IMG/VR virus record: IMGVR_UViG_3300046009_003344
Location: 1 to 35,861 of that record
Strand: one strand, 5' to 3'
Source: a virus
Length of the DNA: 35,861 bases
Position 1 is the first letter of the stretch; each line of letters begins with the position of its first letter. The notes beneath the pieces were generated by a model, which was not told the origin of the DNA, made no database searches, and saw nothing but the letters and a program-made list of their open reading frames with translations. The translations under genes were made by a program, and so were the position numbers. Below are positions 1-35,861 of this stretch, one piece after another.

Positions 1-100
1 TATCGTCTTTGCTGATAAATTCCCCGCCCTTCATAATGCGGATAATGCCAGCGTTGTAAATGACTTGGTAGTCTGCAAAGTGTAGGGCTTCGTCGTTCAT
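1..100 (-). CDS. Small hypothetical protein, partial copy cut by the window edge
   Basis: This is the N-terminal 33 codons of the small protein that is complete at 35656-35832. The ATG is the complement of 98-100, one base beyond the stop of the upstream gene (102-104), with GGGAA as ribosome binding site inside the end of that gene. It is duplicated only because the contig ends overlap. It should be counted once in the real genome. Confidence 0.8.
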   Translation of the reverse strand, partial: MNDEALHFADYQVIYNAGIIRIMKGGEFISKDD

Positions 101-126
101 TTTATTTCCCATTAGCTAATGATTCG
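1..126. repeat. Terminal overlap, left copy (circular closure)
   Basis: Bases 1-126 are identical to 35733-35858. After that the copies diverge: the window ends in three T where the left copy continues with GCA. A gene on the minus strand that is cut by the left edge is complete only in the right-hand copy, so the two ends belong together. The length is close to the k-mer overlap that assemblers leave on circular contigs, so I read it as an assembly overlap of a circular or circularly permuted genome and not as a proven physical terminal repeat. Confidence 0.85.
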
Positions 127-479
127 GCAAGCAATGCGGCATAAGCAACTGAGTCCAATGCGCTGTCTTGGTGAAATTGAGTGGTTGACCATTGGCGGAC
201 TTGCTTTAATAACAGCATTAATAACCATCCATCCTGTTCGCTTAAATCGCGTCCAGTGATCGCATTAAATGCCGCAATGGTTTTACCCATAGAACGCTCA
301 CCACCGTCGCTGTCGTAAGTTTTGCCGCGCTCTTGCATAGTAGCTAATGCGCTTTTCAAGTAAAATTCAGCACTAGGAATACCCTCGTCCTTAAATTCAA
401 CGTCTTTAGGTTCGTATTGTGGGTTTTGGTGTAGGTGATAAGTTATATCAATTGGATTGTTTGATTCTGTGAATGTCAT
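102..479 (-). CDS. DUF6378-like phage protein
   Basis: The 125-residue product has a C-terminal half resembling the DUF6378 family of phage proteins. The core ERSMGKTIAAFNAITGR (about residues 60-76) is followed by a hydrophobic DGWLLMLLLKQVR helix and a final helix with DSVAYAALLAESL. The family is common in phage accessory operons and, as far as I know, has no established reaction. The first 40 residues are poorly conserved-looking and rich in charged and aromatic residues. The gene sits between thyX and a small hypothetical gene in the leftward operon, with gaps of only 1-3 bases, so co-translation with nucleotide-metabolism genes is likely. The family call is from memory of the motif, not from a search. 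Confidence 0.72.
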   Translation of the reverse strand: MTFTESNNPIDITYHLHQNPQYEPKDVEFKDEGIPSAEFYLKSALATMQERGKTYDSDGGERSMGKTIAAFNAITGRDLSEQDGWLLMLLLKQVRQWSTTQFHQDSALDSVAYAALLAESLANGK

Positions 480-482
480 TTT

Positions 483-1244
483 TTATTCCTTAACGCCCGT
501 TAAAGCCTTCCAGCTAACTGGGAATAACGGGGCAATTACTTTATCTAGTTCTTTAGCAAAATGACGCGCCTCAAGTTGTGCGCCTTCTGAAATGCGCTCT
601 TTGTAAACGTGGGCAAATGCCAATAGGTTGCCTGTCCAGTACCACGTTGTCATCATCGATTGTGGTAGTACCATTCGTGCCATTTCAGGGGCAACGCCAG
701 CTTCTAACATAGCTTCATACAAAGATTGTGATTGGTAAATCAAATCATCATACAAAACTTTAATATTATTAGACTCACCAACTCCATAGTTAATAAGAGC
801 GCCTTCGCTATTTAAGTTTGTGATAGGGTCTAGGAAAGCGAATGGTTCTTTAAGCATTTCCACAACACCACTTGATCCTTGCTTAATACTCCCATCAGGT
901 CGTCCACGCCATTCATCAGGTGTGTAGAACTCAGGCGGTGTATCTACATAACGACGGCTTACTTCATTCCAGCTTAACCCTGCTTGATGTTTACCCAATT
1001 GACGCGCTATAAAAATAGGCGCATGGCATCGCAACTGAATCTGGTTATGGCGAAATGGTGTCATGTGCTTGTGGTCGGCTAGGTATTTGATTAACTTAAT
1101 ATCCTTGTCTTCCAAATAGCACCCGTCCTCATCGCATATTTCAAAATAGCTCTCTTTGTCAAAAGACACCCTAGCACTATTCACAGTGCTAAGGTCGTTA
1201 CCCATGTAATCAATCAATTCGACTTTAATTTGTTCAAGCCCCAT
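483..1244 (-). CDS. thyX: Flavin-dependent thymidylate synthase ThyX
   Basis: Makes dTMP from dUMP using methylene-tetrahydrofolate, FAD and NADPH, raising the dTTP supply for phage DNA synthesis. The 253-residue length fits the family. HMTPF at residues 60-64 matches the ThyX substrate-binding segment, and the signature region runs from R81 to Y99 (RQLGKHQAGLSWNEVSRRY). The classic motif is RHR-x7-S; here it reads KHQ with one extra residue before the serine, a variant I associate with phage ThyX proteins. The C-terminal half has the expected helix with ARMVLPQSMMTTWYW. The start overlaps the end of the upstream gene by 11 bases. Its partner in purpose is probably the MazG-like enzyme at 35285-35665 in the same operon. 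Confidence 0.93.
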   Translation of the reverse strand: MGLEQIKVELIDYMGNDLSTVNSARVSFDKESYFEICDEDGCYLEDKDIKLIKYLADHKHMTPFRHNQIQLRCHAPIFIARQLGKHQAGLSWNEVSRRYVDTPPEFYTPDEWRGRPDGSIKQGSSGVVEMLKEPFAFLDPITNLNSEGALINYGVGESNNIKVLYDDLIYQSQSLYEAMLEAGVAPEMARMVLPQSMMTTWYWTGNLLAFAHVYKERISEGAQLEARHFAKELDKVIAPLFPVSWKALTGVKE

Positions 1245-1626
1245 TATCTATATCCTCCAATGCTAAAAAATAACCCAATAAAACATCGCTTACTAGCTTT
1301 TCTTGAACCGAGTAAACGTCTTGATATATGTCATTAATATTCGGAATACCAAGATCGTCAAACATGACTTCGGTAGGCGTTTCCGTATCGCCCTTGTAGG
1401 CGTTCCATTTAAGTCGCCATTGTTGCAGCTCAAACTTGGTAATCAGTCCTTCAGCTGCTTGCTTGTTAACTGATTCGAGAATTTCAACAGCCAACTCCTT
1501 TTTAGCCATCATAGCAGTCACATCGTGCAATGCGGTTAGTGATGCTGTTTGTAAGTCGTTAATCGCTTTTGTTAGCTTTTGGTTGGCTCTCACAAGGTCG
1601 TTATAGCTTTGCTTTTTGCGTGTCAT
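1234..1626 (-). CDS. Hypothetical helical protein
   Basis: I do not recognise this 130-residue protein. Its first 60 residues are mostly helix-forming (NQKLTKAINDLQTASLTALH) and could form a coiled coil. The acidic C-terminal half is rich in Asp, Glu and hydrophobics and has no cysteine or histidine cluster. It overlaps thyX by 11 bases and the DUF551-like gene by 4 bases (ATGA), so it is translationally coupled in the accessory operon. No signal peptide or membrane segment is visible. No function is proposed. Confidence 0.75.
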   Translation of the reverse strand: MTRKKQSYNDLVRANQKLTKAINDLQTASLTALHDVTAMMAKKELAVEILESVNKQAAEGLITKFELQQWRLKWNAYKGDTETPTEVMFDDLGIPNINDIYQDVYSVQEKLVSDVLLGYFLALEDIDNGA

Positions 1627-2006
1627 GAGTGCTCCTTAAATTCAGGTAGTGGCATCCAGTGGGTGACTATGCGTTCAAATAAACCATCGCAAACATAAAA
1701 TTCAAAACCAAAACTACCATCGTCATATTTTGTTAATACGTCAGTGGTTATTCGACCTGCGCCTGTTTTAACAAGAACCTCAGTTCTAAGCGGCGGCAAT
1801 TTATCATCAACACTAACCCATGCCGCTTGAATAGCGGCTTGAATTGCAAAGCGCATATTATCAACGTGTTCATCATACGGCTCATTAACTGGCTCACCAA
1901 ACCACGCCTCGAGAGCCGCTTTGATCATTTTGGCTGGTACTTGCATATCAATACCCCACAACCCCATATCTATTCGTTTTAACGGCTTTGGCAATGAATA
2001 AATCAT
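1623..2006 (-). CDS. DUF551-like protein
   Basis: The C-terminal part of this 127-residue protein carries the DUF551 pattern: WVSVDDKLPPLRTEVLVKT at about residues 63-81, an aromatic-rich strand with DDGSFGFEFYV, and the closing THWMPLPEF. DUF551 domains are common in phage accessory genes; their role is unknown. The N-terminal part is amphipathic, with AIQAAIQAA. The start at 2006 is supported by AGGAG seven bases upstream even though it puts the first 59 bases inside the end of the preceding HTH gene. An internal ATG (MGLWGIDM, residue 14) is a possible alternative start. Overlap with the next gene is ATGA. Confidence 0.78.
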   Translation of the reverse strand: MIYSLPKPLKRIDMGLWGIDMQVPAKMIKAALEAWFGEPVNEPYDEHVDNMRFAIQAAIQAAWVSVDDKLPPLRTEVLVKTGAGRITTDVLTKYDDGSFGFEFYVCDGLFERIVTHWMPLPEFKEHS

Positions 2007-2466
2007 TAAACACTCCTAGCACATCACTTGCGCTAACTTCTTGTGTTGTAGCACGTTTTGGTACGTAATAGCGCCATTTGTCGCGATCTTGCAGCACTTC
2101 ATAAACAGTCGGCGCCCGCATGTTCATTTTATGGGCAATTGCTTTAGCGTCCATCTTTTTAGTTTCGTACAATTTGACAATCTGATGGTTACGCTTTGCG
2201 CGTTGTTCTTGCAGTATTTCACCTGTGCGAATTACGTTAATGCTTAGAATATCAGCCCAACGATACATTGTTGAAACTGATGTTAGCTTAAAGCTCCACG
2301 CGGTCGCTCTGGTCCGCATAACCGACTGTGCAAGATATAGGTCGTTCTTTAACGCTTCCTTAAATTCAGGCTTAGTGGTTGTATGCCCTTTTGGTATTCT
2401 ATGTGCGTGTTGGTTATACCATGCGTCAACGCGTGCATTGATTTCTTCTTGAGTTAGTTTTTTCAT
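1948..2466 (-). CDS. Helix-turn-helix domain protein
   Basis: This 172-residue basic protein has a likely helix-turn-helix near residues 105-130 (DAKAIAHKMNMRAPTVYEVL), resembling the resolvase- or terminase-small-type HTH used for sequence recognition. The N-terminal 50 residues contain EFKEALKNDLYLAQSVMRTR, which looks helical. It could be an operon regulator or another DNA-binding accessory protein; sequence alone does not separate these. The start is coupled to the upstream membrane-anchored coiled-coil gene by a 4-base overlap. Its 3-prime end overlaps the DUF551-like gene by 59 bases in another frame, unusually long for this genome. Confidence 0.7.
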   Translation of the reverse strand: MKKLTQEEINARVDAWYNQHAHRIPKGHTTTKPEFKEALKNDLYLAQSVMRTRATAWSFKLTSVSTMYRWADILSINVIRTGEILQEQRAKRNHQIVKLYETKKMDAKAIAHKMNMRAPTVYEVLQDRDKWRYYVPKRATTQEVSASDVLGVFNDLFIAKAVKTNRYGVVGY

Positions 2467-2765
2467 AACAGAATAAATCCCGATATTGTGTAACCGATCA
2501 CTAATGAAATACCAATGGCAAAAGCTAAATACCAGCGATAGGCTGTTAGGGTATCGTCATAGTCGTTTTCAGCTTCTATCAACTTAATGCGTAAGTCGAT
2601 ATTCTCGTTGTTGACTTCGCTGTAATCGTCATCCAATTCCCGATAGCTTTGCAGTAAATCAGCGTAATCGCTTTTGACAATTCCGATTTTCAACTCTAGG
2701 TCGCTAATCTGTTGCTTTTCTTCATCGCATAAGCGACGTGGTTTTACGTAAGGTCTTTTGATCAT
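2463..2765 (-). CDS. Coiled-coil protein with C-terminal membrane anchor
   Basis: This 100-residue protein begins with a basic stretch (MIKRPYVKPRRL). A charged helix of about 60 residues with heptad-like hydrophobics follows (EKQQISDLELKIGIVKSDYA onward). A single transmembrane helix ends the chain at about residues 80-100 (LAFAIGISLVIGYTISGFIL). The layout suggests a tail-anchored cytoplasmic coiled coil at the inner membrane. I do not recognise the family. It overlaps its neighbours by 4 bases on both sides, typical of this operon. A spanin-like role is unlikely because the topology is reversed and the gene lies outside the lysis cassette. Confidence 0.7.
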   Translation of the reverse strand: MIKRPYVKPRRLCDEEKQQISDLELKIGIVKSDYADLLQSYRELDDDYSEVNNENIDLRIKLIEAENDYDDTLTAYRWYLAFAIGISLVIGYTISGFILL

Positions 2766-2992
2766 AATAATCCGTTCCTTTTCTTAAAGTCGTGGGCGCT
2801 TGCGCATTTGCTATTGCAAAATAGCTGCCCTTCTAAGTGTAGTTCTTCACCACAGTAGTGACATTCTCCGGTAACCGCTAAAGTGTCCGCTGTTGCCATT
2901 CGTGCGGCTTTGATTGCCGCTTCTGTTGCTAGCTCGATTTGATGTTGAGCTTGATCTATTTCGTCGCCGTGAATCATCGTTAATGCATCCAT
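2762..2992 (-). CDS. Small zinc-ribbon protein
   Basis: In this 76-residue protein a helical N-terminal half (QIELATEAAIKAARMATAD) is followed by a four-cysteine zinc site: CHYC at about residues 44-47 and CNSKC at about 58-62, with a basic end (HDFKKRNG). Spacing and the GxxFCNSKCASAHDF pattern resemble the DUF2116-type or YacG-like zinc ribbons found in phage genomes. DksA/TraR is a weaker alternative because the second cysteine pair is not followed by the usual helix. It probably binds nucleic acid or a host protein. There is little Shine-Dalgarno sequence in front of the ATG, so translation may depend on coupling to the micro-gene that overlaps its start. Confidence 0.68.
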   Translation of the reverse strand: MDALTMIHGDEIDQAQHQIELATEAAIKAARMATADTLAVTGECHYCGEELHLEGQLFCNSKCASAHDFKKRNGLL

Positions 2993-3054
2993 GAGATTAG
3001 TAGTAAAAGTGCCATTAGGTTAATGGCTAGGTAAACTGGTAGGTCGGTGTTCAT
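2980..3054 (-). CDS. 24-residue membrane micropeptide
   Basis: A short open frame encodes a 24-residue peptide that is nearly all hydrophobic (MNTDLPVYLAINLMALLLLI, then SWMH). Its ATG overlaps the stop of the upstream gene (ATGA) and is preceded by AGGAG seven bases away, one of the better ribosome sites in the operon. The frame ends 13 bases inside the zinc-ribbon gene. The peptide would span the inner membrane once. Without it the space between the 80-residue gene and the zinc-ribbon gene would be the only sizeable gap in this part of the operon. The function is unknown. Confidence 0.55.
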   Translation of the reverse strand: MNTDLPVYLAINLMALLLLISWMH

Positions 3055-3293
3055 TTTCCAACTCCTATCCCGTGGGCTTTTTCGATAGCTCTAACAACGC
3101 CAATAGTGTCTCCTTCATGCGCATTTACAATCCGCATTATTTCATCTTCACTCAACGGCTCACGCGTTGGTGCGGCTTGCCACATACTGCTGTATATATC
3201 ATACTTTGACCATCTGGAGTAGCTGGACTGAGTTTCTGCGGTCATCATCTCTTCTGTCGGCTCACTTGGTAGCCATTTGTGTTGTGTTGTCAT
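3051..3293 (-). CDS. Hypothetical phage protein (80 residues)
   Basis: The N-terminal half carries the WLPSEPTEEMM and MWQAAPT elements seen in many short phage proteins of accessory operons. In such proteins a 'sample-type' region (SYSRWSKYDIYSSMWQAAP) precedes variable tails. The C-terminal half (EDEIMRIVNAHEGDTIGVVR) could form two helices. No catalytic motif is visible. The stop overlaps the ATG of the 24-residue peptide. The gap to the upstream gene is four bases. The gene is supported by operon packing and family-like phrases; no function is proposed. Confidence 0.68.
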   Translation of the reverse strand: MTTQHKWLPSEPTEEMMTAETQSSYSRWSKYDIYSSMWQAAPTREPLSEDEIMRIVNAHEGDTIGVVRAIEKAHGIGVGK

Positions 3294-3297
3294 TTTC

Positions 3298-3546
3298 TCA
3301 CTCCCTAATCCCGTGCCAATACTCTACAGCTTCGACTAAATCCGCTGTATCATCAATGCAACCACGTTGCATCATGCTATCAATATCTCGCGCCGTCATC
3401 GGCTTGATTGTCGATAGTGCGGCTTCGAGAGCGGCTTTCATACCATGAGCTGTCGCAACGCCTCGCAGTAATATCTGGCTGTGGCTTCTGTTATAGGTGT
3501 CGTAAGCATTGCAAGCTAACTCAACCATTTCGTCTGTTACTGTCAT
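3298..3546 (-). CDS. Hypothetical phage protein (82 residues)
   Basis: This protein starts with TVTDEMVELACNAYD and has HGMKAALEAAL near the middle. These two phrases recur together in short accessory proteins of many proteobacterial phages. The rest (MTARDIDSMMQRGCIDDTAD) is helical and acidic. No metal site, membrane segment or signal peptide is seen. Its ATG overlaps the stop of the 54-residue gene upstream (AAATGA). A distant relation to the neighbouring 80-residue gene is possible, since both have the same short-helix layout. No function is proposed. Confidence 0.68.
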   Translation of the reverse strand: MTVTDEMVELACNAYDTYNRSHSQILLRGVATAHGMKAALEAALSTIKPMTARDIDSMMQRGCIDDTADLVEAVEYWHGIRE

Positions 3547-3707
3547 TTCACTGGCTCCATATATTTCACACCCATTAAGTGATCTTTTGGTTGTTGTTGA
3601 AAAAATTTAAGCGTTGCTTGGAATTGGCTATTCGCTTCGATTGTTGTCCGCTTCATCGTGCCATGACCATATTCACGGTAAAGCACTTCCCACTTGCCTA
3701 GCGTCAC
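3543..3707 (-). CDS. Hypothetical 54-residue protein with GTG start
   Basis: This open frame fills the space between the SleB-like gene and the 82-residue gene. It starts with GTG at 3707-3705, overlapping the upstream stop (GTGA), and its own stop overlaps the downstream ATG. GGAG lies about 11 bases before the start. The product begins VTLGKWEVLYREYGHGTMKR and continues with a Gln-rich middle (FFQQQPKDH). It has no recognisable domain, though the start resembles short phage proteins that begin with a strand of aromatic residues. Overlaps at both ends are the main support for it being real. Confidence 0.6.
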   Translation of the reverse strand: MTLGKWEVLYREYGHGTMKRTTIEANSQFQATLKFFQQQPKDHLMGVKYMEPVK

Positions 3708-4291
3708 GTGTTGACTCCTTTTTGCTTTGGTTTAGCTTTAGTTGGTCGCCCGTCGTTCTTAACAGGCTTTTGTTTGCTGTCAAAATAGTGATGCTGTCCG
3801 ACTTTTCCGATGTACTTCATACCCTTGGACCATTCAGGCGGTGCGATTATTTCCGAATAATAGTGGTCGGCAGTTCCAACTATTTGCGGTAGTTGTTTTG
3901 CTAGTGCCTTGTGGGCGATTATTTCCGCTTTTTGGTAGGCTTCAGGTTCTTCTATTATTAAGTCCTTCTTGCGCGTCCAGCTAAACTGATTAGGCTGATA
4001 AACCACTTTGCATACGCTAGGTGGGTAGCGTTCGTCTTTAACGCGGTTAAGTGTCGTGTTCGCTACTGCAATTTGTCCTTTGTGCGATTCGCCTCTAGCT
4101 TCAAAATAAACATTTTCGGCAAGGCAAACATCCTCACTTTTCAGCTTTTTCGGTATTGCTACCGACTTAGGGCTTGCGTATTCTGAGCCGTAAACTTCGA
4201 CTGTGTTGTCTGGTTGGTATTGGTAGGTAATCATGGCAAAAGCTGGGGCTGCTATTGCACCTAGCCATAATGTGTTGGTTAATGTTTTCAT
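3704..4291 (-). CDS. SleB/CwlJ-type cell wall hydrolase, secreted
   Basis: This 195-residue protein has the Hydrolase_2 (SleB/CwlJ) fold signature: CLAENVYFEARGES at about residues 56-69 with the catalytic-type glutamate, GQIAVANTTLNRV, and VVYQPNQFSW. Family members cleave peptidoglycan as lytic transglycosylases or amidases. The first 20 residues (MKTLTNTLWLGAIAAPAFA) look like a signal peptide or signal anchor, so the enzyme should reach the periplasm. The last 30 residues are Lys/Pro-rich. The start at 4291 has GGAG six bases upstream. It is the first gene of the leftward accessory operon, just after an intrinsic terminator, and is separate from the M15 peptidase in the late lysis cassette. 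Confidence 0.88.
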   Translation of the reverse strand: MKTLTNTLWLGAIAAPAFAMITYQYQPDNTVEVYGSEYASPKSVAIPKKLKSEDVCLAENVYFEARGESHKGQIAVANTTLNRVKDERYPPSVCKVVYQPNQFSWTRKKDLIIEEPEAYQKAEIIAHKALAKQLPQIVGTADHYYSEIIAPPEWSKGMKYIGKVGQHHYFDSKQKPVKNDGRPTKAKPKQKGVNT

Positions 4292-4313
4292 GCTCTACTC
4301 CGTATATAGGCGT

Positions 4314-4338
4314 AAAAAAACCAGCTTATTAAGGCTGG
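4314..4338 (-). terminator. Intrinsic terminator before the SleB-like gene
   Basis: Read leftward, the sequence is CCAGC, a 9-base spacer-loop, GCTGG, then seven T. It lies 23 bases upstream of the first gene of the accessory operon and at the end of the non-coding block. It therefore either ends a separate small RNA or acts as an attenuator that controls entry into the operon. Confidence 0.8.
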
Positions 4339-4740
4339 CAAAGAGGTAAATAGAAAGCGCGGCTCCACAAAATTGTAAAACACCACATTTGACACAAGTT
4401 AATAAAAACCGCGCTTTGTATTTAATCCGTTCTAATCGCGCCCGTGAACGGTAACGGGGAAGTGGTAACGAGTGTCATAACCATCGCTTGCAATATTGAC
4501 TCGGGCGCTAAGTAATCCGCTAGGAAACCTTAACGCTTGCGCGGATATGCCAGCCGCTTGATAGGATTAACCTATTCAATAACCACTCTCTTGACCGTAC
4601 TTTCCGATCTGTCAGTTTAGTTTTTACCTTTTTAGAGGTTGATTTGAGAGCGGTTATTGAATAGTGCCACTCTACTGCGCGGTGGCTGTGCGCGTTCCCA
4701 AGTTGTTAAAGTGCTGGTTGCGTTTTGTCGTTCGCTATGG
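4314..4740 (-). ncRNA. Candidate structured RNA or attenuated leader (~425 nt)
   Basis: This non-coding stretch is bounded by a sigma70 promoter (4746-4774) and an intrinsic terminator (4314-4338), both leftward. Paired arms seen: GCGC 4677-4680 with 4690-4693; a 19-base arm pair with one mismatch, 4572-4590 with 4646-4664; ATCCGC 4515-4520 with GCGGAT 4541-4546; CCCGT 4441-4445 with ACGGG 4454-4458; and AAAGCGCGG 4354-4362 with CCGCGCTTT 4409-4417. A local hairpin ATAGG/CCTAT (4561-4575) competes with the base of the 19-base stem. I find no convincing gene inside; a 20-codon frame (MVMTLVTTSPLPFTGAIRTD) exists but lacks a ribosome site. I do not recognise an RNA family. Confidence 0.5.
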
Positions 4741-4745
4741 GTGTA

Positions 4746-4774
4746 ATATTAATCTAGCGGGCGTTATTTGTAAA
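4746..4774 (-). promoter_or_regulatory. Sigma70 promoter of the non-coding block
   Basis: On the minus strand TTTACA, 17 bases, TAATAT. Upstream lie A/T tracts, including a perfect 16-bp palindrome CTTAAAAATTTTTAAG at 4793-4808, that could act as an UP element. The -35 box is one half of an operator. Box sequences and spacing are the same as in the promoter at 9562-9590. Confidence 0.7.
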
Positions 4775-4787
4775 GTGCTGTTTTACA
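4769..4787. promoter_or_regulatory. Operator TGTAAA-N7-TTTACA (site 1)
   Basis: A 19-bp inverted repeat with perfect 6-bp arms overlaps the -35 box of the leftward promoter at 4746-4774. It has the same length and arms as the sites at 9585, 11113 and 11154. It is a probable binding site for the Cro-like protein encoded at 11188-11418; that assignment is inferred from position. Confidence 0.65.
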
Positions 4788-4820
4788 TTTTTCTTAAAAA
4801 TTTTTAAGCTGCAAATAAAT

Positions 4821-6158
4821 TTATAAGCATTTCAAAGCGTTAAGTAGTGATAGTTGATTAGCGTCTTTGCTGTTTAACACCTTTATTACGCGCTCATCCA
4901 AACAACCTTTAGCTATTAGGTGAACAACACGGACGGGTTTGGTTTGTCCTTGTCGGTATAATCGGGCATTAAATTGTTGGTAGTATTCAAGATTCCATTG
5001 CATTGAGAACCATACCATCAATGAGCCGCCATGCTGTAAGTTTAAGCCATGGCCAGCGGATTGAGGATGGGCTAATAGCATCTTAATACCCCCATTGTTC
5101 CATCGGTTGATTGTGTTGGGGTCTTTATCTAACACAACGGCATCGGGAAAGGCTTTTAGTAACCGCTCAAGGTCGGACTTAAAGTTATAAGCAACAAGCA
5201 TCGGCTCATCGTTTTGCTCTACTAGTTCTTTTAACGCCTCAATTTTAACATCGTGCAATACGCTGTAATTGCCGTTTGCGTCGGTGTATGTTGCGCCTGA
5301 GCAAAACTGCAATAGCTTGTTAGCCAAAACAGCGGCATTCATGGCTTCCAGTTCTTGACCGTCTGCAAGCGTTAAAAACAGTTCTTTTTCAAAAGTGTCA
5401 TACGCTGTTTGCGCTTGTTCGGGTAGTTCTAGCAGTTCGGTTAATATTATTTTTTCAGGCAATTCTAAATAATCCGCCGCTTGCATACTGATAACCTTAT
5501 CGCTTATCGCTTCGTGTATCTTTTGGCTTGCGCCTGCACGTATCTTATAACTAAAGCCGTGATAATCGGTTTCAAAATAGCGGTCACGATATGCCGTTAA
5601 GGTTTTACCAAGTGACGCGCCATAATCCACAAGGTACATTTGCGCCCACAAGTCGATTAAACCGTTAGGGCTGGGTGTGCCCGTTAATAGCACCATGTAA
5701 TCGGTTAGACTGCTAACCGCCTTTAATGCCTTAAATCGCTTTGATGTAGCGTTCTTAAAACTTGATGACTCGTCAACAAAGATAGCGTCGAAAGGAAAGC
5801 GTTTGCCGTAGTGCTTGACTAACCAAGGGATGTTTTCACGATTGATAACGTACACATCGGCATCAAACTGTAAAGCAGATAGGCGTTTCTTTTCGCTACC
5901 TGTAACCACTGACACGCGCAAATGTTTTGTGTGTGACCATTTACTAGCCTCTTGCGCCCAAACGCTGTTAGCAACCCTTAGGGGCGCAATGATAAGCACT
6001 TTTGAGCAAGTGAAGCTGTCTATCATATCGCTAATGGTTGTGAGGCTGGTTGCTGTTTTACCAAGCCCAAGGTCAAGGAATAACGCGCATCGTTTTTTGT
6101 CTTTAATGAAGTCAATCGCCTTGTTTTGGTAGGCGTGAAGGTTATCGCGGGAAAGCAT
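4821..6158 (-). CDS. SNF2-family DNA helicase/translocase
   Basis: This 445-residue ATPase has SNF2-type motifs in order: Walker A in LDLGLGKTATS (near residue 32), a DEAH-like FVDESSSFKN (near 130), LLTGTPSPNG (motif III, near 158), and the C-terminal motif VI region NARLYRQGQTKPVRVVHL (near 405). Proteins like this drive translocation along duplex DNA and accompany VRR-NUC nucleases and polymerases in phage replication modules. The start chosen is the ATG at 6158 with AGAGGCG before it; a TTG two codons upstream is less likely. The gene overlaps the VRR-NUC gene by 17 bases. It is the last gene of the leftward replication block. Confidence 0.9.
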   Translation of the reverse strand: MLSRDNLHAYQNKAIDFIKDKKRCALFLDLGLGKTATSLTTISDMIDSFTCSKVLIIAPLRVANSVWAQEASKWSHTKHLRVSVVTGSEKKRLSALQFDADVYVINRENIPWLVKHYGKRFPFDAIFVDESSSFKNATSKRFKALKAVSSLTDYMVLLTGTPSPNGLIDLWAQMYLVDYGASLGKTLTAYRDRYFETDYHGFSYKIRAGASQKIHEAISDKVISMQAADYLELPEKIILTELLELPEQAQTAYDTFEKELFLTLADGQELEAMNAAVLANKLLQFCSGATYTDANGNYSVLHDVKIEALKELVEQNDEPMLVAYNFKSDLERLLKAFPDAVVLDKDPNTINRWNNGGIKMLLAHPQSAGHGLNLQHGGSLMVWFSMQWNLEYYQQFNARLYRQGQTKPVRVVHLIAKGCLDERVIKVLNSKDANQLSLLNALKCL

Positions 6159-6411
6159 GATCAATCGCCTCTTTAGTATCTAACACCAACACAGTGCAAC
6201 CGTACGCCCGACGCTTTTCATGATCGCGTAATTGTAGCTCGGTTGGTTTTTTGTTCGGTGCTTTTAGTTCTACAAAAATAATTTGACCGTCTGGCATTGT
6301 TACAATGCGGTCGGGTACTGATCGCTTGGCTGGGCTGGTAAACTTTTCGCACATTCCGCCCAACTCTTTTATGCGCTTAACTAAATAGGCTTCGATTTGT
6401 TTCTCTAACAT
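6142..6411 (-). CDS. VRR-NUC domain nuclease
   Basis: This 89-residue stand-alone VRR-NUC domain of the PD-(D/E)XK superfamily contains KRSVPDRIVTMPDG (the PDR motif with the metal-binding Asp) and IIFVELKAPNKKPTELQ (the E-x-K pair), followed by a QLRDHEKRRAYG helix. Family members cut branched or flap DNA, and single-domain phage versions are Holliday-junction-type nucleases. The start is ATG at 6411 with GGGTGA upstream; a GTG at 6426 would add five residues. The gene lies between the GIY-YIG gene and the SNF2 gene and overlaps both, a common pairing of nuclease and translocase for processing replication intermediates. Confidence 0.9.
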   Translation of the reverse strand: MLEKQIEAYLVKRIKELGGMCEKFTSPAKRSVPDRIVTMPDGQIIFVELKAPNKKPTELQLRDHEKRRAYGCTVLVLDTKEAIDHAFPR

Positions 6412-7076
6412 GGTAGTTTCACCCACTTAAAGCCTTTATAAGTATTTTTATATCCGTTGCATACGTTATAAATTGATGACTTGGTAAAGGTTGGATTTTT
6501 AATAAGTATGTCTTCCATAGAAGCATAGGCTTTAACTAATTCACCGTCTTTTGTGTATTGCTCAAACGTATATTCACGGCGACTAACTTTAACTTTTTGA
6601 GCCATTGCTCGCTTTTTGTCTTCATCTTGCCATAAGCGGCTAGACGCTTGCGCTATTTTATTACGCCATTCTTGGTTATATTTTGCGCCGTTAGCGTGAT
6701 TAATTTTTTGCTTTTCAGATATAGCCTTTAGGCTTTGCTCACTTAAAACTCGATTATAAGCTGGATTATCTTTTCCTTTAACTGAGCGCATAACGTTATA
6801 GCCGATTACGTTTGTCTTAAACGTATCAATCCATTTTGTTTCTTGATCCCTTAAATCACTGTCGCTAATATCATCAAACACTTCCAAAACATAAAAAGCA
6901 AACTTATCTAAGCCATAAGCAATAACATCGGCTTTTAATTCAACATAATAGCCGTCATCAGCACACAGGGTTAACACAGACTTATGTTTGCTAATTCTAG
7001 CTTGATAATTTCGCGTTAAACCAATGTACTTTTTATTGTTTATCGTGTTCTCAATGCAGTAAATATAACCTTTCAT
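6405..7076 (-). CDS. GIY-YIG homing endonuclease with NUMOD-like C-terminus
   Basis: The N-terminal GIY-YIG nuclease domain is clear: GYIYCIENTINNKKYIGLT at residues 3-21, followed by a catalytic-type Arg (ARISKHK). The middle has a NUMOD3-like phrase (GKDNPAYNRVLSEQSLKAIS). The C-terminal part (KDGELVKAYASMEDILIKNP, then SIYNVCNGYKNTYKGFKWVK) is a NUMOD1-type DNA-binding helix-turn-helix. Together they describe a 223-residue free-standing homing endonuclease. It is more AT-rich and Lys/Asn-rich than its neighbours and sits between PolB and the VRR-NUC gene, consistent with recent insertion. It has its own promoter candidate at 7107-7135. Confidence 0.9.
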   Translation of the reverse strand: MKGYIYCIENTINNKKYIGLTRNYQARISKHKSVLTLCADDGYYVELKADVIAYGLDKFAFYVLEVFDDISDSDLRDQETKWIDTFKTNVIGYNVMRSVKGKDNPAYNRVLSEQSLKAISEKQKINHANGAKYNQEWRNKIAQASSRLWQDEDKKRAMAQKVKVSRREYTFEQYTKDGELVKAYASMEDILIKNPTFTKSSIYNVCNGYKNTYKGFKWVKLPC

Positions 7077-7106
7077 GATACGCCCTAACCTTTCAACATA
7101 GTATCC

Positions 7107-7135
7107 ATTATAGGGTAATACCTTGATAAAGTCTA
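7107..7135 (-). promoter_or_regulatory. Promoter candidate for the GIY-YIG gene
   Basis: On the minus strand TAGACT (4 of 6 consensus), 17 bases, TATAAT (perfect), placed 31 bases upstream of the homing endonuclease start and overlapping the last codons of PolB. No operator is attached. It could also drive the VRR-NUC and SNF2 genes downstream. Confidence 0.45.
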
Positions 7136-8896
7136 GCGATAACCAATACTTTTTAAGATTTCACGGGCTTCATTTACATAACGCTGGTAATCAATATTAT
7201 CAGTTAGCTTGTTTGGTAATTCCATCAGGGGGGTAGAATAGTCAGACTTTGCTACTTTATTGCCGTTGGTCTTATAAAGAATAGACTCGCCATCTGTTGA
7301 CCAATACCACCTGACCGTTTTACCTAAGTATTGATTTCGCCACACAGCCCCACCTTTGACGGAGCGAACACATAAGAAACGAGAAACGTCTGTACACGCT
7401 TCGATTGTTTGCTCAAGTTTAATCCCATCGCGTATAAACGCCTTAACCGCATCAACACATACATTAAATTGCGGATTAGTGGTTAGTATTGAATCAGCAA
7501 ATAAGCCTTTTGCTTTGAATTTGCCATTAGGCTCTAAGCCTAAATAGGTGTTGACGCTTGCCGAATAAATACCCTTATAGACTTCTGTTTCTAGCCCGTA
7601 GCCTGTTGTCAATTCCCAATCAAAACAAATGGTATCAACTTCGTTTTTAAGCGTTCTAGGATAATAGATAGCAATGCCGTCGGTGTTAGCGGATACCGTT
7701 TTAACGCCTATGTTTTTGAGCATTTCAATCAGCATCAGCAGACTTAATTGACCTGTAAGGGTTACGGCTAAAAGTAAATCAGGCGAATAGAGTGGGCTAA
7801 ACTTATTGCCAAATAGCCCAAAACTACTGTTTAAGACTAGCTTTAAGCTATCGGCTGTGTATTTATCACCTGACTTTTTAGCAGATACGCGCGTCTTAAA
7901 AACGTCGTCATAAATGTTCAAAAATTTAATACCTAGCGTTTTTGGGTATAGCTTTTCGCCTAAAATAATTGACGGATAAAAACTGGTAACATCGCGCATA
8001 TCAAGCGCGTAATTTTCACACTCTTCAACAGTTTGCGCTGATTCTTGCGAGTGTAAGCCACCAATACCAAACTTATATTTTGCGCCATCAAAAGTGATAG
8101 TTGTCCCTATTTCTTTTGGTAGTTCAATGTGACCAGTGTCTTTGATTTCATAATCGGCGTTTTGCACATTATGCAACACCTGTTGTAATTCCTTGCTCTC
8201 AAACTTAATAAATGATGGGGCGGCATACTTTATTTTATGCCCCTTTTTATAGGTCACGGGCTTAACGTTTTTTAAGCCTAACCGACTCAAAAAATATTCC
8301 TTTGCCACCTTAGCACCGCCAAATGAACGCAAGTCTTTACCTAATTGATCTGACATTTTAGCGCGTAGGTCAATTTCATGTTTTACGTTTTGGTAAAGTA
8401 GCCACGTCACATCAAGGTCGTTTTCGCAATAGGCTTTTAGTTCTTTGCGTTGGGTTTCGTTTATTGTTTCACTGGGGTCTATCGGCAAGTCTTGCAAGCG
8501 TTTAGCACCTAACCTTGCACCGTATGTTTTAAGTCCCACCATAACCCCAGGGGAAGGGTCTTTAATGTCGATATGCTCCCAATCCATTGGGATTTCTAAA
8601 TCATATTTTCTTAGCGTTTGCCACGGCGCGTCACCATTCATCACAATTTCATCAGATAGCTTTTTTATTTGCTGATTACTTGCGCCTGTTAGTGCATAAG
8701 CAATAATCGGCAAATCATAGCTAAGGGAATTAAAGCCAATCGTAACATTACGCTCAAGTATGCCTATCAGTGCCGAACGGTCTAATGTGCTGTTATTGTA
8801 CTTTTCTATTGCTATCGTTTTACCACTTGCATGATCTTTGAATTGGGCAAGAAAATAATTTGAATAGACTTCGCAATCAAGGGTTATTGTTTTCAT
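7133..8896 (-). CDS. Family B DNA polymerase with 3'-5' exonuclease
   Basis: This 587-residue replicative polymerase has exonuclease motifs LDCEVY (residues 6-11), GFNSLSYDLP (54-63) and YCENDLD (156-162), with metal-binding Asp/Glu present. Polymerase motif A is RDVTSFYPSII (301-311), motif B LKLVLNSSFGLFGN (351-364), motif C SANTDGIAIYY (402-412). Motif C reads N-T-D where most family B enzymes have D-T-D. The chain is short for family B (often above 700 residues). I see no terminal-protein gene, so priming probably comes from the primase-helicase at 11408-13777. It is separated from DUF2815 by a terminator, so it may need its own weak promoter. Confidence 0.93.
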   Translation of the reverse strand: MKTITLDCEVYSNYFLAQFKDHASGKTIAIEKYNNSTLDRSALIGILERNVTIGFNSLSYDLPIIAYALTGASNQQIKKLSDEIVMNGDAPWQTLRKYDLEIPMDWEHIDIKDPSPGVMVGLKTYGARLGAKRLQDLPIDPSETINETQRKELKAYCENDLDVTWLLYQNVKHEIDLRAKMSDQLGKDLRSFGGAKVAKEYFLSRLGLKNVKPVTYKKGHKIKYAAPSFIKFESKELQQVLHNVQNADYEIKDTGHIELPKEIGTTITFDGAKYKFGIGGLHSQESAQTVEECENYALDMRDVTSFYPSIILGEKLYPKTLGIKFLNIYDDVFKTRVSAKKSGDKYTADSLKLVLNSSFGLFGNKFSPLYSPDLLLAVTLTGQLSLLMLIEMLKNIGVKTVSANTDGIAIYYPRTLKNEVDTICFDWELTTGYGLETEVYKGIYSASVNTYLGLEPNGKFKAKGLFADSILTTNPQFNVCVDAVKAFIRDGIKLEQTIEACTDVSRFLCVRSVKGGAVWRNQYLGKTVRWYWSTDGESILYKTNGNKVAKSDYSTPLMELPNKLTDNIDYQRYVNEAREILKSIGYR

Positions 8897-8946
8897 AATT
8901 AAATCTTTTAGCCATTTGTGCTTTATGCTATAACCGTATAAATATC

Positions 8947-8970
8947 AAAAAAGGGGCGTTTAAGCCCCTT
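8947..8970 (-). terminator. Intrinsic terminator after DUF2815
   Basis: Read leftward: AAGGGGC, a 6-base loop, GCCCCTT, then a run of T. It lies 18 bases past the stop of the single-strand-binding-type gene and upstream of PolB. It may lower PolB expression relative to DUF2815. Confidence 0.8.
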
Positions 8971-8987
8971 AGTCTGTTAAGCGTTAA

Positions 8988-9497
8988 TTAAAACGCCATG
9001 TCATCATCAAGCAAATCAAACTCATCGGCATCAATACCGCCTGCGCCAAACGGTTCACCGTCTTTAGCGAATTGAACACCGTCAAGCTGTGCATTAACGC
9101 GCTTACCGTATGAGTTGTTTTGAACCCATAGTGTAATGATGGCGTTCACATAACATCCAGCATAAACGACGTTATCATCTTCGGTCAAAGGGGTTTTATC
9201 TTTGTTAATAACTAACGGGCGTTTTTTGGTCGATGCCTTGATAGTCATTTTGCCTTCAAGCTCTGGGCGACCCGAATCGTCACCGTCTTTTAACACCATC
9301 TTATCCGCACCAACTTTAACCTTGGCATCAGCGGCTACTTTTTGCTGTGCTTCGTTAATCTGTGCGATTAGCGCCTTATGTTCTACTTTGTCGAGAATGA
9401 ATTGAGCGTCATACTTGCCAGTAGATTCACCACCAAATGATGAGTGTTGGAACAATGAAGGAAATGATAGGCGGACGTTTTGCATTTTGATTTTCAT
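8988..9497 (-). CDS. DUF2815 protein, probable single-stranded DNA-binding protein
   Basis: This 169-residue protein matches the DUF2815 family: MKIKMQNVRLSFPSLFQ at the start, YDAQFILDK near residue 30, VYAGCYVNAIITLWVQNN near 110-127, then a strand with RVNAQLDGVQFAKDGEPFG. The end (ADEFDLLDDDMAF) is acidic and hydrophobic, as in SSB-type proteins that use a C-terminal tail to recruit partners. Family members occur with DUF2800 and phage polymerases and are thought to coat single-stranded DNA. It has its own operator-controlled promoter (9562-9590), a 60-base leader and a terminator, so it forms a single-gene unit that could be made in excess. Confidence 0.88.
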   Translation of the reverse strand: MKIKMQNVRLSFPSLFQHSSFGGESTGKYDAQFILDKVEHKALIAQINEAQQKVAADAKVKVGADKMVLKDGDDSGRPELEGKMTIKASTKKRPLVINKDKTPLTEDDNVVYAGCYVNAIITLWVQNNSYGKRVNAQLDGVQFAKDGEPFGAGGIDADEFDLLDDDMAF

Positions 9498-9561
9498 GTT
9501 GATTCCTTTAGCTGTTTAGGCTGTTTAACGGTTTAGAATGTTTTGTCTTTCGACGGTTCTA

Positions 9562-9590
9562 ATATTACACTGACTTTTTTAATTTGTAAA
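9562..9590 (-). promoter_or_regulatory. Sigma70 promoter of the DUF2815 gene
   Basis: On the minus strand TTTACA, 17 bases, TAATAT, with the -35 box inside the operator at 9585-9603. The early leader contains GTTTTGTCTTTCG (plus-strand reading, 9540-9552), nearly identical to GTTTTGTCGTTCG at 4722-4734 downstream of the other promoter of this type. Confidence 0.75.
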
Positions 9591-9603
9591 GTAAAACTTT
9601 ACA
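9585..9603. promoter_or_regulatory. Operator, perfect palindrome (site 2)
   Basis: TGTAAAGT-AAA-ACTTTACA: 8-bp perfect arms over 19 bp, the most symmetric of the four sites. It overlaps the -35 box of the DUF2815 promoter and ends just before the stop codon of the DUF2800 gene. Confidence 0.7.
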
Positions 9604-9605
9604 TT

Positions 9606-10730
9606 TTAATCAAAATCAACAGTCGTTACCCCAAAAGCGGGGCGAGGGTCATCTTCTGGTACTAATGCGGGTTTGCCTTCTGGCTTAATAACCAGTTCGC
9701 TCAATAGCGTTTTGTTTTTACCTAACGCCTTTTCAGCCTTAGCAACTGATAACAGCTTGCGCGGCTCATAGGCGGCATCGCCTAGCGTTTCGGTCAATAG
9801 TTGCTCGGCTGTTGCTTCGTTCGCCCATTGACGTAATGAGCGCCCAGCTACTAGCTTGTAACCTGTGAATGTTTCGCCTGCGTTAACCTTTTCAGTCACA
9901 TAAGCTTCAACAGCTTCAAGCCATGAAATAATGAGCTTTTTGTTGTCAAGTGCAAAGCGTAATTGCTCATCGGTCAGTTTGTTAACAGGTACTAGCGCGT
10001 CATTATCCATACTGTCAAACTCGCTCATAATAACCGCTTGCGTATGGTCGTGTAAGGCTTTGCAAACGGGTTTAGCTCGGCAGAACTGACAAGCCTTTTC
10101 ACTAGGGGTAAATGGTGCGTTATCTGATAAGGCTAATTGGGCGCGTTCTTTTACCCATTCTGCCCATTGATAAAGCTCATTAACCGTTGTTTCATAAACG
10201 CTAATATTATCGACTCGTGGTTGTACGATAGTGATAACCACCGTTTCGATTTCGTCAAATAACATCCCAAAGTCATACAAAGCGCCAAGGGCGTAAAGCA
10301 TACCTTGTGGGTTTTTATGTGCATCGACTTTTAAGCCTTTGCCGTATTTAAGGTCAGTGACATACAACGTATCGCCTTTGATGCTCAAAGCGTCGCAAGT
10401 GCCAAAACCTTCTGGCACGTATTGCCCAAAATTGACGCGCGTTTCAACAAACAGCTCGCCACCAATACTTCGGACATAGTCAAGATAGGTTTGAACATAG
10501 TCCGCCATTTCATCAGTGACTTCAAAGCCGTTGAATTTTTGACCTAAATAGTCGTTTGCGTTATTGCCGCTTTTAAGGCATTTCTCCCCAAGCTCGTGGG
10601 CAGCCGTTCCCTCCTCAGCGTATGATGACGTTCTATCACCATTGGGTAATGAGTTCTCAAGTGCTACCGATGCTGGGCAGTTGAGCCAACGGTGTGACCC
10701 GCTGGCGCTTAGTTTTGCATGGGCTGTCAT
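9606..10730 (-). CDS. DUF2800 protein, RecB/Cas4-like nuclease
   Basis: This 374-residue protein belongs to the DUF2800 family, related to the PD-(D/E)XK nucleases of RecB/Cas4 type. It begins with LSASGSHRWLNCPASVALE, which carries the lone N-terminal cysteine. It then has EEGTAAHELGEKCL, a core with GTCDALSI followed by VTDLKYGKG (nuclease motif II-III, Asp and Lys) near residues 118-135, and a cysteine group CQFCRAKPVC near 216-225. One early plus three later cysteines fit an iron-sulfur cluster as in Cas4 and AddB. It probably trims DNA ends for recombination or replication. Its ATG overlaps the upstream stop. Confidence 0.88.
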   Translation of the reverse strand: MTAHAKLSASGSHRWLNCPASVALENSLPNGDRTSSYAEEGTAAHELGEKCLKSGNNANDYLGQKFNGFEVTDEMADYVQTYLDYVRSIGGELFVETRVNFGQYVPEGFGTCDALSIKGDTLYVTDLKYGKGLKVDAHKNPQGMLYALGALYDFGMLFDEIETVVITIVQPRVDNISVYETTVNELYQWAEWVKERAQLALSDNAPFTPSEKACQFCRAKPVCKALHDHTQAVIMSEFDSMDNDALVPVNKLTDEQLRFALDNKKLIISWLEAVEAYVTEKVNAGETFTGYKLVAGRSLRQWANEATAEQLLTETLGDAAYEPRKLLSVAKAEKALGKNKTLLSELVIKPEGKPALVPEDDPRPAFGVTTVDFD

Positions 10731-11080
10731 AGCGCATTAACTTTATCAAAGACAGTTGGAACGTCATTAGCTGATAAGGTTTTAAGGGTCTTAGCATTGT
10801 AAGTTGCTAGGATTTCCTTAATCTTGTCGCGGTTGTCAGGGTTGGCTCGTGACTTTTCCATACAAAGCTCGTGCAACTTTTCTACCGTCACGGCTGGTGC
10901 GGCGGGCGCGATTGTAGGGGCTTCCGTTGGTGCTTCTGCCTTAGGCGCGGTTGCGGGTGCTTCTGTTGACGACTGTGTTGGCTCTTTTAATACCGCACCG
11001 TACGTTACGTTCTTTTGAATCAAAGCGGTCAAGGCTTGAATGGCGGTGGTTAGGTTTTTGATTTCGGTTTCTAGTGACAT
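10727..11080 (-). CDS. Ala/Pro-rich hypothetical protein of the replication operon
   Basis: This 117-residue protein has three parts: a helical N-terminus (LETEIKNLTTAIQALTALIQ), a flexible low-complexity linker rich in Ala, Pro, Glu and Thr (about residues 35-70), and a compact C-terminal region (KLHELCMEKSRANPDNRDKI, then KTLSANDVPTVFDKV). The last part resembles small helical domains found at this genome position in other phages, where they precede DUF2800. I do not know a function; a role as an adaptor in the replication complex is a guess. It is the first gene leftward from the divergent control region and has AGGAG before the start. Confidence 0.75.
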   Translation of the reverse strand: MSLETEIKNLTTAIQALTALIQKNVTYGAVLKEPTQSSTEAPATAPKAEAPTEAPTIAPAAPAVTVEKLHELCMEKSRANPDNRDKIKEILATYNAKTLKTLSANDVPTVFDKVNAL

Positions 11081-11112
11081 GCTGTCGCTCCTGTTTAGTC
11101 TGTTTGTTTATT

Positions 11113-11131
11113 TGTAAAATTGCGCTTTACA
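11113..11131. promoter_or_regulatory. Operator (site 3, left half of divergent region)
   Basis: TGTAAA-N7-TTTACA, perfect 6-bp arms over 19 bp. Its right arm is the -35 box of the rightward promoter, and it adjoins the -10 box of the leftward promoter, so one bound dimer could block both. Confidence 0.7.
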
Positions 11132-11154
11132 TATTACCCAATCAGCGTTATTAT
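11126..11154 (+). promoter_or_regulatory. Rightward early promoter
   Basis: TTTACA at 11126-11131, 17 bases, TATTAT at 11149-11154. Transcription should start near 11161, giving a leader of about 27 bases before the GTG of the Cro-like gene. It drives the regulator and the primase-helicase. Confidence 0.8.
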
Positions 11155-11159
11155 GTAAA
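11131..11159 (-). promoter_or_regulatory. Leftward early promoter
   Basis: On the minus strand TTTACA (complement of 11154-11159), 17 bases, TAATAT (complement of 11131-11136). It overlaps the rightward promoter almost completely, face to face, so the two cannot fire at the same time. It drives the Ala/Pro-rich protein and DUF2800. Confidence 0.8.
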
Positions 11160-11172
11160 GCGTAATTTAACA
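11154..11172. promoter_or_regulatory. Operator (site 4, right half of divergent region)
   Basis: TGTAAA-N7-TTAACA: the same 19-bp design as the other sites with one mismatch in the right arm, so perhaps the weakest. It contains the -35 box of the leftward promoter and begins at the last base of the rightward -10 box. Confidence 0.62.
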
Positions 11173-11187
11173 AATAAGGAACGAAAA

Positions 11188-11418
11188 GTGAAAAAAGAGA
11201 TTATCGACTCGGTTATGAAGCATTTTGGTAGTAAGACCAAAACAGCTAAACGGTTAGGGGTCACTAGACAAGCGATTAATTATTGGTATGTGATAGGTGG
11301 AGTGCCGCCTGAGCCAGCTATTCGCATTGAGCGTATCACAGATGGTAAATTCAAAGCGGTTGACCTAGTAGTACCTAATGACGTTGATTCGGTAAAAGGT
11401 GATGCCGATGCAGTCTAA
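11188..11418 (+). CDS. Cro-like transcriptional regulator
   Basis: This 76-residue HTH protein resembles Cro/YdaS-type phage regulators. The HTH lies at about residues 13-37 (GSKTKTAKRLGVTRQAINYW), followed by the family's usual GGVPPEPAIRIERITDGKF segment with which these proteins dimerise. The start is GTG at 11188 with AAGGA six bases upstream; frames extending to 11074 would run through the promoters and are rejected. It is the first gene from the rightward promoter and overlaps the primase gene by 11 bases. I infer that it binds the four TGTAAA-N7-TTTACA sites, repressing itself and the leftward early units. No CI-type antagonist is present. Confidence 0.88.
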   Translation: MKKEIIDSVMKHFGSKTKTAKRLGVTRQAINYWYVIGGVPPEPAIRIERITDGKFKAVDLVVPNDVDSVKGDADAV

Positions 11419-13777
11419 GAAAGAATGGGTAATTGACGTTCTTGAACAGTGCGCCCGTTATGGTTATCGGACAACACCTGTTTTTGAGAACGGTAAAGCG
11501 CAACCCTTTGGAGCGGGTCAAGACTATAAAAACTTGGAAGCATATCGTGGTTGTGCTCATATCGGCTTAGTGTTGGATGACTTAATTTTAGTTGACTATG
11601 ACGGTAATAAGACAGACGGCATTATGCGCGTTGCTGAGTTAGAGCTAGCGCTTGATGTGCTTTTCATGCCTGAACCAGCTCAAGTTAAAGGCGATTCAAT
11701 TCATTGGCTTTTTAAGCGTCATCCTGATGGTGCGTTTAAGGCTTCGGCAGATGGTTACTGGTTAGGCGTTGATATTAAGACGGGCAACCAATTAATGCAC
11801 ATTAAGCAAGGTAAAGAGTTGGCGCTTGTCGGGCGTGAGGATATTGAGGAAGCACCTAAAGTATTGTTAGATGCGTTAAAGCCGTCAGATGGTGTGACCA
11901 TTAGTTATGGTGTTGTATTGGGTCAAACGGACTTAGGCGATTTTGAGGGCTTAATTAGTCACTCAAATAGCAACATGAGCCGCGAGGACTTAGAAGCGCG
12001 TTTGTCAAAACTTGATAACAATATGCCAAACTCGGAATGGGTAAAAATTGGTCAAGCCTTGCATGATTGGGACCCAGTTCAAGGTTTGGAATTATGGGAA
12101 GCATGGAGTGTCGGGGGTCACACTTATAAAGAAGGTGAGACCGCTAAACGTTGGGCTTCTTTTCGCCAAGGTAAAGGCGTTACCCTAGGCACGTTAATGC
12201 ACAAGGTTAAGGAAGCGGATTATGAGGACGCAAAAAAGGAACTGACTGCATTTATTGCACAGATAATGACAGCAACCGAACGTGATATTGAGATTAGCAT
12301 TGCGCCTAAAATTGCTAAGGTGGACTTAACTGATATTGACAGGGAAGTATTAGTTAAACGTATTCAAGATCGTTATAAGGCGCTAACGGATGTTAGACCT
12401 AGCGTCACTATTATTCGTGACATGATTACACCAAAGCAAGTTTTTAAGGGCGAATTGGTAAATGACGATGAGCGTCCTAAGTGGTGTAAGCAATGGGTTT
12501 ATGTGAACGCTCAAAGCGGGTACGTTAGGCTTGATGACTTGGTGGTTAGAAAGGCTGAAGCGTTTAACCTTGAATGCGGGCGTTATGTGCCAATGAATGA
12601 GAATGGTAATAAAATCAGCGCATCTAAGTTTGTTAGTGATGGTGGTTTTATTGAGTCGGTCGTTTCAATGGCTTATATGCCAACGTGTGTGGATCGCTTT
12701 TGTGAGTTTAATGGTAAACGAGTGTTAAACACTTTTGACGCGCGAACTTTACCTAAGCCCGCTAGTAATTACACTGATGAGGGTTTGCAAGCTATTGAGA
12801 CCGTCAAAAAACACATTTCGTTTATCTGTAACAATAACGAGCAGTACTCAAAAATATTAACGGAATGGCTGGCGCATAATGTTCAGTTCAAAGGTGTTAA
12901 GATTCTATGGTCGCCCGTTATCCAATCAATTGAGGGTATTGGTAAAAGCTGGTTTGGTGAGTTGCTTGAGCGTTGTATAGGTCAAGAGAACGTGGGTACA
13001 GTTGCACCAACACAAGCAACAAGTGACTTTAACGGATGGGCAACGGGTGTTTGTGTGAACATTCTTAATGAGCTGAGGGTAAAGGGTCATAATAGGTATG
13101 ATGCCGTCAATGCGTTGAAACCTTTAATTACTGACTCGGTAATTCAGATTAATGATAAAGGTGTTAAACAGTACAAGACGGCAAACACAACCAATTATAT
13201 CTGTTTTACGAACTATAAAGATGCTATTCCAATTGATTCTGATTCAAGACGCTGGTGGGTTATCTTTGTGGAGATCGACACTCTTGACGATGTAATCCAT
13301 AAAACTGGCGATGATCATAGAACATACTTTGCTAAGATATTCGACGCGATACGACAATATCCTGATCAAATTCTAAAATGGCTGTTGGAATATCCAATTA
13401 GCAAAGAGTTCTTGGCGTTAAAGCAAGCACCAGCCACAGAGTTTAAGGACATGATGGTGTCGACTGAAAGCGCTTCGCATCATTTCAAAGATGAAGTGAG
13501 AGAACTTATCGAGCGTGGCGGTGAGTTCTTTAATAAAGAGGTTGTTTCGTCATCTGATTTGTTCGAGGCTTTACGTCGTGAATGTTTTGACGACGACCAA
13601 GAGTTACCGAAACCAACACAACGGAATCAAATATTAAAGGCGCTGGGTTATATGCAATTACCAAACCTTATCAAGGTTAAGGGCAAGCCTAGGCGCATTT
13701 GGGCGAAGAAGTTTATGGACAATGACAAGGTTCGAGAACTGTTAGAAAATCCACTTGCTGATGATTTTCCTTTTTAA
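11408..13777 (+). CDS. Primase-helicase (PriCT-2 and DUF5906-type helicase)
   Basis: This 789-residue replication protein has three parts. The N-terminal ~190 residues resemble a bifunctional primase-polymerase domain (IGLVLDDLILVDYDGNKT holds two acidic residues; GDSIHWLFKRH follows). A PriCT-2-like region sits near 205-255 (PNSEWVKIGQALHDWDPVQG, then LELWEAWS). The C-terminal helicase of the DUF5906/D5 type has Walker A in SIEGIGKSW near 508-515, LNELRVKG, and the sensor-like DSDSRRWWVIF. It should unwind the origin and lay primers for PolB. I chose the ATG at 11408, with AAGGTG upstream. A terminator and the iteron array follow directly. Confidence 0.9.
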   Translation: MQSKKEWVIDVLEQCARYGYRTTPVFENGKAQPFGAGQDYKNLEAYRGCAHIGLVLDDLILVDYDGNKTDGIMRVAELELALDVLFMPEPAQVKGDSIHWLFKRHPDGAFKASADGYWLGVDIKTGNQLMHIKQGKELALVGREDIEEAPKVLLDALKPSDGVTISYGVVLGQTDLGDFEGLISHSNSNMSREDLEARLSKLDNNMPNSEWVKIGQALHDWDPVQGLELWEAWSVGGHTYKEGETAKRWASFRQGKGVTLGTLMHKVKEADYEDAKKELTAFIAQIMTATERDIEISIAPKIAKVDLTDIDREVLVKRIQDRYKALTDVRPSVTIIRDMITPKQVFKGELVNDDERPKWCKQWVYVNAQSGYVRLDDLVVRKAEAFNLECGRYVPMNENGNKISASKFVSDGGFIESVVSMAYMPTCVDRFCEFNGKRVLNTFDARTLPKPASNYTDEGLQAIETVKKHISFICNNNEQYSKILTEWLAHNVQFKGVKILWSPVIQSIEGIGKSWFGELLERCIGQENVGTVAPTQATSDFNGWATGVCVNILNELRVKGHNRYDAVNALKPLITDSVIQINDKGVKQYKTANTTNYICFTNYKDAIPIDSDSRRWWVIFVEIDTLDDVIHKTGDDHRTYFAKIFDAIRQYPDQILKWLLEYPISKEFLALKQAPATEFKDMMVSTESASHHFKDEVRELIERGGEFFNKEVVSSSDLFEALRRECFDDDQELPKPTQRNQILKALGYMQLPNLIKVKGKPRRIWAKKFMDNDKVRELLENPLADDFPF

Positions 13778-13782
13778 CATAG

Positions 13783-13800
13783 CCCCGAAAGGGGTTTTTT
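13783..13800 (+). terminator. Intrinsic terminator after the primase-helicase
   Basis: CCCC, GAAA tetraloop, GGGG, then six T, starting five bases after the stop of the primase-helicase gene. It closes the rightward early unit. Confidence 0.85.
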
Positions 13801-13810
13801 AATGGTTTTT

Positions 13811-14025
13811 GAGGTAACAGGTAACAGTAAAAGGTAACAAGCTAAAAAACCTGTTACCTCCTGTAACTTATTGATTTTATACTTTATTTATTATAAAAGG
13901 TAACAGGTAACAGTAAATTATAAAAAAAGTAATATAGAATTATAAAAATAAAAAAGGGTGTATATTTAATATTATATGATAGAGGGGAGTAGGAAAAGGT
14001 CTGTTACCCATACCCTGTTACCTTT
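13811..14025. other. Probable replication origin: iterons and AT-rich DNA
   Basis: Eight copies of an 8-bp unit GGTAACAG (one ending in A) are present. Direct copies lie at 13813, 13820, 13833, 13899 and 13906; inverted copies (CTGTTACC) lie at 13851, 14001 and 14015. Two pairs overlap as GGTAACAGGTAACAG. Between the outer groups, about 13917-13980 is almost pure A/T, suited to strand opening. The location right after the primase-helicase is typical of phage origins. I see no gene from 13778 to 14190; the rest of that stretch holds the terminator, the late promoter and the leader RNA. Confidence 0.7.
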
Positions 14026-14066
14026 TGAAAATCGGGACAATCGCGTTGGCCATTTGTCGCTAGTTG

Positions 14067-14095
14067 TTTACAAGTACCATGTGTTTTGGTATAGT
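14067..14095 (+). promoter_or_regulatory. Late promoter
   Basis: TTTACA at 14067-14072, 17 bases, TATAGT at 14090-14095 with an extended -10 (TGG directly before it). No TGTAAA-N7-TTTACA operator is present. The start of transcription is expected near 14102, exactly at the 5' base of the three-way-junction RNA. It precedes the whole rightward late operon. Confidence 0.7.
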
Positions 14096-14101
14096 TGGAA
14101 T

Positions 14102-14146
14102 TGTGGCAGGTAGGCATACCGCTGGCATCGACACCCAGCAGCCACA
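14102..14146 (+). promoter_or_regulatory. 5'-terminal three-way-junction leader RNA
   Basis: Outer stem TGTGGC (14102-14107) pairs with GCCACA (14141-14146). Inside, separated by single A linkers, are hairpin GGTA-GGCA-TACC (14109-14120) and hairpin GCTGG-N9-CCAGC (14121-14139). Every stem base pair is Watson-Crick. It begins at the predicted first nucleotide of late mRNA, 45 bases before the first late gene. Possible roles are 5' end protection, a put-like antiterminator or a ligand sensor; none is proven. Confidence 0.6.
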
Positions 14147-14190
14147 TTTAATTTTAATCAGTGTCGCTTCTAGTCGAGGAGATCAGAATT

Positions 14191-14445
14191 ATGCAAAGCC
14201 TACAAACGCAACACGCAAAAGCCTTAACTGAATTGGGCATATACAACACACAACATCAAGCAAACCTTATCATTCAAAGCATCCTAGACTTAGCCAAAGA
14301 ACTGAGTATCAACTATCCGCAATACGGCTTTGAAAATCACTCAGATGGTTTTTACGCGCTATTGGAATGCAAATCAAATCTTGAAACGGTTTGCTCAATG
14401 GTTGATAATCCAAACTACAAACTTGCTATTGGTGACTTGCAATGA
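14191..14445 (+). CDS. Hypothetical first late gene
   Basis: I do not recognise this 84-residue protein. The sequence is mainly helical and Gln/Leu-rich (MQSLQTQHAKALTELGIYNT, then LIIQSILDLAKELSINY), without cysteine clusters or membrane segments. ATG at 14191 is chosen because GAGGAG sits nine bases upstream; an upstream in-frame GTG at 14161 has no such site. It is the first gene downstream of the late promoter and leader RNA and overlaps the next gene by 4 bases, so both small genes are probably co-translated. A host-directed or regulatory role is possible but unsupported. Confidence 0.7.
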   Translation: MQSLQTQHAKALTELGIYNTQHQANLIIQSILDLAKELSINYPQYGFENHSDGFYALLECKSNLETVCSMVDNPNYKLAIGDLQ

Positions 14446-14615
14446 CCTACCACGAAGCCGCGAAAATCTTAAAACTTTACCAGCGATACTTAACCACGAG
14501 CGCTACAATGGACGAATTGAACCTAACACCGACGCTGGTAGCTAAAGCGCTCGATGTTGCGATGGTGGCGATTCAGGACGCTCTAAAAGGGCAGGCGGAT
14601 GGGTATTCGCAATGA
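14442..14615 (+). CDS. Hypothetical 57-residue protein
   Basis: A short helical protein (MTYHEAAKILKLYQRYLTTS, then ATMDELNLTPTLVAKALDVA) that starts on an ATGA overlap with the 84-residue gene and ends on another ATGA overlap with the ParB-domain gene. The packing on both sides supports it as a real gene. The segment around residues 17-45 may form a small helix bundle, faintly like an HTH, but too short to classify. No function is proposed. Confidence 0.62.
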   Translation: MTYHEAAKILKLYQRYLTTSATMDELNLTPTLVAKALDVAMVAIQDALKGQADGYSQ

Positions 14616-15223
14616 TGCAAGTAGAACAAATCGCAACGGTTGATTTAATTCCGTACGCACGCAACAGCCGTACGCATAGCGATGAACAAGTTGCACAAGT
14701 CGCAGCGTCAATACGCGAGTTTGGTTTTACTAACCCAGTATTGATTGATCAGGATAACGGTATTATTGCAGGACATGGGCGCGTAATGGCTGCAACACGC
14801 TTAAAACTCGACACAGTGCCTTGTATTCGACTTTCACACCTAAGCGATACACAGAAGCGGGCATACATCATTGCAGACAACAAACTAGCCCTTAACAGCG
14901 GATGGGATGATGAAATGTTGAAGCTGGAACTAATGGACTTAAATGAGCTAGGTTTTGATGTTGCTTTGACGGGTTTTGATGCTGAGTTTCTCGAAGACGA
15001 AGCGATTGATGATTTTGAACCAGAATTAAACAGCAATGATCGTGACCCTATTCGAAATATGACTTTTACCGTATCAGATGAACAGCATGAGATTATTGAG
15101 GAATGCCTAAAAATAGCTAAAGAATTTGAACCCAATGATCCTATGGGAATAAATGAAAATAGCAATGGTAACGCGCTTTGGTACATTTGTGAAACATTCA
15201 AGACCACTAAAGGCATTGCATAA
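14612..15223 (+). CDS. ParB N-terminal (ParB/Srx) domain protein
   Basis: This 203-residue protein has a ParB/sulfiredoxin-like domain in its first ~110 residues: IPYARNSRTHSDEQVAQVAA, then SIREFGFTNPVLI and the nucleotide-binding-type loop GIIAGHGRVMAATRL, then ADNKLALNSGWDDEM. In many phages and islands this domain is fused to an adenine DNA methyltransferase; here no methyltransferase follows. The acidic C-terminal third (FLEDEAIDDFEPEL) is variable. It overlaps the Mom-like gene by one base, so the two proteins probably act on the same DNA substrate. Alternative ATG at 14615. Confidence 0.87.
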   Translation: MMQVEQIATVDLIPYARNSRTHSDEQVAQVAASIREFGFTNPVLIDQDNGIIAGHGRVMAATRLKLDTVPCIRLSHLSDTQKRAYIIADNKLALNSGWDDEMLKLELMDLNELGFDVALTGFDAEFLEDEAIDDFEPELNSNDRDPIRNMTFTVSDEQHEIIEECLKIAKEFEPNDPMGINENSNGNALWYICETFKTTKGIA

Positions 15224-15942
15224 TGAGCGCACTTGAAATAGAAGTGAAACCAATCCCAAAATCAAAAGCTGATGAAATTGTAAAGAAGCATCATTATAGC
15301 GGCAAAGTGGTGCAAAATAGCCAGCTATGCTTCGGGGTTTGGTATAAGGGCGTTTTAATGGGTGCAATGCAATTCGGACCACCAACTGACAAACGAAAGA
15401 TATTACCACTGGTAAAGGATAGCGGATGGAACGAAATGTTGGAATTGAACCGCATGGCATTCAGTGACCATTTACCAAGGTTTAGCGAAAGCCGAGCAAT
15501 TAGTCTTGCGTTTAAGTGGATGAAAAAAAACGCACCTCACATAAAATGGGTGGTTAGTTTTGCAGACGGAACGCAATGCGGACACGGGACTATTTATCAG
15601 GCTAGTAATTTTAAGTTGTCACAGATTAAAGAAAATAGTCGACTAATTGAATTACCTAATGGCGAAAAAATACATTTATTAAGCATGGACGTATCTAAAG
15701 GGGGAAGCAAATACTCCTCCGATATGAAAAAGAACGGAATGACTTCTGTAAAAGAATACCTTGATAAATTCCACAACGGATGGAAGCCGTTAACAGGTTA
15801 TATGTACCGTTATATCTATTTCATAACGAAGGACGCAGAAAAACGATACACGGGCGAGTTCGTACCGTTTGCAAAGATAAAAGAACTCGGTATTCAAATG
15901 TATAAAGGCGAATGGGTGAATAATGGCATTCAGCAATCGTGA
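15223..15942 (+). CDS. Mom-like DNA adenine modification protein
   Basis: At 239 residues, this protein is close in length to phage Mu Mom, an acetyltransferase-fold enzyme that converts adenine in DNA to a methylcarbamoyl-type adduct and shields it from restriction. Family-like elements are KADEIVKKHHYSGKVVQN near residue 15, FGVWYKGVLMGAMQFGPP near 38, ELNRMAFSDHLPRFSESRAI near 75, VVSFADGTQCGHGTIYQASN near 108, and GYMYRYIYFITKD near the end. No Com-like zinc protein is nearby. It lies between a ParB-domain gene and the terminase genes, fitting modification just before packaging. The family call rests on remembered motifs. Confidence 0.75.
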   Translation: MSALEIEVKPIPKSKADEIVKKHHYSGKVVQNSQLCFGVWYKGVLMGAMQFGPPTDKRKILPLVKDSGWNEMLELNRMAFSDHLPRFSESRAISLAFKWMKKNAPHIKWVVSFADGTQCGHGTIYQASNFKLSQIKENSRLIELPNGEKIHLLSMDVSKGGSKYSSDMKKNGMTSVKEYLDKFHNGWKPLTGYMYRYIYFITKDAEKRYTGEFVPFAKIKELGIQMYKGEWVNNGIQQS

Positions 15943-16420
15943 TTGGGAAATTGTACGCGCATATTACGAGCGAGGCTTATCGCTCGCTGATATTGTTGCG
16001 CGTGACGATGTGGCTATTACTGACCGCAGTTCAATTAGTCGCAAGGCTAAAATCGAGGGTTGGGTTAAGGGCGAAAAATCAACACTGTTGAATAATGAGA
16101 TACAAGCAAAACAAACACTTGCAGAAATAAATCAACAAAAATCAACACTAAATTCAACAGATGTTGCAATTCACGACAAGCTGGTTGATGAAAGATTACG
16201 TCACATTGAGTTCTTTAACAAGTCAGCGTTAAAGAACCAACAGCTGGCAAATCAAAGGTTGAGCGCAACCCTTTCAATATCTGAATTAGAGGCGCATAGC
16301 CGCTTAACTGCTAAAAACAAAGAGACGGTAGTTGGCAAGCAACCCGACACCGCTATTCAAATCAACAACAACCAAACTCCTAGCCGCATTGAGCGCGTGA
16401 TTGTCGATGTGGACTCTTAA
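15923..16420 (+). CDS. terS: Terminase small subunit
   Basis: This 165-residue protein recognises phage DNA for packaging. The N-terminal HTH (about residues 5-45: WEIVRAYYERGLSLADIVAR, ending in a serine-rich SSISRKAKIEGW) is the pattern of terS proteins that read the packaging site. The middle is helical and Gln/Asn-rich, fitting the oligomerisation core, and the C-terminal IERVIVDVDS should contact the large subunit. It overlaps the Mom-like gene by 20 bases and the large subunit by 14 bases, as expected for a coupled terS-terL pair. Confidence 0.82.
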   Translation: MAFSNRDWEIVRAYYERGLSLADIVARDDVAITDRSSISRKAKIEGWVKGEKSTLLNNEIQAKQTLAEINQQKSTLNSTDVAIHDKLVDERLRHIEFFNKSALKNQQLANQRLSATLSISELEAHSRLTAKNKETVVGKQPDTAIQINNNQTPSRIERVIVDVDS

Positions 16421-17603
16421 GATTGAAACGCCTAGATGGTCAGTTCCGCTTTTGCGTCCTAATCGCATAAAAGGCGCTAAGGGCGGACGATCATCTGGCA
16501 AGTCGCATACGTTCGCCGAGATGCTTGTTGAGGAGCATATTCACGACAAAGATCTGCAAAGCGTTTGTATTCGTGAAATTCAAAAGTCACTTAAATTTTC
16601 AGCTAAAAAACTAATCGAGAGCAAAATACGCGAGTTTGGTGTTTCGCACTTGTTTGAAATCACGCTAACCGAGATTAGGCGAGTTGATGGCCAAGGGTTG
16701 ATTATTTTCCAAGGTATGCAAGACCACACCGCCGATTCAATTAAATCGCTCGAAGGGTTCGATAGGGCGTGGGTAGAAGAAGCTCAAAGCATATCGAAAC
16801 GAAGCCTAGAGCTGTTAGAGCCAACGATACGAAAAGACGGAAGCGAGATATGGTTCACATGGAATCCAGATCAGCCGACCGATCCAGTTGAGCAGTTATT
16901 TAACGACACACCAGACGCGATACTCGTCCACGTCAACTATACCGACAATCCTAAATGCCCTAGCGAAATGATTAAGCTGGCAGAAAAGACAAAGCGCAAC
17001 GATCCAGACAAGTACGCGCATATTTGGCTAGGTCAATTCAACACCAAGTCGGAAAAGCAAATCCTTAACGGTAAATGGCGTGTTGCTGACTTTGAGCCAC
17101 AACATGATTGGGACGGTGCTTATTTCGGCATGGACCACGGATTTGCTACCGACCCAATGACGTTGGTTAAGTGTTGGATTGCAGGTCGAACGCTTTACAT
17201 TGAGAAAGAGCGCTTTGGTCACGGTATCGAAATCGCCGATATGGTCGAGTTTGTTGAAGTTATGCCAGAGGCGGTTAATCACACCATTCGAGCAGATAGC
17301 GCAAGACCTGAGATTAATAGCCATTTGCGAAACGCTGGCCTTAATGTCGTGTCTGTTGAGAAGTGGGCAGGAAGCGTTGAGGACGGCATTACGTTCCTAA
17401 GGTCATTCGATGAGATAGTCATTCACTCATCATGCACGCACATCATCGAAGAAGCGCGTTTATGGTCCTACAAGACAGACCGCTTGACGGGTGATATAAT
17501 GCCGCAAGTAGTTGATGATTATAACCACGGCTGGGACGCTGTTAGATACGCCTTGCAGCCATTAATTAAGCAAGAGCCTGCATTTATTATGGAGTTTGCA
17601 TGA
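16407..17603 (+). CDS. terL: Terminase large subunit (PBSX-type)
   Basis: This 398-residue packaging motor has Walker A GGRSSGKS at about residues 26-33, Walker B RAWVEEAQS near 125, and a motor coupling motif with WFTWNPDQPTDPVEQ. The C-terminal RNase H-like nuclease holds acidic residues in YFGMDHGFATDPM, TIRADSARPE and DYNHGWDAVRYAL. Length and motifs match the Terminase_3 (PBSX) family, which often packages by a headful mechanism; that would agree with a circularly permuted map. I chose the ATG at 16407; a TTG two codons upstream is less likely. It overlaps the portal gene by four bases. Confidence 0.94.
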   Translation: MWTLKIETPRWSVPLLRPNRIKGAKGGRSSGKSHTFAEMLVEEHIHDKDLQSVCIREIQKSLKFSAKKLIESKIREFGVSHLFEITLTEIRRVDGQGLIIFQGMQDHTADSIKSLEGFDRAWVEEAQSISKRSLELLEPTIRKDGSEIWFTWNPDQPTDPVEQLFNDTPDAILVHVNYTDNPKCPSEMIKLAEKTKRNDPDKYAHIWLGQFNTKSEKQILNGKWRVADFEPQHDWDGAYFGMDHGFATDPMTLVKCWIAGRTLYIEKERFGHGIEIADMVEFVEVMPEAVNHTIRADSARPEINSHLRNAGLNVVSVEKWAGSVEDGITFLRSFDEIVIHSSCTHIIEEARLWSYKTDRLTGDIMPQVVDDYNHGWDAVRYALQPLIKQEPAFIMEFA

Positions 17604-18904
17604 TGTTCGATTTCCTAAAGCGCAAGCCAAAAGCGCAACCAGTTTCACCAGTCGAAGAACAGAAGTTCTGGTTATCGCCTGAGTTCTTTGATAAGCCACC
17701 AACAAGCGCCCAAGCCGATACATGGGATACTGAAACCGCTATTACGGACGGTTATCAAGCGTCAACAATTACTTACGCCTGTATTGAGAAGCGCGCTACA
17801 TCGTGCGCTAGTGTGCCTTTCGTGGCCAAACGCAAGCAAGGTGATGAGTATGTCGCAGTTCCAGATAGCGAGCTGCAGTTGCTGATCAACAAGCCGAATC
17901 CAAACCAAGGATGGGCAGAGTTAATTGAGGCGGCAATTCAGCACCTAGACCTTGCAGGTAACGCCTATATGCACATGGTTCGAGCTGGTAAGAATAGTGC
18001 GCCTATGGAGCTTTGGCTACTTGACCCGCGCTACATCAAGATCAAAGCAACCGATAAAGACCGCATCATTAGCGGTTATGAATTCCAATCGGCAAATGCT
18101 TCTAAGGTGTTTATCCCTTGGGAAGATATGGTGCACCTGAAGTATCAAAACCCTGCGTCAAGCCTTTACGGCATTAGCCCCATGATGGCAACAGGTCGCG
18201 CGATTGATACCGATAAGCAGGCAGGCATCTGGCAGAAGTCTAGCCTAACGAATCGTGGCGTTAGCGATTATGCCGTCGTGCTTGACAAGGACACAACAAA
18301 GACGCAATTTGACGCGATTAAAGCACTGCACACAGCAAGCAACGCAGGTAACGAGAACGCGCGCAAAGTGCTATTCACAAGCCGCGACGTTAAGACCCTT
18401 AACATGACAGCGGTCGAGCTGGACTTCTCAAACAGCCGTCAAAAGATATGGGAGGAAATATGCGCTGGCTTTGGTGTTCCTCCTGCGATGGTCGGACTTT
18501 ATGAGAATGCAACATTGGCCAACATCGAAACGGCGCGTAAGATATTCTGGCGCGATACCATCATCCCGTTGCTAGACAAGATCACATCACAGCTTAATGC
18601 ACAGCTAGCCACTGAGTTTGGTGAAGAATGGCTGATTGAGTATGACGATAGCAATATTGACGCGCTAAAAGAAGGCTTAGAAAGCCGATTAAATAACGCT
18701 CAAAAGCTATTCGCTATGGGCGTTCCGTTATCAGTTCTTAACACGCTATTTGAGCTTAATATTCCAGAAGATGCTAGCTATGAAGCAGCCTATATTCAGT
18801 CTGGTTATATGCCAGTGTCGATGATGGGGCAAGTTGATGCAACAGCCGAGCCAACACAAGACCAAGCCGTTAAAGCCGCGCTATTGGCTTATGGTATCAA
18901 GTAA
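17600..18904 (+). CDS. Portal protein (HK97-type)
   Basis: This 434-residue portal forms the dodecameric ring through which DNA enters and leaves the head. Family-like features are the N-terminal TITYACIEKRATSCASVPF, ELLINKPNPNQGWAE-type segment (QLLINKPNPNQGWAE), NAYMHMVRAGKNSAPMELWL, VHLKYQNPASSLYGISPM and FGVPPAMVGLYENATLANIE. The last is the stem/wing loop typical of Phage_portal (PF04860) proteins. It starts ATGATG within the terL stop and ends with TAATG shared with the head-morphogenesis gene. The DNA here has the same base use as neighbouring head genes. Confidence 0.93.
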   Translation: MMFDFLKRKPKAQPVSPVEEQKFWLSPEFFDKPPTSAQADTWDTETAITDGYQASTITYACIEKRATSCASVPFVAKRKQGDEYVAVPDSELQLLINKPNPNQGWAELIEAAIQHLDLAGNAYMHMVRAGKNSAPMELWLLDPRYIKIKATDKDRIISGYEFQSANASKVFIPWEDMVHLKYQNPASSLYGISPMMATGRAIDTDKQAGIWQKSSLTNRGVSDYAVVLDKDTTKTQFDAIKALHTASNAGNENARKVLFTSRDVKTLNMTAVELDFSNSRQKIWEEICAGFGVPPAMVGLYENATLANIETARKIFWRDTIIPLLDKITSQLNAQLATEFGEEWLIEYDDSNIDALKEGLESRLNNAQKLFAMGVPLSVLNTLFELNIPEDASYEAAYIQSGYMPVSMMGQVDATAEPTQDQAVKAALLAYGIK

Positions 18905-19656
18905 TGCGACCGCTGTATAAAGGCAGTAGAAAGCAAGAGGCGGTTATTGTTAATCGCCTTATTGACACGCAAGCGTCACGACTTGAGCGCAAGTTAAAAC
19001 GCGTGCTTGATGACATTTGGAAGCAAGCCAGTGATAACCCGAATGCACTTGACTTGATTATTGACCGCAATAGTGAAACGCTGGCTAGACCGTTAATCGA
19101 GTCGATGACATCAACCGCTAGAGTGTTCAATAAGCGCATGGTCGATGCTATCTTGACACGCAACACCAAAAGTGCGGAAGTTCCAAGCCCGACCATGTTT
19201 GAAAATCTGCTAACCGCGTGGCTAGTTGAATATTCGAGCACACTCATTCGCAACCTTGAACGCACCACAAAGAACCAGATCGCAAGCGCAATTGCTACTG
19301 CGCGTGAAAATGGACTAGGATTAGTCGAAGCCGCTGAAGCTATCATGCAAACGGCTAGCGTCATTAATCCAGTTAGGGCGTCGATTATTGCACGCACTGA
19401 GACTCATTATGCTGCGAACCAATCTAGCCAATTGACCGCAAAGGCTGCTAATGTCGAAATGGAAAAGGAATGGGTGGCAGTAACAGATAATCGGACACGT
19501 TCAAGCCATGTTGCTGCTGATGGTCAAACGCGCCGATTGTCCGAGCCGTTTAATGTCGGTGGTTATCAGTTACAAATGCCAGGCGACCAATCGGCTGGAG
19601 CGCCTAGTGAAACGATCATGTGTCGATGCGCTGTTGTCTATAATGTTGTTGATTAG
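18904..19656 (+). CDS. Head morphogenesis protein (SPP1 gp7 / Mu F-like)
   Basis: This 250-residue minor head protein associates with the portal. Its N-terminal half is helical and basic. The C-terminal half has the conserved SPP1 gp7/Mu F signature: IIARTETHYAANQSSQL near residue 159, then EWVAVTDNRTRSSHVAADGQ near 190, and the closing IMCRCAVVY with its two cysteines. It is the usual gene between portal and protease in such phages. It is followed by a 57-base gap that contains a promoter. Confidence 0.92.
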   Translation: MRPLYKGSRKQEAVIVNRLIDTQASRLERKLKRVLDDIWKQASDNPNALDLIIDRNSETLARPLIESMTSTARVFNKRMVDAILTRNTKSAEVPSPTMFENLLTAWLVEYSSTLIRNLERTTKNQIASAIATARENGLGLVEAAEAIMQTASVINPVRASIIARTETHYAANQSSQLTAKAANVEMEKEWVAVTDNRTRSSHVAADGQTRRLSEPFNVGGYQLQMPGDQSAGAPSETIMCRCAVVYNVVD

Positions 19657-19658
19657 TA

Positions 19659-19685
19659 TTGACTTTATTTGTTTTGTGGTATAAT
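19659..19685 (+). promoter_or_regulatory. Promoter of the protease-capsid module
   Basis: TTGACT at 19659-19664, 15 bases, TATAAT at 19680-19685 with an extended -10 (TGG before the box). The spacer is short, but a perfect -10 with the TG extension can compensate. It sits in the only intergenic gap of the head block. No early-type operator is present. Confidence 0.65.
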
Positions 19686-19713
19686 CGGCTCAAAATGCAC
19701 AAGAGGGCGCAAT

Positions 19714-20367
19714 ATGCACCAAATTAAAGCAGTCGAATTTAAGTCATCTGACGTGTCAGATCGCACGTTCCGAGGTTATGCGTCAACGTGGGACGAAGAT
19801 CGTCACGGCGATGTTATCCATATGGGTGCGTTCAAAAAGACAATCCAAGAGCGTGGCAGTCGCATTAAGGTGCTATTCAACCACAATGAGCCTATAGGCG
19901 TGCCAGTGTCAATGCACGAGGACAGCAAAGGTTTATTTGTTGAAGCAAAGATCAGCAAGACGCGATTAGGCGATGAAGTGTTAGAGCTTATGCGTGATGG
20001 TGTTATTGACCAAATGAGCATTGGCTTTAGCATTCCGCAAGGTAAAAGCACATTCGATGACAAGGGTATCCGTCATATTCACGAGGTTAAGCTGTATGAG
20101 TTTAGCCCTGTAACATTCCCTGCAAATGAATCTGCTATCATTACAGGCGTCAAGTCGCTGACCGATATGGTGCAAATCGCACAATCGAAAGGTATTGACA
20201 CTAAAGAACTTAAAGCGGCTTTGGCAGAGATGCTGAAATCGCTTGAAGCACTGGACAATTCAGAGCCGTCAAATGACACTCCGAACGTTGAACAGCCGCT
20301 AAACTTAGCTGAGTTATTTGATTCAGTTAAATCGCTGGGCGACTTTGCCCGTTCAATCCGTTCATAA
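19714..20367 (+). CDS. Prohead maturation protease (HK97 / U35 family)
   Basis: This 217-residue serine protease matures the prohead by removing the capsid delta domain. Seen: FRGYASTWDEDRHGDVIHMG at the start, the catalytic histidine in VLFNHNEPIGVPV near residue 55, and the catalytic serine in IDQMSIGFSIPQGK near 100, then EVKLYEFSPVTFPAN. These are the marks of family U35. The start is ATG at 19714 with AGAGGG upstream. The C-terminal 60 residues are acidic and variable, as is usual. It shares a promoter with the capsid gene 11 bases downstream. Confidence 0.93.
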   Translation: MHQIKAVEFKSSDVSDRTFRGYASTWDEDRHGDVIHMGAFKKTIQERGSRIKVLFNHNEPIGVPVSMHEDSKGLFVEAKISKTRLGDEVLELMRDGVIDQMSIGFSIPQGKSTFDDKGIRHIHEVKLYEFSPVTFPANESAIITGVKSLTDMVQIAQSKGIDTKELKAALAEMLKSLEALDNSEPSNDTPNVEQPLNLAELFDSVKSLGDFARSIRS

Positions 20368-20378
20368 AGGAGTATTAC

Positions 20379-21593
20379 ATGGACGCTATGGAGTTAAAAG
20401 GTCATTTAGACCAAGCCACGACCGAGATTAAAACTCTCGTTCAAAAACAAGATGCCGAATTGAAAGCATACGGCAAGACCACTGAAGAAACAGGCGCGGC
20501 TTTAGTTAAAGCTACTGCACGTTTGGACGAAATCAGCGGCGAGTTAAAATCAGTTGACGCTCGCATGGTTGAGTTTGAAAAGCGCGCTAATCGTTTAGCT
20601 GATGGGGGTGATAGCCGTAAGTCTGTTGGTCAGTATTTCACTGAAACTAAAGGCTTTGAGTCTGGTATTCGCGTTCACATGGACAAGAAAGACATCACGG
20701 GCGCTGCTGCATCTGCTGGTGCTTTGAAGTCGCCCATGCGTCGTCAAGAAATCTTCCGTCCAGAAGGCGACCGTCCGCTATTCATCCGCAACTTGCTTAA
20801 CTCAATGCCTGTTGGTAGTGACGCTATCGAGATCATGCGTGAGTTGGCTTTCACTAACAACGCTGGCCCTCAGTATGATTCAGGCGCAACACCGACTAAC
20901 CAATTAGTGACCAAGCCTAAATCGGACATCACTTACGAAACGGTAACAGTTCCAGTGCGTACTATGGCGCATTATGTTATCGCGTCACGTCAAATCCTTG
21001 CAGACGTTCCACGTTTACAAGCTGAGATCGACTCTCGTTTGATGTACGGTTTGAACCTTGAGTCAGATAGCCAAATTCTTTATGGCACTGGCACAGGTGA
21101 AGACTTGACTGGCTTGATGGTTGCTTCTGGCACTAACAACGTTGGTCAAATCGCTGCTGGCACTACTGGTGATGCTATTGCACGCGCAATGATTGAGCAA
21201 ATCCGTAAGGGTATCACTAAGAACAAGATCGCTAACTACTACAACGTAAACGGCCTAGTGGTTAATCCACAAGACTGGGAAACGATTGAGTTGGCTAAAG
21301 GTTCAGATGCTCATTACGTGTGGACGACTGTTGGTACAGGCGTCAATGCTCAAATCTGGCGCGTACCAGTAATCGAGTCAAACGCAATGACAGTCGGTGA
21401 CTTCTTGTTAGGTGACTGGACTATGGGTGCTACATTGTACGACCGCGAACAAATGAACGTACGCGTAAGCGAGTCACACGCTGACTTGTTTGTCCGTAAC
21501 GGCGTGGCAATTCTAGCTGAAGAGCGTATCGCTTTAGGCTTAGAGCGTCCGAAAGCGTTCACCAAAGGTAAATTCACTGTTGCTAGTGCATAA
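20379..21593 (+). CDS. Major capsid protein (HK97 fold)
   Basis: The 404-residue major head protein begins with a coiled-coil delta domain (about residues 1-80; EIKTLVQKQDAELKAYGKTT, then ELKSVDARMVEFEKRANRL) that acts as a built-in scaffold. The processed domain follows, with RNLLNSMPVGSDAIEIMREL, TVPVRTMAHYVIASRQILAD, QILYGTGTGEDLTGL and the C-terminal NGVAILAEERIALGLERP. All are typical of Phage_capsid (PF05065). AAAGGAG before the ATG is a strong ribosome site. A terminator directly after the gene, and a promoter two genes upstream, should give this module its own high output. Confidence 0.95.
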   Translation: MDAMELKGHLDQATTEIKTLVQKQDAELKAYGKTTEETGAALVKATARLDEISGELKSVDARMVEFEKRANRLADGGDSRKSVGQYFTETKGFESGIRVHMDKKDITGAAASAGALKSPMRRQEIFRPEGDRPLFIRNLLNSMPVGSDAIEIMRELAFTNNAGPQYDSGATPTNQLVTKPKSDITYETVTVPVRTMAHYVIASRQILADVPRLQAEIDSRLMYGLNLESDSQILYGTGTGEDLTGLMVASGTNNVGQIAAGTTGDAIARAMIEQIRKGITKNKIANYYNVNGLVVNPQDWETIELAKGSDAHYVWTTVGTGVNAQIWRVPVIESNAMTVGDFLLGDWTMGATLYDREQMNVRVSESHADLFVRNGVAILAEERIALGLERPKAFTKGKFTVASA

Positions 21594-21600
21594 CCAATTA

Positions 21601-21621
21601 GGGGCAGAAATGCCCCTTTTT
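21601..21621 (+). terminator. Intrinsic terminator after the capsid gene
   Basis: GGGGCA, GAAA tetraloop, TGCCCC, then five T, starting eight bases after the capsid stop. Tail genes downstream have no promoter that I can see, so the terminator must be partial or be overridden. Confidence 0.82.
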
Positions 21622-21637
21622 AATAAAGGCTTAGATC

Positions 21638-21835
21638 ATGATTGAAAAGTATATTTGCGAGATTAATTCCACAATCGGACTTGTGGGGACTATTGTTGAA
21701 TTGAATTCGGAAAGCGGCCACACGCAAGAGCTTTTAACGGCTGGCATCATTGCCAAAGTCGAGCAAAAGATTGAGAAAGAAACGCTAATCAAAAAGGTAA
21801 CACGTCGTGTATCTGGTAAACCTTCCAACGATTGA
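21638..21835 (+). CDS. Small hypothetical head-region protein
   Basis: This 65-residue protein lies between the capsid terminator and the connector genes. It starts with two strands (MIEKYICEINSTIGLVGTIV) and ends in a very basic helix (KIEKETLIKKVTRRVSGKPS). Short proteins at this position in related genomes are often head-decoration or connector accessories, but I do not recognise this one. AAAGG lies about 10 bases before the start. Its 3' end overlaps the connector gene by 29 bases in another frame. Confidence 0.65.
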   Translation: MIEKYICEINSTIGLVGTIVELNSESGHTQELLTAGIIAKVEQKIEKETLIKKVTRRVSGKPSND

Positions 21836-22097
21836 TGACCTTGCCAATCACTTGACCGTTGATTATAACGAGCAAGGGTTAGAGCAAGTCTTAATGTCGG
21901 CCACTGATTTAGTTGAGTCGTGGCTTAATGTTACGTTTGAACCAACGACACAAGTCGCTGCGCCTGTCCACACTGGTATCTTAATGGTCGGTGCGTACCT
22001 TTACACCAATAAGGGCGATTGCGAACAATCAAGCGCGGTTATTGATTCAGGTGCTTATTACGTCATTAAGCCTTATAAAGTCGAGTTCATGGTATGA
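21807..22097 (+). CDS. Head-tail connector protein (HK97 gp6-like)
   Basis: This 96-residue helical protein belongs to the gp6/gp15 connector group that forms a ring under the portal. The pattern DDLANHLTVDYNEQGLEQVL, then ATDLVESWLN, and the central PVHTGILMVGAYLYTNKG fit the family. The start is GTG at 21807 with AAGGT in front. It overlaps the next gene by four bases. Its order (capsid, connector, closure, gp10-like, tail terminator, tube) is the standard one. Confidence 0.85.
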   Translation: MYLVNLPTIDDLANHLTVDYNEQGLEQVLMSATDLVESWLNVTFEPTTQVAAPVHTGILMVGAYLYTNKGDCEQSSAVIDSGAYYVIKPYKVEFMV

Positions 22098-22504
22098 AGT
22101 GCTGCGAGGTCAAGCTAGGTTCGCTTAAACATACCGCTATGGCGCAGAATCCAACTTATGTTGCTGATGGCTATGGCGGCACGGTTCGCACGTTCGCTGA
22201 CTTTAAGCGCGTTAGATGCTTCATTGAACAAAACACCGCTAATGAGCGTTATGCGGCTTCTAAGATTGAACATATCGGCACGCATACGATGATTGTAAAA
22301 GATGCGGACGGTATCACGCCCGATATGCGAATTGCTTTTCCAATTGACCAGAATCCTATGAGCGACCAACCGATATTGGTTGACTCGATTGTATTGCCGA
22401 TTACACAACCAGCGGTAGTGTCGCAGTATTACGCTATTGACGGCATTATCGAACAGGATAACGGCTATACCAAGTTCGCTTTACGTTTAGGTGGTGCGGT
22501 ATGA
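22094..22504 (+). CDS. Head closure protein (head-tail joining family)
   Basis: This 136-residue beta-rich protein is like the SPP1 gp16/HK97 gp7 joining proteins that plug the head after packaging. Family-like features are the PTYVADGYGGTVRTFADFKR segment (residue 20 onward), a strand VRCFIEQNTANERYAASKIE, then a segment THTMIVKDADGITPDMRI that matches the 'R-H-V-T' strand of the family. It overlaps both neighbours by four bases. Placement between gp6-like and gp10-like genes strongly supports the call. Confidence 0.82.
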   Translation: MKCCEVKLGSLKHTAMAQNPTYVADGYGGTVRTFADFKRVRCFIEQNTANERYAASKIEHIGTHTMIVKDADGITPDMRIAFPIDQNPMSDQPILVDSIVLPITQPAVVSQYYAIDGIIEQDNGYTKFALRLGGAV

Positions 22505-22938
22505 GTATGACAGTTGAAGGCGTGTTCGAGGTTCAATCAGCATTCGAGCATTTGCGTGATAACCTAGGCGACTTGGTAGCTAAGGCGGTTATTAAAGGCG
22601 CTAACCGAGTACGCACAACTGCGGTTAAGTCGATTCAGCGTCATCAGTCGCAAGGCATTACTTATGAAAAGACCAATCCTAAGCGTACGCACGTTGCGTC
22701 AACTGCTGGCCATGCACCTAACAGCGACACAGGCACGCTAGTAAACAGTATTCAAACTGAGCCTAACACTATGGCAAAGTCGATGCTAGTTGGTACTAAA
22801 CTGCAATACGGTAAAGATTTAGAACTAGGCACGCGCAACATTAGACCGCGCCCGTGGTTGATACCAGCGCTTGAAAGTAATCGGGCGGCTGTTGAGAATG
22901 ACATTAAGCAAGCAATCAAGAGAGCTACCGCGATATGA
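22501..22938 (+). CDS. HK97 gp10-like tail component
   Basis: This 145-residue neck protein of the HK97 gp10 family has FEHLRDNLGDLVAKAVIKGA near the start and then NRVRTTAVKSIQRH. The GTLVNSIQTEPNTMAKSMLV segment leads to YGKDLELGTRNIRPRPWLIP, which is the family hallmark (a 'Y-x(3)-E-x-G-T' strand followed by 'RPWLxPAL'). It acts at the head-tail junction. It overlaps both neighbours by four bases. Confidence 0.9.
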   Translation: MSMTVEGVFEVQSAFEHLRDNLGDLVAKAVIKGANRVRTTAVKSIQRHQSQGITYEKTNPKRTHVASTAGHAPNSDTGTLVNSIQTEPNTMAKSMLVGTKLQYGKDLELGTRNIRPRPWLIPALESNRAAVENDIKQAIKRATAI

Positions 22939-23300
22939 GCGCCTTAGACTTACAAAAAGCAATCTATGACACGTTAAACGGTCAATTGTCGTGCGTTGTT
23001 TTGCAAAATGTGCCACAAGGACAACCATTCCCTTATTGCACCATAGGCGATGATACCGTTAGCGATTGGTCAACCGATGGCGAGGATGGTTACGATTGCA
23101 CCATTACCGTTCATACGTGGTCACGTTCAGGCAGTATGGCGGAAACTAAAACCATTCAATCTGAAATTTATGATACAATGCACCGTATTAGAGCGCTTAA
23201 TGCACTCATTTGGTTCGATTATAGCGACGTGTTATCAGACCCCGACGGGTTGACCTATCATGGCGTTATGCGATTTAGACTGCAATTTGACAAGGAGTAG
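22935..23300 (+). CDS. Tail completion protein (DUF3168)
   Basis: This 121-residue protein belongs to the DUF3168 / tail terminator group that caps the tail tube at the head end. Seen: LQKAIYDTLNGQLS, then VPQGQPFPYCTIGDDTVSDW, HTWSRSGSMAETKTIQSEIY and the C-terminal GVMRFRLQFD strand. These match the family layout of a helical N-terminus followed by an alpha/beta sandwich. It overlaps the gp10-like gene and lies just before the tube gene. Confidence 0.88.
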   Translation: MSALDLQKAIYDTLNGQLSCVVLQNVPQGQPFPYCTIGDDTVSDWSTDGEDGYDCTITVHTWSRSGSMAETKTIQSEIYDTMHRIRALNALIWFDYSDVLSDPDGLTYHGVMRFRLQFDKE

Positions 23301-23303
23301 ATC

Positions 23304-23690
23304 ATGGCAGGTTTTAAGGGTACTGAGTTGACTTTGACACTGGCAGGCGCGGCAATTGCAGGCGTTCGCACAAAAACAGTTAGCTTGAATAAAGAACCTA
23401 TCGACGTGACAAGCGATGACGATTTAGGATGGCGCTCACTATTGGGTGAAGCTGGCATTAAGTCGTGCGATTTAAGCGTCGAAGGCGTAACTAAGTCTTA
23501 CACAGTGATTGGTAGCTGGTTTAGCTCAGATGCACCACAATCTGTTGTGTTGACTTTCCCGAATGGCGCAACGATTGAAGGCGACTTTATGCTTGCTTCA
23601 TTAGAGCAAACAGGCGCTTACAATGATGCAGTGACATTCAGCGCGTCGCTACAATCGAGCGGCGAAGTTACTTACACGGCAGGTACTTAA
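23304..23690 (+). CDS. Major tail tube protein
   Basis: This 128-residue tube protein has the TP901-1-like/Phage_tail_tube pattern: GFKGTELTLTLAGAAIAGVR at the start, TVSLNKEPIDVTSDDDLGWR, then SVEGVTKSY, and the closing DAVTFSASLQSSGEVTYTAG. Hexamers of this protein stack to make the tail tube. GGAG lies seven bases before the ATG. A long non-contractile siphovirus tail is implied because no sheath gene follows. Confidence 0.92.
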   Translation: MAGFKGTELTLTLAGAAIAGVRTKTVSLNKEPIDVTSDDDLGWRSLLGEAGIKSCDLSVEGVTKSYTVIGSWFSSDAPQSVVLTFPNGATIEGDFMLASLEQTGAYNDAVTFSASLQSSGEVTYTAGT

Positions 23691-23693
23691 TAA

Positions 23694-24032
23694 ATGAGCG
23701 CAATCTTTAGCGAGATTGAATTGCAATGGCAAGGGGAATCGCATAGCGTGACCCCTACCATGCGACTCATTAACAAGATTGAGAATGACGTGTCACTGGC
23801 CAAGCTAGTGGTGCGTATTCAATCGGGCGAGATGCCAATGTCGCACATTGCCACGGTTTACACGCACTTGCTTAACTATGCGGGTGTAAAAGCGTCAGTC
23901 GATGACGTTTATGTCGCTATTGTTATGGGTGGTGATGAGTTTATCCATCACGCGGTTAGCGTGGCCATGGGGTGCTTTTTCCCTAAGTCACAAACAACCG
24001 ATGACGTTAAAAAAAAGCCAACGGAACAATAG
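23694..24032 (+). CDS. Tail assembly chaperone, short (unshifted) form
   Basis: This 112-residue protein binds the tape measure during tail assembly and resembles the GTA-type (rcc01692-like) chaperones: MSAIFSEIELQWQGESHSVT, MRLINKIEND, then IATVYTHLLNYAGVKASVDD. It terminates at TAG 24030-24032, five codons past a canonical slippery heptamer. Ribosomes that slip there make the 179-residue long form described separately. Two-form expression of this gene is usual in long-tailed phages. Confidence 0.88.
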   Translation: MSAIFSEIELQWQGESHSVTPTMRLINKIENDVSLAKLVVRIQSGEMPMSHIATVYTHLLNYAGVKASVDDVYVAIVMGGDEFIHHAVSVAMGCFFPKSQTTDDVKKKPTEQ

Positions 24033-24232
24033 TCGAAGATTATGAGTGGGCGGAATTGTATAAAACAGCCGTCCACCATTGGGGATTACAGCCGAGCGAA
24101 TTTTGGGCAATGACACCACAAGAGTTTTGGCATTTGTTCGAGATTAAGCACGGCAGATCATCTATGCGTTATGGCACTATGACAGAAAGCGAAGTCGAAA
24201 GCCTTTATAATCTATTGGAGAAAGCTAAGTGA
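23694..24232 (+). CDS. Tail assembly chaperone, long form by -1 frameshift
   Basis: A -1 shift at A-AAA-AAG (24011-24017) joins the short chaperone to a second frame that runs to TGA 24230-24232, giving 179 residues. The second frame has no start codon of its own near the junction. Its product (ELYKTAVHHWGLQPSEFWAM, then TPQEFWHLFEIKHG) matches the TAC_1/rcc01693 family, whose members contain the L-x-P-x-E-F-W pattern. This is the equivalent of lambda G and GT. The long form's end overlaps the tape measure start (GTGA). Slippage itself is inferred from the motif. Confidence 0.85.
24011..24017 (+). promoter_or_regulatory. -1 ribosomal frameshift site A AAA AAG
   Basis: The heptamer is in register with the upstream frame (codons AAA, AAG), the same sequence that gives efficient -1 shifting in E. 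coli dnaX. It lies within a run of eight A at 24009-24016 and 13 bases before the zero-frame stop. No strong downstream hairpin is visible. Confidence 0.85.
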
Positions 24233-26115
24233 GTACAGTAGGCGCTATTAACGTCGAGATCGGTGCAGATACTACCAAGCTAAACGACGGCATAGACAAG
24301 GCAAAAACAAAGCTAGATGGCTTTGGTGAAAAGACCAAGGACACATCAAAAGAAGTCGACACGCTAGGCGCGTCACTTAAAACAGCCGCAGCGGCAGCTA
24401 TTGCCTTTGTCGGCGTTGATATGGCTAAGAGTGCCATTCTATCAGCCGATGCCTTTGCACAGCTTTCTAACCGCATTAAAACAGCGACATCATCCGCGCT
24501 AGACTTTCAAATCACTTTTGACGCACTTTATCAAAGCGCCCAATCATCTGGGGTCGCTCTCGATGGCGTTGTCGGTTCATTTCAAAACATTGCAGGCAGT
24601 GCGGCAGAATTAGGCGCAAGCAACGCGCAAGTAGTGCAGTTTGTTGACACGTTCAATAAGCTAGCCAAGATCGGTGGCGCGTCAGGTGAAGGTATTGCTA
24701 GTGCGTTATTCCAAACGTCGCAAGCATTAGCTGGCGGGGTGTTACGTGCTGAAGAATTTAACTCGATTCTAGAAGGTACGCCATCTGTTGCACGTGCGTT
24801 AGCTGATTCGTTAGGCATGACAGTCGGCGAGTTGCGTAAAGCGGTTAATGACGGCAAGGTATTAAGCACTGACGTATTTAACGGCATTTTGAGCAAGTCA
24901 AAAGAAGTCAATGCTCAGTTGGGTGCGATTCCGCCGAATATCACAGGCTCATATCAAGCATTAAGCAATTCATTCCAAAAGCTATTGGGCGAATTAGACC
25001 AAACACTGCACATAACAGAGTTTATTGCCAAGTCGATGACTGGTTGGTCAATGATTATCGACAAGGCAACATCATCGACTAGCGAACTAAAAAACGCCCG
25101 CCTTGAGTTCGGTAAAATCGAGCTGGACTTGCAGAAAGAGTTTGAAGACCAAGAGCGTCGTCGTGATGATGCGTGGTTTGATGCTGAGATGAATAAGCAA
25201 GTAGCATTGGGCGAACGTGCTGGCATTGAGCGTGAAAACCATGACAAGTGGACAGCGTTAATGGAAGCGCAAAAAGCAAAAGCTGATGAGGTGACACAAA
25301 AGCAACTAGAAAACATCCGCAAGATTGCTGAGGAAAAAGCGCGTTATCAAACAGCCGAATATAACGAGTTTGAGCAAGAGCTACAAAAGACCGAAGCGCT
25401 TAAAGAAGAATATGCGCGTCGTGTTCAGGCAATCGCCGAAAGCCACATGAGCGAACAAGAGCTACTGGTTGCTAAACACGCAAGCGAACTGGAGATATTA
25501 CGGCAAGCGCGTGAAGCTGAAGCGATTACCGAGCAAGAGTATCGGGATTTAGAATATGATGCGCAATGGGCGCATTTACAAAAAATGAGCGAGCTTGAAG
25601 CGAGAGAGCTTGAAAATCAACGTCGTCAGCGTGAGCGCGAAAATCAAGCTAAGATCAAAGGCGTTTATGACACAATGAATATTGTTTCAAGCTTAATGAA
25701 TAGCGGCTCTCGTGAATTGTTTGAGATCGGGAAAATAGCGGCAATTGGTAAAGCCGTTATGGATACTTATGCTGGCATCAATAATGCGCTTGCAAGTGTT
25801 CCTTATCCGTTTAACTTTGCCGCCGCTGCCGCCGTTGGCGCTGCTGGCTTTGCCAATGTTGCATCTATTTCTAGCCAGTCATACGGTAGCAAGTCAACAG
25901 GTAATGGTAGCCCTGTTATGTATTCAGGCGGCTTACCTGCGGTAAACACCACACAAGGCGGCGGAATGGGTGGTGGCAGTATGCAATCAGGTGCGATGGT
26001 TAATATCAACTTAGAGGGTGGTGATGCGGCGGTGTTTAGTGGTAAACAGGTTCGCTCACTGATTGACCAAATTAATGAAGCGGTAGGCGATGGCGCGAGG
26101 ATTAGATTAGCATGA
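24229..26115 (+). CDS. Tape measure protein
   Basis: The 628-residue protein sets tail length and lines the tube. The tape-measure N-terminal domain is clear at about residues 75-250: FQNIAGSAAELGASNAQVVQ, LFQTSQALAGGVLRAEEFNS, ILEGTPSVARALADSLGMTV, and GELRKAVNDGKVLSTDVFNG. A long charged helical region follows (about 285-500, rich in Glu, Lys, Arg), then a hydrophobic Ala/Gly segment near 515-550 and a Gly-rich tail. The start is GTG, with GGAG nine bases upstream, overlapping the chaperone stop. At about 0.15 nm per residue a tail of roughly 90-95 nm is expected. Confidence 0.93.
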   Translation: MSTVGAINVEIGADTTKLNDGIDKAKTKLDGFGEKTKDTSKEVDTLGASLKTAAAAAIAFVGVDMAKSAILSADAFAQLSNRIKTATSSALDFQITFDALYQSAQSSGVALDGVVGSFQNIAGSAAELGASNAQVVQFVDTFNKLAKIGGASGEGIASALFQTSQALAGGVLRAEEFNSILEGTPSVARALADSLGMTVGELRKAVNDGKVLSTDVFNGILSKSKEVNAQLGAIPPNITGSYQALSNSFQKLLGELDQTLHITEFIAKSMTGWSMIIDKATSSTSELKNARLEFGKIELDLQKEFEDQERRRDDAWFDAEMNKQVALGERAGIERENHDKWTALMEAQKAKADEVTQKQLENIRKIAEEKARYQTAEYNEFEQELQKTEALKEEYARRVQAIAESHMSEQELLVAKHASELEILRQAREAEAITEQEYRDLEYDAQWAHLQKMSELEARELENQRRQRERENQAKIKGVYDTMNIVSSLMNSGSRELFEIGKIAAIGKAVMDTYAGINNALASVPYPFNFAAAAAVGAAGFANVASISSQSYGSKSTGNGSPVMYSGGLPAVNTTQGGGMGGGSMQSGAMVNINLEGGDAAVFSGKQVRSLIDQINEAVGDGARIRLA

Positions 26116-26858
26116 CAACAAACACTCCTATTATCGGTTATCAGAACCTTGCAACGGCTGATAACTCAACATTCAGCGCGGGCGTGGCAGGGTATGACGG
26201 TGCTAAGTGCCTTAACCCTTTAACCTATGAGGGCTGGAAACCATTATTACCCGCTAACTGCGTGCTTGACCTTGGCACAGCCGCAAGCGTTGATTATTTC
26301 GCTATTGCAGGGCGCGGTATGGTAGGCATGACAATCACGCCTAGTTATTCGCTGGATAACGTGACATGGACAACACTAACAGGCGTAACGCTCACGCAAA
26401 ACGTATGGATGCACACGTTTACAGCCGTCACAGCACGTTACTGGCGCTTTGATTTAACAGGTGCGATACCAACACCACTAATTATCAGCGCATACGTTGG
26501 CAAGGCTTTAATTATGCCACATCGTATTTACGGCGGTCATACACCTGCGGTATTGGCACGCCAATCGGTTATTCGTCCGACAACAAGCGAAGGCGGTCAA
26601 TGGTTAGGTAGGACGGTTATTCGTCAAGCATACCAAACGCAAGTCGATTTTAAGCACTTACACGCTGATTGGTATCGTGATAACTTTGACCCGTTCGTGG
26701 TGTCAGCGCGTGATAATCCGTTTTTCATATCATGGCGACCAGAAACACACGCTAACGAAGTCGTTTATGCATGGACGGAAAAGGATATAATACCAAGTAA
26801 CACAGGCAAGCTAGATTATATGCAGGTCGGATTTAACTTTATCGGTTGGGGTGGTTGA
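26112..26858 (+). CDS. Distal-tail-type protein with discoidin-like domain
   Basis: This 248-residue protein follows the tape measure, where the distal tail protein normally lies. Residues ~15-120 look like an F5/8-type C (discoidin) jelly roll: [40 protein letters not shown], then [12 protein letters not shown], the typical 'RYxRf' strand. The C-terminal half ([52 protein letters not shown]) resembles the hub-ring part of tail-tip proteins. A carbohydrate-binding role at the tail tip is inferred. It overlaps the fibre gene by one base. Confidence 0.75.
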
Positions 26859-29665
26859 TGAATTACGTTTTTCAAAAGGCGATAACGGACGTTTACGGTA
26901 ACGTTTTATCGGGCGCAACGGTTTCAGTCACTCAAAACGATGAACTTGTCACGCTTTATGACGCAGATGGTGTTGAGATTGACAACCCATTAACCACTGA
27001 CACGACTGGCAACGTTGTGTTTTATGTACCAACAGGCGCTTATGACGTTTATGCCGTATTGGGTACTCGAACATTTTACCTAAAGAATGTATTTATCGGT
27101 GCGTTGCAGGGTGAAGTTGGTCCACAAGGTCCACAAGGCGAAACGGGTTTACAAGGACCAAAAGGCGATACAGGCGATCAAGGTCCTATCGGTGAAACTG
27201 GTCCGCAAGGGTTACAAGGTCCTGCAGGCCCACAAGGTCCTAAGGGGGATACTGGCGACACTGGACCACAAGGACCTATTGGCTTAACTGGTCCAGCTGG
27301 TCCACAAGGCGAACAAGGGCCAATCGGTCCAGAAGGCCCAGCAGGCACAACCGACTACAATGAGCTAATCAACAAGCCAACACTAGGCACAGCATCGTCA
27401 CTCGATTATAACGCGCTAGGTGACGCTGGATTAGGCAATGTAGTAATTGGTTCAGATAGTCGATTAACCGACCATAGAACTCCTTTAGCCCACGTTCATG
27501 CCATTAGTGACGTAACAGGCTTGACGCTTGCGCTAAGTGAGAAGCTAGACGATTCCGATATTGGCACAACCGTGCAACCTTACGATGCAAATACTGTTAT
27601 TGATGCTAACTATGTTCACACCGATAACAATTACACCACGGCAGAAAAGGACAAGTTAGCTGGTATTGAAGCAGGCGCAACTGCTAACCAAACAGATGCT
27701 TATTTGCTAGATCGCACTAATCACACTGGCACGCAACCAATTAGCACGGTTGAAAACTTACAACCAAACTTAGACACGTTGGCTGGTGCAATTGCTAACC
27801 TAGCTACGGCGCAAGGCGAAATCCGAAACACAACAAATCCAATTTTTTCGCTAACCACAACCCCACAAATATTACCGTTTACTGTTTCCGTTCCTAGCAC
27901 AGATAACAACGTGTTTACGTTTGACGATACAAACAACACGATTACATTTTTGAACGATGCGAGTTATAACTTCACGTCAATCGTGACTTTTGAAACAAAC
28001 ACATCATCGCCTAGAACGATCACGTTTAGATTGGTCAATGTAGCTAATGGGTCAACTGTTATCGAACAAAGTAACGAGATCGAAGTTGCATCAGGCGATG
28101 TTGCTTCATTCCCATTAAACACGTTGGTAACGGTAGGTAAGAATGGCATTCCAGCAGCGCCATTAACTATTAGGGTAGAAGTACTAGCTAATGCAACAGG
28201 CGTAACATTCAATGCTTTTGATAGTATTCTAATGTCATCGTCAAGTTATGACACAACAATTCTTGCGTCAGGTGTTGAGTACGATAATGCTGTTAGTGGT
28301 TTGACTGCTACAACAGCGCAAGCGGCCATTGATGAATTGGTTATCGAAAAAGCCAATACAACACACACGCACGCGCTATCTGACTTAACTCAATCAGGCG
28401 CAACAACAGGGCAAGTGCCAACTTGGAGCGGTAGCGCATGGACTCCACAAACTCCTAGCGGTGGCGGCAGTTCCCCAACACTAACCATCAACAATAAAAC
28501 CGCTGCTTATACTGTGGTTGCTGGTGACTTAGGTAAGATTATTAATTGCACAAGTGGTACGTTTACAGTTAGTTTAACGGCTGCTGCTACGTTAGGTGCA
28601 GGGTTTAATGTAACTATTTGGAATACAGCGGCAACACTATCTAATACCATCACTATTGACCCATCAGGTAGCGAAACGATAAGCGGCTCAACCACTTTAG
28701 TTCTTAGAACAGGTGAAGGTGTTCAGCTAATTTGTGACGGCACTAATTGGATTACTGGCAACCAAAAGGAATTGCAATTTATAGCAGCAAACTTTGGCAG
28801 TCCATCGGCAACATCGTTACCTGTAGCGTCAGGGTCGTACTCAATAGCTCAAGGATGTGGGTGGACTGGCGCTGGTGCAACAGCTTCTGCTAGTTTTGCT
28901 TCTGCAATAGGACTGAACTCATATGGTACAACATCTCAAGCCGTAACAGGCGCAGGAGCAATGGCACTAGGTGGCTCATACGCTAGTGGCACAGACTCAT
29001 TCGCTGCTGCTATTGCTAATAACACGAGTAGTTATGGGGCGACTGGGGCGAATAGTGTTGCTATTGGTAGCTTAAATAAGGCAAGTGGTGCTAATAGTGT
29101 GGCTATTGGGGGGCTTCAGAATACAGCGAGTGGTATTCAATCTGTATGTATTGGTACAGCTAACACTGCAAGCGCTGAAAATTCTATAGCTATAGGCGCA
29201 TATTCAAATAGTGGGTTATTCGGTAAATTTGCACTTACTGGGTATTTTATAGGTTCTGTAGGGGCTACTCAAAGTGGCAAAATGGTTTTAATGAGAGCTG
29301 CAATAAATGCAACACCAACAGTTCTAACATCAAACAATTCAACCGCTTCCACAACAAACCAAGCAATCCTCCCTAACAACTCAACCTACGCTTTCACAGG
29401 TACTATCGTTGCTCAACAAAGCAAAGCACAAGGTAGTGCGACAGCAGCGTGGAAAGTGGAAGGGTTAATTACTCGTGGTGCTAATGCGGCTGCAACTACA
29501 TTAGTAGCAAGCACAGTTACAGCAATCAGTAACGCACCATCTTGGACGTTAGCATTATCAGCAGATACTACGAATGGTGGATTAGCAGTTACAGCAACAG
29601 GTGCAGCGGCTACTAACATTCGTTGGGTAGCAACCATAGAGACGGTTGAGGTCACGTATGCTTAA
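26858..29665 (+). CDS. Tail fibre with collagen-like and YadA-head-like repeats
   Basis: This 935-residue trimeric fibre is probably the host-binding protein. Residues 1-80 form an attachment domain ([20 protein letters not shown]). Residues ~83-163 are about 26 uninterrupted Gly-x-y triplets ([20 protein letters not shown] and onward), a collagen-like triple helix. The middle has fibre-type linkers ([31 protein letters not shown]). Residues ~728-790 carry YadA-head repeats ([27 protein letters not shown]). A beta-rich C-terminal tip follows (VKVEGLITR-type strands, then [15 protein letters not shown]). The start is ATG at 26858 overlapping the upstream stop, with GGGGTGG before it. Confidence 0.88.
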
Positions 29666-29681
29666 TAAAGGAGCAAATTAA

Positions 29682-29981
29682 ATGGCTATTGGATTAAATT
29701 TAACTAACACTCAATACGGTGTTTCATTTCCTAACGCTTATGGTCGTATCGTTACAGCTAGTGTAATGCGTCAGAATAGTGGTGCAGAACATAAACATAA
29801 CGTCATGGTTGATGTGGTTGTATATGCCACACAGGAAGCAGCAAGTAATGACAATACACAAGGTGTAGCGTTTGAGCGTTTATACGTTCCTTATGACACA
29901 GTGGCTGGTAATGACTTTATGACTCAGTGTTATAACTGGTTACTGACACAAGAGCAGTTTGCTGGTGGGGTTGCGGTTTAA
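29682..29981 (+). CDS. Small tail-region hypothetical protein
   Basis: This 99-residue beta-rich protein (MAIGLNLTNTQYGVSFPNAY, then GRIVTASVMRQN; ending NWLLTQEQFAGGVAV) lies between fibre and tail-tip genes. GGAG lies 10 bases before the ATG. It may be a fibre-associated or tail-tip accessory protein; the family is not one I can name with certainty. Its stop overlaps the next ATG by one base. No cysteine motif, membrane segment or signal peptide is seen. Confidence 0.7.
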   Translation: MAIGLNLTNTQYGVSFPNAYGRIVTASVMRQNSGAEHKHNVMVDVVVYATQEAASNDNTQGVAFERLYVPYDTVAGNDFMTQCYNWLLTQEQFAGGVAV

Positions 29982-30262
29982 TGAAACGCCTATGGTTAGT
30001 ATTGCTGTTGCCGTTACTTTTAACGGCTTTAGCGTGGTGGTTGATTAAATACCTATGGGCTATCGTGTTCGCACCAGATCACGCATGGACACTTGCCGTA
30101 TCGGTTGACCAAACAGCTAATGCGGCTTTTAATGGCTCGATCGACGAGACGATAAGCAGTCGTGCAGGTCGCCATGTTAATGATGAGCAATGGGCTTGTT
30201 GGTTATGTTGGTTGCTTGATAAAATCGACCCTAATCATTGTAAAAAGAGCATAGGTGTATGA
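29981..30262 (+). CDS. Small membrane protein of the tail-tip region
   Basis: This 93-residue protein has an N-terminal hydrophobic segment (LWLVLLLPLLLTALAWWLIK, residues 4-23, then YLWAIVF). A conserved-looking domain follows with WTLAVSVDQTANAAFNGSID and a cysteine pair region WACWLCWLLDKIDPNHC. Short proteins with the 'VSVDQTANA... ETISSRA... WAC.LC..LD..D..HC' pattern are common just before the tail hub gene in many proteobacterial phages. Their function is not known to me. It overlaps the hub gene by four bases. Confidence 0.75.
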   Translation: MKRLWLVLLLPLLLTALAWWLIKYLWAIVFAPDHAWTLAVSVDQTANAAFNGSIDETISSRAGRHVNDEQWACWLCWLLDKIDPNHCKKSIGV

Positions 30263-32001
30263 GAGAACCAATCCAAATAGTCGAGATTGATCAAGATAAA
30301 TGCAGTCTATCATATGGTATAGCACCATGCGAGGCTGCTATTGGTATCACTGGTGCTAGAAAGTGCTTTAACACGTTCAAGACTTGCCAAGATACGGTCA
30401 ATTACACGCTAGGCGACCCTATAACCTTGCGCTTTGCTAAGTCTAATCAGTCGATTAATGATATACCTGTTTACGTCATTCCATCGCTTGTATCGGCTTC
30501 TAGCGCTCCAACGGTGCTTAATATCGGTGGTGGTGACGACAATAGCGGCGCATTGGGTAAACGTGCAAGCGTTAAGATCGTCATGCAAGACTTGCCGCAC
30601 AGTGACAACTTTGTTGACCCTTATCCCGAAAGTCGTTTATATGACCATGTTAAGAGGGGAACGTTTTGGACTAAATGGCTGGCACGTAACGCCCATTATG
30701 TTAATCGCAGCTTACGCATTCGTGATGGTTATGTTGGTCAAGCGTTGGAAGATATGAGCGTTCGCCATTACATTATTGACTCAATTGTGGGTGTTGATTC
30801 AAGCGGCAAGGTTACGATTACCGCTAAGGACGTATTAAAGCTGGCAGATGACAAGCAAGCGAAAGCACCAAGGGCGCAAGCCGCTGAGTTATTGAGTGCG
30901 ATTGATGCGGTACAAACGACAATCGTATTACGCAATGCGGTGCTTGCTGAATATCCAGCTAACGGAATTATCCGCATTGAGGATGAAGTTGTAACCTATG
31001 CCACAGCAACGGCAAGCGGTGATAACGTGCAACTTAACAGTGTTGTGCGTGGACAGTACAACACCACGGCAGAAGAACATGATGCGGGTGAAAATGCACA
31101 GTTATGCTTGCGTTATAACGATGCTACCGTATGGAGCGTGGTTTATGACTTGCTAGTGAATTATGGTAACGTGCCTGCAAGCTATATCGACTACGCGGCA
31201 TGGTCTGCAGAAGGTGCGGCATGGTTGCAACAGTTCAACGTGACAACGCTAATAACTGAACCAACAGGCGTGACTCAGCTTATCGGTGAATTGGCACAGC
31301 AAACACTGTTTTATATCTGGTGGGACGAGCGACTGCAAAAGATCGGCTTTGAAGCTGTTAAGCCGCCAACAGAAGCGCCTGTCGTATTTGACGACGAGCG
31401 CAACATTCTAGCAGGCACAACTCGATTGAGCGAGGACGTTGGGGCAAGGGTTAGCCAAGTGTGGGTTTACTACGATATGCGTTCACCAGTTGAGGATTGG
31501 GACGATAGCCGTAATTACCGCAAGCTACGCATTAGGATTGATGACGAGAGCGAACGAGCCGAAGCATACGGCGATACCAAGGTTAAAGCGATTTATAGCC
31601 GTTGGTTGCAGTCGGAAGCGCAAGCCATTAACTTAAGTGTGCGTTATTTGAACCGATACCGCACGACACAGCGTAAGATCTCGTTCGAGGTAGATGCTAA
31701 AGATCGAGGCGTGTGGACAAGCGATGTTCTTGACGTGTTAAGCCGTTCGGTAGTTGATGACACAGGCGAACCAATCGCTACACGTTGGCAGATTATCAGC
31801 GCTGATGAGTATATGAGTGGGGAGCGTATTAAATTAGAGTGCCAAGTTTATGATTACGGCGGCATTGTTGGTGTAAAATACGCTTATTGGATGGCAAGCG
31901 ATGCGCCTAACTACGCTGATAGGGTAGATGATAACGGTGCATGGTTTGCAGAGGATGACGGCAAGATGCCAGATAACGGAATGGGGTGGGTTTACGTATG
32001 A
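30259..32001 (+). CDS. Tail hub / tail-tip protein
   Basis: This 580-residue protein has an N-terminal cysteine group: DKCSLSYGIAPCEAAIG, then ARKCFNTFKTCQD, which is a recurring mark of phage tail-tip proteins downstream of the tape measure. It then has hub-like beta domains (GYVGQALEDMSVRHYIIDSI; VTITAKDVLKLADD), a segment VVRGQYNTTAEEHDAGENAQ seen in tail-hub proteins, and a C-terminal WQIISADEYMSGERIKLECQ strand. It probably forms the tail-tip hub that binds the distal tail ring. It overlaps both neighbours by four bases. Confidence 0.8.
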   Translation: MREPIQIVEIDQDKCSLSYGIAPCEAAIGITGARKCFNTFKTCQDTVNYTLGDPITLRFAKSNQSINDIPVYVIPSLVSASSAPTVLNIGGGDDNSGALGKRASVKIVMQDLPHSDNFVDPYPESRLYDHVKRGTFWTKWLARNAHYVNRSLRIRDGYVGQALEDMSVRHYIIDSIVGVDSSGKVTITAKDVLKLADDKQAKAPRAQAAELLSAIDAVQTTIVLRNAVLAEYPANGIIRIEDEVVTYATATASGDNVQLNSVVRGQYNTTAEEHDAGENAQLCLRYNDATVWSVVYDLLVNYGNVPASYIDYAAWSAEGAAWLQQFNVTTLITEPTGVTQLIGELAQQTLFYIWWDERLQKIGFEAVKPPTEAPVVFDDERNILAGTTRLSEDVGARVSQVWVYYDMRSPVEDWDDSRNYRKLRIRIDDESERAEAYGDTKVKAIYSRWLQSEAQAINLSVRYLNRYRTTQRKISFEVDAKDRGVWTSDVLDVLSRSVVDDTGEPIATRWQIISADEYMSGERIKLECQVYDYGGIVGVKYAYWMASDAPNYADRVDDNGAWFAEDDGKMPDNGMGWVYV

Positions 32002-32561
32002 CATGGACAAATATTCCAGATACCAACATTGAGCCTGGCAAACCAGTACGCTCAATTGATATGATTGCCATGCGGGATAATATCCCTGCTTTGGCGAATG
32101 GTGATGCTGGTGCGCCGAGGATTATAAGCAAAGCGATTGTGAGGGCGTTAAGTGTTGTAGTTGGCAATAATATTATGGCAAGCAATGACTCGGTTAATAG
32201 TGTAGCTAGTGTTACATATGTTGAGGTTTACTCGTACAGATCACAAGCAGTCACAGGTAGTGTTAGAATTTATGCCGAGCAATACACCAATGGAGGTAGT
32301 GTTGGCTCATATTTGCGGTTTCTAAAAAATGGTGTTCAATTGGCTGTATGGTATATGGCAAGCTCTACACCGACCGCTAGGATTTTTGATACTACGATCA
32401 CATTAGGCGACAGGATTTCAATAGAAATGTATGGGGGTGGTTGTGACTTTGAAGGCAACTGTTACACTGCGTATGTAAGAAACAGAAGAATATTAGTCGA
32501 CCGACCTGTAATTGATCGACCAGTGCCAGTTTACGCAGACGAGGACGGAATATATGCCTAA
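31998..32561 (+). CDS. Tail-tip protein of unknown fold
   Basis: This 187-residue protein starts TWTNIPDTNIEPGKPVRSID and has MIAMRDNIPALANGDAGAP near residue 25, a phrase common in phage tail-fibre attachment domains. The rest is beta-rich (VTYVEVYSYRSQAVTGSVRI; TPTARIFDTTITLGDRISIE) with two cysteines. It ends in a charged tail (RNRRILVDRPVIDRPVPVYA). I read it as a second, short receptor-binding or tip protein. The ATG at 31998 overlaps the hub stop. Confidence 0.7.
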   Translation: MTWTNIPDTNIEPGKPVRSIDMIAMRDNIPALANGDAGAPRIISKAIVRALSVVVGNNIMASNDSVNSVASVTYVEVYSYRSQAVTGSVRIYAEQYTNGGSVGSYLRFLKNGVQLAVWYMASSTPTARIFDTTITLGDRISIEMYGGGCDFEGNCYTAYVRNRRILVDRPVIDRPVPVYADEDGIYA

Positions 32562-32889
32562 TTATTCAAATGCAATCGCTTACGGTCAACAAAAAAAACT
32601 AATCGAACAATGCGGATGGGGATTGGTTGGTAACGATTACGCAAGTTTGACGTGGGAAGGTGAAAATAAACCGACTCAAGAGTTGCTTAATTCACTAGCT
32701 AATGATGCTGATTTGTTCTTTGAGATTAGCCAATATAATCACGACATGACGTTAAAGCGTCAAGAAGCGTATCGGACTATCTCAGACCCATTAATGTTCA
32801 AATGGCAACGTGGGGAAGCAACTCAGCAAGAATGGCTCGATGCTGTTGCAAGTATTAAAGCGCGTTATCCGATGAGGGAGTTGCCATGA
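32554..32889 (+). CDS. Tail fibre assembly-type protein
   Basis: This 111-residue protein has a C-terminal half (YRTISDPLMFKWQRGEATQQ, then EWLDAVASIKARYP) that resembles the small proteins (chaperone or DUF4376-like) placed after phage fibre genes. The N-terminal half has no clear match. The start is ATG at 32554 with GAGGACGGA upstream, overlapping the preceding gene by 8 bases. A helper role in folding the fibre or the short tip protein is inferred from location. Confidence 0.65.
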   Translation: MPNYSNAIAYGQQKKLIEQCGWGLVGNDYASLTWEGENKPTQELLNSLANDADLFFEISQYNHDMTLKRQEAYRTISDPLMFKWQRGEATQQEWLDAVASIKARYPMRELP

Positions 32890-33386
32890 AGCTAACAACC
32901 AATTTTAGAACTGATATTGACAACAAAATCACAGGCGGCTTAGATTGGCACGGGTTAAGTGATGATGTTCAAGCCAATTTAATGATGGTTGTTGAAAATG
33001 CTCAAGCGATTCGTGACTATTTAGGCAAGCCTGTTATTGTATCTAGTGGCTTACGTTCGCAAGCTAAAAACGCAAGTTTGGATGGTGCTAGTAAAACAAG
33101 CCAACACCTTTACGGTGAAGCACTTGATCTCGTGTTAGGCGATAACCTTGATCGAGTCTTTAGGGGATTGATGTTGGGTTTAATTCACACACCTCACCCA
33201 TTCAGTCAGGTTATCCATGAAACGAACGGTAATGGCGCTCAGTGGCTTCATATTGCCGTTGTGACTGATAGATGGTTGGCTGTCAATAAAGGCAAACCGC
33301 ATCGCTTAACACAAACTGAGTTCCTTGAAACTAAAGACGGCAAGTCTTATAAGCTAGTATCATTAAAACCATTCAGTGTTTTGTGA
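32886..33386 (+). CDS. Endolysin, M15 peptidase (D-Ala-D-Ala/L-Ala-D-Glu type)
   Basis: The 166-residue zinc peptidase of the M15 family is the probable endolysin. Motifs: IVSSGLRSQAKNASLDGA, the metal site SQHLYGEALDLVL near residues 77-89 (His and Asp), and the second histidine site AQWLHIAVV near 119. It should cut stem-peptide bonds in peptidoglycan. There is no signal peptide, so export would need a holin; two small membrane proteins downstream (33424 and 34845) are holin candidates. It is the first gene of the lysis cassette and overlaps the fibre-assembly gene by four bases. Confidence 0.9.
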   Translation: MKLTTNFRTDIDNKITGGLDWHGLSDDVQANLMMVVENAQAIRDYLGKPVIVSSGLRSQAKNASLDGASKTSQHLYGEALDLVLGDNLDRVFRGLMLGLIHTPHPFSQVIHETNGNGAQWLHIAVVTDRWLAVNKGKPHRLTQTEFLETKDGKSYKLVSLKPFSVL

Positions 33387-33423
33387 TAAAATCGCATTAA
33401 TTCAGTTATTTAGCGGTTTCAAT

Positions 33424-33741
33424 ATGGCACACGAATTTATGCAGGTAGAGCAAATACCAACACCCAACAGGCGAGTAGATGACGTTAAGTTAATCGAGCT
33501 TAACCACCGCATTGACAAGTTGGCTGACAAGGTTACAAGTCTGCACGAAAACCACACCGAGCATAAGAAGGAGTTGTCTGACTTGTCGCAAGCTGTGTCC
33601 AAGTTATCCAACACCATAAACCGCGCTATTTGGATTTTGGTTGGTGGTGCGGCTGTGATTGCTTTCTTATCGTCAGGGCAGTTCACGCAAACTGTGAACA
33701 CAGGTACAGCCATTGTGGGTGCTCAAAATGGCGGTCGTTAA
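33424..33741 (+). CDS. Membrane protein with coiled coil, holin-associated type
   Basis: In this 105-residue protein the N-terminal 70 residues are soluble and helical (LIELNHRIDKLADKVTSLHE, then KELSDLSQAVSKLSNTINR), giving a coiled coil. One transmembrane helix follows at about 72-92 (AIWILVGGAAVIAFLSSGQF). The layout resembles the XhlA-type cell-lysis membrane proteins that accompany holins. The ATG at 33424 is preceded by only a weak ribosome site (AGCGG). An upstream in-frame start near 33376 would run into the endolysin gene and is less likely. Confidence 0.75.
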   Translation: MAHEFMQVEQIPTPNRRVDDVKLIELNHRIDKLADKVTSLHENHTEHKKELSDLSQAVSKLSNTINRAIWILVGGAAVIAFLSSGQFTQTVNTGTAIVGAQNGGR

Positions 33742-34231
33742 TCACGCATTACGCACGTTGAATTGGACTCTCAATCTACTACTCGCGTTAGTGATTGGTA
33801 TGATGTGCGTCATTGTATATTGGATTTTTGAACCAGACCCGTTGACAGTCAGTTACGCTAAGGGTTATACAAGTTGGTCGCTTTGTGAGAACGGACAATA
33901 CAGCTTAATACGTGACGTCCAATCCACTAAAGACTTGTCAATCAAAGTAAAAGAGTTTTGGTGGAATATTGACGGTATGGATGATGTTAATGGCAAGATG
34001 AATGAGTACCCGCACAAGCCGCTGTCGTTTTACACCATATCGGCTGGAACTGATCGGGTGTTCGACTTCCCTAAATCTGTGCCTGCTAAATTAAAGGTAG
34101 GTCGCTATCGCTATCGTCCACACGCTGAATATCAGATCAACCCAATTAAAACCATTCGCCGTGACCTACCTGTGCAATACGTGAATGTGGTTTGCAATTA
34201 TGACCCTCAAAAACATGGAGTGATGGAATGA
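33728..34231 (+). CDS. Inner-membrane protein with periplasmic domain
   Basis: This 167-residue protein has one transmembrane helix near residues 13-35 (LNWTLNLLLALVIGMMCVIV, then YWIF), followed by a ~130-residue domain that should face the periplasm. The domain has two cysteines (residue ~55 and near the end), an IRDVQSTKDLSIKVKEFWWN segment and an arginine-rich strand VGRYRYRPHAEYQINPIKTI. I do not recognise the family. The start is ATG at 33728 inside the end of the previous gene. A spanin-like role is possible from position, but the coiled coil expected of an i-spanin is absent. Confidence 0.72.
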   Translation: MAVVNHALRTLNWTLNLLLALVIGMMCVIVYWIFEPDPLTVSYAKGYTSWSLCENGQYSLIRDVQSTKDLSIKVKEFWWNIDGMDDVNGKMNEYPHKPLSFYTISAGTDRVFDFPKSVPAKLKVGRYRYRPHAEYQINPIKTIRRDLPVQYVNVVCNYDPQKHGVME

Positions 34232-34842
34232 TTCATTGGTTAGCAGTAGCAGCACTTATCTTTGCTGCGGTGTATGATAAGGACGCTGATGCGGCTCAGG
34301 CTAGTGTCAACTATCTGCATGGCGATGGTTACGCAAGCGGTGATGACACGCGCAACACTGTTCGCTTAGACGCTTTAGTGGTAAAAGACTGGGGAATGGT
34401 ATATGGTAGAGCAGATTTACTTAGTTTTGATGATCGCAATTCCAACGTTGTTACTCGTGGTATCGGTCATTATGGTCACGGGTGGCACTTGGCTGGACAA
34501 ATTCAAAACCAAAAAGGAATCAGCCAGTCCAGCGCAGGGTTCGGTTACTCAGCAAAAGGATGGTTCGTTGATGTGTACAGAATGTCCAGTAGCTATTATG
34601 GCGACAGTACCCATGCCTTTGGATACGCAAGTCGAGACTGGGGTAACTGGCAGCTTGGAGGATGGATTGAAATTATCCAGCCATACTCGAACTTTCAGCT
34701 TAATGCAGGCTCGCAAATTAGCCTCACGTACAAAATCAACTCGGTTCGATTAGGTGTTGAGCAACAGCGATACATCAACAAGAACGGCATCAACGGCTTG
34801 GATGAAGTGGTCAATCAACTAATGGTTAAGTGGGAGTTTTGA
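34228..34842 (+). CDS. Outer-membrane beta-barrel-like protein
   Basis: This 204-residue protein starts with a likely signal peptide (MIHWLAVAALIFAAVYDKDA, cleavage perhaps after DADA). The mature part is made of alternating polar/aromatic strands (GHYGHGWHLAGQIQNQKGIS; SAGFGYSAKGWFVDVYRMSS; RDWGNWQLGGWIEI). The chain ends in MVKWEF, a C-terminal aromatic residue like the signal that directs barrels to the BAM machinery. This fits an 8- to 10-strand outer-membrane barrel. A phage barrel could change the host surface, as lambda Lom does. It overlaps the upstream gene by four bases. No family name is claimed. Confidence 0.72.
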   Translation: MIHWLAVAALIFAAVYDKDADAAQASVNYLHGDGYASGDDTRNTVRLDALVVKDWGMVYGRADLLSFDDRNSNVVTRGIGHYGHGWHLAGQIQNQKGISQSSAGFGYSAKGWFVDVYRMSSSYYGDSTHAFGYASRDWGNWQLGGWIEIIQPYSNFQLNAGSQISLTYKINSVRLGVEQQRYINKNGINGLDEVVNQLMVKWEF

Positions 34843-34844
34843 TT

Positions 34845-35258
34845 ATGTGGGAATTATTAGCCAAGCCAATCACGGATTTAGTTAAGCACTTTTTTCCAGC
34901 GGACATGTCCGAGGAACAAAAGGCGCAATTCGCAGCTAAAGAAGCTGAAATGCAAGTAGCTATTGCCACAATGTTGGCACAGCTAGGGCAATCACAAGAA
35001 GCTGAGTTGACTAAGCGATTACAAGCTGACATGGCAAGCGATAGCTGGTTAAGTAAAAACATTCGCCCGTTGGTATTGGTGTTCTTATTGGTTATGTACA
35101 CAATCTTTGCTGGTATCAGCATCGGTGACAACGACATTAATCCGATCTATGCCGATATGTTGCAAGATATGTTGATGGCTGCTTTTGGTTTTTACTTCGT
35201 CAGTCGTGGCATTGAGAAGGTCACGGATAAGATTGCGGCCGCATGGGGTAAGAAATAA
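34845..35258 (+). CDS. Holin, GTA-type three-TM family
   Basis: This 137-residue protein resembles the Holin_3TMs (GTA holin) family. An amphipathic N-terminus (MWELLAKPITDLVKHFFPAD) is followed by a helical Ala/Glu-rich segment, the conserved SWLSKNIRPLVLVFLLVMYT leading into a first membrane helix, and a second hydrophobic segment (DMLMAAFGFYFVSRGIEKVT). Such proteins form holes in the inner membrane at the end of infection. The start is ATG at 34845 with GGGAG upstream; an earlier GTG at 34830 is possible. It is the last gene of the late operon, ended by the terminator at 35260. Confidence 0.85.
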   Translation: MWELLAKPITDLVKHFFPADMSEEQKAQFAAKEAEMQVAIATMLAQLGQSQEAELTKRLQADMASDSWLSKNIRPLVLVFLLVMYTIFAGISIGDNDINPIYADMLQDMLMAAFGFYFVSRGIEKVTDKIAAAWGKK

Positions 35259-35259
35259 A

Positions 35260-35281
35260 AAAGCCCCAGTTAAGGGGCTTT
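35260..35281. terminator. Bidirectional terminator between late and accessory operons
   Basis: AAAGCCCC, a 6-base loop (AGTTAA), GGGGCTTT, with A-rich sequence on the left and T-rich on the right, so it can stop transcripts from both sides. It sits between the stop of the holin gene and the stop of the MazG-like gene, where the two operons converge. Confidence 0.85.
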
Positions 35282-35284
35282 GGT

Positions 35285-35665
35285 TTAGATAAAAGGTTCT
35301 AGCTTAGGCGGTGAATAGGTATCAGGCTTCATAACCTTGCCTGTTGGTGCTTTTTCAATCTTGCCGTTACTCATAATCTTGCTCAAATTGCTTCGTGCTA
35401 CTTCGTTAAAAGCGCCTTCCACGTCATATCCCATTGCTAACCCTTCAGCAATTAAGCACCAAATACTGTCAATAATGCCGTCTAGGTGTTCGACATGATG
35501 ACGCTTTTCCAATGGGTTCGCTTTGATTAATTGCCATGCGTCGGTTCGCTCTCGATATTCTTCGGGCGTGATGACTTCGGCGTAAAGCTTTGCGCTATCA
35601 AAATTGCGCTCAGGCTGGTTAGCCGCCGCCATAAAGGTTCGCACCGCTTGAATGTTTAATTGCAT
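35285..35665 (-). CDS. MazG-like nucleotide pyrophosphohydrolase (PRA-PH type)
   Basis: This 126-residue all-alpha NTP pyrophosphohydrolase belongs to the phosphoribosyl-ATP/MazG-like family. The first acidic helix appears as KLYAEVITPEEYRERTDAW near residue 27. The second metal-binding helix is EHLDGIIDSIWCLIAEGLAM near 59-78. The C-terminal pattern NEVARSNLSKIMSNGKIEKA, then GKVMKPDTYSPPKL, is the usual tail of phage members. It hydrolyses nucleoside triphosphates to monophosphate and pyrophosphate, here perhaps dUTP or damaged nucleotides, feeding or protecting ThyX-made dTTP. It is the last gene of the leftward operon, 3 bases from the terminator. Confidence 0.85.
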   Translation of the reverse strand: MQLNIQAVRTFMAAANQPERNFDSAKLYAEVITPEEYRERTDAWQLIKANPLEKRHHVEHLDGIIDSIWCLIAEGLAMGYDVEGAFNEVARSNLSKIMSNGKIEKAPTGKVMKPDTYSPPKLEPFI

Positions 35666-35832
35666 GTTGGTAACTCCGTATTGTCGATAACTTCGATTAA
35701 AAAACCGCTAATGATCTGTGCGAGAATGAGCGTATCGTCTTTGCTGATAAATTCCCCGCCCTTCATAATGCGGATAATGCCAGCGTTGTAAATGACTTGG
35801 TAGTCTGCAAAGTGTAGGGCTTCGTCGTTCAT
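35656..35832 (-). CDS. Small hypothetical protein (complete copy)
   Basis: This 58-residue protein (MNDEALHFADYQVIYNAGII, then RIMKGGEFISKDDTLILAQI) has a short strand-rich N-terminus and a hydrophobic helix ILAQIISGFLIEVI near the end, and it ends with TELPTCN. I do not recognise the family. The ATG at 35832 has GGGAA nine bases upstream; an in-frame GTG/ATG further up (35844) lies in the end of the DUF6378-like gene. It overlaps the MazG-like gene by 10 bases. Its first 100 bases are repeated at the left end of the window. Confidence 0.72.
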   Translation of the reverse strand: MNDEALHFADYQVIYNAGIIRIMKGGEFISKDDTLILAQIISGFLIEVIDNTELPTCN

Positions 35833-35858
35833 TTTATTTCCCATTAGCTAATGATTCG
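35733..35858. repeat. Terminal overlap, right copy (circular closure)
   Basis: This is identical to bases 1-126. The three bases after it (TTT) do not match the left copy and may be a sequencing or assembly tail. Joining the copies gives a circle of about 35,732 bp, in which the leftward accessory operon runs without interruption from 4291 to 35285. Bases 35834-35858 repeat the last codons of the DUF6378-like gene. Confidence 0.85.
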
Positions 35859-35861
35859 TTT

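Follow-up and report, generated by a model that had tools for sequence, protein, structure and literature searches.

To our knowledge, a detailed account of antitermination by RNA alone exists for very few phages (put of HK022). In phage lambda, the leader made between pR' and tR' (6S RNA) is opened by Q, and the RNAs GOLLD and ROOL are associated with phages. The put RNA of HK022 is about 70 nt long, consists of two stem-loops and acts in cis, and putL lies just downstream of PL (PMC9378689). We compared these systems with a non-coding block in the 35.9-kb virus record IMGVR_UViG_3300046009_003344 (positions 1-35,861; hereafter the window). The nearest well-studied analogue is put, which shares with this locus the terminators ahead of early genes (PMC9378689), and the 57-nt motif of related leaders described below likewise places two hairpins close to the 5' end; however, no match to put in sequence or in shown structure emerged, Rfam scans giving nothing at the gathering score, and put packs two long stems into about 70 nt, whereas the leader of the window adds 300 nt of folded RNA. 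As in lambda pR'-tR', the predicted untranslated RNA runs from a promoter to an intrinsic terminator ahead of lysis-type genes, but it belongs to a leftward repressor-controlled regulon and is about twice as long, and no Q-type protein was identified here. Reminiscent of nut and rrn boxA sites (PMC4807359, PMC10250234), a boxA-like sequence lies about 30 nt past the predicted start of the structured, untranslated leader; this site nevertheless carries one mismatch (11 of the 12 positions of GCUCUUUAACAA, one of two such sites in the genome), no convincing boxB is evident, and boxA was not enriched after the helicase gene across relatives, where its overall distribution resembled that of controls. 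An exact GCUCUUUAACAA follows the promoter of L138. The predicted leader RNA is also large, folded and non-coding, as are GOLLD and ROOL (PMC12286853), but it is smaller, stands at the head of an operon and has no Rfam match. The kind of element, a phage operon leader with a terminator, is known, but the form seen at this locus is undescribed; that the feature is real and unusual within its phage group was confirmed, and its mechanism we inferred.

The leftward genes of the window run from a replication block (DUF2800 and Enc34-type ssDNA-binding proteins, a GIY-YIG protein, a putative polymerase, an SNF2 helicase, and a small gene called nuclease-like by analogy with relatives), with the helicase gene last, through a gap at 4292-4820 to an accessory block. 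This gap, given as 530 bp in an earlier note on the same DNA, measured 529 nt and is non-coding: it holds no ORF of at least 60 aa, and the longest ORF starting within it has 47 aa. Among 194 distinct phage or prophage regions, the helicase was separated from the next 60-aa ORF, counting both strands, by a median of 13.5 nt (95th percentile, 184 nt), and the 529 nt of the window was the longest by this measure, which misses L145, the gap of which is filled by spurious reverse ORFs. In Pseudoalteromonas phages AL and PHS21 and in Vibrio phage 1.017.O, the gap is short and contains a terminator-like hairpin and a promoter-like sequence. Every element named in the earlier note, from the palindrome through operator, promoter and inverted repeats to the terminator, was found in place on the minus strand (table 1), the terminator standing 22 nt before the ATG of the next gene. 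One correction applies: the accessory operon, put at 15 genes, showed about 12-13 visible genes, and these only with the record ends joined. This operon includes a gene for a DksA-like zinc-finger protein (2762-2992), a possible modifier of host polymerase. Two endolysin-type genes occur in the window: the Hydrolase_2 gene of the leftward block (3704-4291) and, among the rightward genes, one for a peptidase M15 (32886-33386).

Table 1. Features of the leader locus in the window and of related leaders in other phages (L-numbered positions refer to those records).
Feature	Position	Strand	Basis or remark
First accessory-operon gene, Hydrolase_2 endolysin-like	3704-4291	minus	domain assignment; ATG at 4291
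Predicted untranslated structured leader RNA, ~425 nt	4313-4740	minus	fold statistics; no ORF
Intrinsic terminator, 6-bp stem 4339-4320 and U tract to 4313	4313-4339	minus	-8.9 kcal/mol
Hairpin B, 19 pairs including GU, arms 4405-4424 / 4347-4366	4347-4424	minus	inverted repeat and shuffles
Helix GCGCCCG/CGGGCGC, arms 4501-4509 / 4438-4446	4436-4511	minus	predicted fold
Short hairpin AUCCGC/GCGGAU (inverted repeat 4513-4547)	4513-4550	minus	predicted fold
Hairpin A, 19 pairs, arms 4645-4664 / 4572-4591	4572-4664	minus	inverted repeat and shuffles
Segment resembling the 57-nt motif of other phages	4673-4724	minus	covariance model, 8.8 bits, E 0.66; lost in the wider model
boxA-like GCACUUUAACAA	4703-4714	minus	11/12 to rrn boxA core
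Promoter TTTACA (4774-4769), 17-nt spacer, TAATAT (4751-4746)	4746-4774	minus	predicted start near 4740
Operator TGTAAA-N7-TTTACA	4769-4787	none	one of four sites; its right half on the minus strand forms the -35 box
AT palindrome CTTAAAAATTTTTAAG	4793-4808	none	just past helicase gene
Cro/YdaS-like regulator	11188-11418	plus	domain assignment; candidate repressor of four operators
57-59-nt motif	L145:4396-4452, L270:4399-4455, L316:3995-4051, L170:4418-4476, L284:4412-4470, L335:2766-2708	as listed	near the 5' end of early leaders
Second conserved leader	L139:4429-4575, L276:4441-4587, L273:4380-4535, L307:11905-12060		after the helicase gene

The -35/-10 pair with 17-bp spacing and the 19-bp operator described earlier were both confirmed, and the pattern is repeated at two other gene starts. 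The exact combination TTTACA-17-TAATAT occurs three times on the minus strand of the window, every time upstream of a gene start, with the hexamers and spacing of the leader promoter recurring at 11159 and 9590. Each of the three TTTACA -35 boxes forms half of a TGTAAA-N7-TTTACA inverted repeat (with a single mismatch in one copy), and three exact copies of this repeat were observed in the window, compared with about 0.005 expected. By inspection, a similar pair facing rightward, TTTACA-17-TATTAT, lies at 11126-11154. The four operator sites (4769-4787, 9585-9603, 11113-11131, and 11154-11172), which have -35 boxes inside them, look like one regulon, of which the Cro/YdaS-like protein is probably the regulator, being the natural candidate. 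No second promoter of the TTTACA-17-TAATAT type was found ahead of the accessory operon, in agreement with the earlier note, in which no separate promoter for it had been found.

Nowhere else in the genome is folding as strong as in the leader, with a fold z of -4.7 on the minus strand, the one that would be transcribed, versus -2.5 on the plus strand. When the genome was scanned in 180 segments of 400 nt each, the two minus-strand segments over the leader ranked first and second. The leader contains two 19-pair helices, each matched by 0 of 300 dinucleotide shuffles, which we take to be plausible RNase III substrates, and an intrinsic terminator stands between the promoter and the first gene, as in an attenuated operon leader. 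Rfam scans of the window gave nothing at the gathering score, riboswitch, GOLLD, ROOL and intron families included, and neither did scans of related leaders; matches to rseX and to a human lncRNA in these scans were at chance level and were rejected.

By analogy with the systems described above, we proposed that the block is an attenuated, repressor-controlled leader of the third leftward transcription unit that is opened by antitermination, a reading to which we assign a probability of about one half. The phage repressor, probably the Cro-like protein, would control the leader promoter jointly with the promoters of the replication genes, and the polymerase would make about 425 nt of RNA before meeting the intrinsic terminator 22 nt ahead of the endolysin-like gene. 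By default, most transcripts would end at this terminator as a short RNA, and the accessory operon would be expressed upon polymerase passing it; the 5' part of the leader would most likely render the polymerase resistant to termination, much as nut or put sites do. Control by read-through fits the locus because a repressor-controlled promoter, a folded leader, and a terminator abutting the first gene are found together with no similar later promoter. The identical promoter-operator layout at three leftward gene starts also counts for the leader reading, as do the extreme folding on the strand that would be transcribed, the like layout of other phages and the placing of the first motif model's best match (see below).

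Leaders behind an early promoter were found in six other environmental phages, four of them long and with a terminator-like hairpin (L145, L270, L316, and L337, the last being the record of L335); in all four, a promoter-like pair is followed by the terminator-like hairpin before the first gene. The leaders of L145 and L270 are non-coding and 420-486 nt long, and those of L316 and L337 precede genes for small putative membrane proteins in other gene contexts. The fold z was -3.3 for the L145 leader and -3.1 for the L337 leader plus the start of its first gene. Between L270 and L316, the terminator-like hairpins differ by one compensatory pair (CCAUCAG/UUGAUGG vs CCACCAG/UUGGUGG). L126 and L266, which are close relatives of L145, have the promoter without the leader, and their first gene is, by eye, a homologue of the first gene of L270 and L316. 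A leader is not generally needed, because these two phages keep the promoter and first gene without it. Conservation among the related leaders is confined to the 5' motif, the remainder having been swapped. As these comparisons show, leaders are gained and lost between relatives, and the slot ahead of the accessory genes is a site of gain, loss, and exchange of different structured leaders.

The conserved 5' stretch of 57-59 nt is common to L145, L270, L316, L170, L284, and L335, lies 12-21 nt past the -10 box, and reads AACGNA, a 5-bp hairpin, GCA(A), and then GG-C-CGG...CCG-AUAGA-CC. In its first hairpin, all five pairs vary on both sides among the six sequences (which represent about three lineages, in an alignment fitted to the model and thus leaning towards structure), every cell is still paired, and sliding the partners abolishes this pattern. 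No Rfam family matches the motif-bearing leaders, and blastn against GenBank phages returned no related leader, one search giving just short AT-rich matches; we consider the stretch a candidate new RNA motif, absent from Rfam. Among 369 bacterial genomes of one class, the motif search gave 11 weak matches at E <= 0.01 where about 4 were expected, none near the scores of true members. L315, L332, and L334 were rejected as carriers, their matches being chance matches to parts of the motif.

Whether the window itself carries this motif is answered differently by the different searches. A first model (R1), built from five members with the window excluded and run with filters off, placed its top match of the whole window exactly where the leader begins, which is the expected place, although the match was weak (table 1); in a second model (R2), to which L335 had been added, the match was gone, with none in the leader at E up to 10. 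The matched segment (4724-4673) begins 21 nt past the -10 box by counting, within the placement of the motif in other early promoters (19 nt in L145, L270, and L316, 21 nt in L170 and L284, and 12 nt in L337). In pairwise alignments against 3580 background segments it ranked 2, 3, and 4 with L270, L284, and L316, and 39 and 358 with L145 and L170. These results are no more than suggestive of homology between the first 60 nt of the leader and the 57-nt motif. We regard as doubtful the narrower idea that phage antiterminator RNAs of a new family include this leader as a diverged member, a family in which the two-hairpin 5' motif of 57 nt would carry polymerase through the long folded leader and its terminator to switch on the accessory genes. 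Counted against the leader reading as a whole are the loss of the motif match in the wider model, the mismatch in the boxA-like site, the absence of boxA enrichment, and the leaderless L126 and L266.

The earlier note had offered a free structured RNA and an attenuated leader as the two options, and the unit of promoter, operator, RNA, and terminator on which both rest is well supported. In the former, the main rival, which we consider somewhat unlikely, a free-standing folded phage RNA of about 425 nt would act in trans, its targets being, say, RNases, polymerase, or small RNAs of the host, while leaky read-through would serve the accessory operon. The promoter-to-terminator unit is complete, folding is extreme over its whole length, and the presence or absence of leaders among close relatives resembles that of an independently acquired element, all of which would suit such an RNA; however, the terminator adjoins the operon, no other such promoter lies ahead of that operon, and a long RNA acting in trans is hard to match with leaders that conserve just the 5' motif. 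Of the two options, leader control is favored because elsewhere the conserved 5' motif comes directly after an early promoter with an operator, and in most cases a terminator-like hairpin then precedes the first gene. In L170 and L284, moreover, no long RNA accompanies the motif, which sits inside a short 5' UTR, and this favors a role in cis.

A role in cis could also be that of a local attenuator, in which mutually exclusive pairing, a ligand, or translation of a 35-codon ORF decides termination. GGCUGGCA at 4548-4555 is perfectly complementary over 8 nt to a terminator arm, and the ORF (4395-4288) spans the terminator and ends at the start of the first gene, but such complementarity was reached in 93 of 2000 shuffles and is only marginally unusual, the ORF has a GTG start and no visible ribosome site, and no riboswitch family matched, so that we hold this to be improbable.

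Two viral contigs carry the leader block identically, and a third (IMGVR_UViG_3300042470_000489) is about 95% identical over 1944-6411 and 100% identical over 3100-5234, a 2.1-kb block that takes in the leader, the hydrolase gene, and a portion of the helicase gene. This block is a recent recombination rather than a product of selection on the RNA, because the 100% identity spans genes as well; purifying selection, which the identity with this 95% relative had at first resembled, was rejected on the same ground. The leader was absent from all other relatives found, had no homologue by blastn among GenBank phages and plasmids, and a DNA pattern made from hairpin A retrieved just close copies and one chance match across viral contigs. 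Least probable of all is that the gap is an insert without function or with a structural one, such as a stretch brought in by recombination, the remains of a gene, or a DNA site like an origin, and that its folding is incidental: the block did move recently together with its neighbors, and nothing occupies this place in most relatives, but the fold z is biased to the transcribed strand, the two 19-pair helices are beyond shuffles, and promoter and terminator bracket the block. An origin of replication at the gap was rejected, the cumulative GC skew turning near 10-11 kb instead.

A set of environmental phages with a repressor-controlled promoter, a conserved 5' RNA motif, and a terminator before the accessory genes would make it practicable to study how early phage genes are gated at elongation instead of initiation. 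A second conserved leader, with the order CCCTATCGGAT..GGGGATAATAA..CCGAGAATACAA..TTGTATTTACGAT, follows the helicase gene in other phages (table 1); L139, L273, and L276 were scanned and gave no Rfam match, and apparent compensatory changes occur in two of its hairpins. In L304, the helicase gene is split by two inserts, one of about 820 nt (2178-3001) and one of about 950 nt (3480-4429), which gave no Rfam intron match and are perhaps inteins or endonuclease insertions. The window also encodes a Mom-family DNA modification protein at 15223-15942.

Follow-up and report, generated by a model that had tools for sequence, protein, structure and literature searches.

The leader of phage T7 gene 10 begins with a 5′-terminal stem-loop that stabilises the mRNA. 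For RNase E, base-paired 5′ P ends are cut far more slowly than accessible ones, and the RppH of Bacillus requires at least two unpaired bases (available excerpts of PMC3997798). The put RNAs of phage HK022 are about 70 nt long and form two stem-loops (excerpts of PMC9378689), while homing endonuclease genes of the T4 type have RNA structures that hide the ribosome-binding site, and seven free-standing T4 endonuclease genes are promoter-less cassettes that rely on local phage promoters (both from excerpts of PMC2988022). Like putL and putR, the RNA analysed here is a phage leader adjoining its promoter, its action in cis being hypothetical; like the T4-type genes I-TevI, segB and mobE, most of its relatives combine an RNA structure and a dedicated promoter at a homing endonuclease gene.

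The window (the whole stretch of viral DNA analysed, 35.9 kb of a virus record) contains leftward early genes and, rightward and in this order, a Cro-like regulator, a primase, an iteron region and a late operon with ParB-like, Mom-like, terminase, portal, capsid, tail and lysis genes (Table 1). The iteron region, in which GGTAACAG repeats in both orientations flank an A+T-rich stretch with TTATTGATTTTA, is probably an origin of replication, of the class in which iterons follow the primase gene. Judged by eye among the late leaders listed, this layout is kept in many relatives and the iterons differ, being TTACAAG in the related locus L017 and GCGCCCC in the related locus L031. Late leaders behind the origin in Pseudoalteromonas phages PHS21 and AL and in a further contig (L078) have CATATAACAAAACGGTATTTAAC in common, possibly another conserved late leader element. 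Searches of PHROG (with the ORF 14161-14445) and of Pfam gave no match for the first late gene. Elsewhere in the window, divergent early promoters at 11123-11165, beside the Cro-like gene, have a common palindrome (CGCTTTACATA...TATGTAAAGCG) that is kept in L017 and is likely an operator; the Mom-like DNA modification gene of the late operon (15223-15942) neighbours the ParB-like nuclease gene; and a GIY-YIG homing endonuclease gene (6405-7076) lies immediately behind the DNA polymerase gene, with no three-way-junction leader of the late-operon kind upstream of it.

Table 1. Features of the promoter and leader region, in positions of the window
Feature	Position	Strand	Description
Iteron-rich, A+T-rich region	13780..14030	.	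GGTAACAG repeats; between primase and promoter; leader excluded
Sigma70-type promoter	14067..14095	+	TTTACA -17- TATAGT, TGG extended -10
-35 box	14067-14072		TTTACA, followed by 17-nt spacer
Extended -10	14087-14089		TGG
-10 box	14090-14095		TATAGT
Three-way-junction leader RNA	14102..14146	+	45 nt; outer stem, hairpin 1 (14109-14120), hairpin 2 (14121-14139)
Predicted transcription start	14103..14103	+	G; from promoter spacing and pair conservation
Outer stem	14102-14107/14141-14146		6 bp
Hairpin 1 stem	14109-14112/14117-14120		GGTA/TACC
Hairpin 2 stem	14121-14125/14135-14139		GCTGG/CCAGC
Linkers	14108 and 14140		single A each
Shine-Dalgarno sequence	14177..14181	+	AGGAG; read from sequence; 30 nt past leader structure
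First late-operon gene	14191..14445	+	84 aa; start corrected relative to ORF list

The preliminary description had placed an extended -10 promoter directly before a perfect 45-nt three-way junction. Sequence reading and a promoter scan bore out the former, and folding and a junction scan confirmed the latter with its stems and A linkers. The promoter by itself is unremarkable, as the scan found 21 promoter-like sites in 12 kb against 22.2 expected. The 45-mer had a minimum free energy of -18 kcal/mol (z -2.15), with equally good folds in 5 of 200 shuffles. When the window was scanned for perfect Watson-Crick junctions (outer stem of 6, hairpins of at least 4, linkers of at most 2), 14102-14146 was the only one of its class, and 20 first-order Markov sequences of window length contained a mean of 0.35. 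Rfam gave nothing at or above the gathering score at the leaders of the window and five other loci (L031, L116, L117, L119 and L120). The Shine-Dalgarno sequence lies outside the leader structure, which thus does not sequester the ribosome site.

Two relatives carry the leader before a late operon. L017 (contig 3300042470_000489) encodes an exonuclease 100% identical and a primase 93% identical to those of the window; by eye, from the consensus, the primase differences lie mostly towards the C-terminus. Its intergenic region has diverged all the way to where the first late gene begins to be translated, yet the promoter core is retained, with the -35, the -10 and TGTGTTTTGGTATAGTTGG identical to the window despite the divergent flanks. 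Conservation of the pairings in relatives, by which the preliminary description had proposed to judge the element, is present here: all 15 pairs are kept and three of the 15 are changed on both sides (U-A to G-C in hairpin 1, C-G to U-A and G-C to C-G in hairpin 2), against 27-53% pairing in slid controls. L031, drawn from the best 80 of 260 loci of an exonuclease search, has an exonuclease 90% identical to that of the window and a different primase, whose best match (30%) is the primase of phage LP.1. After its own iterons it contains TTTACA-17-TAATAT, five bases, and TTGTGGC ... GCCACA, preserving the promoter, the window's place after the origin and the gap between -10 box and outer stem. 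Its fold is like that of the window, with an outer stem of 6 bp, a 4-bp hairpin with a 4-base loop and a 5-bp hairpin with a 9-base loop. Other searches reached less far. The patterns TGTGGC..GGNAGGCATNCC..GCCACA and GGTATAGTTGGNNTTGTGGC found only a window-like contig and L017 in viral_contigs; a primase alignment that included a 25% relative (A2) found three viral loci and none in the genomes; a two-sequence covariance model (R1) missed L031 with default filters and gave a weak match unfiltered (E 0.12); and blastn of the leaders against phages produced no convincing match.

Scanning viral_contigs for a -10 box, five bases, TTGTGGC, AGG and GCCACA returned 15 stretches, three of them already known (the L031 contig, the window-like contig and L017). 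Four were new junctions before a gene (L116, L119, L120 and, on the opposite strand of the match, L117), and the genes behind all four encode endonucleases of the homing type, HNH in L116 (PHROG), L117 and L120 (both Pfam) and GIY-YIG with NUMOD3 in L119. The others (L114, L115, L118 and L121-L125) were set aside as chance matches that fold otherwise, several inside long open frames; L114 and L125 are mutual copies, as are L122-L124. A match from another scan (L110), inside a 710-aa frame, was likewise attributed to chance. In L120, a diversity-generating retroelement RNA (2779-2899; Rfam Phage_DGR, E 1.5e-15) lies beside a reverse transcriptase-like ORF. Among eight annotated phages with HNH relatives of L116, the leader was found in one, Vibrio phage 41E34.2 (L127), with the outer stem altered to TGCGCC/GGCGCA; for the other seven, complete records gave no match to R2, a covariance model built from six seeds with their promoter columns included. 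The HNH endonuclease gene of phage 41E34.2 (601-1131 of L127; PHROG 953) is unannotated.

Run against 99 of 133 loci plus the window (1.1 Mb), R2 returned four of its own seeds and, at E-values of 5e-10 to 0.002, copies in L093, L063, Vibrio phage LP.1 (L027) and Pseudoalteromonas phage AL (L026). All four precede endonuclease genes, three of them HNH_3 (Pfam) and that of LP.1 endonuclease VII-like (PHROG). Among 13 further phage records, Alteromonas phage PB15 had one match, before an HNH_3 gene, and the remaining 12, including HK022, PHS21 and T5, had none; the weak three-way junction at 17092-17139 of PHS21, A+T-rich and with a poor outer stem, was set aside. The L119 record contains a second copy, before a Rha gene. 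Pattern and covariance searches thus added 11 copies to those of the window, L017 and L031. Ten of the 14 members stand before endonuclease genes, one before Rha and three before late operons (window, L017 and L031). The copies of phages 41E34.2 and PB15 were found through their endonuclease genes and are not evidence for that link, to which the other eight and the Rha copy do speak. The converse fails, as most endonuclease genes examined have no leader (seven of the eight L116 relatives and 12 of the 13 records, of which HK022 and PHS21 were not picked for an endonuclease gene). Endonuclease-linked copies occur in Vibrio, Pseudoalteromonas and Alteromonas phages as well as in uncultured ones; 369 gammaproteobacterial genomes, none of them a positive control, gave no R2 match.

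Covariation supported the fold across these members. In an alignment of six (A10), pairing is intact in 96.2% of pair cells, both partners have changed in five pairs and 11 cells, and the covariation score is 0.508 against 0.199 in shuffled alignments (reached in 0 of 500) and at most 0.11 in slid versions. With 13 members aligned to R2 and L017 left out (A11), pairing is seen in 94.5% of pair cells and a change on both sides in 27, counts biased towards the structure since the alignment had been built to match it; covariation is 0.536 against 0.200, again in 0 of 500 shuffles. Simply counting the pairs in which both sides have changed gives six, a number that 100 of 500 shuffles also reach. 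G-U occupies two pair positions in 5 and 7 of the 13 members, and such common G-U pairs indicate pairing in RNA rather than DNA. RNAalifold, unaided, found the outer stem and hairpin 2 and left hairpin 1 open; outside the window and L017 the prediction of hairpin 1 is uncertain, and L127 is able to form an alternative one.

A covarying outer stem of 5-6 bp and a hairpin 2 of 4-5 bp are what all members have in common, the window and L017 included. Between these helices, the endonuclease-linked members and also L031 conserve an unpaired core, UAGG-n-CYGAA. The window has AGG twice and CCG but lacks GAA, as does L017, and in this form hairpin 1 is a clean 4-bp stem. Against R2 the window scores weakly (17.3 bits, E 0.55 in 1.1 Mb; E 0.044, in a different register, in 89 kb unfiltered), and L017 has no same-strand match at the leader. 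Position, promoter spacing and the shared TTGTGGC...AGG...GCCACA are the sequence features that would tie both to the family. Because GAA of the core is missing, although L031 has the full core at the homologous place, we class the window copy, by its sequence, as a diverged relative and not a full family member.

The distance from the promoter is also kept. From the end of the TANNNT box to the first G of the outer stem there are 6-7 nt in all 14 members (7 nt in the window), a figure that is partly selection since the box is inside the scan patterns and the R2 seeds, L127 having been found without it. The box matches TATAAT at four or more of six places in 13 of the 14, compared with 13% at random positions. 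With this fixed distance the RNA would be expected to start flush with the helix. Three of 13 members do not form the outermost U-A pair; the next five pairs are intact in all 13. The preliminary description had placed the start at about 14102; a start flush with the helix is still predicted, but on box spacing and pair conservation G14103 is likelier than T14102. The simplest reading would be that the RNA begins with this G, the first of the outer stem, and is paired from base one.

We see about an even chance that 14067-14146 is a portable promoter with a structured 5′ leader RNA, most probably serving end protection, that one phage lineage uses for its late operon. Comparison of the sequences shows a fold that compensatory change has preserved, that has a constant spacing to the -10 box and that recurs across diverse phages, mostly ahead of genes of the homing endonuclease type, and we read it as a cassette typical of homing endonuclease genes. 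An mRNA initiated with the first outer-stem G would have a base-paired 5′ end, which may hinder 5′-end-dependent decay, namely pyrophosphate removal by RppH and 5′ sensing by RNase E, and may insulate the message. As RNase E is slow on base-paired 5′ P ends and the RppH of Bacillus requires unpaired bases, a closed end is a plausible stabiliser; such protection would suit a cassette that needs expression wherever it is inserted, and equally a 21-kb late message. The lineage would have employed the cassette for its late operon, with the full consensus in L031 and a diverged form in the window and L017. The suggestion that the leader is a 5′ protective element is upheld as far as a covarying structure flush with the predicted 5′ end goes; protection itself is the likeliest of the proposed functions. 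One observation counts against it: the conserved UAGG-n-CYGAA core would be superfluous in a stem that only protects. In the endonuclease-linked copies this core asks for more, such as contact with a protein, a ligand or the polymerase. A more ambitious reading, which we regard as less likely than not, would make the leaders a phage RNA family that has had no name so far: a mobile promoter-leader cassette would have travelled with homing endonuclease genes, its conserved core would act on RNA polymerase or on some host factor, and a single phage lineage would have recruited it to drive an entire late operon.

The conserved single-stranded core and the invariant stem positions would also be consistent with a binding site, at which a ligand or a protein of phage or host controls the downstream gene, for instance in endonuclease autoregulation; T4 endonuclease genes are tightly controlled, partly through RNA structure (excerpts of PMC2988022). 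We consider this unlikely on balance, because the downstream genes are unrelated (HNH, GIY-YIG, endonuclease VII-like, Rha and the late operon), which makes the product itself improbable as a general ligand, and because GAA is missing from the core in the window.

Antitermination of the put type had been suggested in the preliminary description; the nascent leader would bind RNA polymerase and carry it past terminators such as the predicted capsid terminator at 21600-21617. The leader follows its promoter directly, as in putL (excerpts of PMC9378689), the unpaired core of the members could contact polymerase, and the late operon is long. However, the leader is one closed 45-nt domain and not a pair of stem-loops, R2 found nothing convincing in HK022 (best 10.3 bits, E 4.3; no match in a second search), and most members precede single short genes, ten of 14 of them for endonucleases, where read-through of 21 kb is unnecessary; nor is the core intact in the window. 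The terminator itself is a consensus match from a scan that gave 12 sites against 12.1 expected. So far this interpretation is unsupported, and we judge it rather doubtful.

Pairing could instead reflect an element that works in the DNA, whether as an inverted repeat or cruciform recognised by a protein or as a piece of the neighbouring origin, since the iteron region adjoins the leader and TGTGGC/GCCACA is an inverted repeat in DNA as well. This is improbable, as the spacing between the outer-stem halves varies among members, the G-U pairs of the helices would be mismatches in DNA, and some copies, such as those of phages AL and LP.1, precede endonuclease genes that do not adjoin the origin. 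A functionless chance structure, to which the z of only -2.15 for the 45-mer alone might point, is barely credible given the covariation in 13 members and the fixed distance from the -10 box.

Returning to the portable, end-protecting leader, on sequence grounds it looks like a ready-made start cassette exchanged among phages. If endonuclease genes carry both promoter and RNA leader, this would explain how some of them are expressed in any orientation, and use before a late operon would mean that the control region of a selfish gene has been absorbed into the phage programme. Being small and defined by covariation, the RNA is readily testable with a reporter. The accessible parts of the open-access literature on homing endonucleases and on phage RNA structure and promoters contained no description of it. 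Compared by description only, it differs from the T4 cases in that its structure occupies the 5′ terminus and does not cover the ribosome site. Another comparison is with the 5′-terminal mRNA-stabilising stem-loops of ompA and papA: in both, a helix is flush with the 5′ end (a prediction for the leader), portable, and upstream of and apart from the ribosome site, and the leader differs from that type in being a three-way junction with covarying helices and, in most members, a conserved unpaired core.
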